Positions 1 to 64,000 of a stretch of 64,000 nt of DNA are shown here, in pieces (positions within the stretch are counted from its first letter, which is position 1; every line of letters starts with the position of its first letter). The stretch is taken from the NCBI GenBank assembly GCA_017506865.1, contig JAFCMP010000084.1, positions 1 through 64,000 on the forward strand, in the 5' to 3' direction. The stretch comes from Tribonema minus (Eukaryota > Sar > Xanthophyceae > Tribonematales > Tribonemataceae). The position numbers were made by a program, and so were the translations under genes. Under the pieces are notes generated by a model that saw only the letters and a list, made by a program, of their open reading frames with translations, was not told the origin of the DNA and searched no databases.

Positions 1-560
1 TCATTTTACAAGCAAGGGATTCAGGGGCCAATGATTCTGAAACCAAGCAGAGAAGTCAAGTGTAACATGCGACATGAACGCTACACGCATAGCTCAAAAG
101 CCTGAGAAGTACGACGATGATGATCCCCGATTACCTTAATAATTGAGATCTGAGGTCATGGATCAAAGCCCTGATCTGTAAGACTGCATGAGCAACCCTA
201 ACCCTAACCCTCACCCTAACCCTAACCCTAAGACTGGGTGCCATTGCCCTGGCATACCAGAATGTTTATAGCATACTTTGAAGTACGTCGAGGTGCATTT
301 TCCCCGCACTGTCAACCAGGAAAAATAGCAGCGCATGCTTGAAGTTTGGGGAGTCATCGTTAGCAAACAGCGTACGTGCATATCCACAAGTGCTCCAGCG
401 TGCAGATGAAGAATGGCGCGTCCGTCATCAGCAGCATCGGCTGCTGCGGTCAAGCATCAGCAACAGTGCTTGACACAGCCTGGCGTGTGACGTTCCCATG
501 CATGAGCACTGCCGCTGCCCAGTTTGCGCCTTGCTCAATACCTCCTAGAAGTATTGAAGT
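1..560. other. Non-coding stretch with a telomere-like tract
   Basis: No convincing coding exon is seen. The only marked feature is a CCCTAA tract at about 194-231. The stretch may be intron or 3' flank of the minus-strand gene A, whose nearest recognised exon is at 1408-1563. Confidence 0.4.
194..231. repeat. Interstitial CCCTAA (TTAGGG-type) tract
   Basis: About six CCCTAA units, one of them altered to CCCTCA. It lies inside the window and not at a chromosome end. The same unit recurs in at least a dozen other places here, which suggests TTAGGG is this genome's telomere unit, although end sequence is not seen. Confidence 0.85.
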
Positions 561-1320
561 TTACCCCTGAGAGCCCATCTGCACCGCCTTCCATCGTCAG
601 CACAAGCGCCGCAGGCTACAAAATTCAAATCAGTTGAAATCAACTTCAGAAGCTTTGCTCAAATGCGTAATAGTTAAACTTCACCTCCCTCTGCGCCACG
701 CCCACGCTGCTGCTGAAGGCCCCGCTAGTGCTTCAAAGGCTACAAACCTCAAACGTCCTTCATATCTACTTCAAAAAATGCGTCAGCGCACAGGAATGTA
801 GAAGTTCACCCCTGGAAGTCCCTTTGCACCGCCGCACAGCGCCTGCACGAGCGCCAGAGCTGCCGCAGTAATCCGTGCTCTGAAGCTACAAACTCTTTGT
901 ACTCAAATCCAACTTCAACTATATGCGCCCGCGCGCTTTAAGTTCACCTCTGGAAGTCCCTCTGCGCCACCACCCAGCGCCTGCACGAGCGCTGCTGCCG
1001 CTGCCCCCGTCAACGCTTGGACCACAGGCCACCAACTTTACGAAAAGACATCCAAGTACTTGATCTAGAGCTTCAAAAGTACGCGACTGCATCACAAATA
1101 GCTCAACTTCACCTCTGGGAGTCCCTCTGCACCACCACCCAGCACCTGCACGAGCGCTGCTGCCGCAGTAATCCGTGCTCTGAAGCTGCAAACTCTTGTA
1201 CTCAAATCCAACTTCAATTATATGCGCCCGCGCGCTATTAGTTCACCTCTGGAAGTCCCTCTGCGCCACCACCTAGTGCCTGCACGAGCGCTGCTGCCGC
1301 TGCCCCCGTCAACGCTCCAA
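560..1320 (-). repeat. Echo array of the 3' edge of a gene A exon
   Basis: About five imperfect tandem copies, at roughly 560-600, 685-750, 800-880, 942-1030, 1108-1190 and 1224-1320, of the last 60-90 bases of the exon at 1408-1563. Several keep a GTGAAC-type donor. Read on the minus strand they encode variants of LTGAAAAALVQALGGGAEG. All lie downstream of the parent exon in its own orientation. They look like tandem duplications spanning the exon-intron boundary. Confidence 0.7.
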
Positions 1321-1407
1321 AGGCCACCAACTTTATGAAAAGACCTTCAAGTACTTGATCTAGAGCTTCAAAAGTATGCAATTGCATCACAAATAGCTCA
1401 ACTTCAC

Positions 1408-4400
1408 CTCTTGGAGTCCCTCTGCACCACCACCCAGCGCCTGCACGAGCGCTGCTGCTGCTGCCCCCGTTAGCGCTCCGAAGGCCACCGCATCCGCCGC
1501 CGGCAGCGCCACCCCCGCTAGCGCCTTCCACTCCCCGTAGCCCTCGCCCCCAGCCGCAACAACCTGAAGGCATGCACAGTTTTGGCACTTATGTTCATTT
1601 TTTGGCACTTGTGTTGAGGGAGTGTCACCTGAGAACTGCATCGGGCAAATCGCAACAACCTGAAGGCATGCACACACGTGTCAAGAAGTAAATCTTGTGT
1701 ACAGTGAAGCAGCTCGTATGGCATTGGTGGTGAATATTTTATAGTGTGTGCACGTGCAGTAGTTCCATGTTTGGACCAAGAAGCAGGTAGCAGACACGGC
1801 ATTTGTAAGAATTTATCGTTCAATGCAAACATTTTGGGGGGTTTCTGGTGAGGGAGTGGCACCTGAGCACTGCCACCGGGCAAGATGGCCAGCACCCCTA
1901 AACCTGCAGCCATGTATACAATAGCGATTAATGTGTGGGCGTCGCCTGATAACTGCCGCTGGCGCGCACTACTGCATTCTCTAGCCACATCAACAACGTC
2001 GGTGAAGACTGAGACTGATGTCGACGAACACTTGCTGAGCACTGCCGTGTGCGAGCGTCAACACTGGCAGTGAAGACTGGGATGACACATGCAGGTTTTG
2101 CTGAGCACGAGTGTCAACATCAACAGTGAGTCTCTTACAAAAGAACCTAGGAGTACTCATCTTCAAGTCAAATACTGAACTTTGAATGTTGAATGTGCAG
2201 GTCAGAGTCTCAAAATGTGTTTGCGGATTGTTGCCTTTTTCCTGGTCACTTTTGACTTTACAAATTGGGACTGGGATGACACGACGCGGCTTGTGCTGAG
2301 CGCTGCTGTGTGCGCAACACTCCAAGAATAAACAACAAATTGCTGAGCACTGATGTGTGCGCAAAGGAGCCCCCACCAACTCCCCGTAGCCCCTCTCCAG
2401 CACCCGCCACAACCTGAAGCCATGGTTCTTTTTTGTTTATGAGCGTGTGCCTTGTGGGGCGAGTGCCAGCTGGGCACTGCCGCAGGGACGCAGCACTTCA
2501 ACTTGAAGTCGTCTGTCAGACACGGGATCGCCACTGGCGATACGGCATCCAGCCGCTGAACCTGAGCTATGACCTGGGGCGCGTGTTACTTTTGTGGGTC
2601 AAAGCTAGCTGAGCACTGCCGCGTGCAGCGCGCCAAAATGTCATGCCGACATGTGATTTAAACTGAGACATGCCATGGTCACCACTGACAGCTCCTAGAG
2701 CCTGTGATGACTGACGCTGCCACAAACTTAAAACCCTGAACACGCTGCGCGCGACTGGCGCCAACCACACCAGGGCGTCTGCGTTTTCTTGCGAGGTCGT
2801 TCCCTTGTGCCGGCGTCGCTGCCGCCGGCGCCGCGGCAGCGGCAACCGCTGCTGCACACCCTCGAAGGTCTGCCGCGGGCACCATTTGCCAAGCCAACGG
2901 GTGCTCTGGCGTGAGTTCGTAAATGACACATACGCGTACATGCATGCGCGGTGCACCACCACTTCACTTTGTCGGCTTTAACGCCATCGCGCAGTACGCA
3001 TAGCCCCACAGGGCAACGCGCTCTTGTCACTGGCCTGCCCTGCCATCACCCTGCTGCCGCCGCTGCCGACGCCTCCTCACCAGCCGCAGCTGCCGTCCAC
3101 TCGGGGCCATGAGCGTCACTGATCATCCTTTCGGGCAGCTGAAATGACTCGGCCAAATGACAAATATACGTACCAATGCACCATTGCAATGCACTGTGTT
3201 ATTACCATCGCACAATGTGCCACTCTCATCACTCGCCTGTGCGGGCGCCGCCGCTGCCGCCGCTGCTGCTGGTGCCTCCCCAGCTGCAGCCGCCTTCTGC
3301 TTAGCCTCAATGTCCGTGAGCGCCAGGAAATACGCCTCCGCATCCTTCTGCCGCAGCAGGCCGCTGCTGTAGAGCGCCAGCACCTTGTCCGCCGCGCTGC
3401 AGATTTGAGTGAGTGAGTGAGTAAGTGAGTCAGTGAGTCAGTTAGAAGTATGCCTCGCGCTGCAGATTTGAGTAAGTGAGTGAGTGAGTCAGTGACTCCG
3501 TCAAAAGTAAATGCCTCTGCATCCTTCTGCCTCAGCAGGCCGCTGGTGTAGAGCGCCAGCACCTTGTCCGCCGCACTGTAAGTTTAAGCGAGCGAGTGAG
3601 TGAGTGAGTGAGTGACTCTGCCTCAGCGGGCCGCTGCTGAAGCTGACCAGCACGTGGCCCTGCAATGTGAGTGAGTGAGTGAGTGAGTGAGTGAGTGCGT
3701 GAGTGACGCAGTCAGAAGTATGCCTCCGCATACTTCTGCCTCAGCAGGCCGCTGCTGAAGAGCGCCAGCACCTTGTTCGCCGCGCTGCAGATTTGAGCGA
3801 GTGAGGCACTGAGTGAGTAATTGAGTGAGTGGAGTGAATATGCCGCAGCAGGCTTCAGTGAGTGAGTCATTTAGTTAGTCTGCCACAGCAGGCCGCAGCC
3901 GTAGAGCTTGTCCGTTGCGCTGCAGATTTCAGTGAGTGAGTGAGTGAGTCAGGGAATGAGTCTGCTGCAGCGGGGGCCGATGCTGTTGTGACTTATTGCC
4001 TGTCTGCGGCGCTGCAGACTTGAGCGAGTGAGTCACTGAGTGCGCGAGCGAGAGCATGCACCGAGCATAGCAAGGCACCCCTTGCGCTGCAGCACTGAGG
4101 ATTTATGTGAGAGTGTGAGCGAGTCAGTCAGGGAGTAGGTGATCGCGTGAGTCAATGAGTGGATGGGCGGTGATACTGCGTGTAAACTGCTGCCCGCCAC
4201 TCCCTCAGTGGTACAAGCGTGCCATGCCTGAAGGGCCGTGAAGTCACACACATTCATCGCTGCTGTTTGTCGCTCGGCGGTGTCGATTGCGCAGCGACAT
4301 CGCAGCGCCAATCACACAGAGTGGCATCTCCGTGACAGCAACAATGACTGTCAGTACAACGAGGGTGCCAACAGGCGACAGTTATACCGCTGTAACAGTC

Positions 4401-7172
4401 GCAAAGATGCTTGAAAGTGTCATGCATCGACTTGGCAAAGACACTGCTGGGCAAGAGGGATGGCGCTGTTGAGCACTGCTGGAGCAGGGCACTTGCTGTG
4501 AGCGTCACTTTGCATTACGTAACTTCACAATTGAAGATTGCTCCTCCAGAACAGATTGCGACTCAGTGGCAGTGACTGGGTCATAAGCTGAGCGCACACG
4601 GATCTCAGCTCTGGGCTTGAACGTTGCATCCTCATGTGGGTGACATTTCAGTGCATTGCTGCAGATCAGTGATCTTCATGAGGAATTGGACCATAATTCT
4701 GGTGACAACGGCCGAGCCCAATAGCACATGTGTGCCACTGCGCCATACCAACGTGCGCACTTTGCGGCTACGCGAGGATGCCGTGTGGCATTGCTGTCAC
4801 GGCATCGAGGAAATAAAGTGAACATAAAAAATGAAGTGCGCACCCATACATAGGCGAAGCTGACACTCCAGGTCCTCACCTGAGCTCAGGCAGCAGCTTG
4901 TCCGCCAGCTCCTCGAGCTTCGCCGCATCGCGCAGGAAGTAAAGTTCACACCAATACTTGAGGTTGACGTTCCAATCCTCACCTGAGTTCGGGCGGCAGC
5001 TTGTCTGCCAGCTCTGCGAGCTTCGCCGCGTCCGCAGGAATGAAGTTCACACCAATAATTGAAGTTCATGCCAATAGTTGAAGTTGACATTCCAGTCCTC
5101 ACCTGAGCTCAGGCGGCAGCTTGTCCGCCAGCTCCGCGAGCTTCGCCGCGTCCACTGCTGCACGCTTCGCCTCCGCCTTCGCTGCCTCCATGACATCCTC
5201 AGCGGCGCCGGCTCCCGCGCCAACAGCAGCAGCAGCGGCGACAGCAGACGCCATCGCTGCCGCGGGCGCAGCAGCAGCGGCCGCCGGCGTGCCAGCTGCC
5301 ATAGAAGCAGCAGCGGTGGCTGCTGCGACGCCAGCAGATGTGGCGGCGGTGGCGGCGACGGGCGCTGCGACGGCAGCGGAGGCGGCTGTAACTGGCGCAG
5401 CTGTTGCTTGCATCACAGCAGCAGTTGGCGCGTCTGCAGCTGGTTGCGCTGCTGCTGCTGCTGCTGCCGGCGCTTTGATGCTCGCTTCTTTCAGAGTGGG
5501 CGGTGTTGCGATGCCCCCTGCACAGGCGGGGCAGTCAGCAAACGAGTTCGCGTGTCAGCAATCAACGTGTTTGCTTCTGTCAAAGATGGAGTCAACAAAC
5601 AAGACAAGACTTGCAGATCCAGAAACTGAGTGGAACGCAGAGTCCAAGCTGCAGATCACTGGCTTGGTAATGTGTTGTTCCGCCTACTTTACGGAGTAAA
5701 GCACTGTCCACAAGAAAAGCACTGTGTACAAGCTACCAGATGCTGTATCAGCGATGCACGACACCCCAGACCAGCTTCACTGCATCAGTGCTCAGTGCAC
5801 TGGAACTAAAGTCCGCAGCGCACCGCTTTGATTGAGCCACAATAACGAGGGCCTGACGGCTGGTCTTTACAGATACCTGGCCCCTCTTGTACCTACTTCA
5901 AGTGCATTAGTCAGTCTCTGACACCCCTATGTACACCATGTACTGTAGAGCAGAGTCTGAGGATGCACATTGTCCATGGCGGTAACTTGCCAGCCGCCAG
6001 ATTCACCGTGTTCGTGGTGCGTTCTTACAATGTGATGCTGGGTGCAGTCATGGTGCACACCCGAGTTGAGGTCACAACATCACAAAGGTCGGCGTTTCTA
6101 GACAAGTAGTGGACAGAAAGGCCCTTTTTTGGACGCAGAGAGTGCCAGTGCTCAGTGATCTGTACGTGGATAGTAGCATTCATTCTCTCTGTCGGCAAGG
6201 AAGCCAACGGAGGATAGCGTAGCAAGTAGCCGTACAGCGAGAAAAATACCCACCCACCCACGCCTATGTTCTCGGTCAAGAGTAGGTGTGGACACGGGGG
6301 GAGTGGAGAAGGGGGGGGGGGGCGGGAGAAAGCATAGGCGCAAACGCGGTCGGACCCAGGATCAGGGAGGGAATACATACCCCCCCCCTCCCCCTCTCCA
6401 CAGAATGCATATCTACATATCTTGACCACATGAACTGCTTTGTGTTTTGTGTTCGTATGTGTGCCTGTTGGTGTTGAACTGCACTGGACCTCTCGATCTT
6501 GTACAAAAAATGCAATCCATTTGAAAGGTCTTCACCATGAGCTCTAGATTTGACTGCATGGATAGCACCGAGCGACCAGCTTTATGAGGTGTCATGCCAC
6601 CGAGTCCACGGTACTTCTACTTAGAAGTACACGACAGGACATCAGTATCTGAGCCGCTACTTGTGCAGCTTCTCGCCATGACAGTGCCGTTGATCTTCAA
6701 TTCACAGTGATGTATTTTGACCTGCTACCGCAATGTGCGTAGAGCACAGGCATTCATACTAAACTTCAAACTTTATAGTGCCATACTTCAAACTCCTACT
6801 GCGCGCCTCACCAGTGGCGCCAGCATCTGTGTCCGCCGCCGCTGCCACCGCCGCCGCCGCCATTGCCGCGCCGCAGACAGCCGCGCCCTCCGCGCCAGCA
6901 GCTCCAGCATCACATGCAGCAGTGCTCAGCTCGCCGACCACATCGTTCTTTGCCTGTAGTGCAGAGGCCTCGACTGCAAGTTCGCTGCTGCTGCCGCCTG
7001 CTACGGCACCGGCGCTGCCGCCGCCGCTGTCACTGCTGCTGGTTTTACTACCGCCGCCGCTGCTGCCACCGCCGCCGCTGCTCTTCTTCTTGTTTGCAGC
7101 CACAGAGCCGCCAAAATTGAAGCCCCCAAAGCTTGGCTTGCCGCTGCCGCCAAAAGGTCCACTTACTGCCAT
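1408..7172 (-). CDS. Gene A: Ala-rich protein with FG-containing N-terminus (partial)
   Basis: I do not recognise the family. Exons on the minus strand: 7172-6812 (starts ATG), 5517-5103, 3396-3237, 3138-3081, about 2869-2750, and 1563-1408. Phases match for the first five junctions; the link from 2869 to 1563 is unsure and later exons may lie outside the window. The N-terminus reads MAVSGPFGGSGKPSFGGFNF and continues Gly/Ser-rich, like FG nucleoporins, but there are too few FG repeats to name it one. Exon 2 is Ala-rich and ends in a helix (KLAELADKLPPELR). Exon 3 gives AADKVLALYSSGLLRQK and a coiled-coil-like stretch. The fifth exon carries the basic motif ARKRRRP, a possible nuclear signal. 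The exon 3 donor appears to be GC (CAG|GCGAGT). Several exons have echo copies of their edges in the adjacent introns. Nuclear location is inference. Confidence 0.5.
1640..2425 (-). repeat. Echo copies of the 5' edge of the 1408-1563 exon
   Basis: At about 1650-1677 and 2370-2417 the acceptor plus exon start of the 1563-1408 exon (CTTCAG|GTTGTTGCG type) recurs in the same orientation. The farther copy extends about 45 bases into exon sequence. Both lie upstream of the parent exon in transcription order. The DNA between holds TGAGCACTG motifs and no other clear exon. Confidence 0.6.
3400..4100 (-). repeat. Echo array of exon 5' edge with GTGA microsatellites
   Basis: About seven degenerate copies of the acceptor and first 40-70 bases of exon 3396-3237, at roughly 3450, 3515-3580, 3615-3670, 3715-3800, 3838-3930, 3960-4022 and 4075. 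They are separated by GTGA/GAGT tetranucleotide runs. On the coding (minus) strand these runs read ACTC repeats leading into TCTGCAG, so the microsatellite supplies the polypyrimidine tract of each duplicated acceptor. Confidence 0.75.
4100..4870. other. Intron-like stretch without recognised genes
   Basis: Lies between two gene A exons (5103 and 3396) and holds no credible exon. Short open frames here lack splice context and recognisable composition. Confidence 0.4.
4870..5050 (-). repeat. Two echo copies of a gene A exon 3' edge
   Basis: Two copies, about 4876-4932 and 4978-5034, of the last ~55 bases of exon 5517-5103, each followed by a GTGAGG donor. Both would encode close variants of KLAELADKLPPELR. 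They lie downstream of the parent exon. Substitutions among the three copies are few, so they appear younger than the 560-1320 array. Confidence 0.8.
5520..6810. other. Gene A first intron
   Basis: Between exon 1 (ends 6812, phase 1) and exon 2 (starts 5517, needs two bases), so direct splicing is phase-consistent. Holds runs of G and C around 6290-6400. No internal exon was supported. Confidence 0.45.
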
Positions 7173-8240
7173 CGTCCACTCTCTGCCTGTGGGCGCGGGC
7201 CCGCTTGAAGCCCTAGCCCTAGCTGGCATGGCTGTTTTGTGGCTGGTGCTGAGGCCTGGGCACACCAAACGGGGGACAGCAGCCAGTTGAGGTGAAGCGA
7301 TTTGACGCTGATACAGTTGCAAGTGCGTTGAGCTGTGCTCAGCAATGCGTTGCTGCTGCATCCATATGTGTGTCGAGCAGAGAATTTGTAATTGTAACAA
7401 GCTACCTGACGAAAAAGACATCTGAACGTTGCATTCTGCTGGCGTTGTGCGGCGCAGGAATTCAGCAAAGATAGCAGGTTGATGGTGGATCCACTCCTCG
7501 TCGTATCAAGAGCACATGCATTGAACATGAACACTGGCGGTGAAGTCAGTATGACGGTCAATGTCAGCGTGCCTGGCAATGTACAGGTAGCGCGCGCGAT
7601 AGCCAACCCCTGACTTTCATGCATGCACAATATATGCGCCGACGCAATCGCGGATGCTGGTGCAAAGCAGCAAGTGCCGATCAAGTCGCGGCACTTTGTG
7701 ATGAAGCTTAAGAGTAAACTGACGTTCCAGAGTGCTTGAAATCAATGTCATGAGGCAATATCTTCACAAACGCGATCGACTGACATGATTGAAGGCGGAT
7801 CTGAGTTTACCTGCATGAAAGGCGAACGCATGGCTGTAGATCACCAACCCGCAGGCCGCCAGACATAGCAGCTGCCGTCGGGACTCTCCCCCCGAATGCA
7901 TGGCGACCGCTGGTGCCTGTCCTCACAAGATTCCCAAGTACACACTTCACCTTCTTCAAGTGCTTGAAGTTCATTGATCCAGTCGAGAACTTTGGTGGTG
8001 GCCTGGAAAAGATCGGCGCTACCCCCTTCTTTGACTTGTCTGTGCCTGGCCGTGCACAAGATGGCAATACGTTACAGTGATCCAGCAACGCGGCGAGAGC
8101 CACGGAAGTAGTGCAAGCGTTCAAAGTTCTACCACCAGGTCAAGTTGATGCAGTTGCTCAAACTTTTCTGTGTCCTTTTCGTGATCATATTAGAAGAGAT
8201 CATCATGGCGTGGAGCCGGCGTGTGCAAGGTCATCGCCTT
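7172..8240. other. Region between gene A start and the helicase-like pseudogene
   Basis: No supported gene. It should include the promoter of gene A, whose ATG is at 7172 on the minus strand, but no TATA-like or other element could be defended. Confidence 0.3.
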
Positions 8241-9075
8241 CAACCCCTGACCACGGCGACCTCCTCCCTCCTGGTGTGACCACATCATCAACATGTTCTT
8301 CGGCGTTCGCATTCAGCGCTAGCCGCTTCGCCTTCCAACAGATCCACCGCCACGTCTAACGTCTTCAAGCTTCGCCGCACGATGCAGCGCATGCTTGCAC
8401 CCACTCCCACGGCACTGCACCAGCATGTAGGGCATCACCACTGGCGGTTTGACCGGTGCCGGTCAGCGCTACTCAGCTACGGCAGCGCCACCTTCTGATA
8501 TACGCAAATTTGAACTCATAGTTCTGAGCGATGAAACCATCGGCGCTGTTCTAATCTTCTGCGAGTTCATGGCTGGTGACTGCGCACTGCTGTAGCTGCT
8601 CTCCACTTTGTCTTGCATCCAGCGTTGGGTAAATTGCCGAACCAGAGCATCCGGGTGTCGTTTTGTCGTTCAACCAGTGCTGTCGCTGCTACTGGTCATA
8701 ATCACATGTTGAATTAATATCACCCCCCCTCCCCCCCCTGTTTCTACCCTCAGCGTGGAGCGATGCGTCGTGTCTGAGGCGGTGAAGAACACGGGCAGAG
8801 ACGCCATGGTGGCGGCACGCACCAGCTATGAGAAGACGGTTTCGCTGTCTCTGAGCACTGTGCTGCGGCTCAATCTTCAACTCGCGCAGCAATCGCCATC
8901 GGTCGTGCAGGCAATCATCGTTAAGCCCACGGCTGAAGCGGCGCTGCGGCTGAAGGAGAGCACGTTGCTGCCCATGGTGCAGTGCATGGGGCTGACTGGC
9001 AGGGTAAGTGGCAGGCTCATGCACAATTGGCCACATATGATACTTCAATGATGAGGTTTGATATCCACTGGGCAC
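8240..9075 (+). pseudogene. Degenerate duplicate of gene B exons 1 and 3
   Basis: From about 8240 the sequence follows the 5' region, exon 1 and exon 3 of gene B. The exon 1 counterpart starts at ATG 8293 but is disrupted. Exon 2 is absent. The exon 3 counterpart (8754-9003) has exactly the parental length of 250 bases, is open, and keeps CAG acceptor and GTAAGT donor. Its Walker A motif, APAGYGKT in gene B, reads ARTSYEKT here, so ATP binding would be lost. Flanking intron sequence is also homologous, so this arose by DNA duplication and not by retroposition. Probably a pseudogene, although the open exon leaves room for a chimeric transcript. Confidence 0.75.
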
Positions 9076-9139
9076 GATGTGCCTCTTTTACTGTACACGG
9101 GTGTACTGCCCAACAGCAATCACCCTGCCAGTCAGTCCA

Positions 9140-9560
9140 GTGGACATCAAACCTCAACTTTGAAGTAACAACATGTGATCATCGTGTATGAGTATTGCCG
9201 CTCACGCGGCCAGGCAGCCCCATGCGCCGCACCATGGGCAGCGGCCTGCTGTCCCTCAGCCGCAATGCCGCGCCAGCCGTAGGAGTCAGAATGATGGCCT
9301 GCAGCACCGATGGCGACTGCTGCGCCAGTTGAGCATTGAGCCGCACGGCAGTGCTCAAGCACAGCGCGAACGTCTTCCCGTGGCCGGCAGGCGCCACCAC
9401 CATGGCGTCTCTGTCCGTGTTTTTGACCACCTCGGAGACGGCCCATCGCTCCACGCTGAGAGTAGAAACAACAGGAAGGGGGGAGCAAGAGTAATATAGC
9501 ATAACCAGTAGCAGCGCCAACACTGAAGGAACAACAAATGACTCTGTCTGACACTTTGAA
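9140..9560 (-). pseudogene. Inverted third copy of gene B exon 3
   Basis: On the minus strand 9455-9206 is a third 250-base copy of gene B exon 3 with CTCAG acceptor and GTGAGC donor, plus homologous intron on both sides. It encodes WAVSEVVKNTDRDAM and an intact Walker A (APAGHGKT). Many differences from gene B are at third codon positions. No other exon of a minus-strand paralogue was recognised, so it is listed as a gene fragment, but its protein-level conservation is notable. Together with 8700-9075 it forms a large inverted repeat. Confidence 0.7.
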
Positions 9561-10260
9561 GCATGACTTCACAACAGTCACTCAACTAGGAGGGTAGAAG
9601 CAGGGCTCAGTCAATGGTGGTGGCGCTGACGCTCAGTCCCTTGATCAACTCAACGGAGAGCAGCTATGACATTGCGCAAAGGCATTGTGACAAGCCTTGA
9701 GGTCGCGCGGTCACACACCTTCAACCCCGGACGCACCTGTTGAACGCTTTCCTTGACCCTTAGAGTCGCAAGCATTCTTCAGCACTTTGGCTCCGTTGAA
9801 GTAGATGCATTTTCAAGCACTTGGACTTGCTTCGAAGTGGCAGCAGCTGACTCTGCTGATGCACGGTGCAGCACCCTTGCATCTCTTTCTCTGGCAGTGA
9901 AGAGAGCTTACGATGACACATACATTTTATAGGCATGGTTAGCAGCTTGACTGATGGATGTTTGTGTGCCACATGCGTTGTGACTGCCCTGCTTTGGGAC
10001 ATGTGATGTAAAGCTTGTACCAACATATACTACCACAAAAACAAGTACTGCCCTTAGCATTGCCCAATTCAAACCATTTATCAGCGGGCCCGATCGAGCA
10101 TAACTGAAAAATGCGCTGTAGGTGGTTGAGCGCTTGTCAAGAAACCCTTGGCCTCTTTGAACCATATTTCTCATTGATAAATGAGGTCTGCATCACTGAT
10201 CACTGATCCCCAGGCAAGAGTGCCTACACACACGGCCGCAAACATTGAGTTGTGAAAAAT
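9560..10260. other. No gene recognised
   Basis: Short frames only, with scattered ACTTCAA/TTGAAGT motifs. Nothing supported. Confidence 0.3.
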
Positions 10261-11420
10261 TCGATGCAATCAGTCATCAGCATGCAATCGGGATGGGTGT
10301 CGACAGGCGTTGCAGCAGCACAACAAGTAAGAAAGAAGCACAGCGCAAGCTGCCGAAGCTGAGCGCTGCTGCCTGTACGTCACATAGCTGATGCATTGGT
10401 TAAGGCGCTGCTCGAAAACCAAGCCGTGCTTCGCGCTCCACGAATGTGCCAATGCCCTCCATCCCCGCTGGCTGACAGGCAACGCGAGGTTGCGGCGCTG
10501 CGCATGGTGTAGAACACATATCGAGCAGAGAAGGGCACGAGTCAGCTGTACTGCGATGAACTGCTGCTGTACTGCCCTGTACTCTCGGACAAAAGCCTTT
10601 AAGTGTATGTTTGATGAAGACCGCAAGTGAGACTGGATGTCTGGGTGGTTTCTGCAGCCGAGTCATACACAGAGTAATTTGACCTCCACTGCAATATCAC
10701 AGCTCAGTATGCCAGCGCCCTGCGTGGTTATGTTATGATGCGCTCCGCAAGCACTTGCGCCAACAACACATATTTTTCTGAAGCCTTTCAACATACTCAA
10801 AAGTATGTACCTTTCACATGCCTCTACTTGTGAATTATATACCAGCATACCTGCCCAAGTACGGCATGAGCGCGCAGACCGACTCACTCAGAGTATGCGA
10901 TCATTGCACCTAACAGCAGCGCCGACAGTACAAGCATCGAGCAGCAGTGTCCTCTTTGCTGAACAACGAACACGGCACAGCGGCAAAGGCGCACGACTAC
11001 ATACTTTGAAGTACATGAGTAAGTCGGCATATTTTGATGTGCGTGTTGCATACATATTCATGTACGCATTTGCAATGCGTGGGCAAACATGCAAAAGTCT
11101 GTGGTCAGCTGACACAGGGCGCAATCAACGCAGATGCGGAGGGTTCACCTTTGTAGATGTCTGGATTGCCACATTGTCAAGAGGCAACTATGTAGCAAAG
11201 TCACATGCATCGGCTCAAGAGGTGTGCATACCACGACACCACCAAAGAACGTTCCCGTACCTGGAGAACAGTTCCCAGCTGACACCTTTCCTGTCCCCTC
11301 AAGGTGCAGCGAGCACTGTTACTCCGTGTAGGGCAGGTATGTATGTATGCGCGCAAGATGGGCGCCACAGCTGCATTGACGCATCACGTTTGAGCAAGCG
11401 CACGGCACTGGTGGTTGAGC
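10260..11420 (-). pseudogene. Diverged duplicate of the 3' part of gene C
   Basis: Three collinear blocks match the region 28980-30480: about 10270-10320 with 28981-29040, 10400-10640 with 29505-29690, and 11245-11410 with 30270-30470. The second contains a counterpart of the putative last exon of gene C, with a shared EREARLG but an upstream frame shift. The third contains the edges of the exon at 30372-30279, including its acceptor and GTACGG donor, but the exon body no longer reads as the same protein. Spacing between blocks differs, so the duplication is old. Confidence 0.55.
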
Positions 11421-11766
11421 CTGGGGTCGCAGACAGTCTGCAGATTCAACAAGTTGGGGATGGCACGCTCTATGACGGAGTGCGGCTGATAAACGCAGTG
11501 TGGTAAGCTTACTTGTTGCGCGTTTCATCAGCGGCATATGTCACATCAATCACGCTAGTGAAGCTAGAGCACGTGCGTGAGCTCATGCTTACAAGCAGCA
11601 CACGTCGCATCAGAGATTTGATGGACTTTTCATACACCAGACCTGAAGCCATTGCATGTGTTTCCATGTGGTGCTAGGAGTGATAATCACGTGTGTTGTG
11701 AGGATTGATCATCATTAAAGTCAAAACAGGCATGTCAGTGCTCAGCAGCGCCTCACCTCAACATGG

Positions 11767-12033
11767 GTGCGGAGCGATGTGCTCTCAGATCACACAAGCG
11801 CGAACCGCCGTCAAATGAGCCCCAGGCAGCATGCGACAGGTTTGGGCATGGCACGGTATACATATATGCGGCAGTCTGCAGTGCAGCGGGCAGTTGTCAG
11901 TATGGCAACGCAACTTCAAGTGCGTGGCCATCGTGTTGTAGATGTGAAAGCTGCAGTTACGGTGCCTGTGCTGAAGGCCGCTTTTGACGACGACTGGGCT
12001 AAATCCAACTTGTCGTCGTACAATGCTGAATGA
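11767..12033 (+). CDS. Hypothetical 88-aa open frame
   Basis: Unrecognised. It runs from an ATG to TGA, and its C-terminal half (QLQVRGHRVVDVKAAVTVPV) has protein-like composition. No splice or neighbour evidence supports it. It could be a terminal exon or chance. Confidence 0.2.
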   Translation: MRSDVLSDHTSANRRQMSPRQHATGLGMARYTYMRQSAVQRAVVSMATQLQVRGHRVVDVKAAVTVPVLKAAFDDDWAKSNLSSYNAE

Positions 12034-12907
12034 GCGTACATACATGTTGGCATACGCATTTACAGGTCAACTTGCTCCAGCCTGAGCCTGGGTGCTTGCA
12101 ACACCTTTGCGTTCTTGACAACAAATTACACCACGCGTACAGTGCCGGCTGTCTCTGTGAGTTTCCGCGTTTGTCAACGTTCGGAGCAGAGAGCTCACCT
12201 GACAGGGCTCAATCAGAGAGTTCCCTCAAGAAGAGATTGGTCTTGGGACCTGAAGTTCGCATGACGCACGCGAGCGTTTGTGCTGCTGATGGCTTGACGC
12301 GGAGCCAGGCGATCATGCTGACTTTCAGGGATTTGATTGCTGCATCGAAACTTCTTGCAAGGGGGTTGTATTGCAGTCAAAGCCCACAGCTCGCGCCCAT
12401 GGCATCGCATACGCATGTTGAACATCAACTGAAGTGGGGAAAGCAGAGAGTGGGAGAGCGTGTGCATGCGCAGGGCGGCCTCCGTGGAGTGCCTAAACAT
12501 GCTGCAGCTATGCCTTGCGGCTGAGCAAAGAGGCGCACCTGTGGCGTGCTGGCGAAGGAGTGCTGGTGGATGACAGGACTGGATCTGATCTTGCATGGCG
12601 AGCTGGGAGGAGGTGCTGCTCTGCCATGGCGCTGCATGCCGCTTTCCCGCCAACGCCACCTCGGTGAGCCTTCCTGATTGCTTCACTCAGCACATTGACG
12701 CTGCACGTCCACGGTCCTATGCTCCGACACGGTAGTGATGGGTCACTGGCGACACTCCAGAAAATGCCAATTTCAATTTTGAATTTCACACATCGTGTAA
12801 CTGCTCTTGAGGTGTTAGAGAGTGTTGCCTCCACACTTGTCGCCGAAACGGGCTACGAGTGACCACACACACAGCCAGGAAGCACCAGGTGCGTGGCAGG
12901 CCGTCGC

Positions 12908-13177
12908 CTATGCGTGGAACAGGGCAGCCGAGGCCCTGCGCTGCGACGCAATGCCGAACTCATCTAGTTTGGTGTACTTCCGAAAGCATGGGGCAAAGGC
13001 TCTCTTGTGGCGTTGCAGCCACAGGGTCAGCATGATGCAGGCAAACATTGCCAGAGCTATCTGCTCTTTCAAACAAGCCAACTGCTGCAAGTCGTCGCCA
13101 GGGCTCGAGGTGCCGTTGTCAGTTGCTCCAAAAGGCCAGCCCACCAAAGCAGCCAGAAGGAAGTCTCCATTGTGCAC
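12908..13177 (-). CDS. Hypothetical 89-aa single-pass membrane protein
   Basis: Minus-strand frame with one hydrophobic segment (IALAMFACIMLTLWL, about residues 40-54) followed by the basic run QRHKR, the usual arrangement of a type I membrane anchor. The N-terminal part contains a possible N-glycosylation site (NGT). No relative is recognised. It lies about 260 bases upstream of the gene B start on the opposite strand, so the two could share a divergent promoter. A plus-strand open frame overlaps it (12822-13193) and looks less protein-like. Confidence 0.25.
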   Translation of the reverse strand: MHNGDFLLAALVGWPFGATDNGTSSPGDDLQQLACLKEQIALAMFACIMLTLWLQRHKRAFAPCFRKYTKLDEFGIASQRRASAALFHA

Positions 13178-13435
13178 CTGCAGCCAGAATTAGAGCAGCT
13201 GTTGTCTCCTGTTGCTTCAAACCATGAGGTCATGCCTTGTATCATCAGATTCAGTGTTCTCTAGAAGCGCAGGTTTCAGTGAGTGAACAGCCCTGCAGAC
13301 ACTGTCATTGTGATAATCACCAACTTTGCCCTCTTGCTTTGTGGCTATTCGCGCTGTCATCAACACTAACACCTGACCACGGTGACCCCCCCCCCCCTCC
13401 TTTTGGTGTGCAGTTAAAACAACCCCAACATCAAC

Positions 13436-16400
13436 ATGTCTTCGACATTCGCGTTCAGTGCTGGCCGCTATGCCGCCTCCAACACCAGGCCTGCCACTGC
13501 CAGCGCCTTCAGGATGCGCCGCACACTGCAGCACATGTTTGCGCCCGCTCCCGCAACACTGCACCAGCACGTGCAGCCCATGCAGGGGATCACCACCGAC
13601 AGCTCGCACAGCAGTGCTGCTGGTGGTTTCGGCGCCGGCCACAACTCGCTGTTTGCCACCCCCGCGCCGCTGCCGGTCACGCCTTTCCAGCTCAACACAG
13701 GTGCGCCACCTTCACATATAAGTATTGAATGTTGCTGTGCTGATGAGCGAGGTCACTTCAAGTTGATGTTGTGCAGTGTGTTCGCGCAGTGTCACCTGAC
13801 ACATTGCGGTATGCAGCAACACACGCGCCGTCGTTAGCAACCGTGAGGCAAGGCTGCTGTGCCGCGCTGCGCGATTACTGAAAGTGTCAAGCCCTTTGTC
13901 GCATGCATTGTTTCGTCAAGACACTTGCCAAGACGCACCATACGCATTGGTGTTGACCAACAGTTTGGTCGATTCTCTCTGGTGTAGATATCAGTAGGTG
14001 TCAGTGATGCCGTTGAGTCATTGTATTGCAATGCTCTTGGTGCTTACATTGTGCTAAACAACCTGGAGCCTTCCATGTCGCCGCATGGATTGGTTCAAAA
14101 CCCGCGTCATCACCTTCTACACTACGCGCATTCAAGAGCGCTGTCACTAGCTGCTGAACCTCTGTGTTGGGCTGCCGGCTGGAGCTGGCCTACCGAACAC
14201 GTGAGACCTTTCCAATACTGAACACCCATGCCTCAAACGCTAAAAGCTTGCATACAAAGTCTTTTGGTTGGTGGATACGGTGGTACTGTTTGACTCGTGG
14301 CCAATTGCTGCAGCAGCGGCGACCACGGTTATTGGTGGGAGGCACTTGCGGCTAACCATCCCTTGTCACCTAGAGCTCTACGATCTTTTGATTCGTTTTC
14401 ATTCCTATGCCACAACGCCATGGCATTGTCTTGCGGTTCGTCAACGGTCATGCACTGCCGACATCGCTTGGATGGCCTTCTTGAACATTTGCTCTGAGCA
14501 CTACATGGTACTCACGCCGTTACATACCCTCTTTCTCTCTCTCTGTCTTCTTTGCAGGTGGCCTCAACCCATCGCAATTCTCCATGCCCTACTTTGCGGC
14601 AGCGACGCCTGTGGCCACACCGGCTCTGCCCGCGCTCCCTGCGTTCGGTGTTCTCGGGAACATTCTCGGGAAGCGTTCCGTGACGGCCTCTTCCCCGCCC
14701 AACCAGCTGCAGCACTGGTGGAAGCGTGAGGGGTCCATCGACGATATTTACTCTGCGCCCAAGCTGCAGCTGCCTTGGGAGGTGCTGTGCGGGGTGCTGG
14801 CCGCGTGCGGCGGCCAGTTCAAGGCCTTCAACAGGTGCGTCCGTGGTTGAAGTTGCGTGACCTGCGAGTTCAAGGCTGGTCACAATGAGTTCACGCAGCG
14901 AGTTTTTGAGCTGATAAGTGGCTGAGCATCACCACCATTAATGAGCCCGTTTCATCCAGACTCAATTACGTACTCATTGCCAAACCAGATCAGCCAGTGT
15001 CATCTGTTGTTCCACCAGCGATCTCATCTGTTGTTCCGCAGGTGCTGGCAATGCTACTGGTCGCAGTCACAAGCTAAAATTACCCATCGCCCCTCCCCTC
15101 CCCCCTGTCCTTTCTACTCTCAGCGTGGAGCGGTGGGCCGTGACCGAGGTTGTGAAGAACACCGACAGAGACGTCAGTCGTGGTGGCGCATCTGTTGTTC
15201 CACCATTGTTGTTACTGCTATCAGTACAGATCATACTTCGGAGCATGCGTATTCCATCTTACCCCCCCCCCCCCCCCTCCCCCCTGTCTCTACCCTCAGC
15301 GTGGAGCGATGGGCCGTATCGGAAGTTGTCAAGAACACCGATAGAGATGCGATGCTGGTGGCACCGGCCGGCTACGGCAAGACGTTTGGGCTATGCCTCA
15401 GCACTGCAATGCGCCTCAACCTTCAATTGGCGCAGCAGTCTCCATCGACGCTACAGGCTATCATCCTGACCCCTACGGCTGACGCGGCGCTGCGGCTGAG
15501 GGACAGCACGCTGCTGCCCATGGTGCAGCGCATGGGGCTGCCTGGCAAGGTGAGTGACAGCGCTCATACACGATTGGTCACATGTGTTACTTCAATGTTG
15601 AGGTTTGATGTCCACTGGACGCATGCGGCTGCCTGGCAAGGTGGGTGGCAGCGCTTATACACAATTGGTCACATACTCTACTTCAATGTTGAGGTTTGAT
15701 GGCCATACTGGACGCATGGAGCTGGCTGTGGCGGAGTTGGCAGCGCTCATACACGCATGGTCACATTACACTTCAATGTTCAGGTTGGATGTCCTCTTGA
15801 TGCAACGTACCACATGCACTGTACATGCGTGTACCGCCCATGACACCAGCGCATGAAAGTTGAGTTGAAGTGGCAGTGCTCAGATACCTTCAAGTGCACT
15901 TACATTCGTGATCCGATGTAACTGATGTACCCATGAGTGCTGCACCAGGCATTACCCTGAGGTTGTGTCAACCTAGAACAGCAGAGCGCAGCTTACATTG
16001 CGGCAGTATTGCTTTTAAAAAATGTTACTGAAATTGCTGCCGATCATACGCGAGTACACTAAGACAGAACGGCGGCACCTGACAAAAACATGTGGGAAGC
16101 ATGAAGTCCAAAGTCTGTCATCATGGAGGTATACAACTCATCCCTGGTGTGTTCATTACTCACATACCTTTTGCTGCCTTGGTTCGGTTTCATCGTGTGT
16201 GTGCAGGTGCTGGCTTTGGGCAACGAGCGCGACCCTTCTGGCAGGGCTACCATCGTGATTGGCACTCCAGAGATGGTGCGTGTTTCATGCAAAAGCGAAT
16301 ACTTCTGGCGCTGATGTTCATTGCCGGTGCACATGCAATTGCAAATGTGCGCTGGCACCATCGAAGTAGCCATTGCCTAGGTTGCAACGCAGTCAATATA

Positions 16401-19400
16401 TGTGACAGAACTGCGTCTCCGTTTACCGCTGTTCACTTGCACTCGTACAGGGCATTCATGTGCTTGACCTGTACTTGAACATATCAGTGCTCAGCCAGGG
16501 TTCAAGGTTAGGGTTGGCGTCAAAGCGGACTAGAGTTAGGGTTAGATATCGAAGTTTTGTTGCAACGCTCACAAGCGATGCTTTCACTGACGATATCATG
16601 CCTGCATTCCTTGACCACTGCCAGTGTATTGAGCTTGCTAGTTGCGTGAAAAATGATACAATTAGAGGTTTTCTTACACGGTGTATGGTGAGAGCCAGGC
16701 ATAGGGCTAGGAGCAAGGCTAGGGTAGTTGCCCCGATGTTACCTGCAACTCTAGCCCTGACCCTAATTTCAGACAGCAGTAGGTACCGTGAAATGCGCCA
16801 CAAGCGCACCAACGCAGACTACCCGCCTCTGTTTCAAGCTCAAAGGTTGACTGTATCAGCAGGTCTTTATTCGTTCCCAATGTACAGTTCTAACTTCAAG
16901 CTGCTGCCGCTGTATGTCTGCATGTTGTCAGGTGTCCGACTGGCTGTCAACGCGGGACAAGCGGGCCGTCGTGATCCTCTGTGTCGACGCCGCCGACCAA
17001 CTTGGCACCAGGATGGACAAATCTGATGCCGAAGCCCATTGCGAGGCCATCAGAATACAGCTGAGGTATGTATATGTAGTATTTCGTACTTGATTGCGAT
17101 CTGATTTGTATTCTATGAAGTGCTTGCAGTGGCAATCTCTCGCGCATCAGAATAAAGTAGTCCGTCTGGTGCGACAAGGGTCCATCCATGTGTCAGGTAT
17201 TAAGTGATTGCAGAAATGCATGCGAACTTCAAATATGCTTGCTGTCTTCTGGTCTCACGCTGCACAACTTAGAACACCAGTTAGAACCGTGCTTTTTGTC
17301 AGTTGCTTGAAGCGCTTGCATCAGCGTTCTTACTGCAGAAGTCATTGGGAGCAGAGCAAAGGTACTGGTTGTGATGATTGGACGTGATTGACGCTGCTGC
17401 ATGCAGTACGAACATGAGAAACTTGTCCAGATGAAGTAAAGACGAGAATAGCATTCATTCACAGCATGCGCCTATCACCAAGTCCACAACTTCAACTACA
17501 TTCTGCGTGTCAGCCAGTAGGTATGTATTTACTGAACGTACATACATACCTGCCCCTCCTCAGCAGCGCCAACCCAGGTTCACACAAGCATGTTTGCAGA
17601 TGTCACTCGCAACAGTGCAACAATACACATCCAAGCTACCATAGTCACGCCTTTCTGACATCAACGTATGTTTGCAGATGTCACTCGCAACAGTGCAACA
17701 ATACACATCCAAGCTACAATAGCCATGCCCTTCTGATATCAACGTTTGTTCACCCCTCCCCCTCGTGTTAATGACTGCAGCCAGTCCAGCCCTGCCTGCC
17801 AGTACTTCATCACCGGCACCGAGACCACTGAGTACCTGGGATCGTGTGCCACAAACATGGTGCAGCACCGGCGTCAACCCGGAACGTGCCTGGTCTTCCG
17901 GGGCACACCGCAGGTATGTACGCACTTCAACAAGTACTTCAACAAGTACTTCCAGAATTACTTCAACAGATACGTGCAGTCCAAGATGAACATGCTTTGG
18001 TGATATGCCTGCATACGTGTACCTCGTAAACGCCTGTGTCGTCAGTCTTACTCGATTCACAGCAAGTGCAGCGCAGCGGAGCGCAGGCGGGTTCAACTTG
18101 AAGTACATTTGAGTGTCACGGTGTGCATGACGCATGGTCAATGCAACGCCGGTGCATGACTCCCTTGCTGGCACATTGGCTCAGTTGGCGTTGAGCTCTG
18201 CTATTACTGCCCGCCTCTACTGTACATTGAGTATGCATTCAGCACTGGTGATGCTGCCCGTCTATGCTGTGTATCGGTATTGGTGTATAATGTTAGTGCT
18301 GTTGTGTACTTCTACTTTGAAGTATGTCAAAGCAGGTAGTAGCACTGACCTGTAATGTATGCTTCAAACGGAGCTGTTGCACAATGAAGCCGCTCAATAA
18401 TTTATAAGCATTGCTGGATGACGTTTTACACATTACAACAAGGTACTTCAACATTAAGAGGCGCAACGAGGTCACGCTTAGCTCACCTTGGCCTGTTCAT
18501 GCATCGCTGAGAGCGCTGTTCATCATGCATGCGCGCACGCGTGCACATACCATGATTTCAGTTCAGCCATCGGTGTACTTCGAGGGCAGTGCCAACACGT
18601 TTTTCTGTACTCGTGCATTTCCTGACACCGCTCTACGAGTACCAAATAGGCTCACCTTTGTCTTACACACTCTCTGCGGTCTGCCATAACTTTTTCCACT
18701 GCACCTGACAGGTCCACCACCAGCCCCCGCAGCACCAGTACCAGCACCAGCAGTACCAGCCCCCTCCGCAGCAGTTCGTGCAACAGCCCCTGAAGCAGCC
18801 TCTGCAGCAGCAGCCTGTTCAGCATCTCCTTCAGCAACCCGTTCAGCTGCCCTGGCCACAGCCCATTCAACACCCGCTGCCACAGCCTGTGCAGCAGCCT
18901 GCTCAGCTGACCTTCGAGCAGGCCCTGCTGCAGCCGGTTCCGCAGCCCGTGCATCAGCCTCTTCAGCTCGTTCAACAGCCGCTTCAGCCCGTTCAGCAAC
19001 TCCACCAGCAGCCGGTTCAGCAGCCCGTTCCACAGCCAGTTCAGCCCGTGCAGCACCTCCCGCAGCAGCCCCTTCGGTCGCCGTCGCCGCAGCCGCAGCG
19101 GCAGCAGCAGCAGCTTCTACAGGCCCCCCTCTCGCCTCCGCCGCCGCTGCAGCAGCAGGAGCAGCAGCAGCAGCACCAGCAGCAGCTGCAGCAGCAGCAG
19201 CAGCAGCAGCAGCTACCGGGGCGCCGCGCTGTGCAGGCCTCCATGCGCGAAGCAGCGGTGGCCGGCGCATCAGCAGCGGTTGGTGCAGCACTGGCACAGG
19301 TTAACCCCTACTACATTGGCAAGATGGCAAACGGCGAGTCACCGCAGACGGATGCAGAGAAAAGTGCGCGAATGAGGCTTATGTATGAGTCACGCAACCG

Positions 19401-19524
19401 GAACATCGGCGGTGGCAGCGCAGCGCCTGCCGCGCCGCACGCTGCTGCTGCTAGCGATGACGGCAGCGGCGGTGGCGGCGGCGGCGATGCCGACGGCGGC
19501 GGCAAGAAGGCGCGGTGGGCCTAG
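13436..19524 (+). CDS. Gene B: DEAD-box N-lobe (Dbp5/DDX19-like) protein with altered motifs
   Basis: Seven phase-consistent exons: 13436-13700, 14558-14834, 15300-15549, 16207-16275, 16932-17065, 17781-17913 and 18712-19524, giving 646 aa. Residues 1-180 are Ala/Pro-rich with FG and GLF-type dipeptides. Residues 182-376 align by motif with a helicase RecA1 lobe: Walker A APAGYGKT (202-209), ILTPTADAA in place of PTREL, IGTPE (motif Ib), VDAAD (305-309) in place of DEAD, and ITGT in place of SAT. The order IGTP-x-V-x-DWL then RIQ after motif II resembles Dbp5/DDX19. No second RecA lobe is present. The tail is Gln/Pro-rich (18712-19240), then a short conserved-looking block around NPYYIGKMANGESP, a Gly-rich run, and ends KKARWA. 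The P-loop is kept but the catalytic Glu of motif II is Ala, so hydrolysis and unwinding look unlikely; a scaffold or regulatory ATP-binding role is inference. Confidence 0.7.
14268..14420 (+). repeat. Dispersed ~130-bp element copy in gene B intron 1
   Basis: About 130 bases from TACTGTTTGACTCGTGG to the TTTTGATTCGTTTTCAT block recur with few differences, inverted, at 37095-37240. Both copies keep an open frame (IAAAAATTVIGGRHLRL). Its family is unknown. Confidence 0.7.
15121..15172 (+). repeat. Echo of gene B exon 3 5' edge
   Basis: Acceptor plus the first ~48 bases of exon 3, immediately upstream of the real exon (15300), encoding ERWAVTEVVKNTDRD and followed by GTCAGT, a possible donor. 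It keeps the reading frame, so it could act as an alternative short exon, but a decoy or decaying duplicate is as likely. Confidence 0.75.
15600..15770 (+). repeat. Echoes of gene B exon 3 3' edge
   Basis: Two copies downstream of exon 3 repeat the last bases of the exon (GGCTGCCTGGCAAG then GTGGGT; a weaker GGAGCTGGCTGTGG) together with the start of intron 3 (GCAGCGC...ATACAC...TTGGTCAC). Confidence 0.65.
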
Positions 19525-20880
19525 GGGGCCTGCGCCGCTTTGTACATAGTGTATATACTTCTAGATAGGTATCCCGTGTGTGTGTGTGTTTGGGTGCGCC
19601 GGCGGCGGGCTTCGCTGCATCTGCACTCCAGCATTGCTCAACCGCTGCGGCTACGCTCGGCAACCAGCGCGCTGCATCAGCAACATCATCAGCAGCAGCA
19701 GCGCTCAACAGCCGGGTTCACCCGACGCTCTCCAGTCTCCCCCTCTCCGACTTCAACTTCAACAGCAGCGCTCATCCGCTGCCACGCAACAGCAGCGCTC
19801 TACAGTACACACGTGCACGGTGCACTGGCACCAACATCAGCGCTTCATCATCAGCCAGGCGCCTGCGACAGCGCTCAACCGCCGCCACTCGCCACATCAA
19901 CGCTCCGCCGCACCCTCCACTTCGTCAACAGCGCTCAGCAACTGCCACACCGCAGCAGCAGTGCTCCACACTCCCTACATCAGCGCCAACCAGCATCATC
20001 GCCAGCGCTCAGCTCCATCGCACCAGGCAGCAGCGCTCGGCACTCGTCATCTTCGACGCTCCGCACACCACCGGCTTTCATCAACGCTCAGCCAAGAGCA
20101 TCGCCTCTCCGATCGCCGACATGCTTCCACCGCAGCAACAATCAGCGAGGGACCTTCTGGTCCGCTTCAACTTCCCACTCTCTCTCCGCCCACGGCCGCT
20201 TCTGGCCGTGTACAACTACCAGTATACCTACCTACCTACGAAGTATCAGCCGCAACGCCCGCAGCCGCAGCCTCACCAGCAGCGGCAGCGGCGATTCGGT
20301 GCGGCTGTGCTTCAACAACACTCAGCGCGAGAGTACTGCAGCAGCAGGTTTCCCCGCTACATCGGCACTTCTTCAACTTCCTGGACAATCCGACCACCCC
20401 AACTTCAACAGGCACTTGTGCCACCGCTCAGCAGTGGCTCCAGTTCAGCACTGCTCAACATCAGCAGCAGTATATTCCTCTCTACATCGGCACTTCTTCA
20501 ACTTCCTCGACACTCCGACAACCCTCAACTTCAACAGTTGCCACGGCTCAACAGTGGCTCCAGTTCAGCACCGCTCAACATCAGCAGCAGTATATTCCCC
20601 TCTATATCGGCACTTCTTCAACTTCCCCGACAATTCGACCGACCCAACCTCATCAGATGCCACGGCTCAGCAGTGGCTCCAGTTGAGCACAAGATGGCCT
20701 TCGCTTCCACCGGCAATCAGATCATAGCTCCAGCAATTCGACCGGTGCTCTACCTCCAGCTCGCTCCATCGGCTCGACAACGCATCAGCAACGCTCAACT
20801 TACATTGTTTCCACTTCTCAGCAGCGCCAGTCCACCAGCAATCAACTCCAGCCAAGAACGCGACGACAACGACTAGCTAC
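19525..20880 (+). repeat. CAGCGCTCAAC-rich low-complexity stretch with 112-bp tandem repeat
   Basis: Downstream of the gene B stop. All three forward frames stay open for over a kilobase (roughly 19580-20686) because the sequence is built from CAGCAGCGCTCAAC-like units that avoid stops in every frame. At 20340-20690 a ~112-base unit (GGCACTTCTTCAACTTCC and so on) is repeated three times. It could be the 3' UTR of gene B, a fast-evolving Ser/Gln-rich gene, or a minisatellite; the frames give no way to choose. Confidence 0.55.
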
Positions 20881-20889
20881 ACTATCGCA

Positions 20890-23060
20890 ACAAGCACGAC
20901 GCAAGCAATTTCCCGCCTACCAAGGGTATGAAGCACAAAGTTGCAGCATGTCCATGCTGGACTGCCCGGCAACAGTTCTTGCACAGCAAGACCACCAGCG
21001 CAGCGTTTGCGCACTTCAATCGTAAAATACAAGAAAAGTGCAGCGCATCAGCGCTCAGCACCATTACAACTCGCCAGGGCAAGACCAGCAGCTGCGCCAC
21101 CGACACTCGACGTGCGTTCCGCCAGCACCATCACCATTTGGAGTGCGGCCTACCTACAGTACCTGGAGCAACGCAACACCAACCTGCATCCGGAGTGCTA
21201 TTGGCCGCTTGTAGAGCAACATCTAGAGCCTCATTGAGGTAAGGTCCTGAGACGCTGATTCTGGCTTGCCTCACACATTGCCAGCTCTGACTCGGGCACA
21301 TTGCATGGTGTTACAGGTAACATCTGCTGAGATTGTGCCCGCACTTCAAGCATGCATCATTGATTGTATTAAAGGTGTAACTGTTGGCAATTGTGTAAGA
21401 GTAGCGGCTTTCACGGTGGGAGCTACTTGAGCTCGAAGCATGATCCATGTCGAGACTTCAACTGCAGAGCGCTGTTAGATTCAATGTGCTTGAGGGCAGC
21501 AGCAGCAGCGTTCAGCTATCTCATTCTGCGCTGACATGTTGCAGCCCCACGGTGCAGAATGTCAAATATGAGTGAATGTGCTCGTGAGCTTGCATGTCAG
21601 CAAGCGCTCACCTTGGCTCAACTTGAGCACTCAATGGGCCCGCACATGGTTCTGCCGGACTGCAAGTGCGCAACTAACAGCAGCTGACTCTGCACTCTGT
21701 CCCTGTATTGGTGCAATGTTTCTATGGGCAGGGAATATCACAGCACATACTTCAAGTTGAAGACGCTGCACGCTCGGTGGGCAGGGGAACTTCAACAGGA
21801 CCATCCTCGCAGCACGATTCAGCCCGACAGCATCAGCAGTGCTCAGCACCAGCATAGCAGAATCTTGGCACTACAACAGCTTGACACGTCAAGACCTGTC
21901 GCCATTTAAAGGCACTTGGCATGCGCCCTTCGACAGCGCCATCACCGCCTCAGCCACAGGCAACGGAGTGCGGCCTCACTGCGGAGCAGCTCAGCAGCAA
22001 TCAGCATCCAGAGGCCGCAGGTTGAGCAACTTGAAGAATCTTATTCAGGTTGGTGCCTCTGTGTCTGTTTTGATATGCATCAAGCAATTGCGGCTTTGCT
22101 GTTGCGAATTGTAGAGTGACTCATCACGTAAGAGTACAATGGCCTCTACATGTAGTATGTGTTGCAAAGGGGTATGATGCCACCGTGTGCGATGATACAG
22201 TTGATATGGAGCCAAGGCAGTATTCCACTTGCTGTTTCTAAAGTTTGCCTCTCGCCTATCTTTGTCAACGCGGAGCGTACAAGTTCAGAAAGCTGAGCAT
22301 GTATGTCGCCATTCGCGTTGTACTTCGTATACTGCCGCCTCCCGCCTGAGGGGTGGACACCCTATGACATATGCAATGCATGCAGCTCCTATGCGTGTGC
22401 AAAGTGAGTGCTCACTGTGCATCTGTAAGCTCAGCTGAAAGCAAGCGCTTAGTAAATTACATATGCTCAACCACGCTATGTACCTGCACGTCACTTGTGC
22501 TTTGGTGCCAGGCTCACCTGAAAGCAAGTGCGTTGTAATTACTTCAAGTACGCTCAGCCACACAATGTACCCTGCATATCACTCGTGCTCTTATGGGTGC
22601 CAGACTGCATCAGCGCAAGCAGCACTAGCTGACTCTGCGCTCATGTCCATGTGTCAATGCTTTGCTTCCACAGACAAGCAGCAGCAGCTGTAAATGCAGC
22701 GGCTCGCCACGGCGGGCCCCGCAGCAGTGCTCTACCTGACAGCAGCAGCGACGCTCAGCACCACCACAGCAGTGCTCAGCATCACCGCAGCTCGCAGCAG
22801 CAACACTGATAGCTGCCGCCATCCAATGGCACCGGGGGTTGCGCTCTACGACAACGCCATCACCGCCTCAGCCACAGGCAACGGAGTGCGGCCTCACTAC
22901 AGTACCTGGAGCATCTCAGCAGCAATCAGCATCCAGAGGCCGCAGGTTGAGCAACTTCAAGAATCTCATTGAGGTAGGTGCCTCGGTCTCTGCTGCCACC
23001 TTGCCTCTGGTACAACGTCAGCTTCGTTTCCTGCATGTTACATATTAATGCAGGTGGAAG
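20890..23060 (+). repeat. Threefold duplicated segment ending in GAGTGCGGCCT block
   Basis: A segment containing ACGGAGTGCGGCCT, then CAGCAATCAGCATCCAGAGG and a GT donor-like end, occurs at about 21135-21245 (partial), 21940-22060 and 22850-22980. The last two sit in larger duplicated blocks about 0.9 kb apart that also share a CTCTGCACTCTGTCC-type block (21690, 22640, 23370). If coding, one frame reads ECGLTTVPGASQQQ. No gene is claimed. Confidence 0.55.
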
Positions 23061-23379
23061 TTGCTTGTTTTTTTAAGCACGCGTATCGGCCGCGTTGTGT
23101 TGCTTTTTATGACCGAGCTTAACGTCAGGGTCAGGGTCAGGGCTAGGTCAAGTAGGGTTTAGGCAAAGCCGGCACGTCAGCGACTGCTACTGCGGACTCG
23201 TTCTTGCACTAACATGTTCCAACTACGCTATGTATGACGTTGAGTAGACGAGCATATGCTCATGGTTCTGAAATGACAGCAGGTGCTCACCACGTTTTAA
23301 CTTGAGAGCACTTCAATGCTTGAAGGTCATGCTGGCAGACTGCACTTGGACAATCAACATTAACTAACTCTGCACTCTG

Positions 23380-23600
23380 CACTCTGTCCTTATGCTTGTG
23401 CAGCACATCAACTTGCGACTGAAGCGCAGCACCAAGTTCAAGTTCAAGATTCCGCGAGCGACAGGCTGCTGCCGCCCCTGCGTCAGTCTCTTTTGCTGCC
23501 ATCGCCGGCGCCGGCGCAACCGCTGCAAGCTCATCTTCTGCTGCAGCTGCTGGTGCATGTGCCGGTGCCGTTGCCAGTGCTGCACGTAGTTTGCGTGCAG
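23380..23600 (-). CDS. Possible Ala-rich exon
   Basis: The minus-strand frame from about 23582 reads ALATAPAHAPAAAAEDELAA and on to RNLELELGAALQSQVDVLHK, which looks helical. A CAG acceptor precedes it. The 3' end is unclear and no relative is recognised. It may be an orphan exon or gene fragment. Confidence 0.25.
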
Positions 23601-24369
23601 TGCGTCGCCAGTTGAAGTTGCTGATCTATTGCAAGGATGCAGGTGCCCTAGCGTGGAGTTGCTTTTTAGTTGTACACACACTGAAGTTGAACTGTCCCTC
23701 TTCAAGTAATACCGTAAAAGGGGCCCTTCAAAGAGTGGTGAAACACGGCAGTAGCGAGGCATCATGCAACATATATACGGTGCTCTTCAAGGTGGCTCAT
23801 GCAGTGCTGTCACGCGCAGCAACGCACAGGGGGAGTGCCAGTTGCAGTTGCGCCATTGGCACTGGTTTAGGTGCACGTAGGCAGCCTTTTTTGGAGTCCA
23901 CATTCGTTATTGCGTCCATAGATATCTGTAACCGTGCAATTATGTACTGCGGTGTCTCTCTTTGTGTCTGCTGCTTCCTTGCAACGCAGTTTGATCTCTG
24001 CGGCCGTCAGACTAGCAAGGCATTTTTGGGCAATTTGACTGTTTCAATGTGGCATCAATCTCAAGCGCTTTGCCTTGCTTATGTGCTGTACGCTGACGCA
24101 GTGGGTACTGTGCTGTATACTGAAGCGGTGGCTACTGGCGCTGAGCACTGACACGCTGAGCACTGCACGCGCTGAATGGTGCGCGGAGGCGCAATGACGA
24201 GCTGAGCAATGACTTGCTGAGCGTTGCTGCACGCATTGCTCAAGCTTGTGCCGAGCACCAGTGATCCCCTGAGCAGTGATGCAATGAGCGCTGATGCGGT
24301 GCGCAGCATCGCTGCATTGAAGCAGCTTCAAAGTCGCTGTCATCTGCAGCGTCGCTTGCTGGCACGCTG

Positions 24370-24868
24370 AGGGGTGCGCAATTCCGCTTCCTGGGCGCGC
24401 CTGCATCCCCCAGTTCCGCTTCCTGGGCGCGCCTGCATCCCCCAGGACGCTTTACATGTCGGCAGCTGCGCTACCCGGACAAGCACAGTCCTACGGGTTG
24501 CAGTTACTTCGAATTCGGAATGCTGGAGGATGAATAATTGCGCCAGCACACGATGGCAGGGACCTGCCGTCACTGAAGTCTTGGTCCCGAGAACGGCCCA
24601 ACGGCCGGAACACGATATTCGACGATGTCTGTAGTTTTACCCAGAACCACCCTGTGATTGCTGCTGCTGCCCATCCTGGTAAGGCTGCCCCCATGCACCA
24701 TCCAGGTATATTCACTTTAAAACCATCACTCAGAACACATCCGTCACACAAATATCACGTTTTGAGTTGTAGACATGCATCGAAAGTGTTTGATGTACAC
24801 ACTGCCTGTGTAAGGAGTACCAGCTGTGCGACGCCGGTGACAAAGACGGCGGCGATGACGGCGGCTGG

Positions 24869-24899
<31 letters not shown>

Positions 24900-25640
24900 T
24901 CTTCTTCTTCTTCTTTGTCTTCTTCTTCTGCTTCACATGGCCGCCGCCTTGCCGCTGCTGTTGTTGAGCACGCAGTCCCGAAGTCTTGGCCCTTTTCTTC
25001 GCAGGCGCAGCGTTGTCGTGAGGCCTGGGCGCGTCTTCAGCAGCATCAGCAGCATGCACTGGCGCTGACGCCGCCACAGCGGCCTCGGATAGAGGAGCGC
25101 TGGGTGCTTGTCGACTTGGCTCTGGGCTGCCATCGCCCTCTACCCCGCCTTCTAAAGGAGCTTCAGGTACGCCGTCAGCACGCTTCCGCTGCGCACCAGG
25201 AGCTGACAAAGAGCCTAGCGCACATCGCTCAGGTGTTTCACCTTCGCGTTTGCTGCTGCTGCTTCCCTCTTGCTTACAGGTTGCAGCGAGTGCGCCTTCG
25301 GAGGTATCCCGATGCCGCCTCCTGGGCGCGCCTGCATCCCCCATTGCGCTTTACATGGCGACAGCTGCGCTCAGCGGACAGGCGCAGTCACCTAAGCGTT
25401 GCAGCCACTTCGGAATGCTGGAGGACGATGAAATAAGCGCCGGGAGAGCACGAAGGCAGACCCTGCCGTCACTGTTTGAAGTCTTGGTCCTGAGAACGGT
25501 CCAACGGGAACACAGATTCTCGACGTTGTGTCTGTAGTTTTACTTGGTGAACACCACACCTTCGATTGCTGCTGCTGCCTGTCCAGGCAAGGCTGCCCCA
25601 TAGCACCATTCAGATCCAGGTGAATCCATACACCAACACC
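24370..25640. repeat. ~320-bp duplicated blocks flanking a Lys/Pro-rich frame
   Basis: Block 24378-24710 and block 25311-25625 are diverged copies in the same orientation. Shared landmarks are GGGCGCGCCTGCATCCCCCA, the GGAATGCTGGAGGA segment, and TTGCTGCTGCTGCC. In the first block the leading 32 bases are themselves tandemly doubled (24378-24445). Confidence 0.75.
24730..25344 (-). CDS. Hypothetical Lys/Pro-rich nuclear-type protein
   Basis: A 204-codon minus-strand frame. It begins MGDAGAPRRRHRD, has an acidic/Ser middle, the basic motif AKKRAK, a Gln run, the cluster KQKKKTKKKKKK and a run of ten prolines. This composition is typical of disordered nuclear proteins and carries NLS-like clusters. 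Against it, the plus strand over 25080-25330 has a strong CTTGCTTACAG acceptor and a possible 46-base intron, so coding could be on the other strand. No family is recognised. Confidence 0.3.
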
Positions 25641-28600
25641 CAGAACACGTCCGTCGCACTGAATGACGCACTTTCATGTACTTCATGGTCTGAGTTTTGC
25701 ATAGGCATTTTGCATCGAAAGTTGTACACAGCATTGAAGCACCAAGCTGTGCGCGACAGGTGAGCATGTCACACGACCGATGCGTGCAAGGCATACGTCG
25801 AGCTCTCGACGCTCTACTAGCTCTACGACACCAAGGCAAAGCTTTGTTTCGGCACAATTGGAATAAATGCTCGCGAGAACCCTCTCAGACCGCACTGAGT
25901 TCAACATGCACTAGGCCTGAGGCACAAGACAAGACGCAACACAGGGACATCGCAGCGTGAGGCCATTCCCTGCTTGCCTTGGCAGCATCCAAGCACGCCC
26001 CCGCCAACAGAGCACACCGCCGAAGCCACACGACGAGGTCAAGACGAGCAAAGGGAGATCGCCGTATTTCCTCTGCTCGCGTAGTGGTCCCTGCAGGCAA
26101 GTCACGACACCATTAGACGGTCTATATGTCTAGTCCCGCGGCGGCGTTCACGCCTAGAAGTTGATGTACGCCCTGTTTACGCGATGCACTAGATCCCATT
26201 CAATGAATCATCCCCGCGCGGAGCAGCAAGGGGGCTGTATGATGGCTTGGAAGAAATTGCCAATATTCCACGCTTCGGATTGCCGCCTGTGTGCCACCGA
26301 ACACTTTGGCGTGATGCTTGTTAGGCTAACGTGAACCTGTGTCACTATATAGCGTTCGGCACATCTTCAGCAACCACACGGCGTGCTGATAACAGTGCCA
26401 AAGGCTTCAGTGAAATAAGGTTGATTGCTGCCTCCACTCCGCTCACTCATGCTCACTCTCATGTTCATGCTCGTCCCGCCATTTCACAGGCAGATTAACG
26501 AATTAGCCCCGCATGAGATCGATCCACGCGCCGAGGCACGGAGAGTCACCTACTTCAAACACACCGCCGCACCGTCAACAGCTGCGCTCCTACCATCTAC
26601 TTCTAACATTGGCATCTGCCGGCACGCACCGCGGCATACGCCCTGCCCCGTTGCTCGACGGCAGTGATCAGTACAAGGCTACGCAGGGAGACTCCAATGC
26701 TTTGCCACTGCCGACACCGCGCATATGCTGCACAACCCTCAGGCAGGTCACACAACTTGTTTGCTGAATATTTGGGCTCAGGTGGCGGCTTTTGAAGTTG
26801 TAGATTGTTGATGCAGCAGCCGCTGTGAGTCCAACGTAATTATGTTGGCAGAAGGGCGTTTTTGGGCAGACGTAGGCACGCGCCCTTTTGCCTGCGTTTG
26901 GCTTGCGTACGAGCACGCGGGGAGAGAGGTAGCCAGGGACGCCAGAGGGTGTGGGGGCAGTTGACAGGTGCATGTCGCCGCTTTCGATGAACTGGCGTGG
27001 GCTCACACCCCCCCGGAGGATGCGCATGGGGGCAGCCAATCAACACGCTCGGTCGGCTTCAGTCGTGACAGTACATCCGCGCACTGGCTGGCTGGGCTGG
27101 GCTGGGGCTGAAGGCCGTGAGCCGGGGGGGTGGGGTGCTGAGAGAGAGTGGGGTGCGTAACTGTAACTGTTACAGCTCTCACGCGATCTCGCAACTGCGC
27201 TTGTTTCATCGTCTGCGGCGCTTGCACTGTTGGGGACGCTGCTCGCGATGCTGTATGCTCATTTATCCGGGCGCTCGGCGCTGTGTGTTAGTGTCCCCGG
27301 TGAGCCGGCTAGGAGCTTTCTTTCATGATCCTGCCGGTCATTCTGCGAGGGTTCGTAGTGTCGACTTGTAGAGTGCCCGAACCGGGCCGAGAAGTTATGA
27401 TCCCTCGTGTTCAGGCCTAACCTTTGATCATACCCACATTACATCGAGTCCCTTCTCTCCCTTCGCGCTAGTTCTAACGTTGACACAAAATAGCTGGGTG
27501 CAATGGCATGAGTTGTTTAGTCCAGATGAGCAATGTTTCACATTGCTCGTGACAAGGTGACACAGGCGTAGATAGGGTGGGGCGGTCACTAAGGCTATAC
27601 TCGTAGGTGCGCAAAACCAGTGCCGCCAACGCCTTTAGATGGGGACCGGTGGCAACACTTTGGATTGCCGCGTGTGTGCCACCGTTTTACCTCTGGAATC
27701 ATGCTTGCATAGAATCAGTGCAGTGCTGTGTCACCATGTATAGTGAGCATGATCGCACTGATCATGTGCATTAGTGTCAACAGTTGCATACCCATACATA
27801 CCCATGCACTGCCACTATATTGCTCCCATGTGCTAACCTCTGCGCATCTGCCTGTGTTGTGTGTTGGCGTGTGCGCGTATGTGACTTGCCGCAAGCACTC
27901 CCGAGGTGATGATGGCGTTCAAGGGATGCCAGGGGTTCAGGGCAGAGCGACTTGCGCCAGCTACAGAGAGCAGCAGCAGCGCAGCAGCGACCACATCTTC
28001 AGCCGTGTCGTCGCAGCTATCACAGCTAAAGCTACTTCTTCAACAGCGCAAAGCATTTAGTCCATCAGCAGCAGCTGTCGCTCAACTGCTCATATTTGTC
28101 AGTGCACTAGCGTTGTCACGGCCACTGGTGCGCCGTTTTAAATTGTTCTTAGGGTTAAGGTTAGTGTCAAGGTTAGCGTTAGGGTCAGGATGCTTGGCAA
28201 CAAGCCTTGGTTGCACAGTAAGATGGAGCACATTCCTGGCAGTGTTACGTTCAGTGCACAGAGGCTAGTGACGCACTGTTGCTAGTCTTGATTTGTAAGG
28301 TGGTGCCACAGCTGTGCCACGCCGGAGTATAAATGCACACAACCGCCTGTGTGCGCATGTATCAAATTCAGGAGCTTCTCTCAAGCGTTTGCCGCCTTGT
28401 TTGATGATGTTGCTCTTGTATGCGCGATTACTGTTTCATGTGCTGGTTGCAATGCATGCACTCCCTTGGTCGCAACTCTTACATTGAGCATTTGAGCTTC
28501 TATGATGCATAGCAGCAGATGCATGGCGAGAACAGGCGCAGCACAATGCGCAGGTGTATGTTTGGTACGGCAGAACACTATCGTCATCTCAAAAGTGAGG

Positions 28601-28960
28601 CCATGGCAAGGATGCATTTATGGACTGTCGATTGCCAACCATAACCCCATCCCGTACTGTCACGTCCAAAGGTCACATTGCTGTAGTGCACACATGAAAT
28701 CGAGAACTGCTGCAGCTGCACTCTTCTTAGCTGGTCTGACCGAGCCATGCTACACAAATCAGCATCAGCATACATACAGGCATATACTTCAGCATCCCAC
28801 ATCCCTATCCAAGTCAAAGCGAATGAAGCATGCACTGCTATCAGCACACATTTATGATAGACCCCTTTGTTTGCGTCAATGGCACGGGAGGTCTGCAGCA
28901 CCGGCACCACTGCTCCCCAGGCAGGCAGGCCTGCATGCACTGCACCAGACTTTGAATAAA
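25640..28960. other. Repeat-poor stretch, no firm gene
   Basis: Contains a possible exon near 26490-26560 (QINELAPHEIDPRAEARRV after a TTTCACAG acceptor) and a 120-codon plus frame at 27906-28268 whose C-terminal part is translated from degenerate TTAGGG-like DNA (28148-28190). A ~25-base block (GGATTGCCGC.TGTGTGCCACCG) occurs at 26275 and 27660. None is strong enough to call as a gene. Confidence 0.3.
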
Positions 28961-29498
28961 GACTCCACTCCAATGAATTCGGTCACCAGCATGCAATCGG
29001 GATGGCACTTGACAGGCAACGCAGCATCGGAACAACAAAAAGGCATAGTGCAGATACGTGTAATGTGACATTGGTGCACATTTCAGAAGTGTGTTTTTGG
29101 CACAACGTGCACGCTCCAGTGGTAGACAGGACCTGCTGCAGTCACAGGTTATCTAGAAGTATGAAGCTGTCTGTGATAAGACCAAACCTGGGTGGATTTG
29201 TGCTCTGTTTTCACAGCTAGTGTCCCCCAGCACCTCTGAACTCCTTCGCGAACCCCGCGTATGTGCTGTCAGGGCCCGAAGCAGTATTCCCTCAGTCCCT
29301 GTTGTGGGGAACGCGCAAACTGTGGTGACGATCAACTGCTGAAAGTGCCATGGCCGCCCATATCATTTCCTAAGCACTGCTGTCGCTGCCCACTTCATCT
29401 GCATGACAATTCATCATCTGCATGAGAATTCATCATTCATCTGCATGAGAATTCATCAGCAGCTGAGCGTTGCTGCCACAGCCGCTGAGCATCATCGC

Positions 29499-32400
29499 TC
29501 AAGACGCTGCTTGAACTCCAAGCCGTGCTTCACGCTCCATGAAAGCGCCAATGTCCTCTTCGCTGGCTGATAGGCATGGCGCTGTTGCGGCGCTGCGCAG
29601 GGGGTAGCACGCGGAGTGGCACGGGTCAGCTGTACTGCGCTGTCCTGCTGATGCACTGCTGTGTACTCATAAACAATTTTTTTTCAACAAGTGTCGCTGC
29701 GCATGGCGTAGTACGCACAGCGGAGAGCGGCAAGGGTAACCTGTACTGCTGTGCACTGCTGATGCACTCGGTACTGGCAGATGCACTCAGGCTGTGTCTC
29801 AGAGGACCGACAGATGTGCGGAGTCATGCGATTGTTGTCCGTCTCTCATTTAAGTACCTGCTATGCTGGAGCAAGATCATGGAGAAGACATTTCTTCATG
29901 GCCCCAGAGAGGCTGACTGTCTAGTGTGTACTGGTCTGTACTGCTCTGTACTCATGAGCTTCTTGTGCTTTCCAAGTAAACGAAGTTGTCAAGAAAGGCA
30001 GGCTGGAAGTCTGGTGTGTGGCCTGCCAAAGCAAAAGGGCCCTCAAGACCTAGTGTCGCAAGCTTCTGCCACAACAAACAGCGGCAGAGACAGCGGTAGC
30101 CAATCTGAGCCACACTTCACACTGGACAGTACCACATCATAACAACATGGAAGAATATTCTTGTACAGTACCTGAGGAACACCTGCCCGTACTGAGCATT
30201 GTTTCTGCATTGGCAACCAACGTTGCATTTGCCAATGCTACAATCTCGTGGCGATTCCTGTAAATAACATACCCGTACCTGGAGAACAGTTCCCTGGCGC
30301 GTTTCTTATCCCCAGCGGCTAGCGCCGCAACTCCCGCATAGTAGAGGTTTCTTCGTGAGGTTGGCGCCACAGCTGCGCACGCGCGATTCGTTTGAGAGCA
30401 ACAAGCATTTCGTTCAGCACACAAGAGTTTTGTTTGAGCAAGCGCGTAATGAAGGTGTTGGTGGAGCTCCGGGCACTGCGCAGCGACACTGTCGGGCAGT
30501 GGGGTTTGGCACGCTTACTGCAGGTCTAACCCTTACCCTAACCCTAACCCCAAACCCTAACCCTTGTTGTCGCGAGGTTGACGCCACCAGCTTTGGGCAC
30601 TGCGCAGCGACACTGCCGGGGCGGTAGAGTCTGGCACGCTTGCCACAGCCCTAACCCAATTATTATTCTAACCTCAAACCTTAACCCTTCTTGACGTGAA
30701 GTTGGCGCCACAGCTGCACATGCATGGTTTGGTTGAGCAAGCGCGTGAAGGTATTGGTTGAGCTCCGGGAACTGCGCAGCGATACTGTCGGACAGTGGGG
30801 CCTGACGCGCTTGCCGCAGGTCTTCAAACCTAACCCTAAACCTGACCTAACCCTAACCCTAACCCTAACCCAAACCGTAAACCCTTGTTATCGCGAGGTT
30901 GGTGCCACGGCTGCGCCCGAGCAGTTTGTTTGAGCAAGCGCGTGACGGTGTTGGTCAAGGTAGTTGGAGTTGAACTTGGTGATGGTGCTTTTGAAGTAGA
31001 CTCAGGCATCACGCAACACGGCTGGGGGTGGTGGTTGAACTTTGGGCATTGCACAGCGGCAGCGGGGCGTGGCACGCTACACGGCGAGTCCCTAACCCTC
31101 ACCCTAGTCCTACCCCTAGCCTTAACCTTAGGGTTAGGGTTAGGGCTAACCCTCACTGCGACCCAAAGCAGTTGACAGCGGTAGTGGGCCGTGTATGGGT
31201 GTTCTGCGAGTTGCGAGAGGTTAGGGTTAGGTTATGGCTAGGGTCAGGGTTATACGAGGAGCAGCACACCCACGTGTACATGAAGTCTGACTGAGTCTCT
31301 CCAAGGTTGTCAAATGTTTTGTTGGTGTAGCCGGGGGGGGGGGGGCTGCAAGCATGAATCACAGAGCGCCTGTCCAAAGGCGGCGATAGCCTTTTGGCGG
31401 ACTTTACCGACTTCGGAGTATACATGTATGTGTACATGTGCTCATGTATGCACACAGGCAGGCTTACATACCTAGGGCCTTCTCAAAGGCGGCGACGGCC
31501 TTTTTGGCGGACTTGACGGGCCACGGCGCAGCCAAATAGTACGCCCCCTGGAAGATGAAGGCAACGCCGTTGTCCTGCCATTGCGAACAATACAGGCAGC
31601 AGTGCTCAGCAGATTAATGACGAACACTACAATGTTATCCTGCTAGCATGTTCATGATGAGTGCTACGCTGTTGTCCTCTACGCGCAAAAAGTACAGGCA
31701 GGAGTGCTCAGCATATTGTGTGTAACTTTAGGAACCAGTTGCTGTTGTCCTGCAAGCACGAATGATACAGGCAGCACCGCTCAGCAAACTATGATGAGCG
31801 CTGTGGTCCTGCTGTTCTGCCAGCGCAGAAAAGATGGTCAGCAGTGCTCAGCATAGGGCCACGGCGCGGCTGGGTCGTACGCCCCCTGAAAGATGAAGGC
31901 GACGCCGTCCTGCCATTGCGAATCATGCCGCTACAGAGTTGTCCTGCAAGCGCGGACAACACAGGCAGCAGTCCTCAGCATATTCATAACAAGCGTTACG
32001 TGCTGTTGTCTTGCCGGCGTGACACACAGCGCAGCAGTTCTCAGCAAATGTTTTAATTGAACGCGGCGCCATTGTCCTGTCAGTCAGCAGTGCTCGGCAC
32101 ATCGTAATGCAGCGTCAGTGTCGCGCGCTTGAGGTGCACCGTGCAACATGTGCGGTCGCAATGAATACCGTAGGTATGTGTTTCAAAAGTGCCCCCCCCT
32201 GGTATACAGGTCAGCAACTTGCACAGGTGAAGCTGCATTCGAACGTGATTTCCACGTGCACACGCACAGACACGCACGCCGTACATGCTGGAGCTTGTGC
32301 AACACAGGGAGCATGGTGAACCATTCCAATGCTGATGTTTTTTCGTCTACGCCTTACCACCCTCACACAGACACACACAACACTTGCAGACACACGCACG

Positions 32401-33511
32401 CCTGCGCGCTCCTGCACACACGCACCAGCGGTGAATACATGCGTGTGTGTCACATCGCACGCATGGACATGCATACGCGCACACAAGCACACACTCATGC
32501 GCGTGCGCAGTGAACGTCTGCGAATAAGCGCGTTTCGCAAAGCGCGGACCCGCTGCGTGAATCAGTTCAATGTAGAAGATATCTGAAATCTACAACTTCC
32601 CAAAAGCACACAGACAACACGCACACGCTCCAAGGCAGTCACACGCCACGCATATGCACACGCGCACACGTGGTGAGCATGTGTGTATTGAGCGTGTTCC
32701 ACAAACACGCACCTGCTGCGTGAACCACTTCAACGTTGAAGTTATCTTACGACTGCCCACACACACACAAACCACACGCCCACACTACCAGGCACTCACG
32801 CGCACACACGGTAAACATGTGCGTACGAGTTTTTTCCGCAAGCACACACCTGCTGCGGGTACTGGCTGACCAGCATCTCCACCGCGTTGAGAAAGGCGAA
32901 CGCGTTGCCGGACGCGATGCCGCTGATGATGCCCTTGGACGACGTCTTGTACATTATGGCCTGCATGAATGAGCGAACGAATGAATGAATATATGTATGA
33001 TTGCATGAATGGATGAATGAATGCATGAATGAATGCATGAATGAATGAATGAATGAATGAATGAATGAATGAAATAATGGATAAAGAATGCGTTGCCGGA
33101 GGCGAAGCCGCTGCTGATGCCCCTTGGACGACGTACATTATGGCCTGCATGAATGAATGAATGCATGCATGAATCAATGAATGAATGAATGAATGAATGG
33201 ATAAACAAATGCGTTGACAGAGGCGATGCCACATGCAAGTACGGTATGTAGGATTCAAACTTTGTCATGTACTACAAAAAATGCAAGGACTGAGCACTGA
33301 CCTTGGTATATACCTGAGCCATGTCACCGTCAACGGCTGCAGCATTCTGCGGCAGCTCATGGAAACTTCAACTTGAAAGTGTACTGATAAAAGAGCAAGC
33401 AGCTGAGCACTGACCTCGGTATATGCCTGAGCCATGTCACCGTCCACAGCGGCAGCAGCGCTCTGCGGCAGTAGCTCCAGTATCTTGGGCGCATGCTCTG
33501 CCCAGATGGCT
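29499..33511 (-). CDS. Gene C: TPR-like repeat protein (C-terminal part)
   Basis: Minus-strand exons 33511-33415, 32960-32850, 31574-31472 and 30372-30279 join in phase (2-0, 0-0, 0-1, 1-2). A putative last exon 29566-29499 ends in TGA, but its phase needs an intervening exon. The exons read AIWAEHAPKILELLPQ..., SSKGIISGIASGNAFAFLNA..., VAFIFQGAYYLAAPWPVKSA... and NLYYAGVAALAAGDKKRARE.... The last has the spacing and A/G/A pattern of a tetratricopeptide repeat; the others are helical pairs of similar size. TPR proteins bind partner proteins; the partner here is unknown. The N-terminus was not found and may lie within the repeat arrays at 34-36.3 kb. Every internal exon has edge echoes in the flanking intron. 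Confidence 0.6.
30525..30566. repeat. Interstitial CCCTAA tract
   Basis: About six CCCTAA-like units inside the last recognised introns of gene C, next to an acceptor echo. Confidence 0.8.
30570..30920 (-). repeat. Echoes of gene C exon 5' edge
   Basis: Three copies, near 30575-30605, 30698-30722 and 30893-30920, of the acceptor plus first ~20 bases of exon 30372-30279 (CAGCTGTGGCGCCAACCTC on the minus strand). Each lies beside a CCCTAA tract, so the duplicated unit may include both. Confidence 0.7.
30828..30890. repeat. Interstitial CCCTAA tract
   Basis: About nine CCCTAA-like units with some variants, within the intron 30373-31471 of gene C. Confidence 0.85.
31086..31152. repeat. Back-to-back CCCTAA / TTAGGG tract
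   Basis: A run of CCCTAA-like units turns directly into TTAGGG units near 31128, then back to CCCTAA. The first switch is opposite in order to that expected from end-to-end telomere fusion (TTAGGG then CCCTAA); the second switch has the fusion order. Confidence 0.7.
31600..32070 (-). repeat. Echoes of gene C exon 31574-31472 5' edge
   Basis: The clearest copy (about 31856-31925) repeats GGGCCACGGCGC, TACGCCCCCTG, AAGATGAAGG and the TCCTGCCATTGCGAA acceptor. Shorter remnants (TTGTCCTG with nearby CAGCAGTGCTCAGCA) occur near 31640, 31670, 31745, 31935, 32005 and 32072. All are upstream of the parent exon in transcription order. Confidence 0.65.
32345..32860. repeat. CA-rich microsatellite-like stretches
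   Basis: Two diverged blocks rich in ACACACAC and CGCACG repeats within the intron between gene C exons 32850 and 31574. The two blocks share the pattern CGC...ACCTGCTGCGTGAA(C/T)CA.TTCAA and look duplicated. Confidence 0.6.
32963..33235 (-). repeat. GAAT microsatellite with exon 5'-edge echo
   Basis: Runs of GAAT/ATGA at about 32966-33075 and 33147-33202 enclose a copy (33080-33150) of the first ~55 bases of exon 32960-32850 with its GCAG acceptor, and a shorter remnant at 33210-33230. On the coding strand the runs read CATT repeats feeding into TTCATGCAG, again a microsatellite acting as a polypyrimidine tract. Confidence 0.75.
33295..33365 (-). repeat. Echo of gene C exon 33511-33415 3' edge
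   Basis: A copy of the last ~55 bases, encoding LPQNAAAVDGDMAQVYT, followed by GTCAGT as in the parent exon. It lies downstream of the parent. Confidence 0.8.
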
Positions 33512-34079
33512 CTGCGCAGGACAAGTTAAAGTTGCAGAGGCCACTTTCAGTTTCAGTTGCGTGCATCACACACAGCATGTCAGAGCTCAGGGCTTCATCT
33601 GGCAGAGCGGTAGAGATGCATGTGGCAGCAGTGAACTACGGTGCATGATAGAGACTGAGTTAACGGGCATGGCGTACTTCAACTTGGGACTTCAAATTTG
33701 TGAGGCAGGAATGAGTGGCAATGTCAATGTGGTGTTTGTACGCGCTGTTGCGTTACATGCCTTCTTCAACTTGCACATCACACAGATGCAATTGCCACCG
33801 TAGGTAGCTTTGCCAACTGGCAGGGGGAGTGCGTACAGCTGAGGGTTAGGGTTAACCGCAGCTGGCAATCAAGAAGGTCAGCATTGCTGAAAGGCGTTCA
33901 ATGTGTGCCATGTGTCTTGTCTCGCCCTGACCCTGACTTAGGTGGCGGCGGCGTGCATTTTTGCACGGTGATGCTGGCAAATCATACAGAGCACGCACAA
34001 AAAAACATGTAAATGCGGACCGCAACGGTAATCAGAGGAACCTCAGGCTCTCAGCAATAGCGGTGTAACATGGCCTACG

Positions 34080-34860
34080 TTTCACGGCTTGGGCCTGCTG
34101 CATCTACACGTGTACCGCAATGTGCATCGCTTGGATGCTCGTCCTGACGCTGGCATCAACAGTGACCACATTCGTGTGCTACCCGTATGGCTGTGGCCTG
34201 CAATACAATACCTGCCTCGATGTAGGGGCGCGTGGATGTTCGCCCTGACATCCACACAGCAATCACATTTACGTGCTACCTGTATCATGATGGCGGAGTA
34301 TAACCAGAGCACCATCATGACGGAGCCCATGGAATCGCAGGGCTGACATGGAATGAGGCTTGGCGATCTGTCTCTCGCTGCCAGTGAGATGGGGTGGGCA
34401 CCGACGCGTCACTGTTCTTGCACTGCGAACAGCTCAAGATCCTTGTCTTGCCTTCAATTCAACCCTCGCATCAACAACCTCTGTGGAACGGCGATGCCAA
34501 AAAAACTGGAAGCTGGCGCGTACCCAGTGGTAACGCCTGCGCGCTTGTCACCAGTCACCGTATTCATGCAGCTAGTTGCACAGGCACTTTTACTCAAATA
34601 CTTGTGCAGCGCCAATTACTCGTACGCACATAACTTTAAGGCCATCCTCGTGAACTACTCGCGCGGCGCGAGAACTTGTGCAAGACTTCTGAAGCTGTAC
34701 CTGTATGGCGGAGTGTTAACAGCGGAGCAGTCATGCGAAGCACATTGAATCGCAGGGCTGACTATCTTACTCTCGCCGAAAGGAATTGGGCACCCGTGAA
34801 ATGCAGATGTCAATGCAAGTGGAGGCTGGCGTGTACCTATTAGTACCGCCTGGCCACTTG
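34080..34860 (-). repeat. Tandem degenerate exon-like units
   Basis: Units sharing TCATGACGGAGCCCATGG, a short TCCGCCAT...ACAG|GTA end and TGCGTAC blocks occur near 34280-34345, 34700-34760 and 35030-35070. One (34342-34278) could be a real exon reading DSMGSVMMVLWLYSAIMIQ, but its phase does not fit the next gene C exon. Confidence 0.45.
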
Positions 34861-34924
34861 TCAACAGTTGTCGCGTTCGTGCACGTACCTGTATGAACTT
34901 AGAAGAACATTATATACATGTCGA

Positions 34925-34940
34925 TTAGGGTTAGGGTTAG
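34925..34940. repeat. Short TTAGGG tract
   Basis: Two and a half TTAGGG units between two repeat arrays. Confidence 0.6.
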
Positions 34941-35039
34941 GATCGTCATGTCCACGAGGGAACTGGCCCTTGACATCATGGGTATCGGTAATTGTCAACA
35001 GTCATCGTGTTCATGCGGGTACCTGTATGGCGGACTGTC

Positions 35040-36330
35040 AACGGTAGAGCAGTCGTGACGGAGCCCATTTCCATCCGTCTTGGCTCGCAGCCAGGACAGC
35101 TTCTGCAGCGCCTCCGACTCCTGCTCGATGCGGAGCACAAGCGATTGGCTGAGCACTGACTTATCATTATTACACAAAAAGAGCTTCTGCTCAGCACAAT
35201 TCAGTTGCTGAGCCATGGCTGGGGAGTTGTAGAAGTGATACAAGGACAGCCTCTGCAGCGCCTCGGACTCCTGCTTGACGCATAGCACAAGCGATTAACT
35301 GAGCACTGACTCGTCATTATTAGGATGCTTCTTGCGGATACAAATAGAACTTCTGCGCAGCACAAGTCAGTGGTTTAGCGCTGCTTACAGGGATGTGCAC
35401 ACAACGACAGCTTCTGCACCGCCTCTGACTCCTGCTTGATGCAGAGAACAAGCGATTAGCTGAGCACTGACTTGTCACTGTGGGGGTGCTTTTTGAGGAC
35501 GCAAGGAGAGCTTTTGCGGAGCACACAAGTCATCAGATGGACACTGCCTTGGGAATTGTTGATGTGGCTTCTGTGCACATGAGGACAGCTTCTGCAGCGC
35601 ATTCAACTCCTGCTTGACGCGCGAAGCAGAGCGATTAGCTGAGCACTGACTTGTCTTTATTAGGATGCTTCTTGCGGACACCAGGAGAGCTTCTGCGGAG
35701 CACAAGTCAGAAGCCGAATACTGTCTTGGGGGTAGTTAACGTGAATATTGTGTACACAAGGAGAGCACCTGCAGCGCCGCTGCCTCAGAGCTTCTGCAGC
35801 GCCTTTAAGCTCCTGCTGAGCACTGACTTTTCATTGTTAGGGTGTTTCTGGTGCACACAAGGAGAGCTGCTGCGGAGCACAAGTCAGCAGTTGAGCACTG
35901 CTTTGGGACTCGTTGACGTGGCTTCTGTGCACACAAGGAGAGCATCTGCAGCGCGGCCGACTCCTGCGAGGAGTCGAGCACAAGCCAGTGGCTGAGCACT
36001 GACTTGTCATGATTTGCATGCATTGTCTCTGCAGCGCCTGCAACTCGTGCTTCGAGCCGAGCGCGCATAAGCGCAAGTGGCTACAGTAGCTGAACACTGA
36101 CTTGTGAGTACTAACATGTGTGTGTAAATTGAAAATGCGAACGCAGAATGAGCTTCAACTCCTGTTTCAAGCCCTAATGTATTGTTCAAAATGCTTTGTG
36201 GTGTCCACAAAAGGCCAGCAGCCAAGCACTGACGTGACCATCATCATGGTGTTGTCGTGGACACAAAGCAAGCTCCTGCAGCGCCTCCGGCTGCTGGTTG
36301 AAGCTGAGCGCTGACTCATGAATATACGGC
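35040..36330 (-). repeat. Array of ~9 exon-like units (QESEALQKLS)
   Basis: Roughly every 120-180 bases the minus strand repeats GTCAGTGCTCAG, about 30 variable bases, GAGTCGGAGGCGCTGCAGAA, then GCT(G/C)TCCT. The best unit (35170-35080) reads LRIEQESEALQKLSWL, which looks helical. It may be one real exon of gene C or of an upstream gene plus its echoes; which copy is used cannot be told. Confidence 0.6.
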
Positions 36331-36349
36331 ACCATTGAAGTTGCATGGA

Positions 36350-38090
36350 GCGTCACTGACTTGAACATACTAACCTACACCACCGGCACGGATGGTGCCT
36401 GTTACAGTCTTTTTTAAATTGTGCTGACGCTGGCCATGGCACAATGTATGCTGCTGCTCAGCGTGGTGTACCACTGCTGAGCAATGTGTACATACACTTG
36501 TTGTTGATTCTCGATGAGGTTCGTAAAAAAGCCGAGATGGCAGAAGTCCAGCTTGCTACCAGATTTTACACGTGTATTGCGTGAAAACTTGAAAGCGTCT
36601 CCATGCGCTCTGACGATAGCTTCTAAACGACAGCAACGTGTACCACTTTCTGAGCCATGTCAACAACAAGCCGCAGTATGTGGCCGTGAAGTACATGACA
36701 CAATCGCTGTGCGCAGTTGCTGGCGACTAAACACTCACATGTAGCACGCGCGCGAAAAGTGTCAACATTTATCTGAAAACCAGGTGTGAACTGTGCGTGA
36801 GCATCAACCAGCAACATCAAACACAAATGCGGGACTGCTCCGTAGGGTGTGCTGTGATGCCACATTTCAGGAATAGGCATTGCAAGTGTGAGACAGCGAC
36901 GACAAGTTTGTGAGGCTCACCTGGGCGGAGCGTTTGCTGAGCTGAGCACTGCCACACCGATGGCAAAAACGGAAGAACATGGGCAAAAGCGGCAGAACAT
37001 GGGCAGAAATGGCAGAGCACATGACAGCAGCAACACGGCAGAACGCAGAGGCAAGAGCAGCACGGTCAGTCGTGTATGGTACAGCATGATACGCTGTGAT
37101 GATCGAGTGCCGTATGTGTATATGAAAACGAATCAAAAGATCGTAGAGCTTTAGGTGACAAGGGATGGTTAGCCGCAAGTGCCTTCCACCAATGACCGTC
37201 GTCGCCGCTGCTGCAGCAATTGGCCACGAGTCAAACAGTATGTGTATATATGTGTGCCAAAGGTGGGGTCAATGCATCGTCTGCCTGGTTGCAGTGGCAG
37301 CTGCGGGATAATTGTCCGCGGTGTGCAGTGCTGCAGTGCGCACGGTCAAAGCTGCGACACATGACGATCAAGTGTCATGTGCCAGCGGCAAAGGTCATGT
37401 CATAGAGAGTCACTATCAGGTGCAGTCACTGTGCTCGGCCGACTGTTACGAGACCGTTGCAGAATCCTGTTCAGCAAATGAAACAGCATCTCTGACGCAT
37501 TAAATTGTGCCCAAAATGCATCGCTGCCAGACAATACCCGTAACCCTCATCCTAACCCTATCACAACACAGATGGTGCATGGCGATATATGGCCTTTTTG
37601 ACTGTGCTAGATATACTTCAAGACATACTTCAAGTACGCTCCAGCGCAGTAGTGTCGACTCTGGCGCGTGCTCAGTAGCCAGTTCTGCAGTCCACGCGCC
37701 CACCCGCTCAACAGCATCAACTTCAACATTGACCCCGCTGAGGACATGCGCTCCTGGAGCTGAAAAAGTCACATGCAGCGACGAGTCTGACTCATGACTC
37801 ATTGCCATGACTCGTTCCATGGCACATGCCCGCATGCAGATGCCAGCGCCGTTCATAGACGTCCATACACTGTATACTGTGAAATCATATACTTCAAGTG
37901 TGATTGTACTGAAGTATGTATGAGCGACTGCAGTCAATGCGCAACAGCCGGCTACTGTACTGAGTGCCAGATGCTGAACAAGGAGCGGCGTCATCTGCTG
38001 AGCATCAGCTGCAACTGATTTCTGATGAGCACTGCTCACCGCACTGATCAGGCAGGACAGGCGCCCTATGCACATAATACTTCCAACCTA
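36350..38090. other. No gene recognised; holds one dispersed element copy
   Basis: The block at 37095-37240 is an inverted copy of the element in gene B intron 1 (14268-14420). Otherwise there are short frames only. Confidence 0.35.
37095..37240 (-). repeat. Dispersed ~130-bp element, second copy
   Basis: Minus strand matches 14290-14420 with few differences, including CCAATTGCTGCAGCAGCGGC and CTACGATCTTTTGATTCG. Similarity stops at both ends within a few bases, as for an inserted element; no clear terminal repeat is seen. Confidence 0.7.
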
Positions 38091-38093
38091 GGG

Positions 38094-38124
38094 CTAACCC
38101 TAACCCTAACCCTAACCCTAACCT
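38094..38124. repeat. Interstitial CCCTAA tract
   Basis: Five CCCTAA units, nearly perfect. Confidence 0.85.
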
Positions 38125-38319
38125 TGTCCTCTGTACACGTTGCAACGGAGTCTATGATCGCACTCTCACTATCATGACAGTTGCCGTCAGAGGGTGTTGA
38201 CTCAGCTGCAACTGATTTTCATGAGTGTTGCTCACTGCACTGATCACTGCCCGCATCGAGACCGCCCGCACCCAGTTCGGCCGCATAGTCCGCACCGCAG
38301 GAAGCATTGGAGAAATGCT

Positions 38320-38960
38320 CGCCAACTCCGCTGCCGCCGCTGTACTTCCGGTGAAGCGCGCACTGCCATCGATTGCTGAGCACTGCACAGTAGAGCGCCA
38401 TCTTTCAAGTCCAACGCGCGTGGTGCCGAACACACCGCATGCATGCGCTACCTGCCTATTCACCTGTCATTGCTCGCTGCCTCTACGTCATCCGATGCCC
38501 ATCTGTCAGTGCTTGCCAATCTGCCGCTGCCGCCGCTTTCCCAAAGAATGAGCTTTTGCCACCGTCAATGCCAACTGCTACGCAACCTACAAGTCCAAAG
38601 CGCTTGGGTGCCAGTGACACCCCATTCATACCCTACCTACTCTACATGGCCATCGCCCGCCGAAAAAACTCTTCAAGTCCAAAGCACATGGTGCCAGTGA
38701 CGCAGACCCCATACATACCTACCTACGTGCCCACCTGTCGATGCTCGCCGCTTCCATCTCCCGCGAACGCCAGCTTCCTGAAGATTGAGCGGTGGCCACC
38801 GTCAATGCCAACTGCTATGCAACCTTCAACTCCAAAGTACACGAGCATAATGCCAGTGACGCCCCATACATACCCTACCTACCCACCTGTCAGTGCTCGC
38901 CGCCTCCACACCGCCGTTGCCGCTGCCGCCGCTTTCCTGACGAATGAGCATTTGCCACCG
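38320..38960 (-). repeat. Echo array of an exon 3' edge
   Basis: About four degenerate copies downstream of the exon at 39165-39034. Each has GAGGC(A/G)GCGAGCA.TGACAG followed by GTGGGTAGG or a variant (near 38465, 38510, 38745 and 38895). Copies include about 80-170 bases of shared flank (TTTGGACTTGAAG, CATTGACGGTGG). Confidence 0.65.
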
Positions 38961-39033
38961 TCAATGCCAATTGCTACGCAAACTTCAAGTCCAAAGCGCA
39001 CGGTGCCAGTGACACTCCAATCATCCTACCCAC

Positions 39034-39165
39034 CTGTCAGTGCTCGCTGCCTCCGCACCACCATCTCCCGCCGCCGCCGCTGTCCTTCCGGTGAGGCACG
39101 CACCGCCGTTAACGCCCCCAAGCCCCCCCCTCACCCGCTGCCGTGTCCATGGCGCGGGGCAGTAG
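39034..39165 (-). CDS. Orphan exon, Gly/Ala-rich
   Basis: Minus-strand exon with a GCGCAG acceptor and a GACAG|GTGGGT donor, in phase 2 to phase 2. It reads GGLGGVNGGACLTGRTAAAA and ends AEAASTDR. The downstream array of its own 3' edge supports it as a real exon, since such arrays track exons elsewhere here. The rest of the gene is not identified; 39200-39700 upstream holds two or three diverged copies of a ~190-base unit (GATGCGCTCCGCTGCAGCG). Confidence 0.35.
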
Positions 39166-39169
39166 CTGC

Positions 39170-41400
39170 GCAGATGGCAGTGCAGATGGCATCCGTGCTC
39201 AGCTAGGGCATAAGCGCTCAGGTCAGTGAGGAGCTGAAAGCCTGACGCACCAAAGAGTTGAACTATGAGTCTCCCTCGAGGTACACGAGGTTCGAGGGCC
39301 TGCGAGTGACATGCAGGCGCTTGTTGTTCGCCGCGCCATCCTGCTGAGCACTGCCACACGGTTGCATCCCCCACAAGAGAAACAGTGATCGTACTCGGGT
39401 CAGGCTCTGCGGAAGCGATGCGCTCCGCTGCAGCGAGGAGCTGAAAAGACGGATGCACCAGAGGTGAAGCTGCATGGGTCGTCCTCAAAGTTTAACAGAG
39501 TTAGGTGCTTGTGTTCCCATGTAATGCGTTGCGTGATGAGCGCCGTCGCGCTGAGCACTGTCACAAGGATCCATCCCCACGAGAGGACAAACGAGCGCAC
39601 TCAGTCAGGCCCTGCGAAACCGACGCGCTCCGCTGCAGCGTTGTTGACAGCGGCCGAGCGGTAGGCACACGATGGAAGCGGCACAAATGGCCAATCAACC
39701 GACAGGTCAAAAATTGACTCGAAATGAACTTTGCATTGTAAGTAGGGTTAGGGTTAGGCTGAGGCTGAGGTTGAGGCGGGATGGGCAGGGGAGGGGGTGT
39801 AATGCACGCATGTGCTGCCGCGTATGTTACATAGCAGATGCATGCAGTGTCAGCAACAGCGTGCGGCACGGCTCACTGCGCGAAAAGTCACAATTTGCTG
39901 CCACGAAACATACGAAGCCATTGGGCTTGAAGCTGCAGTCGGAGGTGTGCATGATTTGTCTGCTTATGGCAGCGGCTGCGGCAGATTTTTCTTTTGTTTA
40001 TGCTGAACTCTGATAACAGCATACACCCAGCAGCTTAGGTGCCACGCTCTCGCACAGGAGAGGAGACAAACGTGCCTTCTTTCACCGCATTGATGCTTTG
40101 CACGGTAGCAATATACTTCACAGCCAGGCATCTGTACGTCACCGATGTCATCGGTGCCATCTATCGATTGAATGTAAGAGCCTTCCTACAGTATGAGCTG
40201 CAGGAATCTACAAGGTGATGCCGCCAAACATCAGCTGCTGTTGATGGAGATCAGCTGCGAATCAAACTCAGTCGGTCATTCATGATCCCCGAGCCTGTTA
40301 CTTTGATGAACGCGCACAGCTGTTTAGGGACGGGCATCCCTTACGGCATGCTCGCTGCTGCTCAGAATATTTTAAGCATTCAGGAAAAAAATGCAAACGC
40401 GCTTGACAAAAAGAGTGCTACTCACTCCATGCAAGGCAGGTTTGTGCTTACAGAACTTGGCGATTGGGCTTACCCAGAAGGGCCGAATGCAAGCGTTGGC
40501 GCATGCCACGCAAGGCACAACAGCAGCAGCAGCAGCATGCGCGCCCAGCTCTCCATCGCGCTCAAGAGAGATTTCACTGAAGGCAAACTTCAAGCATTCA
40601 AAACTTCAACAAGTTTATTCTGAGGTGTGCATATGATGAAAACAACGCCTTTTTTAAAAACACAGAAGGGCTGAAAACGCAACGCCTTTCAAGCACAGAA
40701 GCGCGCGAAACACTTACACGCCACTTTGCACACTGTGCAGAACAACGAATCTACTTCTGACGCACTGCGCTTCACACCAGAGCAGCAGCGGGGGCGTTTT
40801 CTGAGGGACAGGCGATCGGCCACGGCAAATATGCGCCCCGGCAGAAAACGCGGCGGTGAAGGCCAGGCTCAGATTGGCGCACACTGACTGAGCGGTGTGC
40901 AGCACCACCAGTCATACCTACCATCCCCTCAGCGGTCCCCCCGCCCCTGTGCACCGTCCTTGACGATTGCTGTGTGCGAATCGTTGGGGCCTCTGTCAAG
41001 ACTGTCGCTCGCCCCCCCGGGGAATGTAACCGCCAGAGGGGGGGGGCAGCGGGCCTTTCCTCTTCTAGCCGCAGCGTAGAGAGACGTCGACGGGGTCTCA
41101 ACAACAGCACAGTTGTTAAAGCAGCAGGAGAGCAAGCAGAGAGCTTGGGCCAGTCACGTTCCAGTGGATGCTCCACTTCAACTGGCGGGAGGCCGTGGCT
41201 GGACTCTGTGGAAACCCTCAGTGGAAACGCAAGCAGGTTGGGCGGATGTGCACCCTGATAAAGTCACGCACGGATATACATACCACCACCCAAACGACAG
41301 ATGCCGCAGTTGAAACGGGCGTATATACAGCGCGGTCCCTTATGTGGCTGTACTCAGCCCTGAAAGCGTCAGTTGAGACAGGGTGCCACATCAACCGATC
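39170..41400. other. Mostly non-coding, weak frames
   Basis: Includes the ~190-base duplicated units at 39230-39660, a short TTAGGG tract near 39745, and a 113-codon plus frame at 40282-40623 with no support beyond length. A G8 run sits near 41036-41046. Confidence 0.3.
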
Positions 41401-41414
41401 ACCCGCGACTCAGC

Positions 41415-42541
41415 ATGAGATCATTTGTCTTTGTGAGAACCTTGGAGCGGCTACTGCTGCAGCACAACGCCGCTGCTTGCCGACGCACTGCCACGCCCAC
41501 AGGTGCTGTAGGGGCAGCAGACCGAGCCAAGGAAACGGCGGTGATTCGTCACACATTCAGGTCACACCTTCGGGCTGCACCGGATGCCTCATGGGCAGCT
41601 GGACAGCATGCTGCGGACACTCAGCCACCATGGCGCTGCTGCTGCTGCTGCTGCTGCTGCTGCGGATCTGCAGCTCGCAGACGATGAAGCAGCAGCGGTG
41701 CATGATCCTACGGCAGCAGCGGGTCGCCGGCGCACCGCAGCAGTGAGCCGCTTTCAGGGCAGGCGCCGCTGCCGCCTTGGTGAGCAGCGCAGTTCCCTTG
41801 GTGACGGCACAGAACCCGCTTTTCAGCAGCAGCAGCAGCTGCTGCGGTGGGCATGGCCCAGCACCTGCCGGCGCCGCCGCTGTCGCCCGCTCCTGCAGAC
41901 CTCAGCATCCAACAGCGCAGCGGGGCGTGCCGCCGCTGCCGGTACAGCAACACATGTGTGTGTGAGCTGTGTGAGCTGCTGTCGGCAGTAGGCGAAGAGG
42001 GCGTACGCGCATGCACCCAGCATTCAAGGCTGCACTGGACGACATACATGTGGCGAGTTGAGTTGTGGTTAGGTAACCCTAGGCGCAGCACCTGTCACCA
42101 GTGGTGCCGCCGCCATTCGCCCCTGCAATCTCCAGCATCCAACGACATAGCACGTAGCGCCGCTGCTGTGGATATGGCAACGCATGTGTGTGTGAGCTGC
42201 TGTCGGCAGGTGGCGAGGCGGGGCACGTCTATGCGATGTTTGACGCTGCCTGGCAGCAATGTCATGCGATGAGCCTCAATAAAGTACTAGTACTTGCCAC
42301 TTTGGCAATAGGGTCATTTGGCAGCATCGGGGAGCAGGGGCGGAAGCTGCTGGAGGCTGTGGCGACGGAGTATGCCAGCAGGATGTCAGTGCCCGGAGGA
42401 GCGCGCCCTAAAGCTCTCAAGGGCATCGTCCTGGTGCGCTTACGCTCGGCACTGTCGGCAGCGCTCCACATGGCGTACTTTGGCCGTGTCACGACACAAT
42501 GGCAGAATCCAGGGGGGGGGGGCACATGGAGGAGGACGTAG
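41415..42541 (+). CDS. Gene E: unknown three-exon protein, about 266 aa
   Basis: Exons 41415-41502, 41561-41941 and 42210-42541, each junction in phase 1 with standard GT and AG. The N-terminus reads MRSFVFVRTLERLLLQHNAA, with an Arg-bearing amphipathic look that could be an organelle transit peptide (inference). Exon 2 has Ala and Gln runs plus an Arg-rich patch. Exon 3 is the best conserved-looking part: HVYAMFDAAWQQCHAMSLNK, a hydrophobic helix VLVLATLAIGSFGSIG, then ARPKALKGIVLVRLRSALS. An 11-G run near 42511 puts the end in one frame (WRRT, stop); with a run of 9 or 12 G the frame would instead give an acidic tail starting HMEEDVGEDPEM. Family unknown. A diverged inverted copy of exon 3 lies at 51190-51720. 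Confidence 0.55.
42100..42209 (+). repeat. Echo of gene E exon 2 3' edge
   Basis: The exon 2 end and intron start (CCAGCATCCAACAGCGCAGC to TGTGTGTGTGAGCTG) recur at about 42130-42207, directly before the exon 3 acceptor. The real acceptor GTCGGCAG is present in both copies; only the second is followed by G-T in frame. Confidence 0.75.
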
Positions 42542-42610
42542 GGGAGGACCCCGAGATGCCATTTGGCGGCGGCGGCGTTTGAGTGGTTGTCGTTGCGACA
42601 ATTTCAGTCT

Positions 42611-43173
42611 GTCATACGACATGTAGATTCCTTACAGCTAGATGCCAATCATCTGAGCTTTTCGCGCCCTGAGCGAGAATTAATAAAAAGTACTTGAAGA
42701 CGTCGACAAACTCAACAAGCACACACGCAAAAGCACCTGCACTTCCAGCAGCATGCCAGTGGTTGCACACATGGTATTGCGCCAGATTGTGACAAGACAA
42801 CCAATCCCCAGTGCATTGTATCACAACAGCTGGAACAGTGGGGGCGTTTTTGTTCCCTGAGAGAGTAACACAACACGAACAACTCGTGCAGATGTGGCAA
42901 GCACGCATGTATGCACGAGGCGACCAGAGGCGAGCGCGTCCAATTGACAACATGCCATCATAGATTTATTGTGGCTGTCAACCGGCACGGTGTCAAGTGC
43001 AGTAGACATGGCCGTAGCAGCACAGGTGCCAGAATACAAAGCGTGGCGCGGCTCAACCTCCTGGGAGCGGCAGCGGCAGTACACTTACTGTGATACGACA
43101 TGTAGATTCCTTACAGCTAGATGCCAATCATCTGGGCTTTTTCGCGCCTTGAGCGACAATTCATAAAAAGTAC
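42611..43173 (+). repeat. ~82-bp direct repeats flanking 400 bp
   Basis: 42611-42691 and 43091-43173 are near-identical (ACGACATGTAGATTCCTTAC and the TAAAAAGTAC end). A third, inverted and diverged copy lies at about 51192-51290. It may be a short dispersed element or a duplicated gene E 3' flank. Confidence 0.7.
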
Positions 43174-44112
43174 ACTAGCTGACACTCTACACAAGACCCC
43201 CCACACCGCGCTACAGTAGTGCATGAGCTGGGGGGGGTTAGGGGGGGTGGGGGGTGGGGGGGCCCACCGAGAAAGGCTGAGAGGCCTGCAATTAGACGAA
43301 GGTAGACATGTATCTGGTACTGCAAAAACATCAAGTTGAACTCTGGGCATGTCAGCTGGGCGCAGATTGCTACATGGGCGTGTATGCAAGGGACGCAGAC
43401 TTCACACACGCGCCATACCAGGCATGCTGCCGCCGCCGCAAAGGGGGGTGCGAAATGAGGGCAAGGGGGGAAACAGTGCGCGCACACCACATCACACACA
43501 AAACGACTCCGGCCGGCCGCGTGCACCGTCGCTACGCGCCTGTGCCTGCCAACTCTTGATGGCCTCTACAGCGCATGGCAGCTATCGGCAAGCCCAAAAG
43601 AGAAAGCACTCGGGAGCTGGGGACGGGGGGTGGGGAGGAGGGCCCGCCTCGCCCTCCCCTAGCCCCCAAACTGCCACTGGCGCGCAATAAACTCCGTGGT
43701 GGCTCGGCAAACTGACATGACTGATACCAAAGGCATGGAAAAGTGCAACTCATGATGTGCCACTGTACACACGTGCTGCCTCGGCGGCGTGCGCGGCTGC
43801 CCGGTGCAACTTCAACACGCCTCCGCCGGTGGCCAATCTTCACCTGACAGGCCGCGCGCACCCCCACCAGAAGGTGACACGGCTCAACTGGCCTACTTGG
43901 TGACCAGGGATTTGACGAATTGTCTGGTGGCGCAGTCTGAATTGGCGGCAGGCACAGAGCAGAGCGGTCAGCGGCGGCGATGGCGCGCCGGCAGCAGCAG
44001 CGCTCAGCAGGCGCGCACAGCTCGCAAGCTGCGCTTTTTGCCGCCGCCGAGGAGGAGCGCACTCTGCAGTTTAGCTGGTGCCGCCGCTGCGCAGTCTGCA
44101 TGGCGGCAGCGC

Positions 44113-47100
44113 TCAGCCCCAGTCCGGCTGCGGCCGCATGCGGGCCGGGCCGCTGCTGCCGCCGCCGCCGCTGCCGCCGCCGCCGCCGCTGCCAGAGCCG
44201 TAGAACACGCTGCCAGAGCCGTAGAACGCACCCTGACCGGCGGTGTAGCGGGGTGCTGCCGCCGCTGCTGCCGCCGCCACCGCCGCCGCTGCGTCGGACG
44301 CCGCCGCCATGTGCACGCCGGCGCCATCGTGCCGCGCTGCCACAGTGTCCGACTCGGACGACGGCGCGGGCGACACGCTGGCGCTGCGGGGGCAGACGCC
44401 GCCGCCGCCGCTGCCGCCGCTGCCGCCGCCGCCGCCGAAGCGACCCCTGGCGCCGCTGACGAGGAGGGGGATCTTGCCGGTGGTGACGGCGGCGGTGCGC
44501 GCGGCGCGCACGGCGTCGTGCGCCGCAAAGACGGTCTCGTGGAAGCCGTGCATGCGCGACGGCGACGAGCTGCGGCGCAGGTCCTTGGCGTTGCACGAGT
44601 CGGTGAAGACGCGGCACGCGTGGCGGTACGCCGCAAGGCGCGGCGCCGCGGCGAAGACGGCGTCCCACATGGCGCCGAGGGGGACGCGCGCGCGCAGGCC
44701 GCGCGTGCCGGGGGGCCTGCGGCAGCGATCAGCAGCAGCTTAATAAGCTCGGAAAGTATGATAGAAAGAGGAAGTGACGCGCGCGAGCTGCCCGCGCATG
44801 CCGAGCGGCCTGCGGCAGTGAGCAGCAGCAGCTTAATGAGTTCAGGAAATAGAAGTATGCTAGAAAGGAAAAGCGGCAGGACAGGGCTGGCCGAGGGGGA
44901 CGCATGCGCGCAGGCCGCATGTGCCGGGCGGCCTGCGGCAGCGTGGCAGCGACCACCAGCAGCAGCAGCTGCTTAAAAACGTTGATGCATTTATGGAAAG
45001 GTAGATGGCGAACAGGGGGGGCACAGCGCGTGGCGAGAGGGCAACGTGCACGGGCCTGTCGCGGCGTGGTAGCAGTGCTCAGGTCAGGGTGTGGCAGCAA
45101 GCAGCAGCAGCAGCAGCGCATAGGGGGGGCTGCCGTACAAGAGCTGTCGCAGTATATGACGGAATATGATACCTACATACCCTACTTGCATGTGCATGCC
45201 TATACAGGTTTCTCCATTCTGGGAGTTTCTCCAGTTAGTCCCCCACTGCATGTCCAGCACCAGTCCGGTACTGTTCCGCCCCTGACTCAGGGCTATTTCT
45301 CCGCTTGCACAAGCACCTGCATCATATTCACTTCTTTGCAATCAGCATGCCCTGGTGTAGTGCTGTTCTGCACTTTGCATTGGGTCCACCTTGGGTGTTC
45401 TACTCTGCCACGGTGTTCAGTTTCGTCAGCATAAGAGCGGCCTCTCGGCTTGACACGGGTCTGGATCGAGGTAAGAGCGGATTTGGTGCTGCTCAGGCTG
45501 ACCGCTTCCAAGGTGTGTACAATTACCTCCATGTGGCTGCACGACTCATGCTGGACAGTGGTTTGAGTCTGGTTTTCATGACTGCCCAAGTGAATCACAG
45601 CGATTGCAGCGAGGCCAGGTGCTTCTCCTCAATCAGGTAGGCAGGCATGTACAGGCATTGCTGATCAAACTTCGTTCTGAAGAGCAGGTAGGCACAGGCA
45701 TTGCTTTCTGAAACCTTAGATGTTCAAGTTCAGCAAATAAGGACCTGTGCCGCCGCTGCTGAAGCAGTGACGATCATGGAGGACGAACTGAGGTTTGTCC
45801 GCTGCGATGCGGGGTATGTATGTATGAGCAGATAGTGGTTTAGATGAAGGTTTTAGTTACAGAAGGGGCCTGCGCGGCACCTGCTCAAGCAGTGAGGCGC
45901 GTCGGATGCGAGGTGGGGGTATGTATGTGTATACTATAAATGTGCAGGATGGCTTTAGACTTTTGAGTCTTTCAGATACAAAAGGCCCACACACCTGCTG
46001 AAGCAGTGGAAGATCATGGAGGACGAACTGGGGCGCGTGCTGAGCGATGCCAGGTGGGGGTATATATGTATGGACGTACAAATATTGCTGTACGTGGTAT
46101 TTTTCAGCACAAGAGGCCCTGGGCTGCACCTGCTGAAGCAGTGGAAGATCATGGAGGAGGAGCTGGGTCGCGTGCTGAGCGTTGCCAGGTGCTTCTCCGC
46201 CTCCTCGATCGTGCGGCGCGTGTGCTTGGTGATGCTGTCCCAGTCCACAAACAGCACGCGCACGAGCGCGGGGGCCTCCTTGAGAGTGAGGTCGCCCTGT
46301 TTTTGCCCGCGTGCGCACATGCCAGAGAGCAGGAACGTCAACTTGCAGTTGCACACCAGCCGTAGAAGCGTTCTCATCTGTGATCGTCTACGTACGCTGC
46401 TCAGCTTTGGCATGCACACGAGCGCGGGGCCTCCTGTGTGTGTTCGCAAAGAGGAGGAGCGTCAACTTGCAGTTGCAAACCAGTCTTCAACATTGAAGTA
46501 CACAAACACACGTCGTGCACGAGCGCGGGGGGCCTCCTTGCGTGTGAGGTCGCCCTGTTTTCGGGCGCACGCCAGTGGAGGAGCGTCAACTTGCAGTTAC
46601 ACACTAGCCGCAGAAGCGCTCCCAGCTGTGATCGCCCACGGGTACTCTACTTCATCTTTGAAGTGTTGGTTAGGTGCTGAGCTGACCCGGCGACCTGCAG
46701 GAGCCGCCGCAGCAGCAGGCAGCAGCCCGACCTCAGCAGCAGTGCTCGGCAGCTGCCGTGCCGTGTCACAGCACTGCGCGGCAGCTGTCGCGCTGTTCAG
46801 CACTGCGCAGCGTTCACTTACGCCATATTACAACCGCGCTATGCTCTGAACGCCAGTCGCTGACACGCGACCGAGCAACTTCAAGATAAACTTCAACACC
46901 ACAGTCACCTCAGCACGACACGCCCGCTGCGCGCAGCTCACAGCAGCAGCTTCAAGAACAATTTCAACAGTGACGCTCAGCACGTCACGCGTGCTGCGCG
47001 CACCTGCTGCCCGTCGGTGGTGCCCACTGCCCGCACGGCGGCAGCGGAAAACTTCAAGAACAACTTCAACAGCATCGCTCAGCACGACACATAGCGCCGC

Positions 47101-50100
47101 TGCGTGCACCTGCTGCCTGTCGGCGGCAAAAACTGCAAGAACAACTTCAACATCATCACCTGCTGCCCGTCGGTGGTGCCCCACTGCCCGCGCGGCGGCA
47201 GCGGCCGCAGCGGCGGCGCCGGCGGCGGCGACAGCGGCGCGACCACGCCGCCGCCGTCCGCCGCTGCTGCTGCGGGCAGCGTCGATTGCAGCGCGCCCCA
47301 TGCTGCGCGCTTCTGCAGGGGCTGGTCGGAAGCGTCATCGGGGGGTAGGAACTCGCGCTTGTGCCCCGTTAGGGGGTGATTGCGCTGTGCGCAGGGGGAG
47401 AGGGGTGGGGGCGGGGGGGGTTAGAAGGCCGTAGAGTGAGCCGCTCCCATGTGGCGGTGGGGGGGGGGGGGGGGGGGGGGGGGGTCCCTGGCCTGACGGC
47501 ACTGCACTTGCAGCAGCAGCAGCGCCGAGCTGTGATGACAAGGCTCGGGGTCCACCGTACTCACCCTAACCCTCACCTCAAGTTGCTGTCTCCACGCACG
47601 TGGTCAGGCATGATCGCTGCGTTGCTGACGGCGATCGCTGCGGTGATGCCACCAAAGCGTGGCACACGCAAGCGGCGCACGATGCCACCCCGCACCAACG
47701 TGCAACTGCTCTACACGCACCGACCCCCCGCCCCCCCCCCCCACTACGCAAAACCGTTCCACGGTTGCGCGCACCAACCCCTGCCCGCCGCCATTGGCCA
47801 CAGGCTTGCCAGCACGCGGCGGGGGGGGGGGGGGGGGGTAGTTGAGCAGATGCTGGGTTAGGGTTGGGGGTAGGTAGGCATGACTGTGCTCGTTAGCCAA
47901 CAACTACTTCAGGCCGCATGCCGGCGCGCGGCATACTTTTGCAGATGTTAGGGGTTAGATTACGGGTTAGGGTAGGTATCACAACCCCGGGGCGCCGCGC
48001 AACATGCGCGCAGCCCGCTGCTGTTGCTCGCACAGCAAGGCTGAAAAGTGGCCTTGTCAGACACGACAGCGGCGGACCCGCGACCTGCATTGTAACCCTA
48101 ACCCTAACCCTAACCCTAGCCCTCAAACGCGCGCAAAGGACTGGACTGTGGCGCTCTCATCGAGGAGCGCCTATTCCGAACTGCCTGCAATCACGTTGAA
48201 GGTGATGTTGAAGATGACAGTCTTCCTGAACCTGATTAGCAGCCCAGCATTTTGCAGCCAGGTGAGTGATCGTCACTCATGACATGCACCCACAGCACAA
48301 ACGGTGCTATCACCAGCATTGGCCAGGTGGGGCCGCGGCACAACTGACCTGCGGCGGCCGTGGCTCTTCCGGGAGTGACGCACCCCAATCCTTCCTAGGG
48401 CTAGGGTTAGGGTTAGCGCCGCCCGCACTGTCGGCTCTGGCACCGACGATGAACGACTTGAACGACATGGCCGCGCGGCGGAGGTCCTGCGCCCCGTCGC
48501 CGCCGCCGCCGCCGCCGCCGCCGCTGCTGCCGCCGCTGCCGCTGGGGCCGCCGCCATGACTGCTGCTGCTGTTTGCGCCGCCGCCGCCGCTGTCGCCTCC
48601 GAAGGCGTTGCCGTCGCCGCCGCCGTCGCCGCCGCCGTCGTCGCCGCACTGGCTGCCGCCGCTGAAGCTGCCGCCGCGCGCGGCGCCGCTGCGGCGGTGC
48701 TGCCCCTCCATGTCCGCCAGCAGCACCGCCGCCGCCTCCCCCATGGCGTCGAGGTGCAGGCCGCTGGCCGCCGCCGCCGCCGCGGCGCCGGGCAGCGCGT
48801 AGTGCGGCGGCGGCGGCAGCAGCAGCGCGCCGCCGCCGCCGCCGCTAGCGTGTTGCTGCGCGCTGCTGCTGCCGCCGCCGCTCGCGCGTTGCTGCGCGCC
48901 GCTGCTGTCGCCGCCGCTCGCGCGTTGCTGCGCGCTGCTGCTGCTGCCGGCGGCGGCGGCGGCGGCGCCCTTGCTGAGCGCTGCTGCCGTGCACATGCCG
49001 CCCCTGCGGCAAGTGCCGCACGGGCTCGAGCGGCGGCACACGGCGGCGTCGGCAGCAGCGTGAACGCGCGCCAATGATGATGCTGCTTGCGGGCTGTCAG
49101 CTGCGCCGCCGCCGCGGCTGCCGTTGCCGCTGCCAACGGCGCTCGTGCTGCTGCCGCGGCGGCGCCGCTGCTGCTGCTGCTGCGGCGGCGGCGGCGAGTA
49201 CACAGCGGCGACGCTGTCGACGGCGCCCGCAGCGGCGGCGGCGATGTGCGCCAGCGCCGCCGTGTGCGCGTCTAGTGCTGTCTGGACGGCGTTGAGCTTG
49301 TGCTGCAGCGCCTGCTGCGATGCCGCCCATGAAGCCCTGTCGGCGGCATGCGCCGCCGCCGCATCGTCCCGCTCTCGGCAGACGGCGGCCAGCCGCTCCT
49401 GCAGCGCCGCTGGTTCTGCGCCGAAGCTGCTGCTGCCGCCGGAGCTGATGTTGCGCCACTTCTCCGGGGTCTGGGTTGCGACGTCGATGTCAGAGCTGCA
49501 GCACCGCCGGAACCGTTGAGGTGGCGGCGATGCGGGCTTTGCTCCGTGGTGCACTTGCTTCGCCGCCGGCGGCGAAAATGGCGGCCGATTCAAGAAGCTA
49601 GTGCTGCCGGGCGAGCGCGACGGCAGTAGTAGGTTGTTGTTGTAGTGGGCCTCAGGTAGTGGTAGTGACTGATGAGGACCGCCTGTGCCCATCTGGGGGT
49701 GAAAGCAGGAACACAATTGGTCACGTGAACGGCCGACCTTGGCACTGTCAACGCACGGTGCACAGTCGTAGCACAAGCACGGGCATGCAGCAGACGGCAA
49801 TCACAGCAGAACTCGGGGCTGGTTGTACGCTGCAGGCATGCACTAGTCTCACACCTGAGGCGCACGCTGCAAGTCCGCCGCTGGTGTCGATGCGTTGAAG
49901 TGATAGTCAACATAGACTGGTGCTGTTTCATCATCCATGAGGCCCCCGGGACTCCAACGCAGCGGCTCTCTGCTCGATGTATGTAAAGCAGGTGTGGATC
50001 GATCACCAAATCAGTTCCATCAAAACATCACTCCATCCCGCAGTCACAACAAAACGGCCTAATGTCTACTTGCACAGATTGTTGATCGGAGGGTGGGAGA

Positions 50101-50163
50101 GGCTTTTACGAGGGCTTTACGCGCTTACCTTGGCGTCGAGGCTGTCGATGGTGAAGGGGTCAT
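44113..50163 (-). CDS. Gene D: unknown six-exon protein, 829 aa
   Basis: Minus-strand exons 50163-50129, 49969-49855, 49692-48349, 47384-47160, 46296-46130 and 44716-44113. All junctions are phase-consistent and the total is an exact multiple of three with a terminal TGA. The ATG has an in-frame stop shortly upstream. Residues 1-50: Ser/Pro start then WSPGGLMDDETAPVYVDYHF. Exon 3 (51-498): Pro/Ser region, a coiled-coil-like helix at about 143-205 (ALQERLAAVCRERDDAAAAH), a Gln/Arg run, Ser/Gly/Ala low complexity, then MSFKSFIVGARAD. Exon 4: NHPLTGHKREFLPPDDASDQ. Exon 5: LTLKEAPALVRVLFVDWDSI. Exon 6: MWDAVFAAAPRLAAYRHACR and FTDSCNAKDLRR, then a Gly/Ala tail. Exons 4-6 look like a folded domain. 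No family is recognised. Edge echoes surround exons 4, 5 and 6. Confidence 0.7.
44790..44960 (-). repeat. Echoes of gene D exon 6 5' edge
   Basis: Two copies (near 44806-44850 and 44893-44945) of the CTGCCGCAG acceptor and the first ~35-45 bases of exon 6, with GCTGCTGCTGCT upstream as in the true acceptor at 44717. Confidence 0.8.
45750..46065 (-). repeat. Echoes of gene D exon 5 3' edge
   Basis: Three copies (about 45755-45800, 45872-45905, 45985-46055) of the last 35-70 bases of exon 5, each followed by a GT donor-like site. The closest encodes LSTRPSSSSMIFHCFSR unchanged. Confidence 0.8.
46400..46600 (-). repeat. Echoes of gene D exon 5 5' edge
   Basis: Two copies (about 46415-46460 and 46510-46565) of the start of exon 5; the second keeps the AAACAG acceptor and reads GDLTRKEAP. 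The 40-odd bases upstream (CAACTTGCAGTT...CAC) are tripled as well. Confidence 0.8.
46930..47150 (-). repeat. Echoes of gene D exon 4 3' edge
   Basis: Copies at about 47000-47035 and 47105-47130 of the GGGCACCACCGACGGGCAGCAG exon end with a GT donor, each with TTGAAGTTGTTCTTGAAG-like intron start. A weaker third is near 46925. Confidence 0.75.
47459..47484 (+). repeat. G26 homopolymer in gene D intron 3
   Basis: A run of about 26 G, with a second run of about 18 G at 47821-47838 and a long C run near 47727-47741. On the gene D coding strand the first is poly-C 75 bases before the exon 4 acceptor. Run lengths may be affected by sequencing error. Confidence 0.8.
48092..48120. repeat. Interstitial CCCTAA tract
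   Basis: Four and a half units, in gene D intron 3. Confidence 0.8.
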
Positions 50164-50880
50164 ACTGGCGCTGTATCATCCACCTGTCCGCTGTTGTATC
50201 CTGGTCCGCCAGTGTGCCCACACTGTATTGGTGAATGGGAACAATTATTGCGGACTTACTTTTGCGGGGTTTGGCGTCGGCGTCCCGCGTAGTGCGGCGC
50301 AGATGGCGTCTGCACGTGATATGGCGTCTGCAGGTGATATGTACAGTCAGGGCTCGCAATGTCCAGCTCTGAGCTTACTAGCTCTCTCGCTTCAGGGAAA
50401 GCGAGAAAATTCTCACCAAAACCGAAACCTCTCTCATGAGCTACGAACCTCCGCTCGCTCTCGCCATGGACGAAGCCTTTGTAGCTGCAGATGTTGTCTC
50501 TGCTGATTTTCGGCTCTCGTTAGCGCATTCTAGAAGCATGCAAGGTTAAAGCCGCGTTTGCTTCGCTGCACTTGCGGCCTTCACTTGATCCGCGCCATCC
50601 CACCTGCAAATTGGCGCCGAAGGTGTCGTATGGGTACGTAAAGTGAAACATGCGCATCATCATCACATGCGATGTCTGATGCGAATAATAATAAAAAAAA
50701 TGGTCGTTGGCGGCGGCCGGGCCCCGTTTTGCGTCCGTTTCTGTTGCTGAGCGCTGCGGGAAAAAAAATCAAATGGTAACGAGGACAGTGTCACACACGA
50801 AGGACCGAGGCTCACTGTAGGCGCAAATATGTTCATCAGCTCGAGAGCTGCGCGAAACAGGCAGCTCTGTTGCATTCGCG
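50164..50880. promoter_or_regulatory. Presumed 5' flank of gene D
   Basis: Upstream of the gene D ATG. A short exon-like frame at about 50655-50600 (minus, MFHFTYPYDTFGANLQ then GTGGGA) might be an upstream exon, but its phase does not join the ATG exon. No core promoter element could be defended. Confidence 0.2.
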
Positions 50881-51189
50881 TAGTACTGGTGTGTACTTTT
50901 TATGTTGTGTACTTAGTAGATTGATTTTTTCGATGACTTGATGTCATTTGATATTGAAGCTGACTCAGAGCTTGCTGGTAGTACCACTGGCGCATATATG
51001 CAGCTGCAGCCCAAGTACTACTACAGTAATTGCAATCACTGTAGTACATGTATAACAATTTATGACAATCAAAAGTGTCTCAAAATATGTCTTGACGCTC
51101 AATATCTAACGACACCGATTGCCATCTCCGGGACGAGCCCCCATGGGTACTGCAACTACTTCTTAAGTTGCAACTAGTTGCAATGGCAA

Positions 51190-51720
51190 CTACACTTTTT
51201 AACAATTCTCCCTCACGGCGCGAAAAAGCCCAGATGAATGGCATCTAAGTTGAAGCTTGCTGTACGGAGTCTACATGTCGTGTGACAGCTGTCTGAAAGA
51301 CTTGGTGTCTCACTGACCATCACTCAAATGACGCCGCCGCCAATTGTTTGAACGGCATCTCGGCGAGATCCCCCCCAGTGGCACGTCCTCACACATGGCA
51401 GAATCCAGCCCCCCCCCCCGGGGGCCCCCCCGGATTTGCCATGCGTGTCATGACACGGCCAGAGTACACCATGTGGAGCGCTGCCGACAGTGCCGAGCGC
51501 AAGCGCGCCAGGGCGATGCCTTAAGAGCCTCCAACTTCAAGTTGTCAATGAAGAGCTGACTCGAGCTTTAGGGCGCGCTCGGCCGGGGCACTGACATCAT
51601 GATCCTGCTGGCATATGCATATGCTTCGTCGCCACAACCTCCAGCAGCTTCAAGTTCCGCCCCTGTAGCCTGAGTCACTGTGCTCCCCGATGCTGCCAAA
51701 TGACCCGATCGCCAAAGTGG
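51190..51720 (-). pseudogene. Inverted decayed copy of gene E exon 3 and its 3' flank
   Basis: On the minus strand this follows 42290-42700 end to end: the exon core (GGCATCGGG...CTGCTGG.GG, GTGCC...GG..GAGCGCGCCC), the G run, the GGCGGCGGCGT block and the ~82-bp repeat. Frame-breaking differences are common, so it is non-coding. Confidence 0.7.
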
Positions 51721-51900
51721 CAAAGCTCAGTCATAACTACTGTAACAGCCTGAGTATTAGTCACTACGGTACTACTAGTAGTATGCCCCTCAGGCTTGAC
51801 AAGGTTACCATTACGGTAGTATATATATTCTATAGATACAACTACTGTAACAGTACCGTGTGACAGTGACTATATTAGAGTGTGACAACTATTGCTATAG

Positions 51901-52589
51901 TTAGTTATTCGGTATTGTTACTCAACCATTCGTTAGTTATTCGTTAGTTATTCGTTATTTAATATATATTCGTTATTTTATCGTTGCTGCTGTATACTAC
52001 CAGTAATGCCTACCATCCTGGGATGAGGTAGCGTTGGAGAGCAGCTACTTTCCCCTCTCGGACTTGCAAAGCATCTCAGTCGCCCTGTTGCGAGTTACTC
52101 TAGCTCTAAAGCAGTTGCTACAATGCTAAGCTTTGCATAAATCATACCCCAAAGAGGTTACAACAAAACAACTTCATGTTGAACTTCAACCAGAACATGA
52201 ACTTGGAAACATTGGTGCAGTGTGTGTGTGTCAAGATGAGGAGCTCAGTGGGCGGCCGACTAGTATGAAAGCAAGCACTTGAATGTGCAAGCCAGCTCTC
52301 GACGTGTGCCCCCGTGCAAACACTCGGCTCTCGTGCCCCCCCGTGCAAGTCTTGTCTTCGTGCTGTTTGGTCATGCCTTGCGCAAGCATAGCAGCACTCG
52401 CGACAGGGTCAGGCAGTGGTGGCGGTACGCTGTTTGGCACACCAGCGCATCTCATACGTGCCGCCATCGTCGTCACACGGTGCAGCAGAGCTCGTGCAAA
52501 CGAGCTGCAGAGCATTTGCACAAAAATGCGAAACAACGAATTTGCGTCAAGCGCTCGCGTTAGTTGTTCGACATATACCGAATAACTAA
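51901..52589. mobile_element. Possible TIR element (MITE-like), ~690 bp
   Basis: Exact 15-base inverted termini: TTAGTTATTCGGTAT at 51901-51915 and its reverse complement at 52575-52589, with weaker similarity for another ~15 bases inward. No transposase is seen inside. AGTAGTATGCCCCT...GACAAGGT blocks lie outside both ends (51777 and 52647). Could be a non-autonomous DNA transposon. Confidence 0.4.
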
Positions 52590-52703
52590 AACTAACGAAA
52601 ACAACGCGTTGTTTTATAATTCCTTATCACACTCTAGACTATATAGTAGTATGCCCCTTGACAAGGTAGTACGCACTGGCAGTACAGTAACTAGTAGTAT
52701 GCC

Positions 52704-52726
52704 CTTAGGGTTAGGGTTAGGGTTAG
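52704..52726. repeat. TTAGGG tract at the LINE 5' border
   Basis: Three and a half TTAGGG units immediately before the first LINE-like coding sequence. Confidence 0.8.
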
Positions 52727-52739
52727 CCTAGCACCTGAT

Positions 52740-55737
52740 ACATCGACGGCAACAGCTACCACGTCGCTGCCACAGCAGCAACCGGCGTGCACACCCATCG
52801 GCAACCGCTACGCAAAGGGACCAGCGCACGCGCAGCAGGCACCTGCTGCTCAGGCTGGTGGCAGCAGCTCCTCCGGCAGCTCAACGAGGCCGGAACGCGG
52901 GGGCAGCAGTGCTACACGAGGGGGTGGGGGTCGCAGTGGAGGGCGCGGACGTGGCAATGGAGGACGTGTTCGCAGCGGCAGCAATGATGCAGACATCAGC
53001 AGTAGCAGAGCGACTAGCGGCAGCAGGAGGCGGCAGCAGCAGCGGTGCCGGCGGCGGCAGTGCAGCCGGTACTAAGGACAGCGGCGCTGGCAACGGCCGC
53101 AGCAGTGATGCCAGCAGCCGCAGCGGCGGTGCTAGCAACAGCGGCAGTGGCGCGCAAACTCAAAACGGCCGCAGTGGCCGTGGCAGCGGTCGCAGCAGCG
53201 ACAGCGGTGGACGAGGCTGTGGTCGTGGCGGCCGCGGCGGCGGCGGAGGGGGCCCCCGAGCGGCAGGTGCGGCGACAGCAGCGGCAGCGCCTGCAGGCGC
53301 AGCAGGTGGGGCAGGTGGGCTTTTCACGTGGACCATCTCAACCCCTGCAGTCGCAGCAGTGCTTGACAGCATCAGCCTCGATGAGCTGTGCAAGCTGCAG
53401 TTCGCGACAACTAGAAGCCTTGCTAGACCACGCAATCGCCGCTATGTAGGAGCTGCACTGGAGAACGCAGCAACACATCTGTTGGCACGCACAATGACGA
53501 TGTTCGTAAATGCGGCGCGGGAGCCCGATGCCGCAGGGCGGGTGCAGCGACTGCAAAGATCCACGATTCTACACCACCTCATGCCATCACTCATCACCTC
53601 CACCGATGGCGCACCTGGCATCACTCGCTCCGACAGAATCAGAATGTTGGCACGCGGTGAGCTTGACCGGTTGGTGCCAGCGCTCCTCGCACACGCGCGT
53701 GCGCACCGGCGCTGGCGCGCGCGCCAGCAAACGGAGGCAGCGATCAACGCCTACGTCCTACAGTGCATGGGCACACGGGGGGGGCTACAGCAGGCAGCGC
53801 GTTTCCTTCAGCCCAAAACGGTGGCGATACCTGATGATGACTGCTTTGCCGCCATGCAGTCCAAACACCCCCCCGCTGCGCCAGGGGAACAACTCCATGA
53901 GCTATCCGGCATGGTTGATCAGCTTGTGGCGAAAGCAGCCGACATGCCAGCAGAACTCAGCCTGTTACAGGGGGAGGGAATTGAGCCAGAGACGGTTGCC
54001 AAGCTCATCCAGCGAGCAAGCCCTTACAGTGGAGCAGGCCCATCGGGGCTGCGCTACAGCCACCTGCAGGATGCGCTACGCACAAGCTGGGGACGGCATG
54101 AGTTTGCTGCTGTCCTCACACGGTGGCTTCAGGCCGTTATGCGGGAGGCTGCGCGGCTGCCGGATGCCTTCTGGCAGTTGCATGGCGCGGGGCGCCTGAC
54201 GCCACTTGCAGAACAACAGGAAGATGGTACAGCTAAGCAGCGGCCCATCGTTTGCGGCGAGGTGCTGCAGCGACTATGCACTTCGGTGTGCGTGGCAGAC
54301 CGCAAAGACTTCCTGGCGGAGCTCCTTGAGCCAGACGGGCAGTATGGGGTAGCCGTCTCAGCAGGAGCGGAGAAAGCGGCCATGGCCGGCAAACTCGCGT
54401 ATGAACTTGGTCACTGGCAGTTCATGCTGGACCTCAAGAATGCCTTCAACATGGTGTTCGTCCTGGCGGCAGCGGAATGGGTAGCAGTGCACAGCTGCCG
54501 GACTTCCTCGACTACTTCATCGGCACATACGTTCGCACTCGGCCACGCCTGCTGTTCCAGCATGTCGACGGCTCCACGCGCATCATCATGTCTCGGCGCG
54601 GGGTTTTGCAGGGGGACCCCGCAGCACCGATGCTCTTCTGCGGCGCCATTGCGCAGTGCTTGAAACGGTTCAATGAGGCGGCGGCCGCGCAGCGCGCGCG
54701 GAGGCGGATGGGCGCCTACATGGACGATGCCAACGTCCGAACAGGCGCTTGCACGCTGACTCAGGATGACATACAGGCGGTGGCGCAGCTCAAACAACAC
54801 TTTGCGGAGGTGGGGCTGGAGCTAAACCTCACCAAGTCACGCGCGCTGCCTGGCAGGGGGCATGTGGTGACAGACCACGAGCGGCAACTGCTGCAGCAGC
54901 TGGGCGTTCAGCTAGTGGGGGATACGGATGAAAATCAGAACCGCGGAGCTGTGTTGCTGGGGGTGCCGGTGGGCCACAGCAGCTTTGTGGACGCATGGCT
55001 GCGCAGGGAAGCGGGTGCAGGCGGGGCAGGGGCTCGATTCGCAGAGCGATGCGCGCGCCTGACATCTCCGAGGGCTATGTTCAGGTTACTGCGCTACTGC
55101 GTGGTGCCTCGCATGACGTACTGCCTGCGCACCATTCCCACTACGCAGACAGCGCCAGCCGCCAAGGAGTGGGATCGTGTCACGCAGTGGGTGCTTGAGC
55201 ACTCAATGGGCCTGCAGCCACCAGGCCAGACCTGGCACCAGTTTGAGCAAAGTGGGGCCCACTTCCATCTGGCAGCACACGGCCCAGCCTTACAGCAAGC
55301 GCGACTCCCAACACGGCATGGCGGCCTTGGCATTACCAGCGCCTGCGACATCGCTGATGCTGCGTATGTGGCGGGCACGTTGCAAGCGCTGCAACCAGCA
55401 CTCTCTGGATGGGCGGGGGTGCTGCAGCAGGCGGCTCCTCAAGCGGCTGCAGACGACGCTGCTGAGGATGCGGCAACACAAGCGGCACCGGCAGCAGCGG
55501 CAGCAGCACCAGCACCAGCAGCATCAGCAGCGGCAACTGTTACAGCGGCAGCGGCGGTTGCCAGTGGAGGCGCGACCGCTCCGGCAGCGGCAACTGCATC
55601 AGCGGCAGGCCGCGCTTATGGCGCAGCCATTCCGGCAACACACGACGCAGCTGCCGCTGGATCAGGGGCCGCGGCGGCAGCACAGGCGGCACCAGCGGCA
55701 GCAGCAGCGGCGGCGCACGGCGCACCTACTCCGGCGG
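52740..55737 (+). mobile_element. LINE-type retrotransposon, 5' part with reverse transcriptase
   Basis: Gly/Ser/Ala-rich N-terminal region, then a reverse transcriptase of the non-LTR class: GPSGLRYSHLQDAL (about 54019), RPIVCGEVLQRL (54241), DLKNAFN (54430), RGVLQGDPAAPMLF (54597), catalytic YMDD (54717) and GLELNLTKS (54811). This order and spacing match the RT family seen in algal and oomycete LINEs whose C-terminus carries a zinc motif and an endonuclease; subfamily not settled. The frame changes near 54470, so this copy is probably defective, or the base there is wrong. An Ala-rich linker begins near 55440 and is interrupted at 55737 by the chromovirus. The 3' part resumes at 63284. Confidence 0.8.
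55734..55737. repeat. Target-site duplication GCGG (left)
   Basis: The same four bases follow the other LTR at 63280-63283. The site is GC-rich and repetitive, so a 4-base match alone is weak, but it agrees with the TG...CA ends and with Ty3/gypsy integration. Confidence 0.6.
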
Positions 55738-55945
55738 TGATGAAACAACTAGTCTCCGTACTACACTTCAGCAAGTGCAGGGAACAATGCAGAGAAGACA
55801 CCCACACACAACACAGCTGACCGAACTGTGCTATGTGTATTCTGGGGCTGCTGCTCTTGTCTGAGCCAAACAAACAACAACGAACAACTCGTAACTGCCA
55901 ACCGTAACAGTTACAGGTGACACTCCAACATCCAGTGTCACCACA
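55738..55945 (-). repeat. 3' LTR of the chromovirus
   Basis: 208 bp, TG...CA, identical by eye to 63072-63279. Short for a gypsy LTR. Confidence 0.93.
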
Positions 55946-56127
55946 GTCACCCCCCCTAGATTGGAAAGGGTACTGCAAGGGGGACCCACTACACATATGC
56001 AACATGACTCGCAAGCCAATGCTACACATTGCAATGACTCCTGTGCAAACGCAGTCAATATGCAAAGGCATGCCGCACAAGACGCCTCTCACACGCCGGG
56101 GTCTCTACCAAGCACATGACCGTGTGA

Positions 56128-59100
56128 CTACACATGCAATGATTCCAGCTGGGCTTGTGTGCCAACTAGGAACCAAGAACCATTCGATGCATCTGGGCGC
56201 GTGTTGTACAAGCTAGGGTCCAGTACTAGGGTCTGATACACCCCTTCAACAATCCAGAACACCCTATGAGCTATCTGTGTACGCCTTGTCTTCCCCTTTG
56301 AGACTACGCCTGTGAGCTCGCCCTCACACCAAGTAAGGTGCTCTTCGCCGCTTGGCTCCGTGAACTTGAAAACAGCCATAAGCTGCAGTCCGCTGATAGC
56401 TGCACTCTGCAACACCGATGTCGCAGGTGGCTGGAGTAACGCCTCCGCCAGAGGCGCAAGCTCATACGAGCCCGCACCACATTGGGCCAGAACGCCGCCA
56501 ACGCCCCGCGCCTTGACGGCGCGTCGCAGCTGACGCTTGACCACCTGAGTGTTTGAGCCCGCCACTGTAATGTCGCGACAGGCAATGGCCTTGTTTAATG
56601 TAGACCAGTACTCCTCGAGTACTTGGGGGCACTCATCTAGCTGCTCGGAGTCCTCCCACGAGTCAACTATCCCCCCGCTGGTTGCACCCTCCCAGCGTAT
56701 TAGGTACTGTAGGCGGTGCCCCCGCCCGCGCGCTGCCGCCGCTACACGATGTTGAAGTATCGCCTCTACGCCGTGCCGCTGGAAGTTGTGAGCAGCAACG
56801 TCGTCAGTAGAGAGTGAGCCAGGTGAATGCCCGCTCCAGTGCTTCGCCAGCAGGTAGCGAGAGAAGCCCGCAGGCAACGTCTCCGGCTGCTGCCGCATGT
56901 CGCTAGGGTCGCGACACTTCTTGGTGAGGCGCATCGATATGCGCGTAGGCCGTCCGTTGATGTCCACCAGAAGACACCCGGCCTGCACACGCTCCCCGCC
57001 GCTCTCCGCCGGGCCCGCTAATATTATGCTATAGGGCCCATGCCATCTATCCAAGAGCTTCTTGCTAAAGAGTGTGCGCTTCGCCTTGTTGAACTCCCCC
57101 GCCACTGGTGCCGGCTCCGTGTCTGCAGATGCCGTATGCGTGCGCGGCACATGGTAGTACCACACTCGCTCACCAGCGCTGAACGACTGACGTAGTCCAA
57201 ATGCCTCCGCGATCTCGGTGTTCTCGCGGAGCACCTTAGCCCGTCGCAGCGCATGACGTTGGTTGGCAATGGTGTTGGCTGAGCGCTGCCGCTCAAGGAT
57301 GTCGAACACTAGCTGTGACACTGAAGGATGTGTGCCAGGCTTGACCAAGGGCTGTTGAAGCTTGCCCAGTATGAGGTGTAGTGCGACGGCGGCCTCGCGA
57401 CCAGTAGCCAGAAGGAAGGGGGTTGCGCCGGTGGCGCGGTTGTAGGCAGTGTTGTGGGCAAAACTGATATGAGGTAGCCAGTCCGCCCAATTGTTCTTGG
57501 CACTATCAACTAACATGGCGAGCATCTGGGCTAGCTCCTGCATGAAACGCTCACACTTGCCGTTGCACTCAGGGTGGTATGCGGTAGTGGAAAGCTTCTT
57601 GACGCCCATCTGCTTGTAGACAGCTTGAGAAAGCTCTGCCATGAAGAGGCTGCCGCGGTCGCTGAGGAGCTTAGAAGGGGGACCGTGACGAGTGCTGTGC
57701 TGGTTGACTAAAACTTCAGCTGTGCCAGCAGCACTGTAGTCCCCAGGCTTGATGGGATAGCACCACACCCAGCCCGAAAACAGGCACATCACCACCAGTA
57801 TGTACATGAAGCCGCCAGCACTGAGGGGTAGGGGGCCGAAGTGGTCAAGCGCTAGGCTATGAAAGGCGTAGGGGGGCCTCTCGCGCCATATAGTGGGCCA
57901 GCGAGACAGCTTGCCGGTGTGCTTGAACGCTTGGCAGGGCCAGCAATGATTAACCCAGTAGTTGACGTCTAGGGTCCAAGAGGGCCACCAGCAGTGCGCG
58001 CGGGTGCGCTCCAATGTGCGTTTAATGCCCTGGTGGCCTGCCCAAGCTGAGCCGTGCATCGCCTCAAGAACTTGATCCCTAATGGACCGGGGAATGGCAA
58101 GCTGTGGAAGCGGGGATTCGGGGGTGTTGTGCACCAAGAGCTGAGCGTTGCCGCAGACGACAAGGCTGCACTGCAAGGCCCATTTCTGTACCTGGGCTGC
58201 AAGCGCCGCGTCTGCTGGCAGTCCTGCTCCAAGCAGCATGTTGCAAATTGGCCCCAGCTGAGCATCTGCGCGCTGCTCTCGCTGCCAGTCACCAGGCGTC
58301 ATGACGCCCAGTTGAGGATGCTCAGCGAAGCACTCCCATGCACCCGCCTCAGCGTCTGCCGCCTCAGCAAGCGCGGAAATCTGCTCCTCTCCCCCTCCTT
58401 GAAGCGCTGCTACCACCTCCGTGCAGATGTTGATGTACTCTGCTGTTGCAAATGCCTCCAGCCGCTCCCACTCGTGGGCCTGCAGGCAGTACGCCTCGAG
58501 CAGCCGCTCGCGCTCGCTCTCCTCTGCATCTTGTGGTGTAGCAGGGACAGGATTGCGGCTTGGCCCGTCGGCATTGCCGTGTGACGCGCCTTTCTTGTAG
58601 CGAATGGTGATGTTGAAGGCGCTGAGGAACTCGCTCCAGCGCGCGCCGCGCGCGGTGCGCTCGCGAACGCTGTCGATGTACTGAAGAGCGCGGTGGTCGG
58701 TGTAGAGGACAAACGGCGTCCCCCACAGGATGTGTTTGAACTTCTTGATGCCGAAGACGATGGCGCCGGCTTCAAGGTCGGTAGTAGACCAGTTGCGCTC
58801 ATTGGGTAGAGTCGCGCGAGATGTGAAGGCGATCGGTTGCTCCGCGCCGTCGTTGTTGACCTGCGAGAGCACTGCGCCAAAGCCCTCCTTGCATGCGTCT
58901 GTGGCAAGGACAAAGGGGCGCTCGCCTGTGCTGGCGCGCGCGTAGTCGGGGTACTGCATGCAAGTGTGAAGCGCCAGGGCTTCATTGACCTCGCGGATGG
59001 CTTGCTGTTGAGCACTGCCAACTATGAAGTCCACCCCCTTGGCCATCAGATGGGTGAGCGGTGCTACCAGCTTGGCCATGTTCTGAATAAATCGCCGGTA

Positions 59101-62100
59101 GTAGTTTGCGAGGCCAAGCCACGCACGCAGCTGAGAGATGTTGCAGGGGATGGGCATCTCAAGTAGGGCTTGAACTTTGGATGGATCTGGCCTGATGCCA
59201 TCAACGCCCACAATGTGCCCCAGGAACTTGATGTGCTTACACCCTATGTGCAGCTTGCTGGGGGCTAGCTTCATCCCATGATGCTCTAGGCGCTGAAAAA
59301 GGGCTTTGAGGTCGTCGAGGTGCTGAGCCGTGGATGTAGAGTGCACAATGACGTCGTCAATGTAGGGCTGGACGCGCTCTAGGCCGGAAAGCACCATCTG
59401 CATGAGGCGTGTAAAGTGCCCTGGCGCCCCCGCTGCCCCCTGTGGGCACCGTAGCCACTCATACAAGCCAAACGACGTGACCATGGCAGTGAGGGGGATG
59501 CTGTCTGCATCTATGGCACTAGTGAAGTACCCACTGGTGATGTCCATGGTGGTGAAGACCTTTGAGCCCCCCAAACTATTGAGAAGATCCTCTATGTTGG
59601 GAATGGGGATCTGGGGGATCTTGGTCTGGGCGTTCAGCTTCTTGTAGTTGACGGTGATTCGGGCAGTGCCATCAGGCTTGAGCACTGCCACCACTGGGGA
59701 TGCCCACTCAGAGTTGGAAGGGCGGATGATGCCAGCAGCCAGCAGCTTGTCGATTTCGACCTTGACCAGAGCCGTCATTGCAGGAGAGTACCTATATGGA
59801 CGGTCATGGTGCGGTGTGCTGCCCTCTTTGAGATCAAAGCGGAAGGGCAATGTGTTACAATGCCCTATGTCCCACTTGTCTTTTGAGAACATTTTGCTGC
59901 TATACTGAGCGAGCAGTAGGCACAAACACGCCACCTGATCAACGTCCCATCCCTGCAGGTCAACGCGCACTGCCAGCATGTAGTCTGGCAAGTGCTTGCG
60001 TGCCTCAGCCAAAGCAGCATTAACCTTAGGGTCTTCGTGAACGTATGACCCCAAACTTAAGCCGCCGCTGTCAGGAATGTGTACTTTTGCGCTCCCACTA
60101 GGCTCAAAGTCAACGGCCTCACCGAGGTGTTGCTGCAGCGCCTCTCGCACGGCTGCTGCGCCCTTCGCAATAGTCGCGTCAGCGCTGCTGCCGGCGTCAC
60201 CCTCCGGCTCCGCCTCGCAGCGCATAATGTCAGTGCGCAGGTCCAGCACAAAGATGTGCTCCTCCCTCCCAGCGCGCGATGGCGCTGCCGCGGCGGCGCC
60301 TGCCGCGTGCGCGGGCTGCGCCGCTGTATCGCTTGTCACTGATGCTGCCGCTGCAGCATTGCTCCCACTAGCCGCTGCCGCATGCGCGGCGTCCTCAGAC
60401 GCCGCTGCCGCTGCAGAGCGCTGCTGCGCCGCTGCCGCCTGTGCGGAGCTCGCCCACTCCACTGCGGTGGCCATGTGCACTGCGACTGGTTCAGCGCCTG
60501 CATGCGCCGCTGCTGCCGCAGTGCTCTGTTGAGTTGCCACTCCATGCGCGGCGCTGGTCGGCGCCGCGGCAGAATCAGCGTATGCCGCGACAGGCGCGGC
60601 GCCCGTAGGCGCCGCTGCCACCGCAGCGCTCCGCTGCGCGTCCGCCGCTTGGGTGGCGCTCGCCGGCGCCACCGAAGAGACTGCGCGCGCTGCAGCTGGC
60701 GCGGCGCCCACAGGCGCTGCTGCTGCTGCAGCACTCCCTGGTGTCACTGGTGCGCGCGAGGCGTGCGCCGACGCAGCCGCTACACCAGCAGCACGCGCCG
60801 CGACTGGCGCGGCGCCCTCGGGCGCCGCTGCCGTCGCAGCGCTCCGTCGCGCAACTGTTGCCTGCGCGACCTCCTTATGAGCCGCCCCTGAGGCAGCTTG
60901 GGCCGCAGCGCGCACGGTGCCAGCCGGCACCGATGCCGCCGCAGCGCCCCGGCATGCAGCCGCTGCCTGCGCAGCAGCAGCAGTGTCGCCGTGTAGGGGG
61001 CCAGAAGACGTCTCTTTTGTCGCAGAGCTCCGCGGCGCGGCCGCTGACTGCGCGGCACCCTGCGGCGCCGCGGCAGCAGCCCGCGGCGCACTGCGCGCAA
61101 TGCCTGTATATGCTGCCGCCGCAGCAGCGCTTGCCGGCTCTGCTGCAGCAGCGCTCGCCGGCGCCGCCGTCGCAGCGCTCGCCGGCGCCGCCGCAGCTGC
61201 AGCAGCTTGTGCTTGAGGGGCGCGCGCTCCGCGCGCCACACGTCTGCGCGCCTCCTGTGCAAGAGCCACTCCATACTTGCCGAAAGCGTGGTGGGTGCCA
61301 GAATTGATGAGGGTTTGTACTGGATCTGGCAGCGACGATGCCGCCGCCTGGTCCACGACATCATGCAGCAATCCGCTCTGCAGCAGGATCCCCCCCAGTA
61401 GGTCCGCCATTTGCGGGCACACCGCGTTCGCCAGCATCTGTGAGTAGGCAGTGACGTCAGGCGGCTCTGGAGCATCCCACTTGTACGAGGTGGGGAAGCT
61501 GTGAATGGCGCGCAGCGCATGCCAGGGTAGGTACTCCGCGCGCGCGTGCTCAGCCGGGTCCTGCGTAGCATCCTGTGGTCGCACGTCGATGTTAGGCTGC
61601 AGGTTTCGGCGGTATGTGCAGCCGCGAATGGTCGGCGCGGGGCCGTCCATAGAGTACACCTGTTTGGCCTTAGTGTTGCGGCCAACTGTTGCAAAGAAGT
61701 CGCGCCGCTGACCGTTGGAGTCAAGCACGTCGCTGGTGACGTTGCGCACGGTGTCGTACTCAGCTTGCTGCTTGGCATATGTCAGCAACTGCACTGCCTG
61801 GTGCATAGACGCCTGCATGCGCGCGCTGTCGTGCTCGCCAGTGCCAGGTCGCCCCAGCAGCCAAAACACACGCGTGCGCGTCTGAGCAATGCGGCTGTCT
61901 GCACCAGTGATCACTAGCTCCTGCTGCACCGTGAAGCCGCCGTGTGCTGCGCAGCGCAGAAACTCCGCCAGCTCCGGTGCCGCCCTAAGGCCCGGAACAT
62001 TTTCAATCTGCAGTAGTCGGCAGGTCTCTGCGCCCATTGCTACCTCCAGCATGTAGTAGAGGTGCTCCATGCCCAAAGCCGTCTCCCCCTCCCCTGCTGT

Positions 62101-63207
62101 TGAGAACTTCTGGCAGGGGGGGCCCCCTAATAAGACCTCGGCGCGCAGCCGCCTCATATCTGCAATGAGCTCTGCGCGCGTAGATGGGTCCGCCATATCC
62201 CGGCGGCGGACGTCCGTATGAGGGTGATTCTCCTTGTATATCCGAAGAGCGCGCTCCTCAGAGTCAACGGCGAGCTTGACGTTCAAGTAGGGCTGGAGCC
62301 CCTCCGCCAGGCCGCCAGCGCCGCAGTAAACGTCTACCGCCGTGGCGCGCGCGTTCGGGTCTCGTTCCAGCACGCTGTCAGTTACCTCACGTAGCGGCCG
62401 CGCCTTGCCCAGCACGGTGCCACGTGGCAGCGAGACGGGCTCCCCCCGCTGCTCGAGCTTGACCGGCTTGGCATGCAGCCCAACCGTCAGCTCGCGTGTG
62501 TACATGTGATTCAGGAATTCCTCCGCGATGGTCACATGTGCTGTGTCCAGTTCTCCCGGGCAGGAGACGACAGGTGTGATCCCATCAGACTCCATCACTT
62601 GAACCCAAACTGTCTGCACACCATGTTCAAGGCCATCTAGCTCTGTTGCGACGCGCACTACTGCCACCCAATCGCGTTCCTCCCCGTAGGTGTACACTGG
62701 GACTTTGGGACTGAAGCTGGGGGTGGGCTCTGCTGATGGCTCGCCATACACGTATGTGGGCCCACTGCCACTATGACTTGCATGCCACTTATGTCTGCTG
62801 ATGTGGTCACGCCCAATGATGATGTCGTGTGGCAGATGTGGTACAATGAGCGCCAGCTGAGTGAAAGCTACCCCGTCTGGGCCATCAGCCTCAAAGTGAA
62901 GCGCTACAGCGTGGGTGACGCGCTGTGGCTTCTTGGATGTGTCAACACCGGCTACTGCCCTAGGTTTGCTGAGTTGGTGGACATCCCGTTGCTCTATGGC
63001 TCCTGATGCAACTAATCTGCGGAATGCTTGCTCCCTGATGGCAGTAACTGAGCCCCCGTACCGGAACCAACTGATGAAACAACTAGTCTCCGTACTACAC
63101 TTCAGCAAGTGCAGGGAACAATGCAGAGAAGACACCCACACACAACACAGCTGACCGAACTGTGCTATGTGTATTCTGGGGCTGCTGCTCTTGTCTGAGC
63201 CAAACAA
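56128..63207 (-). CDS. Chromovirus polyprotein: MTase-RT-RNase H-integrase-chromodomain
   Basis: A single 2359-codon frame whose first ATG lies within the 5' LTR; the used start is unknown. Order: retropepsin-like stretch (HDIIIGRDHI, ~125-140); C5-cytosine methyltransferase (~289-612) with motif I VDVYCGAGG, motif IV GGPPCQ (Cys365), motif VI ENVPGL, motif VIII QTRTRVF, motif IX PAPTIRG and motif X NAVCP; an Ala-rich linker of ~37-residue repeats (~660-980); reverse transcriptase (~1130-1320, YIDD at 1282); RNase H (TDACKEGFGAVL ~1435, TDHRAL ~1503); integrase with a zinc-binding H-H-C-C region (~1718-1760), D in LDHFGPL, D in SDRGSLF and E in CNGKCERF; chromodomain (~2145-2203, YLIRWEG and WEDSEQL). 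The last ~150 residues are unassigned. The methyltransferase has all core motifs in standard order and resembles compact bacterial-type enzymes. Confidence 0.95.
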   Translation of the reverse strand: MFGSDKSSSPRIHIAQFGQLCCVWVSSLHCSLHLLKCSTETSCFISWFRYGGSVTAIREQAFRRLVASGAIEQRDVHQLSKPRAVAGVDTSKKPQRVTHAVALHFEADGPDGVAFTQLALIVPHLPHDIIIGRDHISRHKWHASHSGSGPTYVYGEPSAEPTPSFSPKVPVYTYGEERDWVAVVRVATELDGLEHGVQTVWVQVMESDGITPVVSCPGELDTAHVTIAEEFLNHMYTRELTVGLHAKPVKLEQRGEPVSLPRGTVLGKARPLREVTDSVLERDPNARATAVDVYCGAGGLAEGLQPYLNVKLAVDSEERALRIYKENHPHTDVRRRDMADPSTRAELIADMRRLRAEVLLGGPPCQKFSTAGEGETALGMEHLYYMLEVAMGAETCRLLQIENVPGLRAAPELAEFLRCAAHGGFTVQQELVITGADSRIAQTRTRVFWLLGRPGTGEHDSARMQASMHQAVQLLTYAKQQAEYDTVRNVTSDVLDSNGQRRDFFATVGRNTKAKQVYSMDGPAPTIRGCTYRRNLQPNIDVRPQDATQDPAEHARAEYLPWHALRAIHSFPTSYKWDAPEPPDVTAYSQMLANAVCPQMADLLGGILLQSGLLHDVVDQAAASSLPDPVQTLINSGTHHAFGKYGVALAQEARRRVARGARAPQAQAAAAAAAPASAATAAPASAAAAEPASAAAAAAYTGIARSAPRAAAAAPQGAAQSAAAPRSSATKETSSGPLHGDTAAAAQAAAACRGAAAASVPAGTVRAAAQAASGAAHKEVAQATVARRSAATAAAPEGAAPVAARAAGVAAASAHASRAPVTPGSAAAAAAPVGAAPAAARAVSSVAPASATQAADAQRSAAVAAAPTGAAPVAAYADSAAAPTSAAHGVATQQSTAAAAAHAGAEPVAVHMATAVEWASSAQAAAAQQRSAAAAASEDAAHAAAASGSNAAAAASVTSDTAAQPAHAAGAAAAAPSRAGREEHIFVLDLRTDIMRCEAEPEGDAGSSADATIAKGAAAVREALQQHLGEAVDFEPSGSAKVHIPDSGGLSLGSYVHEDPKVNAALAEARKHLPDYMLAVRVDLQGWDVDQVACLCLLLAQYSSKMFSKDKWDIGHCNTLPFRFDLKEGSTPHHDRPYRYSPAMTALVKVEIDKLLAAGIIRPSNSEWASPVVAVLKPDGTARITVNYKKLNAQTKIPQIPIPNIEDLLNSLGGSKVFTTMDITSGYFTSAIDADSIPLTAMVTSFGLYEWLRCPQGAAGAPGHFTRLMQMVLSGLERVQPYIDDVIVHSTSTAQHLDDLKALFQRLEHHGMKLAPSKLHIGCKHIKFLGHIVGVDGIRPDPSKVQALLEMPIPCNISQLRAWLGLANYYRRFIQNMAKLVAPLTHLMAKGVDFIVGSAQQQAIREVNEALALHTCMQYPDYARASTGERPFVLATDACKEGFGAVLSQVNNDGAEQPIAFTSRATLPNERNWSTTDLEAGAIVFGIKKFKHILWGTPFVLYTDHRALQYIDSVRERTARGARWSEFLSAFNITIRYKKGASHGNADGPSRNPVPATPQDAEESERERLLEAYCLQAHEWERLEAFATAEYINICTEVVAALQGGGEEQISALAEAADAEAGAWECFAEHPQLGVMTPGDWQREQRADAQLGPICNMLLGAGLPADAALAAQVQKWALQCSLVVCGNAQLLVHNTPESPLPQLAIPRSIRDQVLEAMHGSAWAGHQGIKRTLERTRAHCWWPSWTLDVNYWVNHCWPCQAFKHTGKLSRWPTIWRERPPYAFHSLALDHFGPLPLSAGGFMYILVVMCLFSGWVWCYPIKPGDYSAAGTAEVLVNQHSTRHGPPSKLLSDRGSLFMAELSQAVYKQMGVKKLSTTAYHPECNGKCERFMQELAQMLAMLVDSAKNNWADWLPHISFAHNTAYNRATGATPFLLATGREAAVALHLILGKLQQPLVKPGTHPSVSQLVFDILERQRSANTIANQRHALRRAKVLRENTEIAEAFGLRQSFSAGERVWYYHVPRTHTASADTEPAPVAGEFNKAKRTLFSKKLLDRWHGPYSIILAGPAESGGERVQAGCLLVDINGRPTRISMRLTKKCRDPSDMRQQPETLPAGFSRYLLAKHWSGHSPGSLSTDDVAAHNFQRHGVEAILQHRVAAAARGRGHRLQYLIRWEGATSGGIVDSWEDSEQLDECPQVLEEYWSTLNKAIACRDITVAGSNTQVVKRQLRRAVKARGVGGVLAQCGAGSYELAPLAEALLQPPATSVLQSAAISGLQLMAVFKFTEPSGEEHLTWCEGELTGVVSKGKTRRTQIAHRVFWIVEGVYQTLVLDPSLYNTRPDASNGSWFLVGTQAQLESLHV
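60380..61210 (-). repeat. Ala-rich ~37-residue tandem repeats in the polyprotein linker
   Basis: Between methyltransferase and RT. About seven units of roughly 110 bases, each with a core like QRSAAVAAAPTGAAPVAA. The linker probably separates two independently folding halves; whether it is cleaved is unknown. Confidence 0.7.
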
Positions 63208-63279
63208 ACAACAACGAACAACTCGTAACTGCCAACCGTAACAGTTACAGGTGACACTCCAACATCCAGTGTCACCACA
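63072..63279 (-). repeat. 5' LTR of the chromovirus
   Basis: 208 bp, identical by eye to the 3' LTR. It contains the promoter by family analogy; no TATA box was identified. Confidence 0.93.
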
Positions 63280-64000
63280 GCGGCAGCAGCGGCGGCGGCA
63301 GCAGCAGCTGCTCCAGCATCAGAAGCTGCTGCAGCAGCTGCAGCACATGTTGCACCTCAAGTGGCCTCGGCGGCATCACTAACTGCAGCATCAACAGCAG
63401 CTGCTGCGGGCATAGGCAACACAGCTGCTCCAGCCCCTACTAGGGCTGCTGCAGCACCTGCAACAGGAGCAGCGTCGGCAGGCGGCGCCGCAATCATGCC
63501 GGCCGCGACAGCGGCAATGGCGGTGGCAGCGGCCAATGCGGCAGGTGCTGCACCAACACCTGCGGCAGCAGCAACACCACTGGCAGCAGCAGCAACGGCA
63601 GGCGGCGCAGCTGCAGCACCAGCGCACGCACCAGCGGCAGCCGTCAATGCAGGCGCTGCGCGTTCCACACCAGCAATGCTACAAGGCGCAGCAGCAGCAG
63701 AGGTGGCGCGCCTGCCCCTCATGCGGACGATCGCCACAGCTGCCGCATCCCTACGTGCAGCAACAGGTGACAAGCTGGAACATACATTGCCACCAGCGCT
63801 AACGCCACTGCAGCAGCAACCACCTACGCAGCAGCCGCCGCTGCGGCCGACAGCAGGTGGTGGCACTGGTGCGGAGGCTGTTTGCGTACTTGACGCCAGT
63901 GCTCTGCAGTTGCAGTGTAGCCTGAAGCGCCCCAATCAGAGTGCGCTTGCAGATGCCGTCGCTACCGAGCTTGCAGATAAGGTGGAGGCGGACCTGCAAC
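63280..64000 (+). mobile_element. LINE, 3' part (runs off the window)
   Basis: Begins with the GCGG duplicate and continues the Ala-rich linker, open on the plus strand to the window end. After the linker the sequence becomes less biased (RLPLMRTIATAAASLRAATG, then LQCSLKRPNQSALADAVATE), as expected for the thumb/linker region that precedes the C-terminal zinc motif in this RT family. The endonuclease end lies outside the window. Confidence 0.7.

Follow-up and report, generated by a model that had tools for sequence, protein, structure and literature searches.

A compact bacterial/phage-type cytosine methyltransferase within the Pol of Ty3/chromovirus retrotransposons in a photosynthetic alga

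Introduction

Why would a genomic parasite methylate DNA itself? As a rule, cytosine methylation is directed at retrotransposons; the elements described here encode a prokaryote-type methylase of their own, which in the best-dated family (B) is selected about like the reverse transcriptase (RT), and they give a way to ask this question. A single genome contains numerous copies, some of them young, as well as a deletion derivative and RT matches with no methyltransferase found near them, which makes the enzyme's benefit to the element testable. The starting point was a single locus in a 64,000-nucleotide stretch of DNA (the window, taken at its full length), which was followed through the 158-Mb genome; L and C numbers denote loci and contigs, and element families are lettered A to I.

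Retrotransposon-borne C5-methyltransferases (MTases) are already known. As described in the accessible portions of the sources, KnitGypsy-Dnmt3 of Klebsormidium nitens is an LTR Gypsy element whose Pol includes a DNMT3 under purifying selection, and in Symbiodinium SymbioLINE-Dnmt (with an orphan MTase) and SymbioDIRS-Dnmt3 reach high copy numbers, with Ka/Ks < 0.2 in most comparisons (PMC5890265). According to a 2025 DNMT survey, DNMT3 occurs in elements of the LTR Copia and DIRS kinds, and LINEs carry orphan MTases (PMC12344493); antiviral roles have been proposed for transposon methylases (PMC6338049), and an N4/N6-type methylase is found in a DNA transposon (PMC12477816). The accessible text of PMC9998398 contains no Ty3 case, nor did the accessible open-licence literature yield a Ty3 element with a non-DNMT3 C5-MTase; most subscription journals and bioRxiv fall outside that scope, and a description elsewhere is possible. 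What appears to be new here is a bacterial/phage-type MTase in a Ty3 Pol.

Results

A methyltransferase in the Pol of a Ty3/chromovirus element

The minus strand of the window at 55738–63279 is confirmed as a Ty3/chromovirus LTR retrotransposon, assigned from its LTRs, domain order and chromodomain. The 5′ LTR (63072–63279) and 3′ LTR (55738–55945), both on the minus strand, are 208 nt long, run from TG to CA and are 100% identical, therefore the insertion is recent. A 4-bp target-site duplication, GCGG, flanks the element (63280–63283 and 55734–55737) and permits an excision test of the interrupted plus-strand frame: with the element and one GCGG removed this frame is open for 659 codons to the window end, and with both GCGG copies kept it meets a stop at codon 474. 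The left part of the interrupted ORF (54477–55737, plus strand) matches RVT_1 at 33.5 bits and is cut in an Ala-rich stretch; overall, the element splits a plus-strand, RT-encoding ORF with very Ala-rich stretches, found at 52858–55737 and 63284–64000. A 9-nt PBS-like remnant, GTTGGTTCC (63063–63071, minus strand), adjoins the 5′ LTR with a deletion junction next to it, and these 9 nt recur directly behind the 5′ LTR in a further family A copy, in L052. The polypurine tract AGGGGGGGTGAC (55946–55957, minus strand) adjoins the 3′ LTR and also precedes the 3′ LTR of L018, a family B copy whose LTRs are 99.1% identical and which is flanked by 4-bp GCCG repeats.

The listed Pol frame (56128–63207, minus strand, 2,359 codons) begins with a mechanical TTG inside the LTR, a nominal start. 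In this one frame, all on the minus strand, follow a protease remnant (62785–63057), the C5-cytosine DNA methyltransferase domain (61372–62343), an Ala-rich linker (60118–61170, ends approximate) with 105-nt repeats at 60368–60971, Pfam matches to reverse transcriptase RVT_1 (59209–59682, YIDD present), RNase H (58615–58923) and the integrase zinc-binding domain (57919–58095), the integrase core rve (57571–57831; 31.6 bits, slightly under the Pfam cut-off of 32.6) and, C-terminal to the integrase, a chromodomain (56602–56769; 29.2 bits, cut-off 25.1). The chromodomain match of L018 is below cut-off at 22.9 bits. This is the Ty3 Pol order PR-RT-RH-IN, with the protease recognised by motif in L010, by a sub-cut-off Pfam match in L018 and as a remnant in the window copy, where Pfam gave no protease match and the assignment is by motif (GGSVTAI...IIIGRDHISRHKW vs WDTGASVTAI... 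in L010). The window gave no match in an Rfam scan at gathering scores or in a tRNA scan.

The first-pass annotation had proposed a C5-MTase inside a chromovirus Pol, compact and bacterial-like, between protease and RT and accompanied by an Ala-rich linker and a C-terminal chromodomain. The LTRs, the chromodomain, the other domain matches, the PF00145 match with motifs I, IV, VI, VIII, IX and X, and the grouping with bacterial and phage enzymes bear this out. The anatomy therefore stands as described, but the copy itself is a deletion derivative and belongs to one of several families. After the 5′ LTR and the PBS-like stretch its sequence jumps into the protease active site (GGSVTAI for WDTGASVTAI), which means that the leader, Gag and the protease aspartate are lost; the active-site DTGA is present in L010 and deleted here. 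The window copy is recent but defective, without Gag or protease active site, and because of these losses it would be mobile only with proteins from another copy.

Gag and Pol are separated by a conserved stop codon

Six copies carry a 2,936-aa open frame. That this frame represents Gag-Pol in one was ruled out by a CCHC Gag upstream, which ends at an in-frame UAG. In L010, a Gag with a CCHC knuckle (CYNCGGDHLFSAC), a single TAG and Pol follow one another in the same frame. The TAG is followed by GGGTGCG in all nine family A and B copies examined (L009–L012 and L014–L018; L013, with a later frame start, was left out), eight of which show the CCHC pattern, with L015 lacking one Cys. In family D, L022 and L024 have CCHC, TAG-GGG and then an open frame, L019 and L020 show TAG-GGG in the corresponding position with no CCHC seen upstream, and no Gag-TAG-Pol border was found in L021 and L023.

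At this junction (e.g. at L010:666–712, L018:667–713 and L020:184–230) a putative hairpin begins at +7 after the TAG; its upper stem differs in sequence among the three families yet keeps its pairing. In an alignment of 11 sequences, 6 of them distinct, from families A, B and D, pairing is kept in 68 of 72 cells. Three positions differ between families in both arms at once and five further pair types occur, compared with 25–41 paired cells and 0–4 types in a control with one arm slid; the structure was derived from the same six distinct sequences on which this covariation was scored. L022 and L024 have a similar hairpin at a different spacing and were left out of the count. Thermodynamically, the hairpin by itself has little support (z between −0.5 and −1.1 for three sequences). 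Given the conserved UAG and covarying hairpin, Pol is probably made by readthrough of the one UAG that ends Gag, and the junction looks like that of murine leukaemia virus, an example of stop-codon readthrough. UAG may alternatively be a sense codon in this host, but the frame that follows it runs for 2,936 codons without any stop codon.

The methyltransferase is of compact bacterial/phage type

Judged by sequence, the MTase is of the compact type found in bacteria and phages, and groups with such enzymes. Its fold, including the target-recognition region, is predicted to resemble M.HaeIII (structural ranking: M.HaeIII 27.7, M.HhaI 25.4, DNMT1 25.2, DNMT2 about 22). The profile match to compact bacterial MTases spans nearly the whole domain, target-recognition region included. 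Such near-whole-domain matches are PHROG 116, enzymes of Paenochrobactrum and Devosia (L136, L139), the viral contig L056 and the siphovirus protein A0A8S5PVD1, which differ in that, as far as seen, they are not in a retroelement Pol; the four individual sequences are 22–29% identical to the window domain. Among solved structures, the best profile match is DNMT2, which is a tRNA methylase (E 4.5e-11 with the clade 1 profile and 3.5e-18 with clade 2; clades defined below). DNMT3 chains exist in the PDB, and no chain so named turned up when the clade 1 profile matched 50 distinct PDB sequences at E ≤ 10 and the clade 2 profile 52 at E ≤ 0.1, in searches run without a positive control. DNMT3 is also outside the best 50 Foldseek rows and the best 50 VIA-align rows, which excludes nothing. 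Motif IV reads PCQ in family A; the remaining families seen have PCT or PCV, and the PCN of DNMT3 is absent from all of these.

None of 2,356 candidate large proteins matched the MTase region of the polyprotein. Relatives outside this genome were found in JGI or ENA sources (P0002–P0006, P0009–P0011 and P0016), one of which (P0006) shows by eye a protease motif and an MTase in one frame.

The midpoint-rooted MTase tree has 65 rows and includes no eukaryotic DNMT1/3/5. Retroelement enzymes fall into clade 1 (families A, B and D, and C by identity; support 100/100) and clade 2 (families E, F, H and I; 100/99), the latter being about 20–22% identical to the window MTase. A 98/98 branch unites both clades with 14 other rows (bacterial sequences, compact alphaproteobacterial enzymes among them, one viral contig and unnamed database proteins), and 10 of these 14 join clade 2 weakly, at 88/69. 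The bacterial/phage grouping, in a tree built without DNMT1/3/5, and the lack of a DNMT3 profile match agree with the independent capture suggested at first pass, in so far as they point to an origin apart from KnitGypsy-Dnmt3.

The methyltransferase is maintained by selection in several families

Among the 126 matches listed for the window MTase, 41 are essentially full length and free of stops. These include 27 of family A, covering residues 1–324 without a stop at ≥96% identity, and 14 of family B, covering residues 2–324 at 65–66% identity. In the family B pair L018/L015, the MTase has accumulated 75.5 synonymous and 20.5 non-synonymous changes (dN/dS 0.070, range 0.039–0.115; dS 0.40). 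This is purifying selection about as strong as that on RT (0.060) and integrase (0.077) of the same pair, with the linker at 0.67 (0.39–1.29) and the Ala-rich N-terminal part of Pol at 0.46. Values for the MTase were 0.127 in a family E pair, 0.095 and 0.175 in family D pairs (dS above 1.6, one further pair being saturated) and 0.18 between families A and B (dS 1.6). Constraint is weak in families H (0.57) and I (0.33), therefore not every MTase lineage is alive. Across families the motifs are intact at 33–66% identity. Loss by decay, which the first-pass annotation had raised against its own reading, is not the pattern seen in these full-length, stop-free copies, nor in the family B ratio.

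Copies and spread in the genome

PF00145 gave 123 scored matches among 378 candidates which, merged with 92 of the 126 rows of the window-MTase search, come to at least 192 MTase-matching places, a figure that counts fragments, possible alleles and four genes outside the elements. The element-borne ones are spread over several families with at least two Pol orders. The non-element genes are an exon resembling, by eye, a host DNMT2 (L029) and three stand-alone C5-MTase ORFs of another type (L026, L027 and L028; 367–390 aa from stop to stop), which may be endogenised viral genes; L027, the one of the three examined, matches PHROG 363 at 1.5e-45.

Among the 150 matches listed for each domain, an MTase lies 1.5–4.8 kb upstream on the same strand of 60 RNase H and 35 RT matches, as against 1 and 0, respectively, with an upstream MTase on the opposite strand. 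No MTase match lies upstream of 89 RNase H and 115 RT matches among those listed, which is not proof of MTase-less families.

Some copies are possibly allelic or duplicated, because L011 and L012 share a common 3′ flank and L051 and L052 a common 5′ flank. On two contigs (L051 and L052), a family A LTR is inserted into a family E element at an identical site, which may reflect a duplicated nested pair or allelic contigs. Matches to light-harvesting proteins also come in pairs of near-equal score (C1/C79, C70/C489 and C490/C296), suggesting that the assembly retains both haplotypes in places and that copy counts are possibly inflated.

The host is a photosynthetic eukaryote, and probably a green alga. 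Light-harvesting domain PF00504 has 92 matches, many in short exon-like pieces, and one control cyanobacterium matches too; TTTAGGG-type repeats have 11 matches, four of which lie within 600 bases of a contig start.

Discussion

What the enzyme may do for the element

To our judgement there is about an even chance that a Ty3/chromovirus lineage of a photosynthetic alga gained a compact bacterial/phage C5-MTase, placed in Pol between protease and RT, and has retained it as a functioning component of replication, likely methylating its own cDNA. The anatomy, the intact predicted fold, purifying selection, linkage and occurrence in several families are what the sequences show; activity, substrate and packaging are inferred. 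The MTase would be present at Pol level because Pol is probably made by UAG readthrough, and would be packaged at that level together with RT. Inside the particle or upon integration, it would then methylate the double-stranded cDNA of the element itself, and a new copy would enter the genome already marked. Such a mark might spare the new copy a host attack on unmethylated DNA, or give early tolerance, and the chromodomain would then place the marked copy. Against cDNA methylation stand the 115 of 150 listed RT matches without an upstream MTase, and Ty3-type elements here may move without one.

A CpG methylation footprint was not found in the mutations of the copies, where 37 variants in all include 6 C>T/G>A changes at 1,176 CpG positions vs 15 at 3,300 others; CpG observed/expected is 0.86 in the element vs 0.83 in the flank. 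Possible reasons are a target other than CpG, efficient repair, copies of too recent origin, or low power. The missing footprint would also suit an enzyme that, like DNMT2, methylates RNA, here the element's own RNA or its tRNA primer, and aids packaging, priming or RNA stability instead of marking DNA. DNMT2 is the best profile match in solved structures, and RNA methylation was raised for SymbioLINE in the accessible text of de Mendoza 2018 (PMC5890265), but DNA MTases top the structural ranking and the match to compact bacterial MTases extends through the target-recognition region, and we regard an RNA substrate as quite improbable. It is unlikely, too, that the enzyme targets the host genome or further element copies, with a chromodomain-guided integrase-MTase marking the chromatin at the insertion such that new copies are tolerated or rivals silenced. 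The chromodomain is in the same polyprotein, and the family A insertion in an MTase-bearing family E element (L051, L052) shows that these elements meet; the protease of fuller copies, however, would be expected to separate the domains, and here again a CpG footprint is missing.

We give very little credence to the MTase being a functionless passenger riding young copies. The window-family copies compared share 99.4–99.8% identity with a single reference copy and are by themselves too recent to reveal decay, and families H and I are weakly constrained, but the family B enzyme is held near RT and far below the linker at a dS of 0.40, and motifs persist between distant families. A decaying passenger is contradicted for families B and E by their dN/dS. 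Equally hard to credit is another element of the KnitGypsy-Dnmt3 kind, with a host DNMT3 in a Ty3 Pol. The idea is the same, a C5-MTase in the Pol of an LTR Gypsy element of a photosynthetic alga under purifying selection, yet neither clade profile matched a DNMT3-named chain (within the E limits above and without a positive control), motif IV is not PCN and the MTase sits beside bacterial/phage enzymes in the tree. As far as the accessible account of KnitGypsy-Dnmt3 goes, that element also has DIRS-like repeats, which are absent here, where the LTRs are plain and direct, and a chromodomain, a probable readthrough hairpin after the UAG, the spread over several families and the two orders of Pol set the present elements apart.

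The Symbiodinium elements resemble those carrying the cDNA-methylating enzyme proposed here in combining a retrotransposon-borne C5-MTase with high copy number and purifying selection, but, in the accessible text, they are LINE and DIRS elements and not Ty3. The SymbioLINE-type build (non-LTR, with the MTase in ORF1) is absent here, where LTRs and an integrase are found; the SymbioLINE orphan MTases are possible relatives. In Cymbomonas tetramitiformis, three scaffolds of over 10,000x coverage have homology to a chromodomain, an RNase H domain and a cytosine MTase (PMC5741210); they are possibly the same kind of element, but are not described as one element in the accessible text.

Position in Pol and number of captures

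Clade 1 elements have the order protease-MTase-RT, with the protease seen by motif in families A and D and by a Pfam match in B (19.5 bits, cut-off 28.2). In clade 2, the MTase precedes the protease in family E (23.3 bits, cut-off 28.2) and, by eye, family F has a VDCGA...ILG motif after the MTase; the clade 2 order is taken from E and F. At C509:276190–278637 (minus strand), an MTase match falls between RNase H and integrase, a third position known from coordinates in one example. Separate captures for clades 1 and 2 are not proven by the tree, as constraining them to a single clade costs 1.34 log-likelihood units (p-AU 0.46), and both two captures and one capture followed by relocation are compatible with these sequences. 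Tentatively, and at somewhat less than an even chance, Ty3-type elements of this alga may have captured bacterial/phage C5-MTases at least twice, each time at another site in Pol: behind the protease in clade 1 and ahead of it in clade 2, with C509 perhaps a further site, between RNase H and integrase. In that case, the element-encoded methylation system would have radiated into many families. The start-to-start gap between RNase H and integrase is about 2.26 kb in five pairs (C509, C96, C257, C334 and C57); the pair at C401 has 1.77 kb and the window element 0.83 kb.
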